From Cyanobium sp. N.Huapi 1H5 (GTDB taxonomy: Bacteria > Cyanobacteriota > Cyanobacteriia > PCC-6307 > Cyanobiaceae), in the NCBI RefSeq assembly GCF_024345535.1, contig NZ_JAGQBH010000001.1, positions 682,001 to 746,000 of the forward strand: a stretch of 64,000 nt of DNA. Reading direction: 5' to 3'. The position numbers and the translations under genes are program-made. Position 1 is the first letter of the stretch, and every line of letters begins with the position of its first letter. Of this stretch, positions 1-64,000 are shown one piece after another. The notes beneath the pieces were generated by a model. It did no database searches, was not told the DNA's origin, and saw only the letters and a list, made by a program, of their open reading frames with translations.

Positions 1-1
1 C

Positions 2-550
2 TACTTCCGCAGCAACCTGTTCACCGTGGCCCGGCGCCGGGTGGTGTGGCTGCTGGTGCTGCTGGTGGCCAACACCGGCACCTCGGCGGTGATCGCCTCC
101 GAGCAGTTGGTGCTGAAGCAGGTGGTGCTCCTGGCGGCCTTCATCCCGCTGCTGATCGGCACCGGCGGCAACGTGGGCGCCCAGAGCTCCACCGTGGTCA
201 TCCGGGGTCTGAGCACCCAGCGGCTGCAGTCCCTGGGCCCGTGGCGCACCATCGGCCGGGAGCTGGTCGCCGGGGCGCTGCTGGGCGGGCTGCTGGCGGT
301 GGTGGTGGTGCCCTGGGCCTGGACCATGGGCGGCAGCCCGCTGGTGGCCGCCTCGGCGGGCATCAGCCTGGTGGCCATCACCACCCTGGCCGCCACGGCG
401 GGCGCGGCCCTGCCCCTGCTGTTCTCAAGCCTGGGCCTGGACCCGGCCCTGATGTCGGCCCCGTTCATCACCACGGCCACCGACGTGGCCGGCGTTTTCA
501 TCTACCTCAAGACCGCCCAGCTGCTCCTGCCCCGGCTCGGCACCGGCTGA
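2..550 (+). CDS. mgtE: Magnesium transporter MgtE, C-terminal part (5' end outside window)
   Basis: The reading frame is open from the left edge and ends in TGA at 548-550, so only the last ~180 residues are present. They form about four to five hydrophobic helices. The stretch 'IGTGGNVGAQSSTVVIRGL' and the later 'DPALMSAPFITTATDVAGV' are the conserved pore-forming membrane segments of the MgtE family, including the Asp of the DxxG-like pore motif. MgtE is a Mg2+-gated divalent cation channel in the plasma membrane; its cytosolic N and CBS domains would lie upstream of this window. A downstream GTG at 26 is not a credible start because conserved sequence precedes it. Identification is strong at family level. 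Confidence 0.9.
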   Translation, partial: YFRSNLFTVARRRVVWLLVLLVANTGTSAVIASEQLVLKQVVLLAAFIPLLIGTGGNVGAQSSTVVIRGLSTQRLQSLGPWRTIGRELVAGALLGGLLAVVVVPWAWTMGGSPLVAASAGISLVAITTLAATAGAALPLLFSSLGLDPALMSAPFITTATDVAGVFIYLKTAQLLLPRLGTG

Positions 551-625
551 CGCGGGCCCTCCCGTTTCTGAGAGGAGTTCACACTTCGTGATGTTACGCT
601 TTACAGACAGTTATGGATCGGATCC

Positions 626-1696
626 ATGGTCGTCGCCCTCGCCTTCGCCCAGCCCTCGACCTCCGACGCGGTCCACGTGGCCGAGACTCTCCAGGTGTCC
701 GACACGGTCCAGACCGTGGTCCGCGCCTCCCCCGGCCGCTCCATGCCGCCGGTGGACGGCGACCTGGTCCGCTCCTACCTGCGGGACATCGGCCGCGTGC
801 CGTTGCTCAGCCATGAGCAGGAGATCACCCTGGGCCGCCAGGTGCAGGAGCTGATGGCCCTCGAGGAGATGCGCGAGGAGCTGAAGATGCGCGCCGGCGG
901 CACCGATCCCAGCCAGCAGGAGCTGGCGGCGGCGGCGGGTCTGCGGCCGGAGGTGCTGCGCAAGCGCCTGCACGCCGGCCGCCGCGCCAAGGAGCGCATG
1001 GTGGCCGCCAACCTGCGCCTGGTGGTGAGTGTGGCCAAGAAGTACACCAAGCGGAACATGGAACTCCTGGACCTGATCCAGGAGGGCACCATCGGCCTGG
1101 TGCGGGGTGTCGAGAAGTTCGATCCCACCCGCGGCTACAAGTTCTCCACCTACGCCTACTGGTGGATCCGCCAGGGCATCACCCGGGCGATCGCCGAGAA
1201 GAGCCGCACGATCCGCCTGCCGATCCACATCACCGAAACCCTCAACAAGCTCAAGAAGGGCCAGCGGGAACTGAGCCAGGAGCTGGGTCGCACCCCCACC
1301 CTGAGCGAACTGGCGGTGGCGGTGGAACTGCCCGAGGAGGAGGTGAAGGATCTGCTCTGCCGCGCCCGCCAGCCGGTGAGCCTGGAGACCAAGGTGGGCG
1401 ACGGAGAGGACACCGAGCTGCTGGATCTGCTGGCCGGCGACGACCTGCTGCCCGCCGATCTGGTGGACGGCGAATGCCTCAAGGGGGACCTGCGGGCCCT
1501 GCTGGAGCAGCTGCCGGAGCTGCAGGGTCGGGTGCTGAAGATGCGCTACGGCATCGATGGGGAGGAGCCGATGAGCCTCACCGGCATCGGCCGCATCCTG
1601 GGCATCAGCCGCGACCGGGTGCGCAACCTGGAGCGTGACGGCCTGGCGGGTCTGCGCCGCCTCAGCGACGCCGTCGAGGCCTACGTGGCCATCTGA
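626..1696 (+). CDS. Group 2 RNA polymerase sigma-70 factor
   Basis: The 356-residue product has the sigma-70 order: region 1.2 ('[16 protein letters not shown]', ~residue 46), region 2 with '[16 protein letters not shown]', the core-binding '[19 protein letters not shown]' and the -10 recognition helix '[18 protein letters not shown]', then regions 3 and 4 ending in a helix-turn-helix ('[17 protein letters not shown]'). The long acidic region 1.1 and the non-conserved insert of the primary factor are absent, which is typical of cyanobacterial group 2 (SigB/C/D/E-like) factors used under stress, light or nutrient change. Start is the ATG at 626; an ATG at 743, just before region 1.2, is an alternative. 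I cannot tell which group 2 paralogue it is. Confidence 0.93.
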
Positions 1697-1791
1697 CCTC
1701 CTTCAGAGCGCACCGTTTGCGAGGCTTGGAACCGCACGCACCTCCTCCTCCCATGGCCGGCATGCCCCCCGCAGCCTCGGAGGACCCGACG

Positions 1792-2523
1792 ATGGAGGTG
1801 ATCAGTCTCTTTCCCCGCTACCTGCTCCAGGGCCATCTGGGCCCCTCCCAGCTGGCCGATCTGCAGGCCATGGCCCGGGCGGTGCTGGCGGCGCCTGAAC
1901 GCAGCCCCGATGCCTCGGTCAAGCTGGCCGGCCAGCTGACCCAGCAGCGGGAACTCGGTCCCGACCACCCCGCCGCCGCCGAGCTCTGCCGTTCGGTGAT
2001 CCTGCCGGCCTGCGAGCGCTGGATCCGCCACGTGATCGACCAGCAGCCGCCCCAGGGCCGGGGTCCCTGGACGCCGGGCCGCTACGGCCTGCAGATGATC
2101 GACCTCTGGCTCAACGCCCAGCGCGCCGGCGACTACAACCCCACCCACACCCACGGCGGCAGCTTCTCCGGCGTGCTGTTCCTGCAGGTGCCGCCCCAGA
2201 TCCGGGCCGACAGCTTCGACGGCCAGCTCTGCTTCCACGGCCCGGAGGAATGGCACATCCAGAGCTTCCGCACCGGCATGGCCCACTACGTGCTGCCGGT
2301 GCCCGGTGACTTCTACGTGTTCCCGGCCTGGCAGCCCCACTCGGTGCCCCCCTTCCGCGGCGAGGGGGAGCGCTGGTCGATCGCCTTCAACGTGGTGGCC
2401 GTGCCCCAGCCGCCCCAGCGCCCCGCCCCGCCGCCGGCCTCTGCCCAGGGGGCAGGGCAGGGCGCCTTGCAGGGCAACGTGTCCCTCTCCAGCGGCCGAC
2501 CCCGACCGGGTGGGTTCCTCTGA
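1792..2523 (+). CDS. Putative 2OG-Fe(II) oxygenase (TIGR02466-like)
   Basis: The 243-residue protein resembles the TIGR02466 family of putative 2-oxoglutarate/Fe(II) dioxygenases. Visible are 'YNPTHTHGGSFSGVLFLQVP' (first metal His pair on a double-stranded beta-helix), 'YVFPAWQPHSVPPF' (second His) and 'GERWSIAFNV' (the Arg expected to hold 2-oxoglutarate). The ATG at 1792 has a good GGAGGA site 7 bases upstream; an in-frame ATG at 1753 lacks one. The substrate is unknown, and the C-terminal ~50 residues are Pro/Ala-rich and probably disordered. The end overlaps the probable start of mutY by 14 bases, suggesting translational coupling. Confidence 0.72.
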   Translation: MEVISLFPRYLLQGHLGPSQLADLQAMARAVLAAPERSPDASVKLAGQLTQQRELGPDHPAAAELCRSVILPACERWIRHVIDQQPPQGRGPWTPGRYGLQMIDLWLNAQRAGDYNPTHTHGGSFSGVLFLQVPPQIRADSFDGQLCFHGPEEWHIQSFRTGMAHYVLPVPGDFYVFPAWQPHSVPPFRGEGERWSIAFNVVAVPQPPQRPAPPPASAQGAGQGALQGNVSLSSGRPRPGGFL

Positions 2524-3676
2524 AGCGCGGCCCCCGCAGGTTCCGGGCCCGATCGAGCCCCTGCGGGCCGATCTGCTCACCTGGTGGGAGCGGGACGGAC
2601 GCCACCAGATCCCCTGGAAGCTGCACCCCGATGGCTCCCGGCCGGGGCCGGGGGAGCCCCTGGCCGCCTACGGGGTCTGGGTTGCCGAGGTGATGCTGCA
2701 GCAGACCCAGCTGGCGGTGGTGCTGCCCTACTGGCACCGCTGGATGGCAGCGTTCCCCGATCTCGGCGCCCTCGCCGCCGCCAGCGAGCACGACGTGCTG
2801 ATGCTCTGGCAGGGCCTGGGCTATTACGCCCGGGCCCGCCGTCTGCACGCCGGGGCCCGGCAGCTCGTCGCTGCGGCCCAGCCATCGGCTGCGGGCAGCG
2901 GCGACCCCTGGCCGCGCACGCTCGAGGGCTGGATGGCCCTGCCGGGCATCGGCCGCAGCACCGCCGGCAGCATCCTCTCCTCCGCCTTCGATCGGCCCTT
3001 CGCGATCCTCGACGGCAATGTCCAGCGGGTGCTGGCCCGGCTGGTGGCCCACCCGGGTCCGCCGAAGCGGGAGCTGGCCGGGTTCTGGCGGCTCAGCGAG
3101 ACCCTGCTCGACCCGCAGCGGCCCCGCGGCTTCAACCAGGCCCTGATGGACCTGGGCGCCGGCGTCTGCACCCCCCGCCAGCCCGCCTGCGGCACCTGTC
3201 CATGGCAGGCGCACTGCGCTGCCTACGCTGCCGGCGACCCTGGCCGCTTCCCCGTGAAGGACACCCCCCCGCCCGTGCCGTTCCAGGTGATCGGGGTGGG
3301 GGTGGTGTCGGACGAGGCGGGCAGGGTGCTGATCGACCAGCGGCTCCCGGAGGGCCTGCTCGGGGGGCTGTGGGAGTTCCCGGGGGGCAAGCAGGAACCG
3401 GGCGAGGCGATCGAGGCGACCATCCAACGCGAGCTGCGCGAGGAACTGGCCATCGAGGTCACGGTGGGGGAGGAGCTGATCACCCTCGAGCACGCCTACA
3501 GCCACAAGCGGCTGCGCTTCGTGGTCCATCTCTGCCGCTGGCAGGCGGGGGAGCCGCAGCCGCTGGCGTCCCAGCAGGTGCGCTGGGTGGCGCCGGATGA
3601 GCTCGCCAGCTACCCCTTCCCGGCCGCCAATGCCCGCATCATCGCGGCGCTGGAGGCACGGCTGGCGGCGGGGTGA
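2510..3676 (+). CDS. mutY: Adenine DNA glycosylase MutY with intact Nudix-like C-terminal domain
   Basis: MutY removes adenine mispaired with 8-oxoguanine. The catalytic Glu lies in 'VAEVMLQQTQ' (Glu60), the helix-hairpin-helix is 'LPGIGRSTAGSI', followed by the catalytic Asp in 'AILDGNVQRVLAR', and the [4Fe-4S] loop has the C-x6-C-x2-C-x5-C spacing ('CTPRQPACGTCPWQAHC'). The C-terminal MutT-like domain carries a nearly complete Nudix box: G-x5-E-x7-RELREE, with Ala where the box normally has Gly before the last hydrophobic residue. In E. coli MutY this domain lacks the catalytic signature. No ATG precedes the conserved region, so I chose GTG 2510, giving 388 aa; the start is uncertain. The 3' end overlaps tsaE (opposite strand) by 38 bases. 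Confidence 0.9.
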   Translation: MGSSEARPPQVPGPIEPLRADLLTWWERDGRHQIPWKLHPDGSRPGPGEPLAAYGVWVAEVMLQQTQLAVVLPYWHRWMAAFPDLGALAAASEHDVLMLWQGLGYYARARRLHAGARQLVAAAQPSAAGSGDPWPRTLEGWMALPGIGRSTAGSILSSAFDRPFAILDGNVQRVLARLVAHPGPPKRELAGFWRLSETLLDPQRPRGFNQALMDLGAGVCTPRQPACGTCPWQAHCAAYAAGDPGRFPVKDTPPPVPFQVIGVGVVSDEAGRVLIDQRLPEGLLGGLWEFPGGKQEPGEAIEATIQRELREELAIEVTVGEELITLEHAYSHKRLRFVVHLCRWQAGEPQPLASQQVRWVAPDELASYPFPAANARIIAALEARLAAG

Positions 3677-4157
3677 AGCCCGGCGGCGTGATCCGGGCCA
3701 GTCGGCCTTCGCCATCCTCCGCGTGGCTCAACGCCACCTCCCAGGCGCCCTCGGGCCGGAAGCTCAGCCGCTCGGGCCACTCCACCGCCAGGACGGCGCC
3801 GAGGCCGCGGGCGTCCTCCTCCTCCTGGGCGAACAGTTCATCGGCCGCGGCGCCCGGCTCCAGCCGGTAGAGATCCAGGTGCACCAGGGCCGTGGTGCCG
3901 GCGTCGGAGCCGGTGTCGGTGTCGTAGTGCTGGGCCAGGGCGAAGGTGGGGCTGGTGACCGGCTCGGCGATGCCCAGGGCGGCCGCCAGCCCCTGCACCA
4001 GGGAGGTCTTGCCGGCCCCGAGCTCCCCCCGCAGCAGCAGCAGGGCCCCGTCACCGTCACCGGCCGCAAGCAGCTGTGACGCCAGTCGCCCCCCCAGGGC
4101 GTCGGTGGCGGCGGGGTCCGCCAGATGGCACACCTCGGTCGCGTCAGCGGATTCCAT
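3639..4157 (-). CDS. tsaE: tRNA threonylcarbamoyladenosine biosynthesis ATPase TsaE
   Basis: The product (172 aa from the ATG at 4157) has the TsaE Walker A motif '[13 protein letters not shown]' near residue 45, '[10 protein letters not shown]' as the switch region, and the family signature '[10 protein letters not shown]'. TsaE is the ATPase that works with TsaB, TsaD and TsaC to place t6A37 on ANN-decoding tRNAs in the cytoplasm. The frame stays open upstream to 4250, but the added residues are basic and non-conserved, so the shorter start is preferred. It converges on mutY with a 38-base overlap and is divergent from ahcY with 91 bases between the starts. Confidence 0.92.
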
Positions 4158-4248
4158 CGATGTAGATTGCCCCCCAGCGAGCCCGAAGCCTCGGCGTCTC
4201 TGCAGATATTTCCACTTCTTCGCCCTCCCCTTGGGGAGCTTCCCATTC

Positions 4249-5691
<1,443 letters not shown>

Positions 5692-5696
5692 GCGGC

Positions 5697-5731
5697 GACG
5701 GCCCGGCGCTGCTGGCAGCGTCCGGGCCGTC
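5697..5731 (+). terminator. Hairpin after ahcY, probable transcription terminator
   Basis: GACGGCCCGG at 5697-5706 pairs perfectly with CCGGGCCGTC at 5722-5731, and the inner CGCTGC/GCAGCG continues the stem with a single bulged T and a two-base loop. The hairpin begins 6 bases after the ahcY stop. There is no T-run behind it, so termination is plausible rather than certain; it could also protect the 3' end. Confidence 0.5.
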
Positions 5732-5765
5732 GTGGAAGACTGGCGCCTCTGATCCGGCTGGCCCG

Positions 5766-6422
5766 ATGGCGATCGAACTGGTCCAGAAGCTGCCCGAGAT
5801 GATCGGGGCGGCGGTGGAGGCCAACCCGGCCGCCGGGTATGGCGCGATCTTCGCGGCCATGTTCCTTGAGAACCTGTTCCCCCCGATTCCCTCCGAGCTG
5901 ATCATGCCGCTCGGGGGGTTTTTTGTGCATCAGGGCAAGCTCTCCCTGGTGCCGGTGGTGCTGGCCGGCCTGCTGGGCACCGTGCTCGGCGCCCTGCCCT
6001 GGTACGGCATCGGCCGGCTGGTGAATGAGGAGCGCATCGAGCACTGGCTGGAACGCCACGGACGCTGGATCGGCATCAGCCCCCAGGAGCTGCGCCGCAG
6101 CCGCCGCTGGTTCAGCCGCCATGGCACGGCCCTGGTGTTCTGGGGCCGGCTTGTGCCCGGCATCCGCACGCTGATCTCGGTGCCCGCTGGCATCGAGATG
6201 ATGCCGATGGCGCCCTTCCTGCTCTGGACCACCGCCGGCAGCCTGATCTGGACCCTGCTGCTGACACTGGCGGGCCTGGCGCTGGGTGAGGGCTACACGA
6301 ACGTGGAGCGCTGGATCGAGCCCGCCGCCCGGGTGGTGAAGGTGCTGCTGCTGGTGGCGGTGCTGGCCGGCGCCGTGTGGCTGGGGCTGCGGATCTGGAA
6401 GCAGAGCCGCCAGCGGCCCTGA
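5766..6422 (+). CDS. DedA family membrane protein
   Basis: The 218-residue integral membrane protein has the DedA (SNARE-associated, VTT domain) signatures: 'ENLFPPIPSELIMPLGGFF' near residue 40 with the re-entrant acidic/Pro motif, and 'FWGRLVPGIRTLISVPAG' near residue 125, with the essential Arg residues. Bacterial DedA proteins act as undecaprenyl-phosphate or phospholipid flippases/scramblases and support envelope integrity and membrane potential. Start is the ATG at 5766. It is followed by the terminator of the convergent ssb gene. The exact lipid substrate cannot be read from sequence. Confidence 0.9.
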   Translation: MAIELVQKLPEMIGAAVEANPAAGYGAIFAAMFLENLFPPIPSELIMPLGGFFVHQGKLSLVPVVLAGLLGTVLGALPWYGIGRLVNEERIEHWLERHGRWIGISPQELRRSRRWFSRHGTALVFWGRLVPGIRTLISVPAGIEMMPMAPFLLWTTAGSLIWTLLLTLAGLALGEGYTNVERWIEPAARVVKVLLLVAVLAGAVWLGLRIWKQSRQRP

Positions 6423-6466
6423 TCGGAGCCCCGGCCCGCAGGGACTCCGGCCCGGCCCCGGACAGT

Positions 6467-6492
6467 AAAAAAGGCGCCCCGGGGGGCGCCTT
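6467..6492 (-). terminator. Intrinsic terminator for ssb
   Basis: AAGGCGCCCC (6471-6480) and GGGGCGCCTT (6483-6492) form a perfect GC-rich hairpin. Read on the minus strand the stem is followed by a run of T (the A-run at 6467-6472 on the plus strand), as expected for a Rho-independent terminator of the leftward ssb transcript. It may also stop rightward dedA transcripts, but no long T-run lies on that side. Confidence 0.8.
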
Positions 6493-6567
6493 CTCTGGCT
6501 TCGGACGCTTGATAACCCGGCTGGGCCACTGGCACAAGCCCCCGCGGCGGCAGCTGGGTCGAAATGC

Positions 6568-6963
6568 TCAGAACGGCACTTCCTCCTCGCTGGGCTCACC
6601 GCCGCCGAAACCGCCGCCGAAACTGCCGCCGCCGCCTCCCTCCGCGTCCCGCTTGCTGCCGAGCAGCTCCAGCCGGTCGACGCGGATCACCGGCTTGCTG
6701 CGCTCCTCCCCACTGGCCCTGTCCGTCCAGCGGTCGAGCTTGAAGGAGCCGATGATGCCGATCAGGGCACCCTTGCGGACGTAGTCGGCGGCCACCTGGG
6801 CCTGCTTGCCCCAGATCTCCAGGTTGAACCAGTCGGGCTCGTCGTCGCGGCTGCGGCGGTTCACCGCCAGGGTGAGGTTGGCGACCATGCTGCCGGATTC
6901 GAAATAGCGGACCTCCGGGTCGCGGCCGGCTCTGCCGACGAGGGTGATGGAATTGACGCCCAT
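6568..6963 (-). CDS. ssb: Single-stranded DNA-binding protein
   Basis: The 131-residue protein starts 'MGVNSITLVGRAGRDPEVRY', the standard OB-fold entry of cyanobacterial SSB, and continues with 'WFNLEIWGKQAQVAADYVRKG'. A Gly-rich linker leads to the acidic C-terminal tip 'EEEVPF', which recruits repair and replication partners. SSB coats single-stranded DNA as a tetramer. Start is the ATG at 6963; an in-frame ATG at 6990 would add nine non-conserved residues. It is divergently arranged to mreB. Confidence 0.95.
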   Translation of the reverse strand: MGVNSITLVGRAGRDPEVRYFESGSMVANLTLAVNRRSRDDEPDWFNLEIWGKQAQVAADYVRKGALIGIIGSFKLDRWTDRASGEERSKPVIRVDRLELLGSKRDAEGGGGGSFGGGFGGGEPSEEEVPF

Positions 6964-7092
6964 GGCGTGCTCCTGGAACGAATGGATCAATGATGCGGCA
7001 CCCCGATCGGGGGCCTCTCCCTTTCCGTTCCACCCTTCGTCCCGGTTGTCACACCCGGCGGCTCGGCGGGGGGCCTCCGGGAATGCCCCACC

Positions 7093-7098
7093 TATGAT
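7093..7098 (+). promoter_or_regulatory. Candidate -10 box of mreB
   Basis: TATGAT lies 24 bases before the proposed mreB GTG start, in the 159-base divergent gap with ssb. No convincing -35 box is seen at the usual distance, which is common for cyanobacterial promoters. This is a weak call based on one hexamer. Confidence 0.3.
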
Positions 7099-7122
7099 TC
7101 ACCGCTGCCAGAGGCCTTGCCC

Positions 7123-8169
7123 GTGTTTTTCCGCCGCTTCCAGTTCTCCCGCGACATCGGCATCGATCTGGGGACGGCCAACACACTGATGTACGTCTCG
7201 GGCAAGGGGATCGTGCTGCAGGAGCCCTCCGTGGTGGCGATCGATCTGGAACGCGGCACCCCCCTGGCGGTGGGCGAGGAGGCCAAGCTGATGCTCGGCC
7301 GCACCCCCGGCAACATCCGGGCCATCCGCCCCCTGCGCGACGGCGTCATCGCCGACTTCGACGCCGCCGAGCAGATGATCAAGAGCTTCATCCAGAAGGG
7401 CAATGAAGGCCGCGGCGTGATCGCCCCGCGGCTGGTGATCGGCATCCCCAGCGGCGTCACCGGCGTCGAGCGCCGGGCCGTGCATCAGGCCGGCCTGGCC
7501 GGGGCCCGGCAGGTGCACCTGATCGATGAGCCGGTGGCGGCCGCCATCGGCGCCGGTCTGCCGGTGACCGATCCGGTGGGCACGATGATCGTCGACATCG
7601 GCGGCGGCACCACCGAGGTGGCCGTGCTGAGCCTGGGCGGCACCGTGCTGAGCGAATCCGTGCGGGTGGCCGGCGACGAACTCAGCGACGCCATCAGCGT
7701 CTATCTCAAGAAGGTCCACAACCTGGTGGTGGGCGAGCGCACCGCCGAGGACATCAAGATCCGCATCGGCTCCGCCTTCCCCGACGACGCCCACGACGAG
7801 ACCTCCATGGATGTGCGGGGTCTGCACCTGCTCTCCGGCCTGCCGCGCACGATCAACATCCGGGCCGGCGACATCCGTGAAGCCATGGCCGAGCCGCTCA
7901 ACGTGATCGTCGAGGCGGTCAAGCGCACCCTGGAGCGCACCCCCCCCGAACTGGCGGCCGACATCGTCGACCGGGGGATCATGCTCGCCGGCGGCGGTGC
8001 CCTGGTGCGGGGCATCTGCGACCTGATCAGCCACGAGACCGGCATCCTCACCCACGTGGCCGAAGACCCCCTGCTCTGTGTGGTCAACGGCTGCGGCATG
8101 GTCCTGGAGGACTACAGCCGGCTCGAGCGCGTGCTCGACACCCCTGAATTCGCCCGTATGACGGCCTGA
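7123..8169 (+). CDS. mreB: Rod shape-determining protein MreB
   Basis: The 348-residue actin homologue begins 'FFRRFQFSRDIGIDLGTANT' (phosphate-1 loop) and shows 'IVDIGGGTTEVAVLS' (phosphate-2) and 'GIMLAGGGALVRG' (adenosine-binding). MreB filaments on the inner membrane guide lateral peptidoglycan synthesis and cell elongation. I prefer the GTG at 7123 because AGAGG at 7110-7114 is 8 bases upstream; a TTG at 7117 would leave only 2. The gene is followed after 4 bases by mreC and then mreD, a typical cell-shape operon. Its presence suggests an elongated rather than spherical cell. Confidence 0.95.
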   Translation: MFFRRFQFSRDIGIDLGTANTLMYVSGKGIVLQEPSVVAIDLERGTPLAVGEEAKLMLGRTPGNIRAIRPLRDGVIADFDAAEQMIKSFIQKGNEGRGVIAPRLVIGIPSGVTGVERRAVHQAGLAGARQVHLIDEPVAAAIGAGLPVTDPVGTMIVDIGGGTTEVAVLSLGGTVLSESVRVAGDELSDAISVYLKKVHNLVVGERTAEDIKIRIGSAFPDDAHDETSMDVRGLHLLSGLPRTINIRAGDIREAMAEPLNVIVEAVKRTLERTPPELAADIVDRGIMLAGGGALVRGICDLISHETGILTHVAEDPLLCVVNGCGMVLEDYSRLERVLDTPEFARMTA

Positions 8170-8173
8170 GCCG

Positions 8174-8914
8174 ATGCCGGCTTGGCGCTGGCTCCGCTTC
8201 GTCGACGGCTCCTCCCTGAGACGCCTCCTGCCCTGGCTGCTGGTGCTGCTGGCGCTCGTGGCCGTGCGACTCAGCAAGGGGGCGATGCTCACCGATGCCT
8301 ACGCCTTCCTCAGCCGACCCTTCTGGCCGGGGACGGCCCAGGCGGAGTGGCTGCGGTCGGCCCGCCGGGTGGAGGACGGTGCCCGGCTGGCCCAGCTGGA
8401 GCGGGACAACCAGCGGCTGCGGTCGCTCCTGGACCTGCAGCAGAAGAATCCCAACCGGGTGACCGCGCCGGTGATCTCCCGGGAGGGCTCCGGCTGGTGG
8501 CGCCAGCTGCTGCTCGGCCAGGGGGCCCTCAGCGGCATCCGGACCGGCCAGGCGGTGCTCGGCCCCGGCGGCCTGGTTGGCCTGGTGGGGAGCGTCACCC
8601 CCAGCACCGCCACCGTCACCCTGCTCACCGATCCCAGCAGCCGGGTCGGGGTCTGGGTGGGGCGCACCCAGCACCACGGCCTGCTCACCGGCATCGGCAC
8701 CGCCCGGCCCCTGCTGCGCTTCCTGGAGAAGGATCCCCAGGCCCGTCCCGGTGACGTGGTGGTGACCTCTCCGGCCAGCACCCTGGTGCCGCCGAACCTG
8801 CCCGTGGGCGTGATCCAGACCATGGACGCCAATGCCGATCCGGCGCCGGAGGCGGTGGTGCAGCTGATCGCACCGGTGTCGGCCCTCGACTGGGTGCAGG
8901 TGCAGGTGCGCTGA
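8174..8914 (+). CDS. mreC: Rod shape-determining protein MreC
   Basis: The 246-residue protein has one N-terminal membrane anchor ('LLPWLLVLLALVAVRLS'), a coiled coil around residues 55-95 ('ARLAQLERDNQRLRSLLDLQ'), and the MreC beta-barrel domain with 'VLGPGGLVGLVGSVTPSTA', 'TLLTDPSSRVGVWV' and 'GDVVVTSP'. MreC links cytoplasmic MreB to the periplasmic PBP2/RodA elongation machinery. It begins 4 bases after mreB and its TGA overlaps the mreD ATG (TGATG), which supports co-translation. Confidence 0.93.
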   Translation: MPAWRWLRFVDGSSLRRLLPWLLVLLALVAVRLSKGAMLTDAYAFLSRPFWPGTAQAEWLRSARRVEDGARLAQLERDNQRLRSLLDLQQKNPNRVTAPVISREGSGWWRQLLLGQGALSGIRTGQAVLGPGGLVGLVGSVTPSTATVTLLTDPSSRVGVWVGRTQHHGLLTGIGTARPLLRFLEKDPQARPGDVVVTSPASTLVPPNLPVGVIQTMDANADPAPEAVVQLIAPVSALDWVQVQVR

Positions 8915-9525
8915 TGGATCTGCTCACCCGGCAGCCCCTGCTCGCCGCCTCGGTCCTGCTGGTGCCGCTGCTCGTCCTGGCCTCGCCGGGCTGGCTGGCG
9001 CTCGACGGCGTCGGTCCCTGCTGGGCGGTGCTGTGGCTGCTGCCCTGGGCGCTGTGTGACGGCCCCTTCTCGGGTGCCTGCGCCGGCCTGGCCCTGGGCC
9101 TGCTCCTGGACGCCCTCCACCCCGGCGGCGTCACCCAGATCCCCGCCCTGCTGCTGCTGGGCTGGTGGTGGGGGCGGATGGGACGGCGGGCGGCGCCGAT
9201 CCAGCGCAGCTTCAGCCTCGGCCTGCTGGCCCTGATCGGCACGGCCCTGCTGGGCCTCACCCTGATGCTGCAATGGGGGATCCTCGACTGGATCGGCACC
9301 CGGGAGGCGCTGCAGCTGGCGGGACCGCTGGCCGGCCGCGGCGCCCGGGAGCACGGGGTGAATCCCGCCCTGCTGGCCCTGCCGGGCTGGCGCTGGGATG
9401 ATCTGGCGGGATCCGGCCTGCGGGTTCTGCTCGCCCAGACCCTGATCACGGCCGTGCTCGCACCGATGCTCTGCTCCCTGCAACTGCTGCTCTGGCGGCA
9501 ACTGGGCTCCGGCTGGCGCCGTTAG
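8914..9525 (+). CDS. mreD: Rod shape-determining protein MreD-like
   Basis: The 203-residue polypeptide is almost entirely hydrophobic, with about five membrane helices and the MreD-like 'DGPFSGACAGLALGLLLDAL' segment. MreD is the least conserved member of the elongasome, so identification rests mainly on position directly behind mreC (overlapping TGATG) and on topology. The four-base gap to the next gene suggests the same transcript continues into the solute-binding protein. Confidence 0.8.
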   Translation: MDLLTRQPLLAASVLLVPLLVLASPGWLALDGVGPCWAVLWLLPWALCDGPFSGACAGLALGLLLDALHPGGVTQIPALLLLGWWWGRMGRRAAPIQRSFSLGLLALIGTALLGLTLMLQWGILDWIGTREALQLAGPLAGRGAREHGVNPALLALPGWRWDDLAGSGLRVLLAQTLITAVLAPMLCSLQLLLWRQLGSGWRR

Positions 9526-9528
9526 GCC

Positions 9529-10869
9529 ATGGCCAGGATGTCTTCCCGCTCCAGCCGGCCGTCCCGCCTGCCCCGCCGCCAGGCCCTGCGGCTGCTGGCC
9601 GCCCCGTTCGCCCTCGCCCTGGCGGCCGGGGCCTGCGCCCGGCCGCCCGCGTCCGGCCGGGGCAAGGTGCTCAACGTCTGGACCCTGGATCTGGCGCCCC
9701 GCTTCAACGACTACATGGGGCGGGTGATCGCCGCCTGGGAGCACGCCCATCCCGGCGTGACGGTGCGCTGGACCGACGTGCCCTGGGGCTCGGTGGAACG
9801 CAAGCTGCTGGCCTCGGTGTTCGCCCGCACCGCCCCTGATCTGGTCAACCTCAACCCCAACTTCGCCGCCAACCTGGCCAGCAAGGGCGGCCTGCGGGAC
9901 CTCATCCCCCTGCTTCCCCCCGAGGCCGCCGAGCGCTACCTGGCCGGCATCTGGACCTCCGGCCAGCAGGGGGGCGAGCAGTTCGGCATTCCCTGGTACC
10001 TGACGGCCCGGGTGACGATCGCCAACCGCCGGCTGCTGCAGAAGGCCGGCCTGGCCGCCCCGCCGCGTCGCTGGGAGGAGGTGCCGGCCTATGCCGAGGC
10101 CGTCCGGCGCCGCACCGGCCGCTACGCCCTGTTCGTCACCGTGGTGCCCGACGACTCCGGCGAGCTGATGGAGGCGCTGGTGCAGATGGGGGTGCGGCTG
10201 CTGGACGAGCGCCAGCGGGCGGCGTTCAACAGCCCCGCCGGCCGCCGGGCCTTCGCCTTCTGGAGCGATCTCTACCGTCGCGGCCTGCTGCCGCGGGAGG
10301 TGGTGAGCCAGGGGTACCGGCGGGCGATCGAGCTTTACCAGGCCGGGGACCTGGCCCAGGTGGCCAGCGGCCCGGATTTCCTGCGCAACCTGCAGACCAA
10401 TGCCCCCGGCATCGCCGCCACCTCCGCCCCCTTCCCGCCCCTGACCGGGGCCAGCGGCGAGGCCAACGTGGCGGTGATGAACCTGGTGGTGCCGCGCCAG
10501 AGCGCCATGGCGCCGGAGGCGGTGAGCTTCGCCCTGTTCCTGAGCAACGCGGCCAACCAGCTGGCCTTCGCCGAGGAGGCCCGGGTGCTGCCCTCCTCCC
10601 GGGGCGCCCTGGCGAGCCTGGAGGGGCGGCTGCGGGCGGCGGTGCCCGCCGACGGCCAGGAGCGGCTGGTCCACAGCGCCCGGCTGCTCTCGATCGAGAC
10701 CCTGGCCGCGGCGCGGGTGCTGGTGCCGGCGACCCCGGGGGTGAAGCGGCTGCAGGCGATCCTCTACACCCAGCTGCAGCGGGCGATGCTGGGGCAGCTC
10801 GACAGCGATGCCGCCCTGGCGGAGGCCGAGAGGCAGTGGAACAGCTACGCCGAGGCCCGCTGGCCCTGA
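9529..10869 (+). CDS. Extracellular solute-binding lipoprotein, sugar ABC transporter type
   Basis: This 446-residue protein has an N-terminal export signal with a twin-arginine ('RLPRRQALRLLAAP') and a Cys after 'LAAGA' that fits a lipobox loosely, so export by Tat and lipid anchoring are possible. The mature part resembles family 1 (MalE/UgpB-like) solute-binding proteins: 'LNVWTLDLAPRFNDYMGRVI', 'APDLVNLNPNFAANLA' and 'FGIPWYLTARVTIANRRLL'. No permease or ATPase gene is nearby, and the gene sits 3 bases after mreD, so it may serve a transporter encoded elsewhere or have an envelope role. Start is the ATG at 9529; a second ATG at 9538 is possible. Confidence 0.82.
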   Translation: MARMSSRSSRPSRLPRRQALRLLAAPFALALAAGACARPPASGRGKVLNVWTLDLAPRFNDYMGRVIAAWEHAHPGVTVRWTDVPWGSVERKLLASVFARTAPDLVNLNPNFAANLASKGGLRDLIPLLPPEAAERYLAGIWTSGQQGGEQFGIPWYLTARVTIANRRLLQKAGLAAPPRRWEEVPAYAEAVRRRTGRYALFVTVVPDDSGELMEALVQMGVRLLDERQRAAFNSPAGRRAFAFWSDLYRRGLLPREVVSQGYRRAIELYQAGDLAQVASGPDFLRNLQTNAPGIAATSAPFPPLTGASGEANVAVMNLVVPRQSAMAPEAVSFALFLSNAANQLAFAEEARVLPSSRGALASLEGRLRAAVPADGQERLVHSARLLSIETLAAARVLVPATPGVKRLQAILYTQLQRAMLGQLDSDAALAEAERQWNSYAEARWP

Positions 10870-11008
10870 GGCCGCCGGCGGCGGGACTGGCACCCTGAAG
10901 AAATGTTGTAAATCGGCCAGAGGCCAGCTGCCGGAACCGATTCCGTGCTCACGGCCCGAAACGGCGTCGCGTTATGGTTGCGATTCTTCATCCGGTCGGA
11001 CAGGAGCG

Positions 11009-11893
11009 ATGCCCACGCCTTCGGTCGCATCCTCTGCATCCTCAGCCTCCCCGTTCACCGACGGGGCTGACCTGCAGGAAACCTCCGGTGGTGGTTCGCT
11101 CGCCCAGCAGCCCGCGTCTCCCCCTCCCTCCGACCAGCAGCCCGCCCAGCCGATCGCCACCCTGCTTGTGGTCGACGATGAGGCCGCCGTGCGCCGGGTG
11201 CTGCTGATGCGCCTGCAGCTGGCCGGTTACCGGGTCCTGTGCGCCGAGGACGGCGAGGAGGCCCTGGCCCTGTTCCACAAGGAGCAGCCCGACCTGGTGG
11301 TCCTCGACGTGATGCTGCCGAAGCTGGACGGCTTCGCCGTCTGCAGGCGGCTGCGGGCCGAATCCTGCGTGCCGATCATCTTCCTCTCCGCCCTCGATGC
11401 CATCGCCGAGCGGGTGGCGGGTCTGGACCTCGGCGCCGACGACTACCTGCCCAAGCCCTTCAGCCCCAAGGAGCTGGAGGCCCGCATCTCCACGATTCTG
11501 CGACGCATGGGCCGGGGAGCCGCCACCAGCGAGCCGCGGGAACTGCCCACCGGCTCCGGCGTGCTGCGGGTGGGGGATCTGGTGGTCGACACCAACCGCC
11601 GCCAGGTGACCCGCGAGGGACAGCGCATCGCCCTCACCTACACCGAATTCAGCCTGCTGGAGCTGCTGTTCCGCGAGCCGGGACGGGTGGTGCCCCGGGC
11701 CGAGATCCTCGAGCAGCTCTGGGGCTATCCGCCGCGCCGGGCTGCCGACCTGCGGGTGGTGGATGTCTACGTGGCGCGGCTGCGCGGCAAGCTCGAACCC
11801 GACCCCCGCAACCCCGAGCTGATCCTCACGGTGCGCGGCACGGGCTACGCCTCCCAGCGCATGGGCGAGGGAACCCTGGCCGCCGCCGGCTGA
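11009..11893 (+). CDS. rpaB: OmpR-type response regulator RpaB (Ycf27)
   Basis: The 294-residue protein starts with a ~50-residue Ser/Pro/Ala-rich extension, then a receiver domain ('TLLVVDDEAAVRRVL', phospho-Asp in 'LVVLDVMLPKLDGF', 'FLSALDAIAERVAG', Lys in 'DDYLPKPFSPKELEARI') and an OmpR-type winged helix ('LTYTEFSLLELLF', 'VVDVYVARLRGKLEPDP', 'ILTVRGTGY'). This pattern matches RpaB/Ycf27 rather than RpaA. RpaB is the essential regulator of high-light and photosystem genes, working with the kinase NblS. AGGAG at 11002-11006 precedes the ATG at 11009 closely. A TATGGT hexamer at 10973-10978 could be its -10 box. Confidence 0.9.
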   Translation: MPTPSVASSASSASPFTDGADLQETSGGGSLAQQPASPPPSDQQPAQPIATLLVVDDEAAVRRVLLMRLQLAGYRVLCAEDGEEALALFHKEQPDLVVLDVMLPKLDGFAVCRRLRAESCVPIIFLSALDAIAERVAGLDLGADDYLPKPFSPKELEARISTILRRMGRGAATSEPRELPTGSGVLRVGDLVVDTNRRQVTREGQRIALTYTEFSLLELLFREPGRVVPRAEILEQLWGYPPRRAADLRVVDVYVARLRGKLEPDPRNPELILTVRGTGYASQRMGEGTLAAAG

Positions 11894-11965
11894 ACCGCGC
11901 CCGCCAGCCGATGCCGGCCGGTCCTGCAGGATGGGCAGCGACCCTTCTCCATCGCCCTCCCTGCC

Positions 11966-13486
11966 TTGTCGGATCTGCGTGAGACCCGTCTGGAGAAAGC
12001 CCGCAGCCTGGAGGCCCTCGGCCGGGCTCCCTATGCGCTCGGCTTCGCCCCCAGCCACCGCACCGCCGAGCTGCAGCAGGCCCATGCCGACCTGCCTAAC
12101 GGCGAGGAGCGGGCCGTGGCGGTGGCGGTGGCGGGCCGGGTGATGACCCGGCGGGTGATGGGCAAGCTTGCCTTCTTCACCATCGCCGACGAAACCGGTC
12201 CGATCCAGCTGTTCATCGAGAAGGCCACCCTGCTGGCGGCCCACCCGGACGAGCCCGAGGCCTTCGCCCAGATCACCTCCCTGGTGGATGGCGGCGACTG
12301 GATCGGCGTGCACGGCAGCCTGCGTCGCACCGACCGGGGCGAGCTCTCGGTGAAGGTGACCGACTGGGTGATGCTCTCCAAGGCGCTCCAGCCCCTGCCC
12401 GACAAGTGGCATGGCCTGGCGGACGTGGAGAAGCGCTACCGCCAGCGCTACCTCGACCTGATCGTCTCGCCCCACACCCGCGAGACCTTCCGCCGCCGGG
12501 CGCGGCTGGTGAGCGCCATGCGCCGCTGGCTCGACGAGCGCGGCTTCCTGGAGATCGAGACGCCCGTCCTGCAGACCGAGGCCGGCGGCGCCGACGCCCG
12601 CCCCTTCGCCACCCACCACAACGCCCTCGACCTGCCCCTCACCCTGCGCATCGCCACGGAGCTGCACCTCAAGCGGCTGGTGGTGGGGGGCTTTGAGCGG
12701 GTCTACGAGCTGGGGCGCATCTTCCGCAACGAGGGGGTGAGCACCCGCCACAACCCCGAGTTCACCTCGGTGGAGATTTACCAGGCCTTCGCCGATTACC
12801 ACACGATGATGGACCTCACCGAGCAGCTGCTGGCCGCAGCCTGCCTGGAGGTCTGCGGCGACACGCGCCTCACCTATCAGGGGGAGGCGATCGACCTCAC
12901 CCCGCCCTGGCGCCGGGTCACCATGCACGAGCTGGTGGAGCAGGCCACCGGCCTGGATTTCAGCGGCTTCAGCGACCGCGCCGAGGCGGTGGCGGCGATG
13001 GAGGCCGCCGGCCTGGCGGCCCCCGAGGCGGCCGACAGCGTCGGCCGGCTGCTGGTGGAGGCCTTCGAGCAGGCGGTGGAGACCACCCTGGTGCAGCCCA
13101 CCTTCGTGATGGATTACCCGGTGGAGAACTCGCCCCTGGCCCGGGCCCACCGCAGCAAGCCGGGGCTGGTGGAGCGCTTCGAGCTGTTCATCGTCGGGCG
13201 GGAGACGGCCAACGCTTTCAGCGAGCTGATCGACCCGCTGGATCAGCGGGCCAGGCTCGAGCTGCAGCAGCTGCGCCGCCAGGCGGGGGACCCCGAAGCC
13301 CAGACGGTGGACGAGGATTTTCTGCACGCCCTGGAGGTGGGCATGCCCCCCACCGGCGGCCTCGGCATCGGCATCGACCGCCTCGCCATGCTGCTCACCG
13401 ACAGCCCCTCGATCCGCGACGTGATCGCCTTCCCCCTGCTGCGCCCGGAGGCCCGCAACCAGGCCGGAACCGACGCAGTGGGATAA
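11966..13486 (+). CDS. lysS: Lysyl-tRNA synthetase, class II
   Basis: The 506-residue enzyme has the OB-fold anticodon domain ('[20 protein letters not shown]') and class II core: motif 1 ending '[10 protein letters not shown]', motif 2 '[24 protein letters not shown]', and motif 3 '[13 protein letters not shown]'. It charges tRNA-Lys. The start is a TTG at 11966, giving '[18 protein letters not shown]', which matches the usual N-terminus of cyanobacterial LysS; no ATG is available at that place. It lies 72 bases after rpaB. Confidence 0.95.
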
Positions 13487-13524
13487 TGGTCCCCAGTAGG
13501 CCTTCTCCCCCTCGGGGCTCTGGT

Positions 13525-13788
13525 ATGAGTGGTGAGCGCGTCGGTTTTCGCTTTCAACACGCCGATGCTGTGGTGAAGCGCAATCCCCAGGGGCGATCTC
13601 GCCGTGGCTGGGTCATGGAGCCCGTGGAGCAGACCACCAGCCGGGGCACCAAGATGCCCGCCTACCGCATCCGCTGGCGGGACAGTGAACGTCCGGAGAT
13701 CGTGCTGCAGCACATGCTCATCGCCGATCCCGACCCCACCCCGCCGCCCGAGGGCGTGAGCCTGGTGCCGCCGGCCCCCAAGAAGTAG
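13525..13788 (+). CDS. Conserved small cyanobacterial protein of unknown function
   Basis: The 87-residue protein 'MSGERVGFRFQHADAVVKRN...' is basic in its first half and Pro-rich at its end ('PDPTPPPEGVSLVPPAPKK'). A central 'YRIRWRDSERPEIVLQHML' could be a small beta-sheet. It has no membrane segment or recognised catalytic motif. The ATG at 13525 is chosen because the upstream in-frame ATG at 13486 overlaps the lysS stop and adds Pro/Ser-rich sequence. I do not recognise a function. It converges on the ydcF-like gene with 3 bases between. Confidence 0.7.
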   Translation: MSGERVGFRFQHADAVVKRNPQGRSRRGWVMEPVEQTTSRGTKMPAYRIRWRDSERPEIVLQHMLIADPDPTPPPEGVSLVPPAPKK

Positions 13789-13791
13789 CGC

Positions 13792-14592
13792 TCAGACCCA
13801 GCCCCGCAGCCGGTAGGCCAGCAGGCCGAGGTGTTCACGCATGGCCGTGGTGGTGAGCACCAGGGCTTCGGCGCTGGGCAGCACCCCCATCACGGTGCCC
13901 GCCAGGGTGGGGGTGCCGAAGGAGCGCCGCTCGGGCAGCTGGAAGTCGCACGCCACCGGGATGATCCGCAGGTCCGGGGCGGCCCGGCGCAGGGTGGCCA
14001 GCGAACGGGGCAGGTGGGTGGCGCTGGTGACCAGCAGCAGGGAGTTCCAGCCCCGCTGCCGGGCCACCCGCACCAGGGCGCCGGCCTCCTCGCCGGTGTT
14101 GCGCCCCTCCTCGCTGGTCACGATCCGGTCGGCCGCCACCCCCAGGCTGGTGGCCAGGGCCTTGGCCAGCCGCGCCTCGCCGGCCGCCGGATCGTTGGCC
14201 ATGAAGGTGACCTTGCCGCCGGTCACCAGCAGCCAGGGGGCCTTGCCCTCCCGCATCAGGGCCACGGCCCGCAGCAGCCGGTCGCCGGCCTCGTTCACCT
14301 CCACCCCCTGGCGGGGCGGCAGGGCGGGCCGCAGGCCGCCCCCCAGCACCAGCACCGCATCGGCGCTGGGGATCGGCGACGGCGTCAGCCGGGCGGCCCG
14401 CTCCTCCAGGCTCCAGACCAGCTGCCGGCTCAGCAGGGGGGTGGCCGCCAGCCAGAGCAGGGCGATGCCCACCCCGGAGAGCACCGGGCCGAAGCGGCGC
14501 TGGCCCCCCAGCAGGCCGGCGATCTGGAGCAGCAGGGCCAGGCCGAGGGGGTAGAGGCCGAGCGGCAGCAGTTTGGAGAGCAGGAAACCCAT
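13792..14592 (-). CDS. YdcF/ElyC family (DUF218) membrane protein
   Basis: The 266-residue protein has two N-terminal membrane helices, followed by a DUF218 domain with 'ADAVLVLGGGLRP', 'WLLVTGGKVTF', 'SEEGRNTGEEAGALV' and 'LLLVTSATHLPRSLATLRR'. ElyC of E. coli belongs to this family and affects undecaprenyl-phosphate use in envelope synthesis; SanA is another relative. The biochemical activity is not settled. It is the last gene of a leftward series that begins with egtB (gap of 10 bases to the preceding coiled-coil gene), so co-transcription is likely. Confidence 0.87.
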   Translation of the reverse strand: MGFLLSKLLPLGLYPLGLALLLQIAGLLGGQRRFGPVLSGVGIALLWLAATPLLSRQLVWSLEERAARLTPSPIPSADAVLVLGGGLRPALPPRQGVEVNEAGDRLLRAVALMREGKAPWLLVTGGKVTFMANDPAAGEARLAKALATSLGVAADRIVTSEEGRNTGEEAGALVRVARQRGWNSLLLVTSATHLPRSLATLRRAAPDLRIIPVACDFQLPERRSFGTPTLAGTVMGVLPSAEALVLTTTAMREHLGLLAYRLRGWV

Positions 14593-14602
14593 GGGGCGGG
14601 GT

Positions 14603-15088
14603 TCAGCGCTGGCTGCGGCGCTTCAGCTCCTGCAGCTCCTGCTGGGCCTCGAAATGGGCCCAGTCGGCCTCCAGGTCGGGGGTGGGGGCGGCGCCGGGGC
14701 GGGGCCGGGTGGTGAGCTCGGCCAGTTCCTGCTCCACGCCGGCGAAGCGCTGGCCCAGATCGGCCAGGGCGCGCCAGCGGTGGCGTCCCTGGTCCATCAG
14801 CCCGGTCACATGCTGCTCGGCCCGGCCGGCCAGGTCCTCGGCGCCGGCGGCCCGGGCCCGGCCGGTGCGCTCCTGCCACTGGCGGATCTCCTCGGCCAGC
14901 CGCAGCAGTTCGCGCCGCTGCTCCTGGGCCTGCTGGCGCAGGCGCACCCGTTCCGCCAGCAGCTGCCGCTGGCGGTCGCGGGCGGCCTGCTCCCGCAGCA
15001 GCTCCTCCTGCTGGGGATTGGTGCGCAGGAAGCCCTCCAGCTGCTGATCCAGCCGCGCCTCCAGTTCCTCCAGCCAGCTGCTGCTCAT
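14603..15088 (-). CDS. Coiled-coil cyanobacterial protein of unknown function (possibly TIGR04376)
   Basis: The 161-residue product, starting 'MSSSWLEELEARLDQQLEGF', is strongly helical and charged, with a long Gln/Arg/Glu coiled coil at about residues 28-85. It has no membrane segment and no catalytic motif. It resembles, from memory, a cyanobacteria-restricted family (TIGR04376), but this needs a profile search. The ATG at 15088 overlaps the stop of the preceding small gene by 4 bases (ATGA), so the two are probably translated together. Reading the frame further upstream gives no conserved sequence. Confidence 0.7.
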   Translation of the reverse strand: MSSSWLEELEARLDQQLEGFLRTNPQQEELLREQAARDRQRQLLAERVRLRQQAQEQRRELLRLAEEIRQWQERTGRARAAGAEDLAGRAEQHVTGLMDQGRHRWRALADLGQRFAGVEQELAELTTRPRPGAAPTPDLEADWAHFEAQQELQELKRRSQR

Positions 15089-15321
15089 GGCACCGGTTCG
15101 CCGGGGGCGCGGGTGATCAGGGGCGCCTCGATCTCCTCCTGCAGGGGGGTGATGGCCGCCTCCCGCGAGCGCAGCAGCAGCTGGGTGAGCCGGGCGATGG
15201 CCCCTTCGCCCAGGTCCTGCTCGCCGATGCGGTCGAAGGCCCGGCGGTAGAGATCCTCGAGTTCCTCGATCAGCCCCTCGCGCACCCCGCGCATCGACTG
15301 ACGCTGCTCCTCCCTGCTCAT
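15085..15321 (-). CDS. Small conserved helical protein
   Basis: A 78-residue acidic, mostly helical protein ('MSREEQRQSMRGVREGLIEELEDLYRRAF...'). It overlaps egtD by 4 bases upstream and the coiled-coil gene by 4 bases downstream, so it is locked into the egtB-egtD operon by translational coupling. No motif tells its role. Its consistent overlaps on both sides argue that it is a real gene and not a chance frame. Confidence 0.68.
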   Translation of the reverse strand: MSREEQRQSMRGVREGLIEELEDLYRRAFDRIGEQDLGEGAIARLTQLLLRSREAAITPLQEEIEAPLITRAPGEPVP

Positions 15322-16289
15322 GGCGTGCTCCGGTGCTGTTCCGAGTCTGCCTGCACCAGCAGGTGCAGGGCGAAATCGCCGGCGGCATCGCTCCAGCGGC
15401 CCGCCCCCCGCCAGCCGGCTTCAGCGGCCAGGGCCAGGAAGGCCTCGGGGGCGTACTTGTGGCTGTACTCGGTGATCAGCGGCTCGCCGGCCGCGAACGG
15501 CCAGGACCGCCCCGCCAGATGCACGGTGAGCTCTCGGCGGCTCACCAGGGCCATGGCGATGCGGGACTGGCCGGCCTCCCACCAGGCCCGGTAGTGGAAG
15601 TCGTCGGGGTGGAAATCGCCCTCCAGATCCCGGTTGAGCCGGGTCAGCAGGTTGCGGGCGAAGGCCTCCGACCAGCCGGCGGCGTCGTTGTAGGCCGCCT
15701 CCAGTCGCTCCACCGCCTTGGGCTGGTCGATGCCGATCAGCAGGCGGCTCTCCGGCCCCAGCAGCCGGCGGAACTGGCGCAGCAGGTCTTGGGCGCCGGC
15801 GGGGTCGAAGTTGCCGATCGAACTGCCCGGGTAGAAGCCCAGCCGGCCGTGGCCCGCCAGGGCGGGGTGGTCGGGCAGCTGCTCCAGGCGGCTGTAGTCG
15901 CAGCAGATGCCGAGCACCGGCAGCTCCGGATGGCGTTGCTGCAGGGCCCGGCAGGCGGGGGCCAGGTGGTCGGCGCTGATGTCGAGGGCGACATAGGCGG
16001 CCGGCTCCAGGGCGCTGAGCAGGGGGCTCACCTTGCGGGCGCTGCCGGCCCCGAACTCCACCACCACCCCGGGCCCGAGGGCGGCGGCCAGCTCGGGCGC
16101 CCGCGCCTCCAGCAGGGCCGTCTCGGTGCGGGTGAGGCCGTACTCCGGCTGCTCGCAGATCGCCTCGAACAGGCGGGACCCCTCGGCGTCGTACAGCAGC
16201 CAGGCCGGCAGCTGCTTCGGGCGGCGGCCCATGCCATCGATCACCAGCCGGGCCATGTCGGCCGGCTCGGGATGGAGGTCGATCAGCAT
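15318..16289 (-). CDS. egtD: L-histidine N(alpha)-methyltransferase EgtD
   Basis: The 323-residue enzyme makes hercynine (trimethyl-histidine) from histidine and three SAM, the first step of ergothioneine synthesis. Family signatures are 'ELPAWLLYDAEGSRLFEAI'-type N-terminus (here 'KQLPAWLLYDAEGSRLFEA'), 'PEYGLTRTETALLE', the SAM site 'VVEFGAGSARKVSPLL', 'YVALDISADHL', and 'GFYPGSSIGNFDP'. Start is the ATG at 16289, 7 bases inside the end of egtB, so the two are coupled. The longer upstream frame is only antisense or out-of-frame egtB sequence. Confidence 0.94.
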   Translation of the reverse strand: MLIDLHPEPADMARLVIDGMGRRPKQLPAWLLYDAEGSRLFEAICEQPEYGLTRTETALLEARAPELAAALGPGVVVEFGAGSARKVSPLLSALEPAAYVALDISADHLAPACRALQQRHPELPVLGICCDYSRLEQLPDHPALAGHGRLGFYPGSSIGNFDPAGAQDLLRQFRRLLGPESRLLIGIDQPKAVERLEAAYNDAAGWSEAFARNLLTRLNRDLEGDFHPDDFHYRAWWEAGQSRIAMALVSRRELTVHLAGRSWPFAAGEPLITEYSHKYAPEAFLALAAEAGWRGAGRWSDAAGDFALHLLVQADSEQHRSTP

Positions 16290-17533
16290 GGGGTGCCGGT
16301 ACGGTCGACAGCGCCGTCGCGGGCCAGCCGCAGCCCGGCGGCCATCCAGCGGCAGTGGGGCCCGAAAAAGTTGCGGTAGGTGGGGCGGGCGTGGCCCGCC
16401 GGGGTGAGGAAGCAGCTGCCGCGGAGCACGAACTGGGAGGACATGAACTTGCCGTTGTATTCCCCGACGGCACCGGGAGCGGGGCGGAAGCCCGGGTAGG
16501 GCCGGTAGGGGCTGGCGGTCCATTGCCAGAGGGCGCCGAAGGCCTGGGGCAGGGGGCGGCCGTCCGGTTGGGCGGCTTCCGCCACCACCAGCTCCCATTC
16601 GGCTTCGCTCGGCAGCCGGCCGCCGCTCCAGCGGGCGAAGGCATCGGCCTCGAACCAGCTGACGTGCCGCACGGGCGCCTGGGGGTGCCGCGGCCGGCGG
16701 CCCGCCAGGCTGAATTCCCATTCGCCGCGCCAGTAGCGCGGTGCGCACCAGCCGTGCTGCTGCACCAGCGCCCAGCCCTCGCTCATCCACAGCTCCGGCC
16801 GCCGGTAGCCGTCATCGGCGATGAAGGCGGCGTAGGCCTCGTTGGACACCAGGGTTTCGGCGAGGCTGAAGGGCTCCAGCCACTGGCGGTGGCGGGGGGA
16901 CTCGTTGTCGAAGTGGAAGCCAGCGCCGGCGTGGCCGATCTCCACCAGGCCGCCGGGGTGGGAGCGCCAGCCGCCGGCGGTGTCCGCTGCCCCGGCGCCG
17001 GGGGGCTCGACGCCATAGGCGGGCTCCAGGGGGTTGCGGCTGAAGCCGTCCAGCAGATCCATCAGCAGCAGCTCCTGGTGCTGCTGCTCGTGCTGCAGCC
17101 CCAGCTCCACCAGCTCCAGCAGCGGGGCGGCGGCCTCGGCGGGGCCCCGGTCCAGCTCCAGCAGCAGCGTCTCCAGCCCGGCGTCGACGCGCCGGCGCCA
17201 GGCCAGCACCTCGCCGATGGCCGGCCGGGTGAGCAGACCCCGTTCGGGGCGGGGGTGGCGGCTGCCGACCGCCTCGTAATAGGAATTGAACAGGTGGCCC
17301 CAGCGGCGATCGGGCGTGGCGTGGCCCGGCAGGTGGGGTTCCAGCAGGAAGGTTTCGAAGAACCAGGTGGTATGGCCCAGGTGCCACTTGGCGGGGCTGG
17401 CATCGGCCATGCCCTGGAGGCAGAGGTCCTCCGGTTCCAGACCCTGGATCAGGCGTTCACTGTGCTGGCGGACCGCCTGGAGCCGTTGCAGGAGGCAGGT
17501 GATGTCCGCCGGCGCGTGTGCCCTGGAGCCCAT
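16283..17533 (-). CDS. egtB: Ergothioneine sulfoxide synthase EgtB
   Basis: The 416-residue iron enzyme joins hercynine to a cysteine-derived thiol with O2. The N-terminal DinB-like domain gives the three-His iron site: 'KWHLGHTTWFFE' and the HX3HXE motif 'QHEQQHQE'. The C-terminal FGE-sulfatase domain shows 'ISWFEADAFARW'-type sequence (here 'VSWFEADAFARWSGGRLPSEAEWE'; split 'RLPSEAEWELV') and ends 'RPTYRNFFGPHCRW'. No egtA or egtC is near, so the thiol donor may be cysteine itself, in line with the cysteine synthase gene next door, or the missing genes lie elsewhere. Start is the ATG at 17533. Confidence 0.92.
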   Translation of the reverse strand: MGSRAHAPADITCLLQRLQAVRQHSERLIQGLEPEDLCLQGMADASPAKWHLGHTTWFFETFLLEPHLPGHATPDRRWGHLFNSYYEAVGSRHPRPERGLLTRPAIGEVLAWRRRVDAGLETLLLELDRGPAEAAAPLLELVELGLQHEQQHQELLLMDLLDGFSRNPLEPAYGVEPPGAGAADTAGGWRSHPGGLVEIGHAGAGFHFDNESPRHRQWLEPFSLAETLVSNEAYAAFIADDGYRRPELWMSEGWALVQQHGWCAPRYWRGEWEFSLAGRRPRHPQAPVRHVSWFEADAFARWSGGRLPSEAEWELVVAEAAQPDGRPLPQAFGALWQWTASPYRPYPGFRPAPGAVGEYNGKFMSSQFVLRGSCFLTPAGHARPTYRNFFGPHCRWMAAGLRLARDGAVDRTGTPC

Positions 17534-17593
17534 GGTCCTGCCGTCCTCTGGGGCCGACCATAGGGATGTTCCCTACGATCCGGCCACGCAGCG

Positions 17594-18640
17594 ATGGAGA
17601 AGGCCAGCCGCATGGGAGCCCACAGCGACGGCATGAGCACCGGGATCACCGAGGGCTTCAGCGGGGCGGTCGGCGGAACGCCGCTCATCCGGCTCCATGC
17701 CCTCAGCGCCCTCACCGGCTGCGAGATTCTGGGCAAGGCGGAATTCATGAACCCCGGCGGGTCGGTGAAGGACCGGGCCGCCCTGGGCATCCTCCAGGAG
17801 GCGGAAGCCAGCGGCCAACTGAAGCCGGGGGGCACGGTGGTGGAGGGGACCGCCGGCAACACCGGCATCGGCCTCACCCACCTCTGCAATGCCCGCGGCT
17901 ACCGCTGCCTGATCGTCATCCCCGAGACCCAGTCGGCGGAGAAGATCGGCCTGCTGCGCAGCCTCGGTGCCGAGGTGCGCACGGTGCCCGCGGTGCCCTA
18001 CAGCGACCCGGCCAACTATGTGCGCCTCTCGGGCCGCATCGCCGAGGAGACCCCCGGCGCCGTGTGGGCGAACCAGTTCGACAACCTCGCCAACCGGCGG
18101 GCCCATTACGGCAGCACCGGGCCGGAGATCTGGCAGCAGACCGGGGGCCGGCTGGATGCCTGGGTGGCCGCCACCGGCACCGGCGGCACCTACGCCGGGG
18201 TGGCCCTCTATCTCAAGGAGCAGGATCCCAGGGTCCGCTGCGTCCTGGCCGATCCCTGCGGCAGCGCCCTCTACAGCTGGGCCACTGATGGCACCCTCAA
18301 GAGCGAGGGCAACTCGATCACCGAGGGCATCGGCAACAGCCGCGTCACCGCCAACCTGGAGGGGGCGCCGATCGATGACGCGGTGCGGATCGACGACCCC
18401 ATGGCCCTGCGCACGATCTACGGCCTGCTCTGGCAGGAGGGCCTGTTCATGGGCGGATCGGTGGGGATCAACGTGGCGGCGGCGGTGGAGACGGCCCGGC
18501 GCCTGGGCCCCGGCCATCGCATCGTCACCGTCCTGTGTGACAGCGGCGATCGCTACCGCTCCCGCCTCTACGACCAGGACTGGCTGGCGGGCCGCGGCCT
18601 CGAGCAGCCCCAGCGCACCGGCACGGCCCTGATCCCATGA
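17594..18640 (+). CDS. cysK: Cysteine synthase (O-acetylserine sulfhydrylase), CysK-like
   Basis: A 348-residue PLP enzyme of the cysteine synthase/CBS family. The PLP lysine is in 'NPGGSVKDRAALG', the substrate loop is 'EGTAGNTGIGL', the phosphate cup 'ATGTGGTYAGVALYL', and the PLP-ring Ser/Cys region 'TVLCDSGDRYRS'. It makes cysteine from O-acetylserine and sulfide. Starts at 17594, 17612 and 17633 are all possible; the last, 'MSTGITEGFSGAVGGTPLIR', begins right at the conserved part. It is divergent from egtB with 60 bases between, and its stop overlaps the next gene (ATGA). Confidence 0.9.
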   Translation: MEKASRMGAHSDGMSTGITEGFSGAVGGTPLIRLHALSALTGCEILGKAEFMNPGGSVKDRAALGILQEAEASGQLKPGGTVVEGTAGNTGIGLTHLCNARGYRCLIVIPETQSAEKIGLLRSLGAEVRTVPAVPYSDPANYVRLSGRIAEETPGAVWANQFDNLANRRAHYGSTGPEIWQQTGGRLDAWVAATGTGGTYAGVALYLKEQDPRVRCVLADPCGSALYSWATDGTLKSEGNSITEGIGNSRVTANLEGAPIDDAVRIDDPMALRTIYGLLWQEGLFMGGSVGINVAAAVETARRLGPGHRIVTVLCDSGDRYRSRLYDQDWLAGRGLEQPQRTGTALIP

Positions 18641-20784
18641 CCGCAGCCCAGGGCCAGGTGATCGGCGGCCGCTACCGGCTCGAACGCCGTCTCGGAGCGG
18701 AGGCGGGCGGGCCCCAGGGGGAGCTGTGGCAGGCGAGTGACCAGCTGGCCGCCGATGGGCCCGTGGCCCTGCGCCGCATCGGGCCGGAGCAGGACCAGGC
18801 CCGGGCCCGGGAGCTGTGGTCGCGGCTGCAGGGGGTGCTCCATCCCCAGGTGCCCCGCATCGGCGCCGTGATCGAGGCCGAGGGCCAGCTCTGGCTGGTG
18901 CGCGAGTGGCAGGCGGGCCGCACCTACCAGCAGCTGCTGGAGCTGCGTGCCGAGCGCCAGCTGGTGTTCGGGGCGGGGGAAGTGCTGCTGCTGCTGCGCC
19001 AGCTGCTGCCGGTGCTCGCCGCCCTGCACAGCCAGGACCTGCTGCACGGGGACCTCAGCCCCGCCAACCTGCTGCGCCGCGACAGCGACGGCCTGCCGGT
19101 GCCCCTCGATTTCGGCCTGGTGCGCGGCACCTCCGCCGGCCCCGCCGGGGAGCGGCTGCTGGGGGCCACCCCGGGCTACGCCCCGCCGGAGCTGGCCAGG
19201 GGCGAGCCCGCCCAGCCCTGGATGGATCTGCACGCCCTGGGCGTGGTGTCCCTGGTGCTGCTGAGCGGGGACGGGCCCGAGCGCCTGCTGGATCCGGCGA
19301 CGATGCAGTGGCGCTGGCCGGCGGCCCTGGAGCACGAGCCGGAGCTGCTGCGCCACCTGCAGCGCCTGCTCAGCCGCCACCCTGAGGAGCGCTTCGCCTC
19401 CGCCGGCCAGGCCCTGGTGGCGTTCCAGTCCCTGGCGATGCCCGACAGCACGGGCCCGGTGCCGCGGGCCGACCGCACCGTGGTGCTGGTGCCCGAGGCC
19501 GCCCCTGCCGCCCCGCCGCCGCCGCCACCGGCCCCGGCCGCCGCCGAGGCGGCGATCGCGGCCGCCATCGCGGCGGATGTCGCGGCAGATGTCGCGGCAG
19601 CGCCCCGCCGGCCAGCCGTGGAGCGGGCGGAGCCCCAGCTGCCGCTGCGCACGGCCGCCGCCACCACGCCACCGCCGCCGGCCGCCGTGGCCGTCAGCGA
19701 CAGCGTGCGGCGCCGCCATGAGGAACGGGAGGAGGAGGCGGAGGGGGGCTTCTGGCCGGTGCTGATCGCCCTGGTGCTCTCGGCCGTCGTGGGGACGGCG
19801 GTGGGCTGGTGGTGGCTGAGCCGCGGCAAGGTGGCCGCCCCGGCCCCCGGCGGCCAGAGCGAGCTCCCCAGCAGCCTGCCCCCCTCGGAGGTGGACCAGC
19901 GCCAGCAGCTGCTCAACCGCCTGCGGGCGATGCAGGTGGACCGGGCCTGGTTCCTGAGCCTGGTGGATGCGGCCCTGCTGGCCCAGTACCCCGAGCGCAA
20001 CGGCCGCCTCCCCTCCGACTCCCTGGAGGATGCGCCGCTGCGGCGGGTGTGGAACGAACTGGCCGAGGAATGGCTGGCCCGGGTGGAGCAGCTGCCCCTG
20101 CCCCTGCGGCGCCGGCTGGGCAGCTTCAGTGCCAGCGACTGGGAGCAGCGCCAGGGCGGCTTCGTGCGCCAGGGGCTGAGCCCGGCGGTGCTGCGGGAGC
20201 TGGTGTCGGCCAGCGTCCAGAACCTGCTGCCGAGCCGCGCCTCCCAGGCGATGCCGCCGGAACCCTTCCGCCAGATCTGGTACTCGGCCGCCGAAATGAT
20301 GCTGGAGAACCTCAGGATCGAGCCGATCGAGGCCCCCTCCGGCAACGCCCAGGTGCTGTCGGCCGAGGTGCCCGCCAGCGGGGCGCGCCTGTTCCCGATC
20401 CGCCTGCCCGCCGGCCACGGCCTCGCCCTCGGCGTCAGCGGCTCGCCGCTGCTGCAGATGAGCGTCTATTCGGCCGGGGGCACCCTGCTGGAGCCGAGGG
20501 GGCCGCTGCGGGTGGTCACCCTCGACGCCCAGAAGAGCTCGCCGGTGCAGCTGCTGCTCACCAACGACGGCGTCGCCCCGGCCCTGATCCGCCTGTCGCT
20601 GCGGGCCGATCCGCCGGCCCCCACGCCGCCGCCGGCGCCGGATGCGCCCCCGGCCCCCGAGGAGCCCCAGGACACGCCGGCCACGCCCGCTCCGGCCACC
20701 CCAGGAGCCACACCGGCCCCGGCCGCCCCGGCGGCCCCGGCCCCGGCGACCCCACCGGCGCCCCCCGCACCGCCCAGCAACTGA
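18637..20784 (+). CDS. Serine/threonine kinase-like membrane protein, probable pseudokinase
   Basis: The 715-residue protein has a kinase-like domain (~1-270), an Ala/Pro-rich linker, one membrane helix (~371-393) and a large C-terminal domain ending in a long Ala/Pro tail. In the kinase part, the VAIK-type lysine is replaced ('PVALRR', Arg46), the Gly-rich loop is degraded, the catalytic loop reads 'HGDLSPAN' (137-144), and 'DFG' (158-160) is kept. There is no lysine at all in the first ~390 residues. That argues against normal phosphotransfer, though HGD/Ser variants occur in active kinases. The ATG overlaps the cysK stop by 4 bases. Confidence 0.82.
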   Translation: MTAAQGQVIGGRYRLERRLGAEAGGPQGELWQASDQLAADGPVALRRIGPEQDQARARELWSRLQGVLHPQVPRIGAVIEAEGQLWLVREWQAGRTYQQLLELRAERQLVFGAGEVLLLLRQLLPVLAALHSQDLLHGDLSPANLLRRDSDGLPVPLDFGLVRGTSAGPAGERLLGATPGYAPPELARGEPAQPWMDLHALGVVSLVLLSGDGPERLLDPATMQWRWPAALEHEPELLRHLQRLLSRHPEERFASAGQALVAFQSLAMPDSTGPVPRADRTVVLVPEAAPAAPPPPPPAPAAAEAAIAAAIAADVAADVAAAPRRPAVERAEPQLPLRTAAATTPPPPAAVAVSDSVRRRHEEREEEAEGGFWPVLIALVLSAVVGTAVGWWWLSRGKVAAPAPGGQSELPSSLPPSEVDQRQQLLNRLRAMQVDRAWFLSLVDAALLAQYPERNGRLPSDSLEDAPLRRVWNELAEEWLARVEQLPLPLRRRLGSFSASDWEQRQGGFVRQGLSPAVLRELVSASVQNLLPSRASQAMPPEPFRQIWYSAAEMMLENLRIEPIEAPSGNAQVLSAEVPASGARLFPIRLPAGHGLALGVSGSPLLQMSVYSAGGTLLEPRGPLRVVTLDAQKSSPVQLLLTNDGVAPALIRLSLRADPPAPTPPPAPDAPPAPEEPQDTPATPAPATPGATPAPAAPAAPAPATPPAPPAPPSN

Positions 20785-20793
20785 GGCCGGAGT

Positions 20794-21294
20794 TCAGAGG
20801 CGGGCGACGGCGGCCCGGGTCTCCTTGGCGATCTGCTTGTTCTTCTCGTCCGCGCGCTTGTCGTGCAGCTTGCGGCCCTTGCCCAGGCCGATGGTGATCT
20901 TGATCCAGGAGCCCTTGAGGTGCAGGTTCAGGGGGATCAGGGTGAGGCCCTTCTGATCGAGGGCCACGCGCAGCTTGTCGATCTCGCGGCGGTGGGCCAG
21001 CAGTTTGCGCACCCGCAGGGGCTCATGGTTGAAGAACTTGCCGGCGTGGCTGTGGGGGGAGATGTGAACGTTGTGAAGCTGCATCTCGCCGTTGCGGATC
21101 AGGCAGAAGCCGTCGCGCAGGTTCACCTGGCCGGCCCGGATCGACTTCACCTCGGTGCCGAGCAGCTCGATGCCGGTCTCGAGGGTCTCGAGAATCTCGT
21201 ACTGGTGTCTGGCCAGGCGGTTGTCGGCCAGCAGCCGGTTGGCCGGATCGGCGCCCTTGGCGCCACCGCCCTTCCTGCCGGGCCCCTTCCCCAT
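20794..21294 (-). CDS. smpB: SsrA-binding protein SmpB
   Basis: The 166-residue protein carries the SmpB core: '[20 protein letters not shown]', '[17 protein letters not shown]', '[19 protein letters not shown]' and the basic C-terminal tail '[18 protein letters not shown]'. SmpB brings tmRNA to stalled ribosomes for trans-translation. Start is the ATG at 21294, giving the usual basic Gly-rich N-terminus. The tmRNA gene is not in this window. It is divergent from ruvB with 62 bases between. Confidence 0.95.
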
Positions 21295-21356
21295 CGCCGC
21301 GTTCCTGATCACCTGGGTGCTCCCCGACCCTAGGCAGCAGCCGGTACCCTCCAACC

Positions 21357-22427
21357 ATGGCGATCATCTCTTCGGGAGGAACGGCTGCACCCGCTCCCCG
21401 GGGGCCGCGGTCCGGGGCGGCCCCGGAGCGGCTCGTGGACCCGACCGCCGCCGTCGAGGAGCCTCCCGTGCGGGAGGACGGCCTGCGGCCCCGCCGGCTG
21501 GATGACTACATCGGCCAGAGCGAGCTGAAGCAGGTGCTGCGCATCGCCGTGGAGGCCACCCGCCGCCGCGAGGAGGCCCTCGACCACGTGCTGCTCTACG
21601 GCCCCCCCGGCCTCGGCAAGACCACCATGGCCCTGGTGCTGGCCGAGGAGCTGGGGGTGCGCTGCCGGATCACCAGCGCCCCGGCCCTGGAGCGCCCCCG
21701 CGACATCGTCGGCCTGCTGGTGAACCTGCAGCCCCGCGAGGTGCTGTTCATCGATGAGATCCACAGGCTCAACCGGGTGGCCGAGGAGATCCTCTACCCG
21801 GCGATGGAGGACTTCCGCCTCGATCTGACGGTCGGCAAGGGCACCACGGCCCGCACCCGCAGCCTGGAGGTGGCCCCGTTCACCCTGGTGGGGGCCACCA
21901 CCCGCGCCGGTTCGCTGAGCTCGCCGCTGCGGGATCGCTTCGGCCTGATCCAGCGGCTGGAGTTCTACGGCCTCGATGACCTCGAGGCGATCGTGGTGCG
22001 GGCCGCCGGCCTGCTGCAGCTGGCCCTGCAGCCCTGCGCCGCCCAGGAGGTGGCCCGCCGCTGCCGGGGCACGCCCCGCATCGCCAACCGGCTGTTGCGC
22101 CGGGTGCGGGACGTGGCCGCGGTGGGGGGCCACGGCCGGATCGATGCGGCGCTGGTGGAGGAGGCCCTCTCCCTGCACCGGGTGGACGGCCGCGGCCTCG
22201 ATGCCAGCGACCGGCGCCTGCTGAGCCTGATGCTGGAGGCCTACGGCGGCGGGCCGGTGGGGCTCGAAACCCTGGCGGCGGGCCTGGGGGAGGACCCCGC
22301 CACCCTGGAAGCGGTGGTGGAGCCCTACCTGCTGCAGCTGGGCTTCCTGCAGCGCACCCCCCGGGGGCGGATCGTCACCCCCGCCGGCCGCGCCCACCTC
22401 GATGGTGCGTCCGCGGTGGCGGCATGA
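21357..22427 (+). CDS. ruvB: Holliday junction branch migration helicase RuvB
   Basis: A 356-residue AAA+ ATPase with Walker A 'GPPGLGKTT', Walker B '[10 protein letters not shown]', sensor 1 'LVGATTRAG', the Arg-finger region '[10 protein letters not shown]' and the C-terminal winged helix ending '[18 protein letters not shown]'. It drives branch migration of Holliday junctions with RuvA. Start is the ATG at 21357, 62 bases from smpB. The stop overlaps the next gene (ATGA). Confidence 0.96.
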
Positions 22428-23233
22428 GGCGGCGCGGCGCGGCGGTGCTGGCCCTGCTGGTGCTGCTGGTGGGGCTGCTGGCCTGGCCGCCGGCGCTGCG
22501 GGCCGATGGCGGCGCAGCGGCGGGAACCGCGTCGCTGCCGTCGCTGTTCGAGCAGGCCCTGGCCGCCAGCCGCGAGGGGCGCTTCGGCGAGGCCCTGCCC
22601 CTGTGGGACCGGGTGGTGGATCTGGCCCCCGAGGACGCCTCGGCCTGGAGCAACCGCGGCAACGTGCAGCTGGCCCTGGGGGACGCCCGGGCGGCGATCG
22701 CCGACCAGGACAAGGCCATCGCCCTGGAGCCCGCCAGCGCCGATCCCCACCTCAACCGCGGCACCGCCGAGGAGTCCCTGGGCCTCTGGTCGGAGGCGGC
22801 GGCCGACTACGCCTGGATCCTGGAGCGCCATCCGGAGGATGCCTCCGCCCTCTACAACCTGGGCAACGTGGAGGGCTCCCGGGGCGACTGGCCGGCGGCC
22901 CGCCAGTGCTTCGAGGCGGCCACCGCCGCCCGGCCGGGCTTCGCCATGGCCCGCTCCAGCGCTGCCCTGGCCGCCTTCCAGCTGGGGGACACCACGGTGG
23001 CGGAGAAGCAGCTGCGCGACCTGATCCGCCGCTATCCCCTGTTCGCCGATGCCCGCGCCGGCCTTACGGCGCTGCTGTGGCGGCGGGGGGCCCGGGGCGA
23101 GGCCGAGAGCCACTGGGCCGCGGCCTCCGGTCTCGATCCCCGCTACCGGCAGGAAGAATGGCTGCTGCAGATACGGCGCTGGCCGCCCGTGCCCGTGCAG
23201 GCTCTGGCCCAGTTCCTGGCCCTGGCCTCCTGA
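22424..23233 (+). CDS. Secreted TPR-repeat protein
   Basis: The 269-residue protein has a Sec-type signal peptide ('[20 protein letters not shown]', cleavage near 'LRADG') and four to five tetratricopeptide repeats, for example '[20 protein letters not shown]' and '[20 protein letters not shown]'. It is predicted to be periplasmic or thylakoid-lumenal and to scaffold protein complexes; no specific partner can be named. It overlaps ruvB by 4 bases and is followed by an M20 amidohydrolase after 34 bases. Confidence 0.82.
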
Positions 23234-23267
23234 ACCGGCTTCGCCCCCTCGGCCTTCCCCTCCGCCC

Positions 23268-24506
23268 ATGACCCCGCTGTCCTTTCCCCCCTTCTCACCC
23301 GGCGGGCCCGTCGAGGGGGGGAATGGGGCCTGGGGCGCCCTGGGGCTGGAGGACACCCTGCAGACGCTGCTGCCGGAGCTGATCCAGATCCGCCGCCACA
23401 TCCACCGCCACCCCGAGCTGAGCGGCCACGAACAGCAGACCGCGGCCCTGGTGGCCGGTGAGCTGCGGCGCTGGGGCTGGGAGGTGCGCGAAGGGGTGGG
23501 CCGCACCGGGGTGGTGGCCGAACTGGGGCCGGTGGGGGCGCCGCTGGTGGCACTGCGGGCCGACATGGACGCCCTGCCGATCGAGGAGCGCACCGAGCTG
23601 CCCTACGCCTCCAGCCGCCAGGGCCTGATGCACGCCTGCGGCCACGACATCCACACCACCGTGGGTCTGGGGGTGGCGCGGCTGCTGGCCAGCGTGGCCG
23701 ACCGGCTCACGGCCCGGGTGCGGCTGCTGTTCCAGCCGGCGGAGGAGACGGCGGAGGGGGCCGCTTGGATGCGGGCCGACGGGGCGATGGACGGGGTGCA
23801 GGCCCTGTTCGGGGTGCACGTGTTCCCGAGCCTGGAGGTGGGCACGGTGGGGGTGCGCAGCGGCAGCCTCACGGCCGCGGCGGGGGAGCTGGAGGTGGAG
23901 GTGCTGGGGGAAGGGGGCCACGGCGCCCGCCCGCACCAGAGCACCGATGCGATCTGGATCGCCGCCCGGGTGGTGAGCGGGCTGCAGGAGGCGATCAGCC
24001 GGCGGCTGGATCCGCTCCATCCGGTGGTGGTGAGCTTCGGGCTGATCGAGGGGGGCAAGGCCTTCAACGTGATCGCCGACCACGTGCGGCTGCTGGGCAC
24101 GGTGCGCTGCCTGGATCTGGAGGTGCACGCCCAGCTGCCGGGCTGGATCGAGGACACGGTGCATGCCCTCTGCCAGGGCCACGGCGGCGAGGCCCGGGTG
24201 CATTACCGCTGCATCTCGCCGCCGGTGCACAACGATCCGGAGCTCACCCAGCTGGTGGCCGACACGGCCGTGAGCCTGCTGGGCCGCTCCCGGGTGCAGT
24301 GGCTGGAGCAGCCGTCCCTGGGGGCCGAGGACTTCGCCCAGCTGCTGGAGGGCACCCGCGGCACCATGTTCCGCCTGGGGGTGGCCGGGCCCGGCGGCTG
24401 CACGCCCCTGCACAGCAACAGCTTTGATCCCGACGAGGGCTGCCTGGAGGTGGGCATCAAGGTGCTCACCTCCAGCCTGCTGCGCTGGATGGAGCAGCCG
24501 GTTTGA
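23268..24506 (+). CDS. M20 family metal-dependent amidohydrolase
   Basis: The 412-residue enzyme matches the M20D (hippurate hydrolase/IAA-amino-acid hydrolase-like) group: 'RRHIHRHPELSGHEQQTA', 'ALRADMDALPI', metal ligands in 'MHACGHDIHTTVGLG' and 'LLFQPAEETAEGA', the lid-domain 'GEGGHGARPHQSTDAI' and a late His region 'CTPLHSNSFDPDEGCL'. Members remove N-acyl groups from amino acids; the actual substrate is unknown. Start is the ATG at 23268; the longer upstream frame is out-of-frame sequence of the TPR gene. Its stop overlaps the next gene's TTG start by 3 bases. Confidence 0.9.
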   Translation: MTPLSFPPFSPGGPVEGGNGAWGALGLEDTLQTLLPELIQIRRHIHRHPELSGHEQQTAALVAGELRRWGWEVREGVGRTGVVAELGPVGAPLVALRADMDALPIEERTELPYASSRQGLMHACGHDIHTTVGLGVARLLASVADRLTARVRLLFQPAEETAEGAAWMRADGAMDGVQALFGVHVFPSLEVGTVGVRSGSLTAAAGELEVEVLGEGGHGARPHQSTDAIWIAARVVSGLQEAISRRLDPLHPVVVSFGLIEGGKAFNVIADHVRLLGTVRCLDLEVHAQLPGWIEDTVHALCQGHGGEARVHYRCISPPVHNDPELTQLVADTAVSLLGRSRVQWLEQPSLGAEDFAQLLEGTRGTMFRLGVAGPGGCTPLHSNSFDPDEGCLEVGIKVLTSSLLRWMEQPV

Positions 24507-24766
24507 GCGGCCGTCGGCCTTCCCGCTTCCGGGCGGCGTTGCTGGCGCTCTCCTCGCCGCTGCTGATCCTGCTGGCCCTGCTGGTGCTGTTCACCCGCCA
24601 GGGGTCCGACCGGCTGCCGGCCGTGCCCGCCCTGGTGATCGGCACCGGCCTGCTCACCACCAGCTGGATCCGGCGGCGGCGGCGGCGGGCCGAGCTGCTG
24701 CGGACCCTGCGCCTGGGACCCCCGGCCGGCGGCGAGCTGCGCCAAGGTGAAGGATCCCCGCCCTGA
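24503..24766 (+). CDS. Small two-helix membrane protein (DUF3188-like)
   Basis: An 87-residue protein with two membrane helices ('FRAALLALSSPLLILLALLVLF' split here, and 'LPAVPALVIGTGLLTTSW') and a poly-Arg stretch 'WIRRRRRRAELLR'. The 'FTRQGSDRLPAVPA' turn resembles cyanobacterial DUF3188 proteins as I remember them. The start is TTG at 24503, overlapping the preceding stop as TTGA; no ATG or GTG lies at the right place. Function is unknown. Confidence 0.62.
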   Translation: MSGRRPSRFRAALLALSSPLLILLALLVLFTRQGSDRLPAVPALVIGTGLLTTSWIRRRRRRAELLRTLRLGPPAGGELRQGEGSPP

Positions 24767-24771
24767 TCCCC

Positions 24772-25371
24772 GTGAGTGAGTCCACCCCCGATCTGGAAGC
24801 GGTGCGGCAGGCGATCGCCTCCGGTGATCCGAGCCGGGCCATGCCGGCCCTGGCTGGGCTGCGGGGGGTGGAACCGGAGGCGGCGATCCCGCTGCTGCTG
24901 CTGGGGCTGGAGCAGACCACCTTCGTGATCCGCTCGCTGGCCTGCGCCGGCCTGGGGGTGAAGCGCAGCGAGGCGGGCTGGGCGGCCCTGGCGACGGCGG
25001 TGCGCCAGGACGAGGACGCCAACGTGCGCGCCGAGGCGGCTAACGCCCTGGCCAGCTACGGGGTGGAGCGGGCCTGGCCCCTGCTGCGGGATGCCTTCGT
25101 GGCCGACGACCAGTGGCTGGTGCGCTGCAGCATCCTCTCGGCCCTGGCGGAGCAGGAGGCGATGCCGCCGGCCTGGCTGCTGGAGCTGGCCCGGGAGGCG
25201 GTGACCGATGGCGACGGCACGGTGCGGGCCGGCGGGGCCGAGATCCTGGGGCGCCTGGTGCGTGAGGGCCGGGGGCCGGAGGCGGCCCAGGCCCGCGAGG
25301 CCCTGGCGGCGCTGCAGGGCGACGGCGACCACCGGGTCACGGCCATTGCTTTGGACGGCCTGCAGGCCTGA
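24772..25371 (+). CDS. HEAT-repeat protein
   Basis: The 199-residue protein is built of HEAT/PBS-lyase-like helical repeats, such as 'VIRSLACAGLGVKRSEAGWA', 'NVRAEAANALASYGVERAW' and 'TVRAGGAEILGRLVREG'. In cyanobacteria such repeats occur in phycobilin lyases (CpcE/F type) and in unrelated scaffold proteins; there are no phycobilisome genes nearby, so a general protein-interaction role is as likely. The start is GTG at 24772 just after the previous gene. It is the last gene before the thiC leader. Confidence 0.78.
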   Translation: MSESTPDLEAVRQAIASGDPSRAMPALAGLRGVEPEAAIPLLLLGLEQTTFVIRSLACAGLGVKRSEAGWAALATAVRQDEDANVRAEAANALASYGVERAWPLLRDAFVADDQWLVRCSILSALAEQEAMPPAWLLELAREAVTDGDGTVRAGGAEILGRLVREGRGPEAAQAREALAALQGDGDHRVTAIALDGLQA

Positions 25372-25451
25372 CGCCTCCACCTGCGCCTACGCCCGCGCCT
25401 CCACCTGCGCCGATCCGGCGGGTCGTGGCCCCTGGCGATGGGGGCGCGCGC

Positions 25452-25492
25452 CGTTTCCCGGACCTGTACAGCCTGTACAGAACCCGGAAACA
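25452..25492. repeat. Nested palindrome with two CTGTACAG copies
   Basis: CTGTACAG occurs twice (25464-25471 and 25473-25480) with one base between, each a perfect palindrome. GTTTCC at 25453-25458 and GGAAAC at 25487-25492 make a larger dyad around them with small mismatches. It lies about 80 bases past the HEAT-repeat gene and 90 bases before the thiC promoter/riboswitch region. It could be an operator for a dimeric repressor or a transcript hairpin. The GTAC-N5-GTAC spacing is one base longer than the usual cyanobacterial LexA box. Confidence 0.55.
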
Positions 25493-25564
25493 TGGTGGCG
25501 GAGGCCCGTCCCCGTTCCGCCCTGGCCCCGACCCTTTCAGCCCAGGCCCCACCCCCGTTCAGCC

Positions 25565-25574
25565 TTGCTAGGTT
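25565..25574 (+). promoter_or_regulatory. Candidate extended -10 promoter of thiC
   Basis: TTGCTAGGTT lies just before the riboswitch and contains TG-n-TAGGTT, a fair extended -10 box that would start the transcript near the first base of the aptamer. The same ten bases occur at 33872-33881 ahead of rfbF, also shortly before a transcription unit. No -35 box is evident. Confidence 0.35.
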
Positions 25575-25580
25575 TCGAGC

Positions 25581-25682
25581 GTCACTAGGGGTGCCCGGCG
25601 CAGGATCCACCGATCGCTTCGCCCAGGGCTGAGATCACACCCTCCGAACCTGATCCGGGTCATGCCGGCGCAGGGAAGTGGA
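25581..25682 (+). promoter_or_regulatory. TPP riboswitch (THI element) in the thiC leader
   Basis: The conserved THI-box elements are all present and in order: the P1/P2 strand 'CACTAGGGGTGCC', the pyrimidine-sensing 'GGGCTGAGATCACACCC', and the pyrophosphate-sensing 'CGAACCTGATCCGGGTCATG' followed by 'GCGCAGGGAAGTGG', which closes P1 with the CACT at 25583-25586. It senses thiamine pyrophosphate and should lower thiC expression when TPP is plentiful. The 55 bases to the thiC ATG form the expression platform; no T-run is seen, so control of translation start is more likely than early termination. Confidence 0.95.
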
Positions 25683-25731
25683 ACAGGAATGTGAAACCAG
25701 TCTCCGGCAGCGCCCCCGTCCTTTGCCGTAG

Positions 25732-27126
<1,395 letters not shown>

Positions 27127-27233
27127 GTTGGGAAAGGGGCGGGCTACCGCGCCTGCAGCCTGTTCTCGAGGAGCTACTTGGCCCTAAGGTTTGCACTGCG
27201 CGGCGGTTAACCTGAGTTGAGGAGGTGTCTTTA

Positions 27234-27449
27234 ATGTCCAGACAGTTTGATGTCGTCGTCGAAAGGGATGCAGAAGGTTTCTTCGTGGCAACCGTCCCGG
27301 CACTGCCCGGTTGTCATACGCAGGCCCAATCCTTGGATCAATTAATGGAGCGAGTCAAGGAGGCTATTGAGCTCTGCCTTGAAGTCGCCGGTACCGCCCC
27401 TGAGTCGCTTGACTTCGTAGGAGTGCAGCGCGTTACCGTTGAGGTGTGA
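27234..27449 (+). CDS. hicB: HicB-family antitoxin
   Basis: The 71-residue protein has the HicB partial RNase-H-like fold: 'FDVVVERDAEGFFVATVPAL', then 'PGCHTQAQSLDQLMERVKEA'. It should neutralise the HicA toxin encoded directly downstream. The ATG at 27234 is preceded by GAGGAG at an 8-base spacing, better than the GTG at 27225. It lacks a clear C-terminal DNA-binding domain, as in short HicB types. Base composition is less GC-rich than thiC. Confidence 0.9.
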   Translation: MSRQFDVVVERDAEGFFVATVPALPGCHTQAQSLDQLMERVKEAIELCLEVAGTAPESLDFVGVQRVTVEV

Positions 27450-27670
27450 CGAGATATTCTGCGGTTTCAGGAAAGGCTCTCATCACAGCCTTGAAAGAGA
27501 TTGGCTTTGAAGAAATCAGGGTGAAGGGTAGTCACCATTTTCTGAGGCACCCAGATGGAAGGGCGACGGTTGTGCCCGTTCATTCCAATGAAACGTTGGG
27601 GCCCGGCCTTCTGGCAAGCATTCTTCGTGATGTCAAGCTCACAAGAGCCAGGCTGCAAGAGCTTCTGTAA
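27446..27670 (+). CDS. hicA: HicA-family mRNA interferase toxin
   Basis: A 74-residue HicA/YcfA-type protein with a double-stranded RNA-binding-like fold. 'SGKALITALKEIGFEEIRVK' is followed by the catalytic His region 'GSHHFLRHPDG' and 'VVPVHSNETLGPGLLASIL'. HicA cleaves mRNA and stops growth unless bound by HicB. Its GTG start overlaps the hicB stop (GTGA). The antitoxin-first order is the reverse of the E. coli locus but common in this family. Confidence 0.92.
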   Translation: MTRYSAVSGKALITALKEIGFEEIRVKGSHHFLRHPDGRATVVPVHSNETLGPGLLASILRDVKLTRARLQELL

Positions 27671-27743
27671 CCCGTGCACGGCCAGAAGTTGCCCGCCGCC
27701 AACGATGTGTTTATGGTCCAAGCGTCGTTGTTGACCGCATCGA

Positions 27744-28193
27744 TTGGGCTTCCCATTTCCCAATGGCGTCACGTCCTATCTGGTCGGGGGGCTGTTCCTC
27801 GGCCTGGGACTGATGGTCATGTACCTCACCCTCGGCGTCAAAGCCGGGGCGAGTTCCGTCCTGAGCTCCACGCTCACCTACGTCACGCCGCTCACGGCTG
27901 AGCGCAGCTCGCGCCAGTGGCGGCTGCTGTTCGCTCTGGCCATGGTGCTGGGCGCCTGGCTGTACGCCGCGACCCACCAGGCGTTCTTCGTCACGGCGGA
28001 GGGCTGGTGGCGGCTGGCGCTGGGCGGGCTGCTGGTGGGTTTCGGCACCCGGCTCTCCTCGGGCTGCACCTCCGGCCACGGCATCTGCGGCGTCGCCTCG
28101 TTCTCGCGGGCCTCGCTGCTGGCGGTGGCTGTGTTCATGGCGGTGGCCATCGTCACCGCCCGGGTCGTGATGCTGCTGGGGGTGACCCCATGA
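27744..28193 (+). CDS. YeeE/YedE-family membrane protein, first half
   Basis: A 149-residue membrane protein of about four helices with the YeeE/YedE (DUF395) signature 'GFGTRLSSGCTSGHGICG', containing the conserved Cys used in thiosulfate or sulfur-species passage. It pairs with the next gene, which carries the other signature, so together they equal one full-length transporter. The frame is closed by a TGA at 27732, so TTG at 27744 is the first possible start; ATG codons further in would remove the first helix. The neighbouring persulfide dioxygenase supports a role in sulfur trafficking. Confidence 0.86.
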   Translation: MGFPFPNGVTSYLVGGLFLGLGLMVMYLTLGVKAGASSVLSSTLTYVTPLTAERSSRQWRLLFALAMVLGAWLYAATHQAFFVTAEGWWRLALGGLLVGFGTRLSSGCTSGHGICGVASFSRASLLAVAVFMAVAIVTARVVMLLGVTP

Positions 28194-28612
28194 AGCGCCT
28201 GTTCTCGATCCTGCTGGGTGGTGGTCTGTTCGGCTATGGGCTGGCCTTGAGCGGCATGGCCCGGCCGGAGGTGGTGCTGAGCTTCCTGCAGCTGCGCGAC
28301 CTCGGCCTGCTGCTGGTGATGGCGGCGGCCCTGGCGGTCACGACGATCGGCTTCCGGCTGGCCCCGCGGCTGCGCCAGACCACGCTGCTGGGGCTGCCCT
28401 TCTCCCATGAGGTGAAGCCGATGCTGGCCGGCACCGTGCCGGGGGCGGTGATCTTCGGGGTGGGCTGGGGCCTGTGCGGCCTGTGCCCCGGGGCGGCGGT
28501 GGCCAGCCTCGGCATCGGCAACGGGCCGGTGCTGATCGGTCTGGCCGGGATGTTCGTGGGCGCCTACCTGCAGGGGGTGCTGGCGGAAGGCCGACCCAAG
28601 CTGCAGGGCTGA
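28190..28612 (+). CDS. YeeE/YedE-family membrane protein, second half
   Basis: The 140-residue protein has about four membrane helices and the second family motif 'GVGWGLCGLCPGAAVASLG', with two Cys. Half-size YeeE/YedE pairs are often found next to sulfide-handling enzymes and are thought to move sulfur compounds across the plasma membrane. The ATG at 28190 overlaps the stop of the first half (ATGA), and the next gene starts 13 bases later. The longer frame upstream is out-of-frame sequence of the first half. Confidence 0.88.
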   Translation: MKRLFSILLGGGLFGYGLALSGMARPEVVLSFLQLRDLGLLLVMAAALAVTTIGFRLAPRLRQTTLLGLPFSHEVKPMLAGTVPGAVIFGVGWGLCGLCPGAAVASLGIGNGPVLIGLAGMFVGAYLQGVLAEGRPKLQG

Positions 28613-28625
28613 CGCCCCAGACGCG

Positions 28626-29741
28626 ATGGCTTCCAACGCTCCCTTCGCCCTGGCGGCCGCCGCCGGCGGTGCGCCGCTGCTGCTGCGGCAGCTGTTTGAC
28701 GCCGAGACCAGCACCTTCACCTACCTGCTGGCGGATGTGGCCTCCCGGCAGGGGGTGCTGATCGATTCGGTGTACGAGCAGCATCCGCGCGATCTCTCCC
28801 TGATCCGGGAGCTGGGCATCCAGCTGGTCGCCAGTCTCGACACCCACGTGCATGCCGACCACGTGACCGGCAGCTGGCGACTGCATCGGGCCACCGGCTG
28901 CTCCATCGCCCTGGCCGCCGTCGCCGGGGCGGAGAACGTGACCCTGCCCCTGCGCCATGGCGATCGGGTGAGCTTCGGCGGCCGCCATCTGGAGGTGCGC
29001 GCCACCCCCGGCCACACCGATGGTTGCCTCAGCGTGGTGCTCGATGACCACAGCGTGGCTTTCACCGGTGACGCCCTGCTGGTGCGGGGCTGCGGTCGCT
29101 GCGACTTCCAGCAGGGGGATGCCTCTACCCTGTACCACTCGATCACCGAGCAGCTCCTCTCCCTGCCCGACCACTGCCTGCTCTACCCGGCCCACGATTA
29201 CAGCGGCCGCGCAGTGAGTTCGGTGGCCGAGGAGAAGGCCTACAACGCCCGGCTCGGGGGCGAGGCCGACGAGCGCGACTTCGTGGGCTACATGGAGAAC
29301 CTGCACCTCCCCCACCCCAACCGGATCTCCGTGGCCCTGCCGGCCAACCTGCGCTCAGGCCGGCCCGCCGACGGTGGCCTGGAGGAGGCGGACGACTGGG
29401 CCCCGATCGAGCGCAGCTATGCCGGCCTGCCCGAACTGACGGCCGACTGGGTGGCCGACCACCGCGAGGCCCTGACGCTGGTGGACGTGCGTTCCGAAGC
29501 GGAGGTGCAGGGCCCGGATGGTCGCATCCCGGGCAGCTTGCTGATTCCCCTGCCCGAGTTGCAGATCCGGGCCGACGAGATCCCCACGAATCGTCCCACG
29601 GTGGTGCTTTGCCACTCCGGCAGCCGCTCCGCCCTGGCGACCCAACAGCTACAGAAGAAGGGGCTCACACGCGTGGCCAACATGCGCGGCGGTCTGCGGG
29701 CCTGGAAGGCGCAGGGGCTGCCGCTGGAGCATCCCGCGTGA
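28626..29741 (+). CDS. Persulfide dioxygenase-like metallo-beta-lactamase fused to rhodanese
   Basis: The 371-residue protein joins an ETHE1/Blh-like metallo-beta-lactamase domain (~1-250) to a rhodanese domain (~270-371). Metal motifs are 'DTHVHADHVTGS', 'ATPGHTDG', 'FTGDALLVRGCGRCDFQ' and 'LYPAHDYSGR'. The rhodanese loop 'VVLCHSGSRSA' keeps the active Cys. ETHE1-type enzymes oxidise glutathione persulfide to sulfite with O2, and the rhodanese part passes sulfane sulfur. With the two YeeE/YedE halves it forms a sulfide/persulfide handling operon. No ArsR/BigR-type regulator gene is beside it. Confidence 0.9.
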   Translation: MASNAPFALAAAAGGAPLLLRQLFDAETSTFTYLLADVASRQGVLIDSVYEQHPRDLSLIRELGIQLVASLDTHVHADHVTGSWRLHRATGCSIALAAVAGAENVTLPLRHGDRVSFGGRHLEVRATPGHTDGCLSVVLDDHSVAFTGDALLVRGCGRCDFQQGDASTLYHSITEQLLSLPDHCLLYPAHDYSGRAVSSVAEEKAYNARLGGEADERDFVGYMENLHLPHPNRISVALPANLRSGRPADGGLEEADDWAPIERSYAGLPELTADWVADHREALTLVDVRSEAEVQGPDGRIPGSLLIPLPELQIRADEIPTNRPTVVLCHSGSRSALATQQLQKKGLTRVANMRGGLRAWKAQGLPLEHPA

Positions 29742-29959
29742 TTCACAACATTGCGCTCTGCTGTAGCCGTGGACACAGGTGGTTCACGGACGCTTTAACC
29801 GCAGCTGGGGTTGGCGTTCCTACTTAGAGTGGCGTTGTGGGTCAAGGTTTTAAGAGGCTGGTTGCTGTGAACTCAGTTGTCTCATCAGGAATGTACCTGC
29901 CATCTGGGGATGGTTCACGGAACCTCCTAAGAACAAGTTAGACGTCAGAGGAGAAGCTT
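29742..29959. other. Non-coding gap with a 7-base integron-like core site
   Basis: This 218-base gap separates the sulfur operon from the nuclease-like gene and marks a drop in GC content. TGGTTCACGGA occurs twice (29780-29790, 29911-29921). GTTAGAC at 29937-29943 fits the GTTRRRY crossover core of integron recombination sites, and the bases before it (CCTAAGAACAA) recall attI-type sequence, though that match could be chance. GAGGAGAAG at 29948-29956 is the ribosome site of the next gene. I see no gene here. Confidence 0.45.
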
Positions 29960-31198
29960 GTGGCTCGGGAAGACTACTTGTTCACGGGGGCTGATTGGCA
30001 TTCAGTTGATCGGCACCAGCGCCAGCAAATGGTCGCAGAGATCGAGAAGGTCGACCCTGATCGCCTACTGAATACCTCTGTAGACGATTTGGCGCTCTAC
30101 TTCTCTGAGAAGTACAAGATCGACGTTCCGGTTCTTGACGAAGAGAACCTGACGGTCGATCAGCGAGAGAAGCAGATTGACGTCAGCAGGGACCGGAACC
30201 GGCACATCTCAGACCGAAGCAGACCGTTCTACATCACCGGGTCGGAAATCGAAGTTGAGATCCCTTTCACCGGCGAGGCAGAGGCCTTCAAGATCCAGCC
30301 GAATCCGTACACACTGAGTCCGCCTAGGGCAAGCGTGCGTGGCAACCTACTGACGTTCGCGATCGCAGGAACAAACCTTGAGGCAGCGGAGGTGCGGGCA
30401 GAGATAGAAAGGACCGTTCGAGAGGTCCAATCGTATCTGACGAATCTTCGAAACAACGTGGCCGGATTGAATGGGCAACTTCAGGGCGAGGCTCGCACTG
30501 CGATTGAGGCGCGACGCAACAAGCTACTTGCAAACCGCAATACTGTTGCGTCGCTCGGCTTTAAGATGAAGGAGAGGCAGAACGCTCAGAAGACATATGT
30601 TCCGGCGGAGGTGCGGAAGAAGATTTCCCCTGTTATGCCTCCCGCGAGTTCTGCGCCGTACAAGCCGGAGCCCACGCTGGGCCAGAACGACTATGAGCAC
30701 ATTCTTGGTGTCATGCAAGGCATGACACAAGTTATGGAACTGAGCCCCTCCGCATTTCATGACGTTGACGAAGAAGCTTTGCGATCGCATTTCCTCGTTC
30801 AACTCAACGGGCACTACCAAGGCCAAGCTACTGGAGAGACTTTCAACTACGAAGGCAAAACGGACATTCTTATTCGCTCGGAAGGCCGGAACATCTTCAT
30901 CGCCGAGTGCAAGTTCTGGTCGGGACCTAAGAAGCTTGCGGAGACTATCGACCAGCTCCTTGGCTACAGCTCCTGGAGAGACACAAAAACAGCGGTGGTG
31001 GTGTTCAATCGGAACCGCGATTTCTCAAAGGTGTTGGCGGCAATTCCGGACGCGGTCCGTGCGCACCCGCAATGCAAGAAGGACTTGCCAGGGTCGACCG
31101 AGACAATCTTCCGATACCTGTTTGCTAATCGAGATGACAGAAATCGCGAGCTGTACCTGACTGTAATGGCCTTCGACGTACCAACACCGCGGCCGTGA
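29960..31198 (+). CDS. Uncharacterised protein with C-terminal PD-(D/E)XK nuclease-like domain
   Basis: A 412-residue soluble protein. The C-terminal third has the core of a restriction-endonuclease fold: 'GKTDILIRSEGRNIFIAECK' gives D-x(n)-E-x-K, followed by 'GYSSWRDTKTAVVVFNRN', where a Gln-rich helix ('IDQLLGYSS') matches the usual after-motif helix. The N-terminal two thirds (acidic, with helix ~155-190) match nothing I know. The start is GTG at 29960 with a strong GAGGAG site. Codon use is less GC-rich than the flanks. The gene is bounded by a GTTAGAC core upstream and an attC-like hairpin 1 base after its stop. A defence or DNA-processing role is possible but unproven. Confidence 0.75.
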   Translation: MAREDYLFTGADWHSVDRHQRQQMVAEIEKVDPDRLLNTSVDDLALYFSEKYKIDVPVLDEENLTVDQREKQIDVSRDRNRHISDRSRPFYITGSEIEVEIPFTGEAEAFKIQPNPYTLSPPRASVRGNLLTFAIAGTNLEAAEVRAEIERTVREVQSYLTNLRNNVAGLNGQLQGEARTAIEARRNKLLANRNTVASLGFKMKERQNAQKTYVPAEVRKKISPVMPPASSAPYKPEPTLGQNDYEHILGVMQGMTQVMELSPSAFHDVDEEALRSHFLVQLNGHYQGQATGETFNYEGKTDILIRSEGRNIFIAECKFWSGPKKLAETIDQLLGYSSWRDTKTAVVVFNRNRDFSKVLAAIPDAVRAHPQCKKDLPGSTETIFRYLFANRDDRNRELYLTVMAFDVPTPRP

Positions 31199-31199
31199 C

Positions 31200-31257
31200 G
31201 TCTAGCAGGACGTTCCAGGCGGCGGCCTACGGCCGCGCCTGAACTCCAACGTTGATG
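31200..31257 (+). repeat. attC-like recombination site (integron cassette end)
   Basis: A 58-base imperfect palindrome begins right after the stop codon. GTTCCAGGCGGCGGCC (31212-31227) pairs with GGCCGCGCCTGAAC (31231-31244) through a TAC loop, with two unpaired bases on the left strand only, as in folded attC sites with extrahelical bases. The outer boxes are GTCTAGC (31200-31206) and GTTGATG (31251-31257), degenerate versions of RYYYAAC and GTTRRRY. Length, layout and position resemble short attC sites of mobile integrons. The degenerate boxes suggest a weak or decayed site. Confidence 0.62.
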
Positions 31258-31337
31258 AATTCAAATGAAAACCAAGCAAGTAGAATGTGTCATGAGTAGA
31301 GTCCAAAGTAGAGACTAGCCTACGGCGCACGACTAAG

Positions 31338-32084
31338 ATGCAACCATCAGAATCCAAGATCGCGCTCCTGATTGACGCTGACAATGCTCCAGCTGCCAAG
31401 ATCTCGGCAATCGTATCCGAAATCGCAAAATATGGAATTGCCAATATACGCAAGGCCTATGGCAACTGGAAGAGCCCGACATTGAGATCATGGGAAGAGT
31501 GCTTGCAGGAGTATGCGATTTGCCCAGTCCAGCAATTTGACCTCACCAAGGGCAAGAACGCCACTGACGCAGCGATGATCATCGATGCCATGGACTTGCT
31601 CTATACCCAGAAGCTGGACGCCTTTGCGATTGTTTCGAGCGACAGCGACTTCACTCCTCTTGTGATGAGAATCCTGACTAGCGGATTGAAAGTCTACGGC
31701 TTTGGTGAAAAGAAGACCCCGTTGCCTTTTGTTTACGCCTGCTCGACCTTCTTGTACCTGGAGACGATCGACCAGGCGATGGCCTCAACTGAGCTTTCTA
31801 TTCCATGGGTGGGAATCAAGAAGACTGGCAAGGAGTTGAAGCAAGATACAAGGCTTATCAATTTGTTGCGGAGTGCTGTGTCCAGTGCTGCGGATGACGA
31901 CGGGTGGTCAAATCTTGCTCCGGTGGGGACGCACATCGCCAATCAAACCTCCTTTGACCCACGTAACTACGGCTATGCAAAGCTCAGTGGATTGTTTGAG
32001 GCGATTGACTTGTTCGAGACGCAGCGAAGAAACAAGGCTGTCTATGTACGAAGCAAGCAGAAAAACGGCCATCCTCAAAAGTGA
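31338..32084 (+). CDS. NYN-domain nuclease-like protein with C-terminal OST-HTH/LOTUS-like region
   Basis: The 248-residue protein opens with a NYN (PIN-like) domain: 'IALLIDADNAPAAKISAIV' with the first acidic pair, 'DLTKGKNATDAAMIIDAMDL' and 'FAIVSSDSDFTPLVMRI', which place four Asp residues for metal binding. The C-terminal ~80 residues ('LINLLRSAVSSAADDDGWSN', 'FDPRNYGYAKLSGLFEAI') look like an OST-HTH/LOTUS RNA-binding domain. Such proteins are usually predicted RNases. The GC content is low compared with the flanks. It lies 81 bases behind the attC-like site. Confidence 0.87.
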   Translation: MQPSESKIALLIDADNAPAAKISAIVSEIAKYGIANIRKAYGNWKSPTLRSWEECLQEYAICPVQQFDLTKGKNATDAAMIIDAMDLLYTQKLDAFAIVSSDSDFTPLVMRILTSGLKVYGFGEKKTPLPFVYACSTFLYLETIDQAMASTELSIPWVGIKKTGKELKQDTRLINLLRSAVSSAADDDGWSNLAPVGTHIANQTSFDPRNYGYAKLSGLFEAIDLFETQRRNKAVYVRSKQKNGHPQK

Positions 32085-32118
32085 AGGGTCCGAAAGCCTC
32101 CAATGATGAGGCTCACTT
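32079..32118. terminator. Hairpin between convergent genes
   Basis: AGCCTC (32095-32100) and GAGGCT (32108-32113) form a 6-base stem with a 7-base loop, extended by AAGTG/CACTT after an internal loop. It lies between the ends of the NYN gene and the leftward HNH gene and may end both transcripts. No T-run follows, so the call is modest. Confidence 0.35.
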
Positions 32119-33156
32119 CTTGTGATATCTCACCTTCTGCCCCTCCCGCTCACTCTGGAAGCGCTGCAGCCGGTGGGTCAACGTCCGTAGCCGTTTCATG
32201 TCGCGCGAATTGACCGGATCGAAAAGATCACCCCGTGCCGTTTCGATGAACACCAGTACATCCTTCGGGGTACAGGGGCCGCTTTTCCAGCCATGAAACT
32301 CACGATGCAGATCGGGCACCAGCACCAAGATGTTCTCCGGCAGGTCGGCCAGGTCCGGTCGGCTTCGGCGGTCGAACAGATGGTGGCCGTCGAGGTCGAT
32401 CTTCTTGTGCACCGCCGCTTTTTTGCCGGTGATTTCGCAGCGATGGCCGGCCGCCGACTTGGCGCGCTTGATCGCCCGGTTCACCCCATCGGTGAGGTAG
32501 CGGATCTCGGAGTTGAAGCAGGCTTCCACCACATCGCCCACGGCTTCGATCCAGGCCTGACGCGTTTTGGTGATGCGGCTGTTGACCCGCATGTCGCGGG
32601 CCACACGGGCGATGCCCCGCTGGCTGATCAGCACCTGCCGCTCCTCGTTCTCCAGGAAATCCTTATTGAGCTCAAGGGCTTCTTCCCCCTCCTCCGTACC
32701 AGCGGTGCGCAGCCGCTCCCATGAGTTGGACAGGCCCTTGTAGTTGGTCTGCAGGATCCCCACCGTGGTTTTGCGGCTCACGAAGGCCAGATCGCCCCGG
32801 ATCTCCAGAGTGCCGCCGGCCTCGATGAACTCCTGGGTGATCCGCCGTGACACCAACAGTTGCTTGCGCTTCTGCTTCACGTTGAACAGCCGCTCACGGA
32901 ACCAACCCAGCACGCCCGTCTTCTCGGTGGCTTCGATGTAGCGGGCCAGGGCCTCCACTCCCTCCTCGCTGAAGCGCCGGGGGCGCCGCCCATTGGCGCC
33001 GGCCACGGCGGGGCCGGCGTACTCGAAATGCTCGCCCTCCACCAGCTCCCATTCGTCGTCGGCTTTGGCATCGAACGCCTCGACGATGTTGTAGAGGATG
33101 TCAATCCGTTTCCCGAGAATCCTGGCCGTTTCCTGGGCCGTCAAAAAGTCGCGCAT
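32113..33156 (-). CDS. HNH-endonuclease-like protein, partner of J-domain protein
   Basis: The 347-residue protein begins with a possible helix-turn-helix/excisionase-like region ('FLTAQETARILGKRIDILYN'), has a basic middle part, and ends with an HNH-like nuclease domain at ~235-300: 'HRCEITGKK', 'IDLDGHHLFDRRSRPDLAD', 'LPENILVLVPDLHREFHGW'. The His pair and the later Asn and His fit a beta-beta-alpha metal finger. It lies 4 bases after the J-domain gene, so the two form an operon. I know no described system with this pair; DNA cleavage in defence or a mobile-element function are both possible. Confidence 0.72.
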   Translation of the reverse strand: MRDFLTAQETARILGKRIDILYNIVEAFDAKADDEWELVEGEHFEYAGPAVAGANGRRPRRFSEEGVEALARYIEATEKTGVLGWFRERLFNVKQKRKQLLVSRRITQEFIEAGGTLEIRGDLAFVSRKTTVGILQTNYKGLSNSWERLRTAGTEEGEEALELNKDFLENEERQVLISQRGIARVARDMRVNSRITKTRQAWIEAVGDVVEACFNSEIRYLTDGVNRAIKRAKSAAGHRCEITGKKAAVHKKIDLDGHHLFDRRSRPDLADLPENILVLVPDLHREFHGWKSGPCTPKDVLVFIETARGDLFDPVNSRDMKRLRTLTHRLQRFQSEREGQKVRYHKK

Positions 33157-33160
33157 CGTT

Positions 33161-33808
33161 TCAGGGCATCAGGGCAAGGATCGAGTCCTTCATGGTCTGC
33201 AGGCGTTCCGCCACGCGGGGATCGCCGCCGTGGTCGGGGTGATGCACCTGGATCAGGCGCCGGAACGCCTCGCGCACCTCATCCGCGGTGGCGGTCTTCG
33301 GGTCGAGGCCGAACACCACCCAGGGCCGGAAGTGCTGCAGCACGTCGATGCCGTTGATCACGGTGGGTCCGTCCTCCAGGTTCCGCTCGTTGGCCGGAAT
33401 GCCGATGAAGCGCCGATAGAGCACCAGCCAGTCGTCCTTGCTTTTCAGCGCCACCTCTTCGCCCGTCATCGAGAGCTGGAAGTTCTTGTCCTTGCGCAGC
33501 TGGGTGACGGTCTTGCACCTGAAATGGGCCAGCACCTTGTTCTTGATCTCGGTGGCGGTGGGGGGCTTGGGCTTCGGTGGCGGCGGATCCTTGAACGCTG
33601 CCCCGTTGATCGTCTGCGCGAAGGCCAGCAGATCGGCCTCGTCCAGCTCCGGCTTTGCCAGGAGCGCCTGGATCAACCCCCTGACCTCCGTCAGCGTCAG
33701 CTTCTTGCTTCGGGCGGCCACAGGCCAGTGGTGGAAACGATTTTCATCCTGGCCAGAGGCCTCCGGCGTTGTCTGGGGGCTTAGGAAACTGTCGTGTTTC
33801 GCCTGCAT
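33161..33808 (-). CDS. Protein with C-terminal J-domain (DnaJ-like)
   Basis: The 215-residue protein has an uncharacterised N-terminal part and a J-domain at its very C-terminus (~160-215): 'FGLDPKTATADEVREAFRRL' then 'IQVHHPDHGGDPRVAERLQT', with the HPD motif needed to stimulate Hsp70. C-terminal placement and absence of Gly/Phe and zinc regions mark a specialised (type C) J-protein. 'AHFRCKTVTQLRKDKNF' in the middle is conserved-looking but unknown. The ATG at 33808 is preferred to 33829. It precedes the HNH gene by 4 bases and probably links that nuclease to Hsp70 action. Confidence 0.78.
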   Translation of the reverse strand: MQAKHDSFLSPQTTPEASGQDENRFHHWPVAARSKKLTLTEVRGLIQALLAKPELDEADLLAFAQTINGAAFKDPPPPKPKPPTATEIKNKVLAHFRCKTVTQLRKDKNFQLSMTGEEVALKSKDDWLVLYRRFIGIPANERNLEDGPTVINGIDVLQHFRPWVVFGLDPKTATADEVREAFRRLIQVHHPDHGGDPRVAERLQTMKDSILALMP

Positions 33809-33871
33809 GACTGAGCCCGCGGCAGCCACCAGAACGCCTGGCCTGTCTGGGTTCGGTGCTAAGGAGTGCCT

Positions 33872-33881
33872 TTGCTAGGTT
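33872..33881 (+). promoter_or_regulatory. Candidate extended -10 promoter of the rfb cluster
   Basis: TTGCTAGGTT lies 30 bases before rfbF and is identical to the decamer ahead of the thiC riboswitch. TG-n-TAGGTT would serve as an extended -10. It stands in the 103-base divergent gap with the J-domain gene. The -35 region is not clear. Confidence 0.33.
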
Positions 33882-33911
33882 GCCGCCGCCTGCCTGGCCC
33901 GTTGCTGCCTG

Positions 33912-34685
33912 ATGAAAGCCGTCATCCTGGCCGGTGGACTGGGTACCCGACTCGCAGAGGAGACCCACCTGCGGCCCAAGCCGATGGTGGAGATCGGCGG
34001 CAAGCCGATCCTGTGGCACATCCTCAAGATCTACAGCCACCACGGCATCAACGATTTCATCATCTGTTGTGGCTACAAGGGTTATGTGATCAAGGAATAC
34101 TTCGCCAACTATTTCCTGCACACCAGTGATGTCACCTTCCATATGGATCTCAACCATATGGAAGTGCACCGCCAGAAGGCCGAACCCTGGAAGGTTACCC
34201 TGGTCGACACCGGCGATGCCACCCTCACCGGCGGCCGTCTGGCCCGGGTGCGCAGCTACCTCCCCGACGACGAGTCCTTTTGCTTCACCTACGGCGACGG
34301 CGTCGCCGATGTGGACATCACCGCCCTGATCGCCCACCACCAGCGCCAGGGCCTCCAGGCCACCCTCACCGCCGTCCAGCCCCCCGGCCGCTACGGCGCC
34401 CTGCACCTCGACGGCGATGTGGTCACCGACTTCGAGGAGAAGCCCGACGGCGACAATGCCTGGATCAACGGCGGCTTTTTCGTGCTCGAGCCCCCCGTGA
34501 TCGACCTGATCGACGGCGACCAGTGCGTCTGGGAGCAAGCCCCCCTCAAGGCCCTGGCCACCCAGGGCCAGCTCAACTCCTTCAAACACCGCGGCTTCTG
34601 GCAGCCCATGGACACCCTGCGCGACCGCCAGCGCCTCGAAGACCTCTGGCAGCAGGGCCGCGCCCCCTGGAAGATCTGGAGCTGA
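33912..34685 (+). CDS. rfbF: Glucose-1-phosphate cytidylyltransferase
   Basis: The 257-residue nucleotidyltransferase begins with '[20 protein letters not shown]' and '[20 protein letters not shown]', the RfbF/AscA pattern, and includes '[13 protein letters not shown]' and '[17 protein letters not shown]'. It makes CDP-glucose from CTP and glucose-1-phosphate, the first committed step to CDP-3,6-dideoxyhexoses. It starts a tight rightward operon, with rfbG 2 bases after its stop. Confidence 0.95.
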
Positions 34686-34687
34686 CC

Positions 34688-35821
34688 ATGGCCAGCACCT
34701 CCCTCCGGCGGGCCTGGCAGCAGCCCGATCCCGCCTTCTGGCAGGGCAAGCGGGTGCTGCTCACCGGCCACACCGGCTTCAAGGGCAGCTGGCTGGCCCT
34801 CTGGCTCTGCGAGCTGGGGGCCCAAGTCACCGGCTTTGCCCTGGCGCCGGACACCGAACCCTCCCTGTTCGACCAGCTGGGCCTGGCCGGCCGCCTCGAC
34901 CACCACGTGGGCGACCTGCGCGATCCGGCCGCCCTTCGCGAGCTGGTGGCCGCCGTCCAGCCGGAGGTGGTGCTGCACCTGGCGGCCCAGCCCCTGGTGC
35001 GGCGCAGCTACGCCGAGCCGGTGCTCACCTGGGAAACCAACGTCCTGGGCACCATCCACCTGATCGAGGCCCTGCGGCCCCTGGCCCAGCCCTGCGCCGC
35101 GGTGCTGATCACCACCGACAAGGTGTACCGCAACAACGAGTGGCTCTACGGCTACCGGGAGAACGACCCCCTCGGCGGCCACGACCCCTACAGCAGCAGC
35201 AAGGCCGCCGCCGAGCTGGCCATCAGCTCCTGGCGCGCCAGCTACTGCGGCACCCTGCCCCACCAGTCGCCCCACCTGCGCCTGGCCAGCGCCCGGGCCG
35301 GCAACGTCATCGGCGGTGGCGACTGGGCCGCCGACCGCATCATTCCCGACACCGTCCGCTCCCTGCGCGCCGGTGAGCCCATCACCCTGCGCAACCCCGG
35401 CGCCACCCGCCCCTGGCAGCACGTGCTCGAACCCCTCGGCGGCTACCTGGCCCTGGCCGAGGCCCTCGCCGAGCCGTCCGATGGCCTCGCGATGGCCGAA
35501 GCCTTCAACTTCGGGCCCCAGCTGGAGGCCAACCGGCCCGTGCAGGAGCTGGTGGAGCAGGCCCTGCTCCACTGGCCCGGCACCTGGATCGATGCCTCCG
35601 ACCCCACCGCCCCCCACGAGGCGGGTCTGTTGAATCTGGTGGTGGACAAAGCCCACCACCGCCTCGGCTGGGCGCCCCGCTGGGATTTCGCGACCACCAC
35701 CGCCCGCACGCTTCAGTGGTATCGCCGTGTGATCGAAGCCGGCGACGACCCCGTGTCCTGCTGCCTCGACGACCTCACCGCCTATCTCGCCTGCTGCCCG
35801 CCGGGCCGATCCACCCCATGA
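34688..35821 (+). CDS. rfbG: CDP-glucose 4,6-dehydratase
   Basis: The 377-residue extended SDR shows the NAD site 'VLLTGHTGFKGSWLALWL', 'VLHLAAQPLVRRSYAEPVLT' and 'ITTDKVYRNNEWLYGYRE' followed by the catalytic 'YSSSK'. This is the RfbG pattern. It turns CDP-glucose into CDP-4-keto-6-deoxyglucose. Start is the ATG at 34688; upstream sequence in this frame is out-of-frame rfbF. The end overlaps rfbH by 4 bases (ATGA). Confidence 0.95.
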   Translation: MASTSLRRAWQQPDPAFWQGKRVLLTGHTGFKGSWLALWLCELGAQVTGFALAPDTEPSLFDQLGLAGRLDHHVGDLRDPAALRELVAAVQPEVVLHLAAQPLVRRSYAEPVLTWETNVLGTIHLIEALRPLAQPCAAVLITTDKVYRNNEWLYGYRENDPLGGHDPYSSSKAAAELAISSWRASYCGTLPHQSPHLRLASARAGNVIGGGDWAADRIIPDTVRSLRAGEPITLRNPGATRPWQHVLEPLGGYLALAEALAEPSDGLAMAEAFNFGPQLEANRPVQELVEQALLHWPGTWIDASDPTAPHEAGLLNLVVDKAHHRLGWAPRWDFATTTARTLQWYRRVIEAGDDPVSCCLDDLTAYLACCPPGRSTP

Positions 35822-37308
35822 CCGCCGACCTCGACCAGCTCAAGCAGGAGATCCTCCGGCTCACCCGCGACTACGCCCGCCGGGCCCATGCGGGCTTCCG
35901 CCCCGGCGACGACCCGGATCGCACCCCCCACGCCGACGGTCAGACCATCCCCTACGCGGGCCGGGTCTTCACCGAAGACGAAGTCGAAGCCGCCGTGGGC
36001 ACCACCCTCGACTTCTGGCTCACCCTCGGCACCGAAGGCGCCGCCATGGAGAGCGAGCTGGCCGCCTTCCTGGGGGTGCGCCACAGCCTGCTGGTCAATT
36101 CCGGCTCCTCGGCGAATCTGGTGGCCATCTCGGCCCTCACCTCCCACCGCCTGCCCGCCGAGCGGCGCCTGCGCCCCGGCGATGAGGTGATCACCGTGGC
36201 CGCCGGCTTCCCCACCACCGTGGCGCCGATCCTGCAGGTGGGCGCCGTGCCGGTGTTCATCGACGCCGATCCGATCACCGGCAACGCCCGCTGCGACCAG
36301 CTCGAAGCCGCCTTCACCCCCGGCGTCACCAAGGCCGTGATGATGGCCCACGCCCTGGGCAATCCCTTCGACCTGGCGGCCGTGCTGCGCTTCTGCCGCG
36401 CCCACGACCTCTACCTCGTCGAAGACAACTGCGACGCATTGGGGTGCTCCTATTCCATGCCCCGGGAGCTGGCCGAATCCCTCGGCTTCTCCGACAACAG
36501 CCCCGGCCTCGATGAGGGCCCCGACCGCGTCATCCGCTGGACCGGCACCTGGGGCGACATCAGCACCCAGAGCTTCTACCCGCCCCACCACCTCACCATG
36601 GGCGAGGGCGGCGCCGTCAACATCGTCCGCGACCAGAAGCTCAAGGTGGTGGCCGAGAGCTTCCGCGACTGGGGCCGCGACTGCTGGTGCCCCTCCGGCA
36701 AGGACGACACCTGCGGCAAGCGTTTCGACTGGCAGCTGGGCGAACTGCCCGCCGGCTACGACCACAAGTACATCTACAGCCACCTCGGCTTCAACCTCAA
36801 ACCCCTCGACCCCCAAGCCGCCATCGGCCGGGTGCAGCTGCGCCGCCTGCCCGAGTTCATCGAGGCCCGCAAGCGCAACTGGCAGACCCTGCGCGAGGGC
36901 CTGGTGGCCACCGAGCACGTGCTGGAGTTCTCCTTGCCCACCCACGCCACCGGCTGGGATCCGCAGACCGGCTTCTCCTGGGATGCCAGCGGCTGCCGCA
37001 CCGACTGCTCCTGGTTCGGTTTCAAGATCGCCGTCAAGCCCGACGCCCCCTTCCGCCGCACCGACCTGGCCCGGGAGCTCGATGCACACCGCATCGGCAA
37101 CCGCATGCTCTTCGGCGGCAACCTGGTGCGCCAGCCGGCCTTCGTGCAGCTGCGCGCCGATCGCCCCGACGCCCTGCGGGTGGTGGGCGATCTGGCAGGC
37201 GCCGACGCGATCATGGTCGACACCCTCTTCCTCGGCACCTACCCGGGCCTGACGGCGCCGATGCTGGCCAAGGAGATCGACGTGATCCGGGCCTTCTGCC
37301 AGGCCTGA
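35818..37308 (+). CDS. rfbH: CDP-4-keto-6-deoxyglucose 3-dehydrase (E1)
   Basis: The 496-residue enzyme is a PLP/PMP-dependent dehydrase of the RfbH/DDAH type. The usual PLP lysine is replaced by His in 'YPPHHLTMGEGGA' (His257/258), and the [2Fe-2S] ligands appear as 'CWC' followed by Cys after seven residues ('CWCPSGKDDTC'), with an earlier Cys in 'EDNCDALGC'. Together with a reductase (RfbI-type) it removes the 3-OH. No such reductase gene is in the cluster, so it must be supplied from elsewhere. Start is the ATG at 35818. Confidence 0.95.
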   Translation: MTADLDQLKQEILRLTRDYARRAHAGFRPGDDPDRTPHADGQTIPYAGRVFTEDEVEAAVGTTLDFWLTLGTEGAAMESELAAFLGVRHSLLVNSGSSANLVAISALTSHRLPAERRLRPGDEVITVAAGFPTTVAPILQVGAVPVFIDADPITGNARCDQLEAAFTPGVTKAVMMAHALGNPFDLAAVLRFCRAHDLYLVEDNCDALGCSYSMPRELAESLGFSDNSPGLDEGPDRVIRWTGTWGDISTQSFYPPHHLTMGEGGAVNIVRDQKLKVVAESFRDWGRDCWCPSGKDDTCGKRFDWQLGELPAGYDHKYIYSHLGFNLKPLDPQAAIGRVQLRRLPEFIEARKRNWQTLREGLVATEHVLEFSLPTHATGWDPQTGFSWDASGCRTDCSWFGFKIAVKPDAPFRRTDLARELDAHRIGNRMLFGGNLVRQPAFVQLRADRPDALRVVGDLAGADAIMVDTLFLGTYPGLTAPMLAKEIDVIRAFCQA

Positions 37309-38174
37309 TGCGGCTGTTCCTCACCGGCGGCACCGGCTTCATCGGCTCCCACGTGCTGGCGGCGGCCCTGGCGGCGGGGCACCAGGTGCGGGCCCTGCGC
37401 CGCAGCCCCGCCTCCGCCCCGGTGATCCCCCTGCCGCGCCAGCCCGAGTGGTGTCAGGGCGATCTGAACAGCCTCACGGCCGCCCAGCTGGAGGGGGTGG
37501 AGGTGGTGCTGCACCTGGCCTCGGCGGGTGTCAGCCCGAAGCAGGTGCCCTGGGCCGAGCTGGTGCAGGCCAACGTGGCCGGCAGCCTGCGGCTGCTGGA
37601 GCTGGCGGCGGAGGCGGGGGTGCGCCGCTGCGTCGTCACCGGCACCAGCCACGAGTACGGCAACGCCGCCCGCCGGTTTGCGGCCATCCCCCCCGATGCC
37701 CCCCTGGAGCCCCTGAGCGCCTACGGGGCCAGCAAGGCGGCGGCCTTCCAGCTGCTGCGCACCTTCGCCATCGAGCGGCGCCTGGAGCTCTTCTACGGCC
37801 GCATCTTCACCGCCTACGGCGAGGGCCAGTTCGCGGACAACTTCTGGCCCTCCCTGCGGCGCGCCGCCCTGGCTGGGGAGGATTTCCCCATGACCTCCGG
37901 CCGCCAGGTCAGCGATTTCGTGCCCGTCGCCGCCGTGGCGGCCCACCTGCTGGAGGCCTGCAGCCGGCCCGATGTGGACCCGGGCCGCCCCCTGGTGGCC
38001 AACATCGGCTCGGGCGTCGCCACCAGCCTGCTGGCCTTCGCCGAGGCGGAGTGGAGCCGCCTGGGGGCGACCGGTAGATTGCGCCCCGGTGTGCTTCCCG
38101 ACCGACCCGATCAGATCGAGCGATACGTTCCGGACCTGGCTGGTTTGAGGCTTCCCGCGTCCCCTCTGCCCTGA
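37308..38174 (+). CDS. NAD-dependent epimerase/reductase, probable CDP-paratose synthase (RfbS-like)
   Basis: The 288-residue extended SDR has 'LFLTGGTGFIGSHVL' and the catalytic 'SAYGASK' with an upstream Ser/Thr in 'VVTGTSHEYGNA'. Position between rfbH and rfbE matches rfbS of Salmonella O9 strains, whose product reduces the 4-keto group of CDP-3,6-dideoxy-4-ketoglucose to CDP-paratose. The sequence itself only shows a sugar-nucleotide SDR, so the exact product is inferred from order. The ATG at 37308 overlaps the rfbH stop (TGATG). Confidence 0.8.
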   Translation: MRLFLTGGTGFIGSHVLAAALAAGHQVRALRRSPASAPVIPLPRQPEWCQGDLNSLTAAQLEGVEVVLHLASAGVSPKQVPWAELVQANVAGSLRLLELAAEAGVRRCVVTGTSHEYGNAARRFAAIPPDAPLEPLSAYGASKAAAFQLLRTFAIERRLELFYGRIFTAYGEGQFADNFWPSLRRAALAGEDFPMTSGRQVSDFVPVAAVAAHLLEACSRPDVDPGRPLVANIGSGVATSLLAFAEAEWSRLGATGRLRPGVLPDRPDQIERYVPDLAGLRLPASPLP

Positions 38175-38179
38175 ATCCG

Positions 38180-39235
38180 ATGAAGGTCCTGATCACCGGC
38201 GGTTGCGGCTTTCTCGGCTCCAACCTGGCCGCCTCCTACCTCCAGGAAGGCGCCGAGGTGATCGTGCTCGATGCCCTGTTCCGGCGTGGCTCGGCGGCCA
38301 ACCTGGCCTGGCTGGAGTCCCAGGCCGCCCCCGGGCGCTTCCACTTCATCCAGGGCGACCTGGCCGAGGCCGAGGCCGTGATGGCCGTCTTCCGCCGCCA
38401 CGCCCCCTTCGACTACATCGCCCATGTGGGCGGCCAGGTGGCGATGACCACCTCCCTGACCGATCCCGCCCGCGACCTGCAGACCAACGTGCTGGGCACG
38501 TTCCACGTGCTCGAAGCCGCCCGGGCCCTCTCCCCCGAGGCGCTGATCGCCTACAGCAGCACCAACAAGGTCTACGGCGATCTGGAGGGGCTCCGCTACG
38601 AGGAGACCCCCACCCGCTACCGACTCCCCGACCACCCCGACGGCCTCGACGAAGCCCTCGGCCTCGATTTCTCCACCCCCTACGGCTGCTCCAAGGGGGC
38701 GGCCGACCAGTACGTGCGCGACTGGGCCCGCGTCTATGGCCTCAAGACGGTGGTGTTCCGCCACTCCTCGATCTTCGGCGGCCGCCAGTTCGCCTCCTTC
38801 GACCAGGGCTGGGTGGGCTGGTTCTGCCAGAAGGCCATCGAGCAGAAGCGCGCCCACCAGGCCGGTGTGGCCCCCGAGCCCTTCACCATCGCCGGCACCG
38901 GCAAGCAGGTGCGCGATGTGCTCCACGCCGACGACCTGATCCGCCTCTACCGGGCCGCCTACGAGCACCGGGAGCGGATGACCGGCGAGATCTTCAACAT
39001 CGGCGGCGGTGCCGCCAACTCCCTCAGCCTGCTGGAGCTGTTCGCCCTGCTCGCCGAGCTGCTCGCCATTCCGCCGCTGGTGTACACCCCCACCCCCCGC
39101 CGCGCCAGCGACCAGGACTGCTTCATCGCCGACATCGGCAAGGCCCAGCGTCTCCTGGGCTGGTCGCCGGCCATCTCCTGCCGCGACGGCGTCAGCCGCA
39201 TGCTCGCCTGGACCGAAACCAACCTGATGGGCTGA
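38180..39235 (+). CDS. rfbE: CDP-paratose 2-epimerase (CDP-tyvelose epimerase)
   Basis: The 351-residue extended SDR is close to Salmonella RfbE along its length: 'VGGQVAMTTSLTDPARDLQT', 'IAYSSTNKVYGDLEGLRYEE', 'FSTPYGCSKGAADQYVRDWA', 'FRHSSIFGGRQFASFDQGWV' and 'GKQVRDVLHADDLI'. It inverts C2 of CDP-paratose to give CDP-tyvelose, with NAD+ kept in the enzyme. The catalytic Tyr/Lys are in YGCSK. Start is the ATG at 38180, 5 bases after the preceding gene. It completes a tyvelose route, an unusual sugar for a cyanobacterium. Confidence 0.93.
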   Translation: MKVLITGGCGFLGSNLAASYLQEGAEVIVLDALFRRGSAANLAWLESQAAPGRFHFIQGDLAEAEAVMAVFRRHAPFDYIAHVGGQVAMTTSLTDPARDLQTNVLGTFHVLEAARALSPEALIAYSSTNKVYGDLEGLRYEETPTRYRLPDHPDGLDEALGLDFSTPYGCSKGAADQYVRDWARVYGLKTVVFRHSSIFGGRQFASFDQGWVGWFCQKAIEQKRAHQAGVAPEPFTIAGTGKQVRDVLHADDLIRLYRAAYEHRERMTGEIFNIGGGAANSLSLLELFALLAELLAIPPLVYTPTPRRASDQDCFIADIGKAQRLLGWSPAISCRDGVSRMLAWTETNLMG

Positions 39236-39242
39236 GGCCGGG

Positions 39243-41030
39243 GTGAACCGAACCATGCCCGTTGCCCTGCAGAAGCTGCGCCCCCTTCTCGTCTCCGCCG
39301 GCTTCATCGGCCTCTGCGCCCTGTTCTATTTCCTGAGGCGGCCCTCCATCACCCTGGAGCCGCTCCTCTATGCGGAAGACGGATCGATCTTCCTGCAGAC
39401 GGCGATCGATTCAGGCGTCCAGTCCATCTTCAAGACCTACGCCGGCTACAGCCACCTGCTGCAGCGCCTGGTGGCCCTGTTCGCCGTCAACAACCTCTCG
39501 CCGCTGGATTACCCGCAGTTTTTCCTGGCAGTGGCCTGGGCCAGCTACCTGGTGCCCCTCTGCTGCATGGAGGCCCTGATCCGGATGGGGTTCTTCGGCC
39601 GGATCCTGCGTTTCTCCTACATCCCCTATGTCTTCTATCCCTACGGCCAGGAGACCTATCTCAATCTGCCCAACGCCTACATCTTCTTCCCGCTCGGCTT
39701 CATCCTGATCGCCTATGCGGTCTACGGCCGCCTGCTGCAGGGCAGCGAGGCGCCGCCCCTCCGGGTGTGGCCCGGTTTCCAGCTGCTGCTGTTTCTCTAT
39801 GGCCTGGTGGCGGTGTTCACGGGCCCCTTCGCCGCCCTCTACGGCCTGCCCCTGCTGGTCTTCGTGCTGCTGAAGCGGCGCCGTCTCTCGCTGGCCCCGG
39901 TCTGGCTCACCCTGCCGGTGCTGCTCTCCTCGGTGCAGCTCTATCTCTCCCAGCTCACCTACAGCTACAAGGTCTCCACCGCCGAGGCGATCAGCAAGCT
40001 GCTGGCCCGGCCGGATGTGCTGCTCGACTGGTTCACCATCCACCTCGTCAGCCCCCTGTTCGGCGGCTACAAGCCGGGCTGGTACCTGCGGGTGCTGCCG
40101 GAGCCGCTGCAACTGCTGCTGGTGGCTGTGATGGTGGCCGTGGTGGTGCTGGCGGTGCGGGTGGTGAGCCGCCGGATGCGGCAGCCGTCACTGCTCTATC
40201 TGGCCATGTTCTCCACCATGGTGCTCTCCCTCTCCAGCCTGCTGGTGGCGGTGCGCCGGGGGGCTCCCCTCGCCGTCTTGACCGTGGAGGATGCCGGCGG
40301 GCGCTTCTTCTTCTGGAACACCGTTCTGTCCCTCACGATCCTGCTTACGGCCTTTGTTCTCCTGGTGCGCGATCGCACAACCCGCCAGGGGACGGCCTCC
40401 AGGATCCTGGCCTGCTGGCTGATCCTTTCGATCGTCTTCTATCACAACAACGTCGCCCGCCGCGCGGCACCGATCAGCTACACCGAACAGCTTGAGCAGC
40501 AGTGTCGGGTGCCCGGCAAGCTGCCGATGGAGCTGCAGATCTTCGCGGGCCCCGTCTGGAGCTTCCATCTGGGCCGGCCCCAGATCGACCGACTCTGCGC
40601 CGGCGTGATGCACTTCACACCGATGAACACCAAAGCCAGCGATGTGCTGCCAAAGCACCTCCAGCCCATGCCCTTGCACACCGGCCGGACGATGCGCTTT
40701 CCCGTCGTTCCACAGGAGGATCTGAAGATGGAGGCCGTCGGTCTGATGATCGGCACCAACAACCGGGTCAACCATGGCGTCCTGCGCCTCTGCGTTCAAA
40801 CCCCATCGGCGGCCGCCCCTGTCTGCTCGGGGGATGTGGACAAGAGTCGATTGCAGGACAACCACATCGCCCGGTTCCCCTTCACAGGCGGCCTGGCGGT
40901 GCGCTCCGGCGAGACATTGGAGTTTTCCCTGAGCGACCTCGATCGCCCCGGAAACAGATCCAGGGGTGAGACGGCCGTCTATGGGTCCAGGCTGATCAGC
41001 AGCCCCGTGGCCTTTGCGGGAGTGAGCTAG
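39243..41030 (+). CDS. Polytopic membrane protein, probable GT-C-type glycosyltransferase
   Basis: A 595-residue protein with about ten membrane helices in the first ~400 residues and a soluble C-terminal part. The acidic first loop 'LLYAEDGSIFLQTAID' resembles the metal-binding DE/ED loop of GT-C glycosyltransferases, which use polyprenyl-linked sugar donors. No family is recognised firmly. The start is GTG at 39243 with GAGG 5 bases upstream; ATG at 39255 is the alternative. It follows rfbE by 7 bases and converges with the next gene, overlapping by 4. Confidence 0.72.
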   Translation: MNRTMPVALQKLRPLLVSAGFIGLCALFYFLRRPSITLEPLLYAEDGSIFLQTAIDSGVQSIFKTYAGYSHLLQRLVALFAVNNLSPLDYPQFFLAVAWASYLVPLCCMEALIRMGFFGRILRFSYIPYVFYPYGQETYLNLPNAYIFFPLGFILIAYAVYGRLLQGSEAPPLRVWPGFQLLLFLYGLVAVFTGPFAALYGLPLLVFVLLKRRRLSLAPVWLTLPVLLSSVQLYLSQLTYSYKVSTAEAISKLLARPDVLLDWFTIHLVSPLFGGYKPGWYLRVLPEPLQLLLVAVMVAVVVLAVRVVSRRMRQPSLLYLAMFSTMVLSLSSLLVAVRRGAPLAVLTVEDAGGRFFFWNTVLSLTILLTAFVLLVRDRTTRQGTASRILACWLILSIVFYHNNVARRAAPISYTEQLEQQCRVPGKLPMELQIFAGPVWSFHLGRPQIDRLCAGVMHFTPMNTKASDVLPKHLQPMPLHTGRTMRFPVVPQEDLKMEAVGLMIGTNNRVNHGVLRLCVQTPSAAAPVCSGDVDKSRLQDNHIARFPFTGGLAVRSGETLEFSLSDLDRPGNRSRGETAVYGSRLISSPVAFAGVS

Positions 41031-41368
41031 CGGCCGGCCATGCCAAGGGCCACGATTCCATAGCCCAGGGTGATGGCCAGGATGTTGGCCGGAGCCACCG
41101 GGGCCGCATCCTTCAGCGAGAAGAACACATACAGCAGCGGATATTGCAGGCTCAGCACCAGCACGGCCAGTTTTCGATCGACCCCGGGCAGCACCAGGGC
41201 CGTGATGCCGAAGGAGGCGCCATAACAAACAAGCGACGCCGCCAGGTAGATCGCACCGGTGCGGACGCCCTCGGCCGGCGGCCGGATCCGCAAGATGAAT
41301 TGGCCCAGGCATGCCGCAAGAACGGCAGCTAAAAGATACACTGCCTGCAGCATGCTTTTTGACAACAT
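41027..41368 (-). CDS. Small EamA/EmrE-like four-helix membrane protein
   Basis: The 113-residue protein (ATG at 41368) has four membrane helices ('AVYLLAAVLAACLGQFIL', 'GAIYLAASLVCYGASFGIT', 'AVLVLSLQYPLLYVFFS', 'ILAITLGYGIVALGMAG'), the architecture of half-size drug/metabolite transporters such as ArnE/ArnF, which flip undecaprenyl-linked sugars. Its place among glycosyltransferases supports that use. A start at 41353 is possible. Only 6 bases separate its start from that of the divergent glycosyltransferase gene. Confidence 0.68.
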   Translation of the reverse strand: MLSKSMLQAVYLLAAVLAACLGQFILRIRPPAEGVRTGAIYLAASLVCYGASFGITALVLPGVDRKLAVLVLSLQYPLLYVFFSLKDAAPVAPANILAITLGYGIVALGMAGR

Positions 41369-41374
41369 TTGCCC

Positions 41375-42340
41375 ATGACGACGTCGACGCATCATATCGC
41401 CATTTGCATTCCCTGTTACAACGAGTCGTCCAACGTCGAAGCGCTCTATGTGAGGCTGGCCAAGGTTCTCGTGCAGTTTCCGGACGATGTCTTTTCGATC
41501 GTTTTTGCTGATAACTGCTCAACCGACCACACGGTGCAACTGATCGAGGGGCTGGCGGCCAGGGACTCCCGCGTCGGCCTGATCCGCAATGTCTCGAACT
41601 TCGGTTTCGTGCGCTCCTCCGCCAACGCCCTGCTGGTGCCCGACGCGGATGCCAATGTCTTTCTGATGTCGGATCTGCAGGATCCCCCCGAGCTGGTGGC
41701 CGATCTGATCAGCGCCTGGAAGAAGGGCGGCGACCAGGTGATCTTCGCCGTGCGGCGCTCCAGCCACGAAAGCCCGATCCTGTTCCTCTGCAAGAAGCTC
41801 TATTACGCCACACTCTCGTGGCTGTCCGACTACCCCATGGTGCGTGACACCACCGGTTTCGGCATCTATGACCGTTCCGTGATTCTGGCCCTGCGGCAAT
41901 CGATCGATTCCTACCCCTTCATCAAGGGCCTGGTCTGCGCCATCGGCTTCAAGTGGTCCACGATTCCCTATGTGAGTGCCGATCGCAAGGGCGGCAGCAG
42001 CTCCGCCTCGCTCTCGTTCCTGGTGGATTTCGGCGTGCTCGGCATCGTCACCTCCTCCCGCAAGCCGATGCGGCTGATCACCACCGCCGGCCTGTCGCTC
42101 GGGGCCCTTTCGATTCTGCTGTCGCTCGTGGTGATGGTCAGCAAGCTGATCTTCTGGGACAGCTTCCAGTTCGGTGTGGCCATGCTGTCGGTCTCGGCGC
42201 TGTTCTTCGCCGGCACCATGATGTTTGCCCTCGGCATCCTGGGCGAATACATCGGCTTCATCAACCAGCGCACCCTGCGCCTGCCCCTGGTGGTGGAGCG
42301 CAGCCGCCACAACGTGCCCTCCCGCGAGACGAAGGCCTGA
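41375..42340 (+). CDS. Membrane-anchored family 2 glycosyltransferase
   Basis: The 321-residue protein has a GT-A domain with 'IAICIPCYNESSNVEALYVR', 'IVFADNCSTDHTVQLIEGL' and 'FLMSDLQDPPELVADLI' (DLQDP instead of DXD), then two C-terminal membrane helices. This is the plan of polyprenyl-phosphate sugar transferases (DPM1/GtrB-like). It may load a sugar on undecaprenyl phosphate for the neighbouring EamA- and GT-C-like proteins. Start is ATG 41375; a TTG at 41369 is in frame but less likely. Confidence 0.9.
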   Translation: MTTSTHHIAICIPCYNESSNVEALYVRLAKVLVQFPDDVFSIVFADNCSTDHTVQLIEGLAARDSRVGLIRNVSNFGFVRSSANALLVPDADANVFLMSDLQDPPELVADLISAWKKGGDQVIFAVRRSSHESPILFLCKKLYYATLSWLSDYPMVRDTTGFGIYDRSVILALRQSIDSYPFIKGLVCAIGFKWSTIPYVSADRKGGSSSASLSFLVDFGVLGIVTSSRKPMRLITTAGLSLGALSILLSLVVMVSKLIFWDSFQFGVAMLSVSALFFAGTMMFALGILGEYIGFINQRTLRLPLVVERSRHNVPSRETKA

Positions 42341-42413
42341 AAATCCGGGCAGTCCCCTTACCATGGGGCACAGCAATGCTTCCTGCTGCTGGCGGCCTAG
42401 GGGTCTTGCTTCC

Positions 42414-43142
42414 ATGAGCGCCGTTTCCCCTGACCCGCGACCCCGGAATGTGCTGGTGTTCGGCGCCGGGGGTGCCCTGGGTTCGGCCATCGCCGAAGCC
42501 CTGACGGCTGCGGGTGATCAGCTCCACACGGCCGGCTCGGCAGCCGTTTCCCCCTCAGGGAGTGCCCGTTCCCACGTGGCCCTCTCCTATGCCGAGCCGG
42601 TGAGTGCCGAGCTGTTTTCGGCCTTGCCGCCCCTGGATGCGGTGGTGTGGGCCCACGGCCTCAATGCCAGTGATTCGATCGCTGATTTCGATCCGTCCAC
42701 CTTCGAGCGGCTCTGGCAATGCAACGTGCTGTTCATTGCGGCCAGTCTTTCGGCGTTGTTGTCGGCGGGGCGGCTGGAGCGCGGCAGTCGCCTCTGCGTC
42801 ATCAGTTCGATCTGGCAGCTGGAGAGCCGGCTGGGAAAACTCTCCTACACCGTCTCCAAGGCCGCCCTGCAGGGCCTGGTGAAGTCCTGCGCCATGGATC
42901 TGGGCGCCCAGGGCATCCTGATCAATGCGGTGCTCCCCGGTGTGGTGGATTCACCGATGACGCGACGTCACCTGTCCCCCGAGCAGATCGGGGCGATCAC
43001 GTCCCAGACGGCCCTCAACCGCCTCGCCCAACCCGAGGACATCGCCGCAGCCACGGCTTTCCTGGTCGGGCCAGGCAATCGCTTCATCACCGGCCAGTTC
43101 CTGACCGTGGACGGCGGATTCATCGGCTTCAAGCACACATAA
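42414..43142 (+). CDS. Short-chain dehydrogenase/reductase
   Basis: The 242-residue classical SDR has the cofactor motif 'VLVFGAGGALGSAIAEAL', 'WAHGLNASDSI' (NAG-like), the catalytic Ser in 'CVISSIWQ' and Tyr/Lys in 'SYTVSKAAL', and the end 'FITGQFLTVDGGFIGF'. It reduces or oxidises an unknown alcohol/ketone. It heads a rightward run of five genes (SDR, cyclase-like, ThDP enzyme, aldolase, SDR) that seem to form one pathway. Start is ATG 42414; the frame upstream is out-of-frame glycosyltransferase sequence. Confidence 0.88.
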   Translation: MSAVSPDPRPRNVLVFGAGGALGSAIAEALTAAGDQLHTAGSAAVSPSGSARSHVALSYAEPVSAELFSALPPLDAVVWAHGLNASDSIADFDPSTFERLWQCNVLFIAASLSALLSAGRLERGSRLCVISSIWQLESRLGKLSYTVSKAALQGLVKSCAMDLGAQGILINAVLPGVVDSPMTRRHLSPEQIGAITSQTALNRLAQPEDIAAATAFLVGPGNRFITGQFLTVDGGFIGFKHT

Positions 43143-43161
43143 CCAGCACTCCCAGTCCTTC

Positions 43162-44298
43162 ATGACGTCCCTGTCCCTGGCTTCGCTCCCCCCCATCGTC
43201 ATCCGCAGCTCACTGTCGGACTACAGCATCGACTTCCAGGGGCTGACTGATCTCGGGGCATGGAAGCCTGAGGCGGACCTGATCCTGATGGATGCCTTCT
43301 TCCGGGACAGAATCAGCTTTCCAGCAGAGCAGCCCGTCATCTTCGTGGAGGCCACCGAAGACGCCAAGTCCCTGCCCCAGACCATCGAGCTGTTCGTCGC
43401 CCTCAAGCAGGCCGGACTCGGTCGCGGCTCCCGCCTGCTCGCCGTGGGGGGTGGCGTCATTCAGGACATCGCCACCTTCGTGACCTCGCTGTACATGCGA
43501 GGCATCGCCTGGGACTACGTGCCGACCACCTTCCTCGGCATGGCCGATTCCTGCATGGGTGGCAAGAGTTCGATCAATGTCGGCGCCTACAAGAATCTGA
43601 TCGGCAATTTCCACCCACCCCGGTGCATTCAGATCCTTCCTGTCTTCGCACGTACGCTGCCTGCCGTGGAGATGGCAGGAGGGGCTGCTGAGGCCGCCAA
43701 GATCGCCTTCTGCCGTGGGCCTGAGGCCTTCACCAGCTATCTGGAGCTGGTGCAGCCTGTGTTGTCCGGCTCCTGGAGCGAGCAGGACCTGGCCGCCTTG
43801 CTGCATGCCACCCTGCGGGTCAAGCAGTGGTTCGTGGAAAGGGACGAATTCGACCGGGCCGAGAGGCGCTGCCTCAACTTCGGCCACACCTGGGGACACG
43901 CCCTGGAATCGGCGACCCAGTTCGCCATTCCCCACGGGCTGGCGGTGGCCCTGGGGATGATGGCGGCGGTCCGCTTTCTCGGGTCACCGCCCGATTGTCT
44001 GCCGCTCTGGGATCATTGCCTTCAGCTTCTGCATCCGACGCTTGATCCCACGGCCGTTGAATCGTTTGACCCCGAACGTTTTCGTCGTGCCTTTCTTGCT
44101 GACAAGAAGCATTCTCCCGGTTACTATCATCTCATCGTTCCGACCCCCAGCGGTGTGAAGCCAGGAGCAGAGCCTCCAGCAGTGCTTGGGGTTGAGGAAA
44201 TCACGATCCCCGCCGGTGAGGCCCAGTTGGCAGCCATCCAGCTCGCCATGGAGGAGGCCCTGAAGGCTGTGTCGTCCGTTCCCCTGGAGATGGGTTGA
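43162..44298 (+). CDS. 3-dehydroquinate synthase-like sugar-phosphate cyclase
   Basis: The 378-residue protein belongs to the AroB superfamily: 'AVGGGVIQDIATFVTSLYMR', 'VPTTFLGMADSCMGGKSSIN', 'YKNLIGNFHPPRCI', 'GGAAEAAKIAF' and 'LNFGHTWGHALE' (metal His), then 'HGLAVALGM' where AroB has HGEAV. These shifts from true AroB suggest another substrate, as in sedoheptulose-7-phosphate cyclases. A housekeeping AroB is expected elsewhere. It may make a carbocycle for a surface sugar. The stop overlaps the next ATG (TGATG). Confidence 0.85.
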   Translation: MTSLSLASLPPIVIRSSLSDYSIDFQGLTDLGAWKPEADLILMDAFFRDRISFPAEQPVIFVEATEDAKSLPQTIELFVALKQAGLGRGSRLLAVGGGVIQDIATFVTSLYMRGIAWDYVPTTFLGMADSCMGGKSSINVGAYKNLIGNFHPPRCIQILPVFARTLPAVEMAGGAAEAAKIAFCRGPEAFTSYLELVQPVLSGSWSEQDLAALLHATLRVKQWFVERDEFDRAERRCLNFGHTWGHALESATQFAIPHGLAVALGMMAAVRFLGSPPDCLPLWDHCLQLLHPTLDPTAVESFDPERFRRAFLADKKHSPGYYHLIVPTPSGVKPGAEPPAVLGVEEITIPAGEAQLAAIQLAMEEALKAVSSVPLEMG

Positions 44299-46103
44299 TG
44301 AAATACTCCGATGTGATGCTTCAGTGGCTCAAGTCCGCGGGCTTCACCCACTGCTACTTTGTCGCGGGGGGGAACATCATGCATCTGCTGAACTCCGCCC
44401 GCCATCAGATGGTGTGCGTTCCCACGGTGCATGAGGTGGCTGCCGTCATTGCCGCCGAGCATCACAATGCCACCCTGAATTCGGGAACCGCGGCGGAAGG
44501 AATCGGCCGTGCCTTTGTCCTGGTCACGGCAGGTCCGGGTCTGACCAATGCCCTCACGGGCCTGGCTGGGGCCTGGCTGGAAAGCCGTGAGCTGCTGCTC
44601 CTCGGAGGCCAGGTCAAGGTGAGTGACCTGGCCCCCCCCGGCCTGCGTCAGCTGGGTATCCAGGAAGTCGATGGTGTGGCGCTGGCCGCCCCACTGTGCA
44701 AGCAGAGCCTCTGCCTGCGGGATCCCCTGGATCACCGATCCTTCCTGGCCAGCGTGGCCCTGAGCTGGCAGGGGCGGCCCGGGCCGGTGTTTCTGGAACT
44801 GCCCCTGGATGTCCAGGCCCATCCGGTCCCCGAGGACTGGCTGGCGGCAGAGGAGGCCCCGCCATCCCCATCGACCACGGCCGCCCTTCCCGACATCGCC
44901 CCCACGGCGGCCCGGATCGCGGCCCGTGTCGCCGCAGCCCAGCGGCCGCTCCTGCTCCTCGGTGGTGGCGTCTCGCGGCCCTGTGCCCAGAAGTTTGCGT
45001 CTCTGCTGCAGTCCCTGAATCTGCCGGTGACGACCACCTGGAATGGGGCCGATCGCTATGGATCTGAGCATTCCAATTACTTCGGTCGGCCCAACACCTG
45101 GGGGCAGCGTTACAGCAACATCCTGCTGCAGCAGTCCGACCTGCTGATTGCCATCGGCACCCGGCTTGGGCTGCAGCAGACAGGCTTCAACTGGCAAGAG
45201 TTTCTGCCGGTGGGGGATGTGATTCAGGTGGACATCGACCCAGCCGAGCTGGCCAAGCCGAATCCGACGCTGGCGGAGGCCATTGAGGCCGATGCCGATG
45301 CCTTCCTGAGCGAGCTGCTCCGTCACGATCTCGGCCAGCACCCGGAATGGATGGCCTTCTGCCATGACGTAAAATCCCTGTTGCCCCTCTCGGAGGCCTG
45401 CAATGCCACGGCGGAGGGCTATCTGAATCCCTACGACATGGTGATGGACCTCTCCAGGGTCTGCGGTGATGCCGACCACATCGTGCCCTGCAGCAGTGGT
45501 GGTGCCTTCACCGTGATGATGCAGGCCTTTCACCTGCGTCAGGGCCAGACAATGCTCACGAACAAGGGGCTCGCGAGCATGGGCTATGGCCTTTCGGCGG
45601 CGATCGGTGTGGCCCTCGCCGACCGCCACCATCGCACCGTTCTGGTGGAGGGGGATGGTGGGTTCAGTCAGAACCTTCAGGAGCTGGCCACGGTCGCCGT
45701 CAACGATCTGAATCTCAAGATCTTCCTGTTCTGCAATGAGGGTTATGCATCGATCCGCATGACCCAGAAGAACTACTTCCAGGGTTCTTACGTTGGCTGT
45801 GACGTTCGCTCCGGTCTGGGCTTTCCTGATTGGCGGCTCCTCGGCAAGGCCTATGACATCCCTGTCCACACCATCTCCGCTGGGTGGTGGTCGGACGATC
45901 CGGTGTTCCTTGAGTTATGGGAGCGTCCATCTCCAGCGTTGTTCCTTGTGCCCATCGATCCGGAGCAAAGCTATTTCCCCAAGATCTCCAGCCGCATCAG
46001 CGCCCGGGGGGGCATGGAATCCAATCCGCTTCACAGGATGACTCCCGACCTCCCCGACGAGATTGCCTCTTGTGTTTACCGATACCTGCACTCATCCGAG
46101 TAA
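44298..46103 (+). CDS. Thiamine diphosphate-dependent enzyme, acetolactate-synthase-like
   Basis: The 601-residue protein has the three-domain plan of pyruvate-oxidase/AHAS-type enzymes. The activating Glu lies in 'VPTVHEVAAVIAAEHHN', the central domain in 'RPLLLLGGGVSRPCAQKF', and the ThDP motif is GDG...N in 'EGDGGFSQNLQELATVA' plus 'FLFCNEGYASIRM'. It should form or break C-C bonds next to a carbonyl, for example adding a two-carbon unit to a keto sugar, as YerE does, or opening a cyclic diketone as IolD does. ATG at 44298 is preferred to TTG 44295. Confidence 0.87.
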   Translation: MKYSDVMLQWLKSAGFTHCYFVAGGNIMHLLNSARHQMVCVPTVHEVAAVIAAEHHNATLNSGTAAEGIGRAFVLVTAGPGLTNALTGLAGAWLESRELLLLGGQVKVSDLAPPGLRQLGIQEVDGVALAAPLCKQSLCLRDPLDHRSFLASVALSWQGRPGPVFLELPLDVQAHPVPEDWLAAEEAPPSPSTTAALPDIAPTAARIAARVAAAQRPLLLLGGGVSRPCAQKFASLLQSLNLPVTTTWNGADRYGSEHSNYFGRPNTWGQRYSNILLQQSDLLIAIGTRLGLQQTGFNWQEFLPVGDVIQVDIDPAELAKPNPTLAEAIEADADAFLSELLRHDLGQHPEWMAFCHDVKSLLPLSEACNATAEGYLNPYDMVMDLSRVCGDADHIVPCSSGGAFTVMMQAFHLRQGQTMLTNKGLASMGYGLSAAIGVALADRHHRTVLVEGDGGFSQNLQELATVAVNDLNLKIFLFCNEGYASIRMTQKNYFQGSYVGCDVRSGLGFPDWRLLGKAYDIPVHTISAGWWSDDPVFLELWERPSPALFLVPIDPEQSYFPKISSRISARGGMESNPLHRMTPDLPDEIASCVYRYLHSSE

Positions 46104-46151
46104 TCAAAAGCGTCCATTTCTGGTAAGATTCAACCACTCGTCACGAGATCG

Positions 46152-46955
46152 ATGAACGCTCATGAACGGAAGATGTTGGAGATTCTTAAGCGCGGAAGAG
46201 AATGTTTCGGTGTGGTCGCAACAAAGGCTGAGTTTGAGGCTGAAGGTACCCGTACGGACGAGCTCCTGAGGCTCCTCGAAATTGCCCACAAGGCCGATGT
46301 GGGCATGGCCCTGAAGGTGGGTGGCTGCGAGGCCATCCGTGACATGCTCGAGGCACGGCAGTTTGGGGTCAATTACATCATCGCCCCCATGGTGGAATCC
46401 CCCTATGCCTTGGGGAAATTCATTGCCGCCAAGAACAAGGTCTTTGCTCCCGAGGATCAGGAGGATGTCAAGTTCCTCTTCAACGTGGAAACGATCGCGG
46501 GCTATCGCTGCATCGATGATCTGATCGCAGCAGCCTCTGCGGAGGTTGGCTGCAATGGCGTTGTGTTCGGCCGTGTCGATTTCAGCTGCTCCCTCGGCGT
46601 CGGTCGGGAGGGTTTGGAAGGAAACGAGGTCACCGTGGTGGGTGAAGAGATCGCCAGGAAGTGCGAGCAGGCCGGTCTTGAGTTCGTTGTTGGCGGAGCC
46701 GTGTCGATTGATGCGTTCCCCAACCTGAAGCGATTCCAGGCTGTTCATCTGGATCGTTTCGAAACCCGCAAGGTCATCTTCCAGGGATCCGCCCTTGACT
46801 CGCCCGATCTTGCAGAAGCCTTGCTGCAGGCGGTTCACTTTGAATTGCTCTGGCTCCTCAATAAGCGTGAGTACTATGGCCTGATGTACCAGGAAGACCA
46901 GATGCGCATCGAGATGCTGGAGAGCCGTTGGAAGGTGCTTGAGCGCGACGCCTGA
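46152..46955 (+). CDS. HpcH/HpaI aldolase/citrate-lyase-like protein
   Basis: The 267-residue protein has the HpcH/HpaI TIM-barrel pattern: 'ECFGVVATKAEFEAEGTRTD', 'LKVGGCEAIRDMLEARQFGV', 'NYIIAPMVESPYAL', the metal Glu in 'FLFNVETIAGYRCIDDLI' and metal Asp in 'VVFGRVDFSCSLG'. Such class II aldolases join or cleave pyruvate or acetyl units with aldehydes. It follows the ThDP gene by 48 bases. Its GC content is lower than that of the rfb genes. Substrate unknown. Confidence 0.83.
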   Translation: MNAHERKMLEILKRGRECFGVVATKAEFEAEGTRTDELLRLLEIAHKADVGMALKVGGCEAIRDMLEARQFGVNYIIAPMVESPYALGKFIAAKNKVFAPEDQEDVKFLFNVETIAGYRCIDDLIAAASAEVGCNGVVFGRVDFSCSLGVGREGLEGNEVTVVGEEIARKCEQAGLEFVVGGAVSIDAFPNLKRFQAVHLDRFETRKVIFQGSALDSPDLAEALLQAVHFELLWLLNKREYYGLMYQEDQMRIEMLESRWKVLERDA

Positions 46956-46993
46956 TCTTGAGCCATTCGATGCTTGATCTGGAGCCATTCGAT
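46953..46993 (+). repeat. Two tandem 19-base repeats between aldolase and SDR genes
   Basis: TGATCTTGAGCCATTCGAT (46953-46971) and TGATCTGGAGCCATTCGAT (46975-46993) differ at one base and are spaced 22 bases apart, two helical turns. The first copy starts in the aldolase stop codon. It may be a regulator site or a recent small duplication. Confidence 0.7.
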
Positions 46994-47037
46994 CGAGAAC
47001 TGAGGCAACACTCGCTTCCCCTTCACGCCACCTGCTG

Positions 47038-47973
47038 ATGTCTGAATTTCATTCCAAGCCCATGGCCGTGACCGGCGCCACCGGGTGGGTGGGAAAGACC
47101 GCATTGCACGAGCTCCAGCGTCTGCTCGCGCCCGATGTCTTTCGTCAGCAGGTCCGCGCCTATGCCAGCAAGCCCGCCTTGCTGAGCACCACAGCCTATG
47201 GACAGGAGCAGTCGTTCGATTATCCCGTCCATCCATTGGCCGACCTGCCCGAGCATGCGAAACAGGAGCCTTTTGGCTCTCTCTTCCATGGGGCCTTCTT
47301 CCCGCGTTCCGGGCTGGATGCTGTCGGTGTCGACGCCTATATCGCGATCAACCGGGAGATCACCAGGCTCGTCTGCGGGGCCATTGAGCATTCACCAGGC
47401 GTCAGGGCTGTGAACATCTCCTCTGGCGCCGCGGCGGCCATTGACCACACCGGTGCGGCCTCTGAAGAGAAGATCGCTGAAAACCCCTATGGTGCCCTCA
47501 AGTATGAGGAGGAAGTGCGGATCAGGGAGCTCACCGCCAGCCTCATCCTGAGGATCTACACGCTCTCGGGCAGATTCATGACGAACCCCGAGATCTATGC
47601 CCTGGGTGACTTTCTTCTCAAAGCCCGGGACGGTAGCCAGATCATTCTGAAGTCCAAGAACCGTGTCGTTCGCGGCTTTGGACATGCCGGCAACATTGTG
47701 GCGTCGGCCTGGGCGTGGCTGGCCAGCGACCATCCACCACTGGAGGCACCCCTGGCCACCGTCAGCGAGGAAACTGACCTGACGTCCCTGGCACAGAGAG
47801 TCAGCAGACTCTTCAGCCTTCCTGAGCCCGTCTCCTCCGTTGACCCGGACCTCACTCCGAATGTCTACTCCTCTGATCCCGCTCCTTTCCTTGATTTCCT
47901 CTCCACCCATGGCCTTTCCGCATGGACCTTGGACGAGCAGATCACCGACACCGCTGCTGGCCTTAAGGGCTGA
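47038..47973 (+). CDS. NAD-dependent epimerase/dehydratase-like SDR
   Basis: The 311-residue extended SDR has 'MAVTGATGWVGKTALHELQR' and the catalytic 'NPYGALKYEEEV' (Y-x3-K) with Ser in 'VNISSGAAAAID'. It probably acts on a sugar nucleotide or a pathway intermediate. It closes the rightward run of five genes and overlaps the convergent methyltransferase gene by 11 bases. Start is the ATG at 47038. The substrate cannot be told. Confidence 0.83.
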   Translation: MSEFHSKPMAVTGATGWVGKTALHELQRLLAPDVFRQQVRAYASKPALLSTTAYGQEQSFDYPVHPLADLPEHAKQEPFGSLFHGAFFPRSGLDAVGVDAYIAINREITRLVCGAIEHSPGVRAVNISSGAAAAIDHTGAASEEKIAENPYGALKYEEEVRIRELTASLILRIYTLSGRFMTNPEIYALGDFLLKARDGSQIILKSKNRVVRGFGHAGNIVASAWAWLASDHPPLEAPLATVSEETDLTSLAQRVSRLFSLPEPVSSVDPDLTPNVYSSDPAPFLDFLSTHGLSAWTLDEQITDTAAGLKG

Positions 47974-49114
47974 CCGGCTGATGAAGAACCTCAATCCCGT
48001 CCTGCCGGAGTGCGGAAACGTGCGTATCCGATGGATAGGTTGACAGGATCACGCCGAGGATTTCTTTCGTGTAGGCCGGTGCGGCGATGATGATGGCATC
48101 GGCTGCCCGGGAGAGGGCTTCGGAGGGAGAAATGATCTCAATGTGCGTGGCGGGCGAGTATTTACCCTGTTTGAACGCTGCCGAATCAATGATGTACTCG
48201 ATCTTCTCTCCAATACCCGCACAGGCGATGATGGTAAAGCCTTGATGGCTGGCTCCCCATAGGGCCACGCGCCTACCTTGGGCCTTGAGATCATCAATCA
48301 ACGCATTCAGCTCGCTGCGCAGCTTCATATAGTTAGTGGACAGCCCATGCAAGGCCACAACAGGCCGCTTCTTGACGTAGGCATAGATCGTATCTTCATT
48401 GAAGAGGCCCATCTCCAGGATGTCAAACCCATTCGTTTCGAGCATGCGCCGCAATGTGATTTCCGTAAAGTACAGCAGATGATCCCTGACAAACTCGTAA
48501 TAGGCGTCATAGCGAAGAATGTGATCGAAGCTTGGCACCGTAATCAGGCCAACGCCATCGGGCGTCAGGCTTCTGTGAATTCCAGCCAGCATGCCGCATG
48601 GATCTGGTTGATGTTCAAGGAAGTTGATCGAGAGAAATCCGTCATAGGGTGCGTTCGGCAGCCCGCATTCAGCGGAGTCGACAAATCCTTGGGCGACGTC
48701 GAGGCCCTTGCTTTGCGCGGCGAGAACTGAGGTGCCTGAATGCTCAATTCCAGAGATCTTTACCGATTCGCTGGAAAAGAGCTGGATGAAGTCACCTTTG
48801 CCGCAGCCGACTTCGATCAGATGCTTGCCGTCCAAAGAGAACTTCCTTGCAAAGTCCTTGAACAGCTCAAGCTTCAGATTGGCAAAGACACCCTTGACCG
48901 GCATCGCCCTGATCACATCGCGATAATACGCAACGGGCTCGCAGTCAAGCTGCAAGGTCTCACAGGAGAGGCATTGCCTGACGTTGAAATCGATTCCCCT
49001 GTCTGAAGCCAGCTCTTCCTTCGTTGGCATCTGTTGGGCGCCCGAAGGGAGATCGCTGTAGTGCAGGATCGGCTCCGACAGCTGATGGCCGCAAACGAGG
49101 CAAGCCTGTCTCAT
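47963..49114 (-). CDS. Zinc-binding SAM methyltransferase, sugar C-methyltransferase-like
   Basis: The 383-residue protein has the three-part plan of TylC3/NovU-type deoxysugar C-methyltransferases. There is an N-terminal zinc site ('CLVCG' and 'CLSCE'), a SAM domain ('LIEVGCGKGDFIQLFSS', 'LSINFLEHQPDP'), and a C-terminal Rossmann-like part ('VALWGASHQGFTIIACAG', 'IDSAAFKQGKYSPATHI'). Start is ATG 49114. Low GC content compared with the rfb genes suggests a separate origin. It could add a methyl branch to the sugar made by the genes it converges on. Confidence 0.88.
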   Translation of the reverse strand: MRQACLVCGHQLSEPILHYSDLPSGAQQMPTKEELASDRGIDFNVRQCLSCETLQLDCEPVAYYRDVIRAMPVKGVFANLKLELFKDFARKFSLDGKHLIEVGCGKGDFIQLFSSESVKISGIEHSGTSVLAAQSKGLDVAQGFVDSAECGLPNAPYDGFLSINFLEHQPDPCGMLAGIHRSLTPDGVGLITVPSFDHILRYDAYYEFVRDHLLYFTEITLRRMLETNGFDILEMGLFNEDTIYAYVKKRPVVALHGLSTNYMKLRSELNALIDDLKAQGRRVALWGASHQGFTIIACAGIGEKIEYIIDSAAFKQGKYSPATHIEIISPSEALSRAADAIIIAAPAYTKEILGVILSTYPSDTHVSALRQDGIEVLHQPVSP

Positions 49115-49199
49115 GATGGATGCGGCCCGAAGTGGTGGCATCGTAGTACGGACTCATGGAGTAGTCTTCCAGGCTGCCCATCTCCCCAGGGCTGCAGAT

Positions 49200-49598
49200 T
49201 CAGCTCCTGGGTTCGTCCTGTTCTGTGAGCCTGGTGGATATCTTGTGCTTGTACACAAACGTGCTCCATGCATAGCCAACGATCAGGGACGTGGCGGCGC
49301 CCAGCACCGTCAGCTCGGTTCTGCCGATCACTCCCTTGAACAGGGCGACGATGATGGCTCCAGCCGTGACGGTTGGCACGATGGAAACGATGTAGCGCCC
49401 GATGGAAACCCGATAGCCCTGGCTGCTGGGGAAGACAAGAAAGCGAAAGCTGAAGTACCTCAGGACATGACAGGTTGCTTCTGCAAGGCCCAGGGCGAGA
49501 AAGGCGCCCATTGGATAGGCCAGCCAGAAAAGAGCTGGGCCGAGAATGGTGAAGGCGATCCCGTTGAGCCCATAGCGGGTGAATGAATGGCTAATCAT
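49200..49598 (-). CDS. GtrA-family membrane protein
   Basis: The 132-residue protein has four membrane helices with the GtrA pattern 'TRYGLNGIAFTILGPALFWL', 'RYFSFRFLVFPSSQGY' and 'YAWSTFVYKHKIS'. GtrA-like proteins are thought to flip polyprenyl-phosphate sugars. Its gene overlaps the end of the upstream glycosyltransferase by 8 bases, the usual gtrA-gtrB partnership. Confidence 0.88.
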   Translation of the reverse strand: MISHSFTRYGLNGIAFTILGPALFWLAYPMGAFLALGLAEATCHVLRYFSFRFLVFPSSQGYRVSIGRYIVSIVPTVTAGAIIVALFKGVIGRTELTVLGAATSLIVGYAWSTFVYKHKISTRLTEQDEPRS

Positions 49599-50613
49599 TC
49601 AGGCCTGTGCTCTGGCGCATCAAGGTATATCTGAGCTTCGGCCTGAAGCCGGAAAGGCGCAGGCCTTCGATCTGCCGGGAGACCACCGCCATGGTCAGCA
49701 TCTGCAGGCCAAAGCTGATCAGAACCAGGGCCATGACCGTGGGGATGCCGCCTTCGTACTGACTGTTCCCGGATAGATAGTTGGCGAGCAGGAACACGGC
49801 CACCATGAAGGCAAAAAGAACCCCAAATCCACCGATGGTGAGGGCCAGCCGACTGGCGGCTGCGTCTGCGGACAGCAGTGCACGGATGGCCTCCAGGGCA
49901 TAGCCTGCGCCGCGATAGGAGGATGTCCCCCGGGTTCGATCGGCCTGCCTGTAGTGAATCAGCACCGGCGAATGGCAGCTGTTTGCGATGCACATGCGCA
50001 GGTTCATCCCCGACTCATCCCAGTAGCGCAGGATCTCCTCCACGACCTCGCTTCGGTAGCAGCCGAAGCCATGGAAGCCACTGGGAACCTGTTGGAGCCT
50101 GGAGGAATACCCCAGCGCCTTGTAGTACGTCCTGCGCGCCATCTGCAGCAGCGGCCCCCCTGCCGATCGACTCTTGACGGCAAGCACCGCATCCTTGGAA
50201 TTGTCCTGAAGCAGCCGCACCACCATCTCCACACTCTGCTCGGGAGGATCCTGAAGATCGGAGCAGAGGCAGATCATCAGGCTGCAATCGCCCGCATGCC
50301 GGAAGGCGTTCACCGCTGAGGCCTCCGGTCCGTAGTTGCTGCTGTTGGCGATGCCGATGACCTGCGGGTCCTTCGCGACAATGCGCTGAAGCACCGTCAG
50401 GCTCTCGTCGCTGCTGTTGTTGTCGGCAATCACCATCCCGAACTCAAGGTCGTCCGGGTTTGGAAGGGCCTCTCTGATCTGCTCGAAGGCTTGACGACAG
50501 CGCCGATGCAACTCTTCAAGGTTCAGCGACTCATTGTAGGCCGTTGATACGTATACGAGTCGGTCGGATGTCATGCTGCAGACGAGTGCTGTCAGCTCCA
50601 CGTTAGCCGACAT
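49591..50613 (-). CDS. Membrane-anchored family 2 glycosyltransferase (GtrB-like)
   Basis: The 340-residue protein has the GT-A domain 'LVYVSTAYNESLNLEELHRR', 'FGMVIADNNSSDESLTVL', 'LMICLCSDLQDPPEQSVEM' and two C-terminal membrane helices. It likely forms a polyprenyl-phosphate sugar that the GtrA-like partner moves across the membrane. Two starts are possible: 50613, or 50574 just before the conserved part ('MTSDRLVYVS'). It resembles the rightward GT2 gene at 41.4 kb in plan, so the region holds two such enzymes. Confidence 0.87.
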   Translation of the reverse strand: MSANVELTALVCSMTSDRLVYVSTAYNESLNLEELHRRCRQAFEQIREALPNPDDLEFGMVIADNNSSDESLTVLQRIVAKDPQVIGIANSSNYGPEASAVNAFRHAGDCSLMICLCSDLQDPPEQSVEMVVRLLQDNSKDAVLAVKSRSAGGPLLQMARRTYYKALGYSSRLQQVPSGFHGFGCYRSEVVEEILRYWDESGMNLRMCIANSCHSPVLIHYRQADRTRGTSSYRGAGYALEAIRALLSADAAASRLALTIGGFGVLFAFMVAVFLLANYLSGNSQYEGGIPTVMALVLISFGLQMLTMAVVSRQIEGLRLSGFRPKLRYTLMRQSTGLND

Positions 50614-50778
50614 TTCTCGATTGCCATCCGATTGCCTGCGCCTCCTGGCCCTGTTGCCTGACCATTCCCTCGCCTGACTCCGGATTCATGGATCGGCGTT
50701 ATAGACGCACGCCCCTTCGAAGTTTCCCGGTTGCCCTCGGTGCCTGGAACCACGTTGATGTCGTGTATCGTAGTGAAC

Positions 50779-52530
50779 ATGCGTGTTCGTAGCATGGGCC
50801 TGGCCGCGTCAAGGTGTCATCCCTCGGAGTCCAGGCCACCGGAGCGCAAGTCATCTGGGCTCCGTTCAGCGGACCTGAGCATTGGATTTCTGCTGTTCAC
50901 GGTTCTATCGACGGCCGTTCTGGTGCGCATCATTTCGGCGGGCCTGATCACCCGTGGATTCGACGACGATGTTCATTTCGCCGCCTCCCTGGCGCGCCGT
51001 TACCTGTTGCTGCCCCCCGGCACGGAGGTGGTGGATATGTATACCCAGGGCTTTCTCCATCCCCTGCTCTATGTGCCGCTTCTGGCCCTGCTGCGGGCCC
51101 TCGGCGTTCCGCCTGCTTTGCAGGATGGATTGGCCATCGCCTTCGTCCAGTCGGTGGCCGTCGGCCTCATCGCCCTGTTGGCCTATGCCGGCAGTCGGGC
51201 GCTGCTGAACCGGGGCGCCGCCATCGCCGTTGCCTGCTTCTGTGTCGGGCCGCCCCTGCTGCTGCGGCCCCTGGACCCGTCGATCACCCAGCTCTCTCCC
51301 AATGGCGAGATTCTGGGCAGCGTGCTGCTTCTGGGGATGTGGGCCTTGCTGGTCCACCGGCCTCAGGTGCGGGGCGCCCTCTCCGGAGTGGTGGCCCTCT
51401 CCGTGGCTGCCTTTCACCTCAAGTACCAGCTGGTGCCCCAGGCATGGGCCCTGATCCTGGGGGCCGGTCTCGGCAGGCACCGGGCCCTGCGGCTCCTGGC
51501 CATCTCCCTGCTGGCCTGTCTGCTGGTCGACCTGGTCGTTTACCGCATGGGCGGTTTTGGGCTGTTCAGCCGGGCCGGTTCCCTGCTGGGCGACTACATG
51601 GGCCTTGTGGATGTCGATGCGGCCCGTCAGCCGTCGTCCGGTTTCTCCCTGCGGGGCGTGGCCGTCTGGTTCGTGGTCCAGGGCCACACGCTGGTCGGCA
51701 CCGCCCCTGAGCGGTTGACGCGGTTTCTGGCCACGGTCCGCACCCTGGCCTCAGAAGCCCCCCAGTTCCTGCTGGCCTGGTCCGTGTGGCTGCTGCCCCT
51801 GCTTCAGCGCCGCAGCGATGGGCCCCATTCCCGCCACGACCTCAAGGCCGCGCTCCTGCTCTCGGCCGCCACCATCGCCGCCATCCTGCTGCCCAACAAG
51901 GGCATGCTGCACTACTACCTGTTGCTCATCCCCACCGCGGTCGTGGTGATGGCCACAGGGCTGGCCAACTTTCCGAACCTTGCCTGCAACGCGGCAGCTT
52001 CAGGGCCGGCCTCCCCTGGGTCGCTCAGGCCATTCGCCATCCCGTGGTGGGCTCCGCCGCTGGCCCTGGCCCCCGTCGTCGCCCTCCTGGTCGGATCGGG
52101 GCTGACCCTGAACCGGCAGCTGGTGGCCAGGGGGAACCCCCAGGCGGCGCTCCTTCCTGCGGACGCCCGTCAGGCCGGGTTGCACGTCTATGGCTGGCAC
52201 TCCCGCCTGTTCGGCCTCCAGGACACCCACAGCAGCGATCTCAGGCTCGGCACCCTGCTGGCCCTGTCCTGGATGAAGCAGGATACGGAGCCCTACATCC
52301 GGGCCCTGGATGGTCCGCATGGCCGGCCCCGTTTCGTGCTCGACCATGTGGCCTCCCCGAACAAAGGTGGCGTGCTGGCGGCCGCCAACTTCCCGCCCCT
52401 GGAGGAGCTGGCCCGGCTCCATGGCGTCAACCTTCTGGAGATCTACCGGGTGCGCCAGACCAACACGTTGGGCATCCTCTATGAACGGATCAGTGATCCG
52501 CAGCAGAAGCATGAAAAAAGCCGGGAGTGA
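50779..52530 (+). CDS. Polytopic membrane protein, possible GT-C glycosyltransferase
   Basis: About 583 residues with ten or more membrane helices and an acidic first loop ('[20 protein letters not shown]') like the catalytic loop of GT-C enzymes (GT39/GT83 type). A C-terminal soluble part follows. The start is unclear: ATG codons at 50758 and 50779 and a TTG at 50731 are in frame; I give 50779. It is the last gene of the sugar region, and its stop lies inside the terminator hairpin of the convergent tktA gene. Confidence 0.68.
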
Positions 52531-52541
52531 GATCCCGGCTT
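52514..52541 (-). terminator. Intrinsic terminator for tktA
   Basis: AAGCCGGGA (52518-52526) pairs with TCCCGGCTT (52533-52541) around a 6-base loop. On the minus strand it is followed by T bases (A-run at 52514-52519 on the plus strand), fitting a Rho-independent terminator of the leftward acpP-fabF-tktA transcript. The stop codon of the rightward membrane protein gene is inside the loop region. Confidence 0.75.
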
Positions 52542-52584
52542 CCTGTGGATGGACGGCTTGGTGGGGCCTTCGGCCGGGCAGAGA

Positions 52585-54603
<2,019 letters not shown>

Positions 54604-54678
54604 GGCTTGACGGGGGAGTACAGGGAAAAGGGAGGTGTTCCTGGGATGGGTGACCCGGTGCGCGGGCGCGCCGGGTGT

Positions 54679-55926
54679 TCAGGTCATCCGGCGGAAGGCG
54701 AGGCAGACGTTGTGGCCGCCGAATCCGAAGGAGTTGGAAAGCACGACGTTGACAGCGTGTTCTCGGGCCTGGTTGGGCACCACATCCAGATCGCAGGCAG
54801 GATCGGGCGTGCTGTAGTTGATCGTAGGCGGTACCAGGTTGTGGGCCACCGCCAGCACCGCGGCGATGGCCTCGATGCCGCCGCTGCCGCCCAGCAGGTG
54901 GCCGGTCATCGACTTGGTGGAACTGACCGGAATGGTCATGGCGTGGGCCCCGAGCGCCGACTTGATGGCGGCGGTCTCGTTGCTGTCGTTGGCCTGGGTG
55001 CTGGTGCCGTGGGCATTGACGTAGTCCACCGCCTCCGGCTCCAGGCGGGCATCGGCCAGGGCCAGGCGGATGGCTTCCGCCGCCCCCACACCGCCGGGCG
55101 AGGGCAGGGTGTAGTGGTAGGCGTCGCAGGTCATGCCGTAGCCGACGATCTCCCCCAGCACCCGGGCGCCCCGGGCCGTGGCGTGCTCGAGGCTCTCCAG
55201 CACCAGCACCCCCGCCCCCTCGCCGATCACGAAGCCGTTGCGCTCGGCGTCGAAGGGGCGACTGGCCGTGGCGGGGTCATCGTTGCGGAACGACAGGGCC
55301 CGGGCGCTGGCGAAGCCGGCCACCCCCAGGGGGGTGATCGCCGATTCGGCACCGCCGCAGACCATGGCGTCCGCCAGGCCCATCTGGATCAGCCGGAAGG
55401 CATCGCCGATGGCGTTGGAGCCGGCGGCGCAGGCGGTGGCCACGGCGCTGCTGGGCCCCCTGGCGCCGATGGCGATGGCCGCCAGCCCGGTGGCCATATT
55501 GGGAATCATCATCGGCACGCAGAACGGGCTGACCCGGTCGGGACCGCGGTCGGCCAGAACGTGGGCCTGGGTTTCCATCATCAGCAGCCCGCCCACGCCG
55601 GAGCCGATGGCGACCCCGATGCGCGCGGCGTTGCCGTCATCAATGGTCAGGCCGGCATCGGCCACGGCCTGCTTGGCGGCGACCACCCCGAACTGGCAGA
55701 AGCGATCCCAGCGCTTCGCCTCCTTGGGTTCAAGCCAGCCGGCCGTGTCGAAGTCCTTGACTTCGGCGGCGAAGCGGCAGGCATGGCGGGAGGCATCAAA
55801 AAGGGTGATCGGCGCCACCCCGTTGCGGCCGCTGGTCAGCCCCTCCCAGTAATCCGCGACGTTGTTGCCGATCGGTGTGACCGCGCCCAGGCCGGTGACG
55901 ACGACGCGGCGGAGACCCTCCACCAT
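54679..55926 (-). CDS. fabF: 3-oxoacyl-ACP synthase II (FabF)
   Basis: The 415-residue condensing enzyme has the Cys nucleophile in 'VATACAAGSNAIGDAF', the His residues in 'YVNAHGTSTQAND' and 'KSMTGHLLGGSGGIEA', and the N-terminal 'RVVVTGLGAVTPIGNNV'. It extends fatty acyl chains on ACP. The ATG at 55926 lies 7 bases after acpP, whose product is its substrate carrier. A longer frame to 55971 would run into acpP and is not used. Confidence 0.96.
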   Translation of the reverse strand: MVEGLRRVVVTGLGAVTPIGNNVADYWEGLTSGRNGVAPITLFDASRHACRFAAEVKDFDTAGWLEPKEAKRWDRFCQFGVVAAKQAVADAGLTIDDGNAARIGVAIGSGVGGLLMMETQAHVLADRGPDRVSPFCVPMMIPNMATGLAAIAIGARGPSSAVATACAAGSNAIGDAFRLIQMGLADAMVCGGAESAITPLGVAGFASARALSFRNDDPATASRPFDAERNGFVIGEGAGVLVLESLEHATARGARVLGEIVGYGMTCDAYHYTLPSPGGVGAAEAIRLALADARLEPEAVDYVNAHGTSTQANDSNETAAIKSALGAHAMTIPVSSTKSMTGHLLGGSGGIEAIAAVLAVAHNLVPPTINYSTPDPACDLDVVPNQAREHAVNVVLSNSFGFGGHNVCLAFRRMT

Positions 55927-55933
55927 GGACGCC

Positions 55934-56176
55934 TCAGGCCTGCTTCTCTTGGATGTATTTGACGGCGTCACCCACCGTGGTGATCCCTTCGGCCGACTCG
56001 TCGGGGATCTCGATGTCGAAGGCTTCCTCCAGGGCCATCACCAGCTCGACGGTGTCGAGGGAGTCGGCACCCAGGTCGTTCTGGAAATTGGATTCCAGCT
56101 TGACCTCGTCAGCCTCCACGCTGAGCTGTTCGGCAACGATCGACCGGACTTTCTCGAAGATCGCTTCCTGGGACAT
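55934..56176 (-). CDS. acpP: Acyl carrier protein
   Basis: The 80-residue acidic protein carries the phosphopantetheine Ser in '[19 protein letters not shown]' and '[20 protein letters not shown]'. It shuttles acyl chains in fatty acid synthesis. It is the first gene of the acpP-fabF-tktA series and is divergent from psaC with 149 bases between, which should hold both promoters. Confidence 0.97.
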
Positions 56177-56262
56177 GGCTGCTGTGAGGGAGGCAGCATC
56201 CTACGGGTCGCCCCGTTCGGGCCCTTTCCGCGTATGAACAAGGGTGACGGGCGGCGCCGTGA

Positions 56263-56571
<309 letters not shown>

Positions 56572-56605
56572 CAACGGCGGGGCCGCTGCCCTCCCATAAG
56601 CTCAT

Positions 56606-56633
56606 GCCCGGCGCCTGCGCCGGGCTTTTTTTT
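56606..56633 (+). terminator. Intrinsic terminator of psaC
   Basis: GCCCGGCGC (56606-56614) and GCGCCGGGC (56617-56625) make a perfect 9-base stem with a 2-base loop, followed by eight T (56626-56633). This is a textbook Rho-independent terminator, located 14 bases before the glmS start, so glmS must have a promoter overlapping it or be read through. Confidence 0.95.
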
Positions 56634-56646
56634 GGCCTACCTGTCT

Positions 56647-58545
<1,899 letters not shown>

Positions 58546-58637
58546 GGGCGTCACAGGCCCTGCCGGGGGAGGGGGCTCGAGAGCCTTCTGCTTCAGGCGT
58601 GGATGGCCTGCTCCTCCCTCCCCCTCCGCCAGCTCCC

Positions 58638-58717
58638 GTGGCGCTGAGGGCGGCGGCCGTAGGCGGCGTTGCCCGCTCCGCGGGCTCGCCTCCGCACGCC
58701 GGCGCCCTCAGCGCCAC
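58638..58717. repeat. 80-base nested inverted repeat
   Basis: GTGGCGCTGAGGGCG (58638-58652) and CGCCCTCAGCGCCAC (58703-58717) are perfect 15-base arms. Between them a second hairpin is nested: AGGCG/CGCCT (58661-58665, 58687-58691) around GCCCGC/GCGGGC (58671-58676, 58680-58685). It sits between the convergent ends of glmS and the ATP-grasp gene, and the right arm includes that gene's stop codon. It may be a two-way terminator or a copy of a REP-like element. Confidence 0.8.
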
Positions 58718-59721
58718 AGGCTGGCGCCCGGCCAGAGCTGGCCGAGTTGCAGGTCCAGCTCCCTGCCGACGAAGGGGAGACCGTTGTTGGGGGAGAAGGT
58801 GACCTCGTTCAGATAGATCTGCCCGTCGTCCCCCACCATCAGGTCCACCCTGACCGCATGGAACGGGCCGGCGAGCGCGCGGGCCACCTCCAGGCAGCGC
58901 CGCTGGAGCGGTTCGCTGAGCTGGAAGTCGCCCAGCCGCTTCTCCGCGGGATCCTGCTCGGCCAGGGGGACGAAGCGTCCATCCAGCAGCAGGCGACGGT
59001 TGGGCTCTCCCCGCGTCAGCGCCTTGGCGAAGACCGTGATCAGGGCCACCTCACCCCCGAGCACATAGAAGAGCAGGGACAGCGACGGGAGGCGGGACGA
59101 GATCGACCGCTCGATCAGGAGGCGCCGGGGGAAGGTGTTGTACCACCATTCCCCCTGCTCGAGGCCGAAGGGGCGGCTCAGCCACCGCCGGCAGGTGGCC
59201 TCCAGGGCTTCCCGCTGCCCTGGTTCCAGCGGGAAGCGGATGCGCTGGACCATGTCGGAGCCATGGCTGGCCTTGAGGTAGTACTCGCCCGGCTCCAGCT
59301 GCCCATTGGCGGGCAGCAGGGGCTGGTCGTGCTGCCAGACCACCTCCGGCAGGCCCACCTGGCCCGCCAGGTCAGGGGGCCGGAAGCTGCCCGTGAGCAG
59401 CTTGTTGCCGCTCTCGGGCACCTTGATGGGGGCGAAGAACTTGGCGTGGCTCACCTTCTCGGAGTAGGAGCGGGGCCTGGCGAGATCGGGGTAGCGGCCG
59501 CAGGCCCTCCGGTAGGTGGCCAGGACGTTCTGCAGGGCCGCGATCAGGTCCTGACGGCTGTAGTGGTCGATGCCGCGGCGGTACCCCGCCGGTGGGGCCG
59601 TCGCGAACGGCGACGGGGTGGCGCGCTCCATTGCCCGCAGGAGGCGGCGGGCCAGGTGGCGACTGATGGCCGCCGACAGGGCGCGTCGGATGGGTCGCAG
59701 GGGCCGTTCCACCCCTGCCAT
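58708..59721 (-). CDS. TupA-like ATP-grasp protein
   Basis: The 337-residue protein matches the ATP-grasp TupA-like family known from polysaccharide clusters. It shows 'RPRSYSEKVSHAKFF', 'YYLKASHGSDMVQRI', and the ATP-grasp metal site 'VRVDLMVGDDGQIYLNEVTF' with 'SPNNG'. Members are thought to ligate amino acids or similar groups to surface polymers. The ATG at 59721 is chosen; TTG at 59742 would overlap manC. It follows manC closely, so a surface-glycan role is likely. Confidence 0.82.
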   Translation of the reverse strand: MAGVERPLRPIRRALSAAISRHLARRLLRAMERATPSPFATAPPAGYRRGIDHYSRQDLIAALQNVLATYRRACGRYPDLARPRSYSEKVSHAKFFAPIKVPESGNKLLTGSFRPPDLAGQVGLPEVVWQHDQPLLPANGQLEPGEYYLKASHGSDMVQRIRFPLEPGQREALEATCRRWLSRPFGLEQGEWWYNTFPRRLLIERSISSRLPSLSLLFYVLGGEVALITVFAKALTRGEPNRRLLLDGRFVPLAEQDPAEKRLGDFQLSEPLQRRCLEVARALAGPFHAVRVDLMVGDDGQIYLNEVTFSPNNGLPFVGRELDLQLGQLWPGASLWR

Positions 59722-59738
59722 GAACCTGGACACGCTCC

Positions 59739-61187
59739 TCAAGGGCAGGCGAGAGGGGCGTCGCTCCGGCCGTACTGGTCGTCGAAGCGGACGATGTCGT
59801 CCTCCCCGAGGTAGGGGCCGCTCTGCACCTCGATCAGCTCCATGGGGATCTTGCCGGGGTTGGTGAGGCGGTGCCGGGCGCCGAGGGGGATGTAGGTGCT
59901 CTGGTTCTCGCCCACCAGCTCCTCCACCCCGTCCTTCTCCACCACGGCGGTGCCCCGCACCACCACCCAGTGCTCGGCCCGGTGGTGGTGCATCTGCAGG
60001 GACAGGCTGGCGCCGGGCTTCACCGAGATCTTCTTGACCTGCCAGCGCTCCCCTTCCACCACCCCGTCGTAATGGCCCCAGGGGCGGTAGATGCGGCGGT
60101 GGGCGCGGCTCTCGGGAGCCCCGTCCCGCTCCAGCCGGCCGACGATGCCCTTCACCTCCTGGGCGCGGTCCCGGTGGGCCACGAGCACCACGTCGTCGGT
60201 CTCGACCACCACCAGATCCTCGACGCCCAGCCCCACCACCAGGCGGTGCTCACTGCGCAGGTAGCAGTTGCGGCTGCCCTCGCTGATCACCCGGCCCCGC
60301 AGCACGTTGCCTTCCGGATCCTGCTCCGAGGTCTCCCAGAGGGCCGCCCAGCTGCCCACGTCGCTCCAGTCGGCATCGAGGGGCAGCACGACACCCCGGT
60401 CGGTCCGCTCCATCACCGCCACGTCGATGGCGATGCTGGGGCCGTTGGCGAAGGCCTCCCGCTCCAGCCGCAGGAACTCCAGGTCGACGCTGTCGTGCTC
60501 CAGGGCTGTGCGGCAGGCGCTCACCACCTCGGGCACGAAGCGATCCAGCTCCGCCAGGATGGCGCTGGCGCGGAACAGGAACATGCCGCTGTTCCAGGTG
60601 AAGCGGCCGGTGGCCAGGAAGGCCTCGGCGGTGGCCCGGTCCGGCTTCTCCACGAAGCGCGCGATCGGCACGGGGGTGGCCGCCAGGGGTTCGGCGGCCT
60701 CGATGTAGCCGTAGCCCGTCTCGGGGCTGGTGGGCACGATGCCGAAGCTGACCAGCTGGCCGGCGGTGGCGGCGGCCATGCCGGCGGCCACGGTGGCGCG
60801 GAAGTCGGCGGCCCGGCGGATGACGTGGTCGGCTGCCAGGATCAGCAGCAGGGGGTCCTCTCCGCGGGCGGTGGCCTGCAGGGCCGCCACCGCCACCGCG
60901 GGGGCGGTGTTGCGCCCCACCGGCTCCAGCAGGATCGCCGCCGGCTCGACGCCGATCTGGCGCATCTGCTCGGCCACGATGAAACGGTGGTCCTCGTTGC
61001 AGATCAGCAAGGGCGGCGCCAGGTCCGGCAGCCCCTGGAGGCGCTGGTGGGTCTGTTGGAGGAGGGTTTCCTCGGTGGTGCCGGCCAGGGGCCAGTACTG
61101 CTTCGGATAGCTGGCCCGGGAGAGGGGCCAGAGGCGGGTGCCGGTGCCGCCGCAGAGGATCACCGGGACCAGGGAGGGGGTAGCCAT
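59739..61187 (-). CDS. manC: Mannose-1-phosphate guanylyltransferase / mannose-6-phosphate isomerase
   Basis: The 482-residue bifunctional enzyme starts with the nucleotidyltransferase 'VPVILCGGTGTRLWPLSRAS' and 'YPKQYWPL', has 'FVEKPDRATAEAFL' and 'WNSGMFLFRA', and ends with the cupin isomerase domain ('RPWGHYDGVVEGERWQVKKI', 'SLQMHHHRAEHWVVVRGTA', 'STYIPLGARHRLTNPGKIP'). It makes GDP-mannose, precursor of mannose, fucose and related sugars in LPS and exopolysaccharide. The TupA-like gene follows 17 bases downstream. Confidence 0.95.
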   Translation of the reverse strand: MATPSLVPVILCGGTGTRLWPLSRASYPKQYWPLAGTTEETLLQQTHQRLQGLPDLAPPLLICNEDHRFIVAEQMRQIGVEPAAILLEPVGRNTAPAVAVAALQATARGEDPLLLILAADHVIRRAADFRATVAAGMAAATAGQLVSFGIVPTSPETGYGYIEAAEPLAATPVPIARFVEKPDRATAEAFLATGRFTWNSGMFLFRASAILAELDRFVPEVVSACRTALEHDSVDLEFLRLEREAFANGPSIAIDVAVMERTDRGVVLPLDADWSDVGSWAALWETSEQDPEGNVLRGRVISEGSRNCYLRSEHRLVVGLGVEDLVVVETDDVVLVAHRDRAQEVKGIVGRLERDGAPESRAHRRIYRPWGHYDGVVEGERWQVKKISVKPGASLSLQMHHHRAEHWVVVRGTAVVEKDGVEELVGENQSTYIPLGARHRLTNPGKIPMELIEVQSGPYLGEDDIVRFDDQYGRSDAPLACP

Positions 61188-61279
61188 CGCGGCGGCAGCT
61201 GTCCCGCAGGACCATCAGACGGGCCCATTCAACCGGAGCCGCTCCCGGCCGTCAGCGTCCGGGTGAACCCCGGCGGGTT

Positions 61280-61873
61280 TCAGAGGTCCAGAAGCCCGGG
61301 GGGCGGCGTCAGGCCGATCCAGCCCTCCGCCAGGTTCACCTCCGGCACGATCGCCTCCACGAAGGGGATCAGCAGCCGCCGGCCGCCGTCGCTGAGCTCC
61401 ACCTCCAGCAGATCGTTGCCCCCGTGGATCAGGTCGGTCACGGTGCCGATCGGGGCCTGGGGATCCGGCAGCAGCCGCACCTGGAGCCCCACCAGATCGA
61501 GGAGGTGGAACTCCCCCGGCTCCAGGGTGGGGCGGTCGGCGGCCGGCACCATGAGGTGATGGCCCACCAGGCCTTCGGCAGCGGTGCGGTCGCCGATGCC
61601 CTCGAGGCGCAGCACGAACAGGGTCTTGCCCGGCACCGGCCTGCCGGCCAGCAGCCGCACCGGCCGGGGGGCGCCGCCGGGGGCCTGCAGCCAGCGGGGG
61701 CCGGGCCGGGTGAACCGCTCGGGGAAGTCGCTCAGGGGCAGCAGGCGCACGTCGCCGCCCATGCCCTGGGCCGCCACGACCCGCCCGACGGCCATGAGCT
61801 CACCCGGGTCGGCCCCTTGGCCCTCGTTGCTGGTGTCGGCCACGGCCTGATCGCTCCCGTCGCGGCGCATCAT
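61280..61873 (-). CDS. rimM: Ribosome maturation factor RimM
   Basis: The ~197-residue protein has the RimM N-domain ('[20 protein letters not shown]', '[19 protein letters not shown]') and the PRC-barrel ('[14 protein letters not shown]', '[18 protein letters not shown]', '[19 protein letters not shown]'). It helps 16S rRNA processing and 30S assembly with S19. Two adjacent ATG codons at 61873 and 61870 are possible; an open frame further upstream is not conserved. It is divergent from ndhS by 107 bases. Confidence 0.92.
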
Positions 61874-61980
61874 CGCGTCACGGGGCTGTGCGGTGCCCGC
61901 GGGCACCCGCCGGGGGCTCCATCGGGGCGCTTCGGCATCGATAATGACCCCACTTGATGGTCCCCTCCAGGGCATCCGCC

Positions 61981-62160
61981 ATGGCCAGCAGCCCGATCCT
62001 GCCCGGTTCCACCGTGGTGGTTCGCGATCCCCGCTCCATCTACAACGGCTACCAGGGCTTCGTGCAGCGCATCAGCGGGGCGATGGCCGCGGTGCTGTTC
62101 GAGGGCGGCAACTGGGACAAGCTGGTGACCGTGCCCCTCAGCACCCTGGCGCAGGCCTGA
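61981..62160 (+). CDS. ndhS: NDH-1 complex subunit NdhS
   Basis: The 59-residue protein '[20 protein letters not shown]' continues with '[13 protein letters not shown]' and '[20 protein letters not shown]', the NdhS SH3-like pattern. NdhS forms the ferredoxin-docking site of cyanobacterial NDH-1 and supports cyclic electron flow. The ATG at 61981 is used; ATG codons upstream (61954) add non-conserved residues. Its 3' end overlaps rnc on the other strand by 23 bases. Confidence 0.88.
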
Positions 62161-62893
62161 GCGCCAGCGCGGCCAGCGCCGCCCTGGCCGCCTGCTGCTC
62201 CGCCTCCCGGCGGGAGCCGCCCCGCCCCTCACCGCTGAGGTCGCCCACCTCCACCCGGCATTCGAAGCGCTCCGGATCGCCGTGGACCCGGCTGCGCTCG
62301 TTGCTGCGGTAGGTGGGCAGGCCCTTCCCCTGGCCCTGGCTCCATTCCTGCAGCACCGACTTCCAGTTGTGGCGCGCCGGGTCGGCCAGCAGTTCGGCGG
62401 CGCTCACCTGCCAGTGGGGCGCCAGCCAGCCCTGCACGGCCACCAGGCCGCCCTGGGGGCCGCCCCCCACCGTGTAGATGGCACCCACCAGGGCCTCGGC
62501 ACATTCGGCCAGCACGGTGGAGCGGCCGGCCCGGTCGCCGGCGGCCATCGGCCCCATCAGCAGCACGGGCTCCAGGGCGATGCTGCGGGCCAGTTCGCTC
62601 AGCCAGCGGTCGGACACCAGCTGGGCCCGCAGGCCGGAGGTGTCGCCCACGCTGAGGGAGGGATGCTCCCGGTGCAGGAACTCGGCGGCCGCCAGCCGCA
62701 GCACCGCGTCACCGAGGAACTCCAGTCGGTCGTGGTGGCGGGGCAGGCCGGTGGAGCTGTGGGTGAGGGCCTCGTCCAGGGTGTCGAGGGCGGCGTCCGC
62801 GGCGGCCGGATCCCGGGGGAGCAGCCCGGAGGCGTCGCCGAAGCCGAGGCTCTCCAGAAAGGCCAGGAGCTGCTGGCGGCGCTGGGGAGTCAT
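62138..62893 (-). CDS. rnc: Ribonuclease III
   Basis: The 251-residue enzyme has the RNase III signature 'DRLEFLGDAVLRLAAAEFL', the second acidic site 'TVLAECAEALVGAIYTVGG', and a C-terminal double-stranded RNA-binding domain ('NWKSVLQEWSQGQGKGLPTY', 'FECRVEVGDLSGEGRGGSRR', 'EAEQQAARAALAALA'). It cleaves double-stranded RNA such as rRNA precursors. Start is the ATG at 62893. The RNase P RNA gene lies 13 bases upstream on the same strand. Confidence 0.94.
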   Translation of the reverse strand: MTPQRRQQLLAFLESLGFGDASGLLPRDPAAADAALDTLDEALTHSSTGLPRHHDRLEFLGDAVLRLAAAEFLHREHPSLSVGDTSGLRAQLVSDRWLSELARSIALEPVLLMGPMAAGDRAGRSTVLAECAEALVGAIYTVGGGPQGGLVAVQGWLAPHWQVSAAELLADPARHNWKSVLQEWSQGQGKGLPTYRSNERSRVHGDPERFECRVEVGDLSGEGRGGSRREAEQQAARAALAALALRPAPGC

Positions 62894-62906
62894 CGCGGGG
62901 CAAGAG

Positions 62907-63322
62907 GGGAAAGCAGGACGTAAGCCGGGTTCTGTTCTCCCCAGCAGGCGGCGGACCGCCGGCTGGGGGGGTGATCATCTGTCTGGGACCGCCGTCACCG
63001 GCGGCCTCGAGCGGCGCATGGGAATCGGGACGGGGAAGATGGCCAACCGCTGTCCCTGGGCCTTGCTCCCAGCCGGGGTTTACCGAGCCGGCACCTCTCG
63101 ATGCCGCTGGTGCGCTCTTACCGCACCTTTGCACCCTTGCCTGTGCGCCGGGCAAGCCCGGGCCATCGGCGGTGTGTTTCTGTGGCACTGTCCTCACGGT
63201 CACCCGCACTGGGCGTTACCCAGCAGGCCTGGCCATTGGGGAGCCCGGACTTTCCTCAACCGGCCGCGGCGATGACCCGAAGGCCGCACCGCACCGATCG
63301 CGATCACCTCGCCTGCTTTCCT
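62907..63322 (-). ncRNA. rnpB: RNase P RNA
   Basis: Read on the minus strand the 416-base RNA starts with GGAAAGCAGG and ends with CCTGCTTTCC, which pair as P1. Close to the 5' half is the universal P4/J region 'GAGGAAAGTCCGGGCTCCC' (plus strand 63238-63256), and near the 3' end 'AGAACCCGGCTTACGTCC', both hallmarks of bacterial type A RNase P RNA. It is the catalytic part that matures tRNA 5' ends. No protein-coding gene is expected here; short open frames across this region are chance. Confidence 0.96.
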
Positions 63323-63352
63323 GGCCCACTGTAGGCAGGGGGCCCCGGGGCT

Positions 63353-63985
63353 TCATCCCACGCGGCCGCGGCGGCGGGACTTGTTGCCGAACATCCCCAG
63401 CGCTTTGTCGAGCAGGGTCGGCCCGCCATCACGCCCCTGGCCGAAGGCGGCGAAGCCGGCAGCGAACAGCAGCGACTTGAGGGTGTTGTTGGCCGCTTCG
63501 CTGATGAAGCCCTGCAGACGCCTGGAGCGGGCCTGGTCGGTCTGGAAGGCGAGGGCGTTGAAGCGGGAATCCGCTTCGGCAACGATGAGCTCCTTGAACT
63601 TGGGGAACGGCTGGTCGAGCTTGGCCGGAAGGTTGATGGGCTGGGGCAGTTGCCCGAGCAGGGCACGCAGCTCCTGCTCGTTGCCAGTGGCCTCGAGCTG
63701 CTTCTTGAATTTTCTCCAGCTCGCCTGTGTCCGGCCCTCCTCGCCCGATTTCTGCTGCAGCACCCGCATGCCGGCATAGAGCTGAATCGGGATGAGTGCG
63801 AGATAGAGAATCGCCACCCAGGTGCAGATGCCACGCAACAACTTCACGTTGGCGTGGATGGGTGGAGGCGAGACCGGCAGGGCACCGGCCGTGCAGACCA
63901 GCAGCGTGCCGATCAGAAGCGAGAACCCCCCCGCCGTGAGGGCGCCGGAGAACTGCAGTTGCCAGACCGGGTCCATCAGGCGCAC
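63353..63985 (-). CDS. HpsJ-like membrane protein (start at window edge uncertain)
   Basis: A ~210-residue protein with three N-terminal membrane helices ('FSGALTAGGFSLLIGTLLV', 'GICTWVAILYLALIPIQLY' and a C-terminal hydrophobic stretch near 'TLKSLLFAAGFAAFG'), a charged middle part and 'LPAKLDQPFPKFKELIVAEA'. This resembles cyanobacterial HpsJ-family proteins, named after hormogonium polysaccharide loci but widespread. Possible starts are GTG 63985 and ATG 63976; the frame remains open to the right edge, so the true start may lie outside. Function unknown. Confidence 0.7.
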   Translation of the reverse strand: MRLMDPVWQLQFSGALTAGGFSLLIGTLLVCTAGALPVSPPPIHANVKLLRGICTWVAILYLALIPIQLYAGMRVLQQKSGEEGRTQASWRKFKKQLEATGNEQELRALLGQLPQPINLPAKLDQPFPKFKELIVAEADSRFNALAFQTDQARSRRLQGFISEAANNTLKSLLFAAGFAAFGQGRDGGPTLLDKALGMFGNKSRRRGRVG

Positions 63986-64000
63986 CGGCAGGGAACTGAA

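Follow-up and report, generated by a model that had tools for sequence, protein, structure and literature searches.

The window analysed here is a stretch of 64,000 nucleotides (C1:682001-746000) from Cyanobium sp. N.Huapi 1H5, whose psaA/psaB and RuBisCO small subunit genes agree with the cyanobacterial host recognised in the original prediction. On its forward strand, a chromosomal gene encoding a protein with metallo-beta-lactamase and rhodanese domains (28626-29741; Pfam Lactamase_B, Rhodanese) is followed by a region homologous to integron attI sites (29764-29943), by a mobile integron cassette of 1314 bp (29938-31251), outside which the rhodanese gene lies, and by a second cassette position (31252-32121) with an NYN-LOTUS gene (31338-32084; Pfam NYN, OST-HTH). 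The cassette encodes one protein of 412 aa, the candidate phage-defence protein PDC-S54 (29960-31198), and ends in an attC site (31200-31257 in its linear form). As had been noticed from the letters alone, the cassette is less GC-rich than its surroundings (0.553 versus 0.684 for the whole window); nowhere in the 64 kb is GC content lower than in the cassette zone, the part that also holds the NYN gene (0.498). Further upstream, between ThiC and the rhodanese cluster, inspection of the reading frames by eye suggested a possible HicB/HicA-like antitoxin-toxin pair at 27225-27670.

An attC site consists of the cores R'' (RYYYAAC) and R' (GTTRRRY), pairing arms, and extrahelical bases on one arm. 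The predicted cassette layout proved correct: GTTAGAC (29937-29943) lies 16 nt upstream of the GTG start codon (29960), the TGA stop codon (31196-31198) is separated by 1 nt from an attC-like hairpin that begins at 31200, and extra bases occur on one side only, as single extrahelical C's in the 5' arm (GTCTAGC-A-GGA-c-GTT-c-CAGGCG ... CGCCTG-AAC-TCC-AAC-GTTGATG, extrahelical bases in lower case). DNA folding of 31198-31262 gave z-scores of -3.6 on the + strand and -3.8 on the - strand, and shuffled sequences folded as well in 0 of 200 cases (+ strand) and 1 of 200 cases (- strand). The site has the pairing arms and one-sided extrahelical bases of an attC, with R'' (GTCTAGC) one mismatch from RYYYAAC. 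The linear R', GTTGATG, is a poor fit to GTTRRRY, and its part beyond G31251 is the neighbour's. This misfit is expected if the right-hand core belongs to the neighbour, since rejoining the cassette ends in silico restores GTTAGAC, which fits the R' consensus. In the rejoined site, 10 of 11 positions pair between GTTAGACGTCA and TGACGTCTAGC, and folding of the bottom strand gives a single closed hairpin of -24.0 kcal/mol. An excised cassette circle would carry TGACGTCTAGC...AACGTTAGACGTCA.

A covariance model (R1) built from 24 other attC sites, with the focal one left out (90.7% of alignment cells paired; 17 of 22 pairs changed on both sides; 0 shuffles equal), returned 31200-31256 as the top match in 2.7 kb (21.4 bits, E = 3e-4 unfiltered), the next-best match reaching 9.6 bits; the attC identity proposed for the hairpin is thereby upheld. 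This score is modest and is not convincing by itself (E = 0.022 when 201 kb are searched), as expected because the right-hand core comes from the target site. Likewise, a plain scan for RYYYAAC/GTTRRRY, which gave many false matches in GC-rich DNA, missed the focal attC because in linear form its right core is that of the next unit. An Rfam scan of 29.7-32.3 kb returned no match.

Comparative evidence is decisive for the mobility of the cassette. DNA of the gammaproteobacterium Alcanivorax limicola (locus L093) is 89.7% identical over exactly window positions 29937-31253, and nothing outside this interval matches; the match runs from GTT to GTT and ends on both sides there. The Alcanivorax protein shares 91% identity with the PDC-S54 cassette gene product. 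In Alcanivorax, the neighbours of the cassette are other genes with a clear attC 3' of them, and no integrase above the TIGR02249 cut-off is present in that genome. The gene is absent in 39 relatives of the host, which together with the Alcanivorax unit with identical ends establishes the cassette origin that had been proposed. Among more distant PDC-S54 homologues, in other bacterial groups, several are flanked by attC or attC-like cores. As a discrete GTT-to-GTT unit with one gene followed by an attC, 29938-31251 is a genuine integron gene cassette, which would be excised and integrated by the integron integrase IntI. It is also a clear example of how a candidate phage-defence gene crosses phyla as a single cassette.

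The label PDC denotes a candidate in PADLOC. The likeness of the cassette gene to PADLOC PDC-S54 is a full-length match (545 bits over residues 1-408); the difference is that the gene is carried here as an integron cassette. In the C-terminal part of the protein, D302...E316-C-K318 is invariant across 37 homologues, a motif that fits a PD-(D/E)XK nuclease. The AlphaFold model consists of a long helix and a C-terminal alpha/beta domain (mean pLDDT 81, pTM 0.48) and has no fold match at E <= 0.001 among solved structures. A sequence search of the PDB found no relative of PDC-S54, and a literature search found no paper naming it. The putative anti-phage function is suggested by the family name.

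In integrons in general, a circular cassette folded at its attC is joined by IntI to attI between the G and the TT of the GTT core. The original prediction, right about the attC and the cassette layout, missed that the upstream DNA is an attI without its integrase gene (intI), common to eleven species. Positions 29764-29943 are collinear with nucleotides 1-180 after the intI stop codon in this genome and in related genomes of the genus (alignment scores 50-76, versus shuffled maxima of ~31), and thus represent an attI whose intI is missing. This orphan attI, also apparent in a multiple alignment, extends from a TAG at 29764, which coincides with the intI stop codon, to GTTAGAC. It contains an upstream block, GTGGTTCACGGACGCTTTAACCGC (29779-29802), found by alignment 164 nt upstream of the point where the core match ends, and a core, TGGTTCACGGAACCTCCTAAGAACAA followed by GTTAGAC (29911-29943), delimited by a match to the attI-core model (R2) and by the limit of homology in relatives. 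The model match (G000:C1:711911-711942) scores 31.5 bits with the focal site in the training set. Two blocks are conserved among attI sites, GTGGTTCACGGACCCG...AACCAC past the stop codon and GTGGTTCACGGAACCNNCCAANAANNAGTTRGRC at the crossover, and the recombination point lies between G29937 and T29938. The region is thus homologous to recognised attI sites, and cassettes would enter at its GTT. It adjoins no intI, either in the window or in the relatives' loci (L080-L090), and a tblastn search of IntI against these orphan-attI loci gave nothing convincing. No sigma-70-like promoter was seen in the orphan attI. The 195-bp interval from the rhodanese gene to GTTAGAC is ~81-86% conserved in close congeners, and the left-flank DNA on the rhodanese side is alignable in 10 of 11 relatives. 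None of the sampled intI loci lies beside ThiC, rhodanese, HNH or RfbF, and the state before the loss was not found among them.

The cassette had been described as lacking an integrase, which is true of the locus and untrue of the genome, where one complete and one truncated IntI are encoded. The window locus does not form a complete integron; one is present at C1:542458-555384, with intI, attI and an attC array. Its full-length intI (C1:542458-543393) is followed on the 3' side by attC sites from 544694 to 555384, and a very similar attI core lies beside it. This IntI scores 451.6 bits against TIGR02249 (cut-off 265), is full length, and aligns over residues 29-337, tyrosine-recombinase motifs included, to the solved IntI4 (2a3v). 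The truncated intI is at C1:318324. The cassette lies ~168 kb from the intact intI, which adjoins purF in a locus syntenic in six species; thus, the intI locus and the orphan-attI locus are both old. In one relative (G017), the IntI (L026, on G017:C14) shares 99.7% protein identity with that of the host, whereas the flanking chromosomal DNA at the thi locus is ~92% identical.

Eleven species keep attI at the window locus without intI, and what follows it varies. In 8 relatives homology ends at 29939-29943 with other cargo beyond; two more retain only part of the region, and in G060 the match ends at 29924. Behind attI lie a 402-aa protein in G017, proteins of 122 aa and 257 aa in G022, a 497-aa glycosyltransferase in G008, DUF1254/1214 in G004, HEPN in G012, and FRG/PDC-S15, AriAB and PIN7 in G006. 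The NYN-LOTUS unit has no recognisable attC. However, homology to the window begins again at 32122-32125 in five relatives (G012, G060, G006, G002 and G013), immediately past an attC-like end, and the NYN gene therefore also lies in the cassette zone. The NYN region is common to G017 and G022 from 31282/31291 onward, so that the window and these two relatives have the NYN gene in common and differ in their first cassettes. Judged from these arrangements, units at the attI end would be new and distal ones old, the polarity expected of insertion at attI. Ten of the eleven species carry an integrase above the curated TIGR02249 cut-off elsewhere in the genome (G060 was left out of this search). 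The differences in cargo could partly reflect homologous recombination between the conserved flanks, with whole arrays moving between strains.

The explanation that is very probably correct is that the PDC-S54 cassette occupies the first position at an orphan attI whose intI was lost ancestrally, with IntI supplied in trans. A chromosomal platform would have lost its own intI before the genus diverged into species, but kept its other parts in place. The cassette would have arrived as a circle bearing its own attC and would have been joined by IntI at the G/TT boundary of attI, leaving its attC at the 3' end with a right core contributed by the former neighbour, the NYN gene. IntI presumably acts in trans, because no intI is present here in any relative examined, yet the contents keep changing; the enzyme would most likely be the intact purF-linked IntI, 168 kb away, and the platform may still be active at present.

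Loci of this kind appear throughout the genus. A 33-nt attI-core model, trained on some orphan sites with the focal one included, found matches in 37 of 42 genomes, often several per genome. In the genomes that were also searched for intI, 60 cores reach at least 25 bits; a full intI precedes 9 of them, a truncated one 6, and no intI the other 45, although many relatives are draft assemblies and some 'orphans' near contig ends may have been severed from an intI. G022, which is a single contig, has five orphan attI sites and one full intI. Where a full intI is present it lies directly 5' of the core at a constant 148-154 nt, and at most of 40 sampled sites the distance between the core and the upstream block, which is outside the core model, is 153-165 nt. 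The 64 attC matches around the 40 sampled loci share the attI strand without exception, and with three exceptions they lie downstream. A full-scoring intI is encoded elsewhere in 20 of the 23 orphan-bearing genomes. The host genome itself has a second orphan attI at C8:68660, followed after 5.6 kb by an attC, and a weak third one at C1:278518 ahead of three attC sites. Restriction enzymes, methyltransferases, Avs2, a match to pAgo-TIR and HicAB/BrnA toxin-antitoxin genes are among the cargo at orphan sites. A broader interpretation, towards which the balance tilts somewhat, is that of a distributed integron, in which one or a few IntI enzymes would serve many dispersed orphan attI platforms, each with its own cassettes, often of defence or toxin-antitoxin genes.

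At six loci (L183, L208, L212, L213, L214 and L215), the intI remnants abutting attI are C-terminal pieces of ~33-165 aa with the 5' part missing, which suggests one-sided decay or the spread of a segment comprising the 3' part of intI and attI. A 2.5-kb element encoding a 315-aa XerC-like tyrosine recombinase and an IS91-like (Y2) transposase starts exactly at the attI GTT (GTTGAACTAAGCCGCT...). Its two copies in G022 (L186 and L029, after the attI cores at C1:1985107 and 2303732) are 99.8% identical, a related copy occurs in G060 (L187), and G061 (L201) retains the two ends only (~313 bp). Its features suggest a mobile element that targets attI.

Alternatively, the locus could be a static relic, its cassettes acquired while intI was still present and the array frozen once intI was lost. 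Loss of the integrase with surviving attC sites is known in Treponema phagedenis (PMC3607928), and truncated intI copies adjoin several attI sites in the genus. However, the DNA between the rhodanese stop codon and attI is alignable in ten relatives that keep the rhodanese gene, so that the loss of intI looks ancestral, and first cassettes nevertheless differ between species, including the three with a common distal NYN gene; a frozen array is therefore unlikely.

It is even less probable, and to a marked degree, that IntI captured one cassette off target at an ordinary genomic GTT (attG) and thereby created a single-attC locus (SALIN). Insertion of this type is documented (PMC12901181, PMC12444791) and would suit a cassette with one clear attC, but the ~180 bp upstream are homologous to intI-adjacent attI, rather than a GTT alone, insertion recurs at the same point in eight further species, and the arrays of several relatives at the locus comprise multiple cassettes. 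The plain attG reading was dropped on account of the attI homology upstream of the cassette. Finally, a chance arrangement of an ordinary horizontally acquired gene and a transcription terminator can practically be discarded: a strong GC-rich hairpin past the stop codon of a low-GC gene would be in keeping with it, but the exact GTT-to-GTT unit in Alcanivorax refutes it, no terminator-like T run follows the hairpin, and the attC covariance model matches.

In descriptions of integrons, a single intI has a single attI beside it, and arrays without intI are usually taken for relics. In Treponema integrons, intI faces attI, and their integrase clusters with one from a Synechococcus (PMC3607928). 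The IntI family found here is the same as in this clade of sedentary chromosomal integrons (Treponema, Synechococcus, Chlorobium and Blastopirellula), and the complete integron at C1:542458-555384 has the same arrangement, with attI past the 3' end of intI and cassettes read away from it. The window locus differs in that attI and cassettes are present without intI, and in that several such attI sites occur per genome. It resembles the T. phagedenis remnant in having an attC array at its ancestral place after loss of intI; that array, however, was called static in a genome with no intI (PMC3607928), whereas here intI is present elsewhere and the contents differ between species. With attG insertion (PMC12901181) it shares a single cassette away from intI and an IntI presumably acting in trans, but its target is homologous to attI over the full length and is reused in many species.

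Cyanobacterial integrons and attC cassettes without intI are already known (PMC8352920, PMC9024848). A literature search that fell short of many subscription papers turned up no account of genomes with several conserved attI sites lacking an integrase, and among the papers listed none had the phrase 'multiple attI'. Loci with one attC and no neighbouring intI are classed as SALIN and those with at least two as CALIN, both being counted from attC and intI. Formally, the window locus is a SALIN, with one attC and no intI within the window. It shares with CALIN/SALIN (PMC9024848, PMC12690207) attC-bearing cassettes that no intI adjoins, and differs from them in keeping its attI and in having IntI encoded elsewhere in the genome. 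Since these classes are counted from attC and intI, orphan-attI loci would be filed as CALIN/SALIN with their attI unseen. Thus, a supposedly dead class may be live, given that the contents of orphan attI sites differ between close relatives, and attI, rather than attC, may be what should be searched for.
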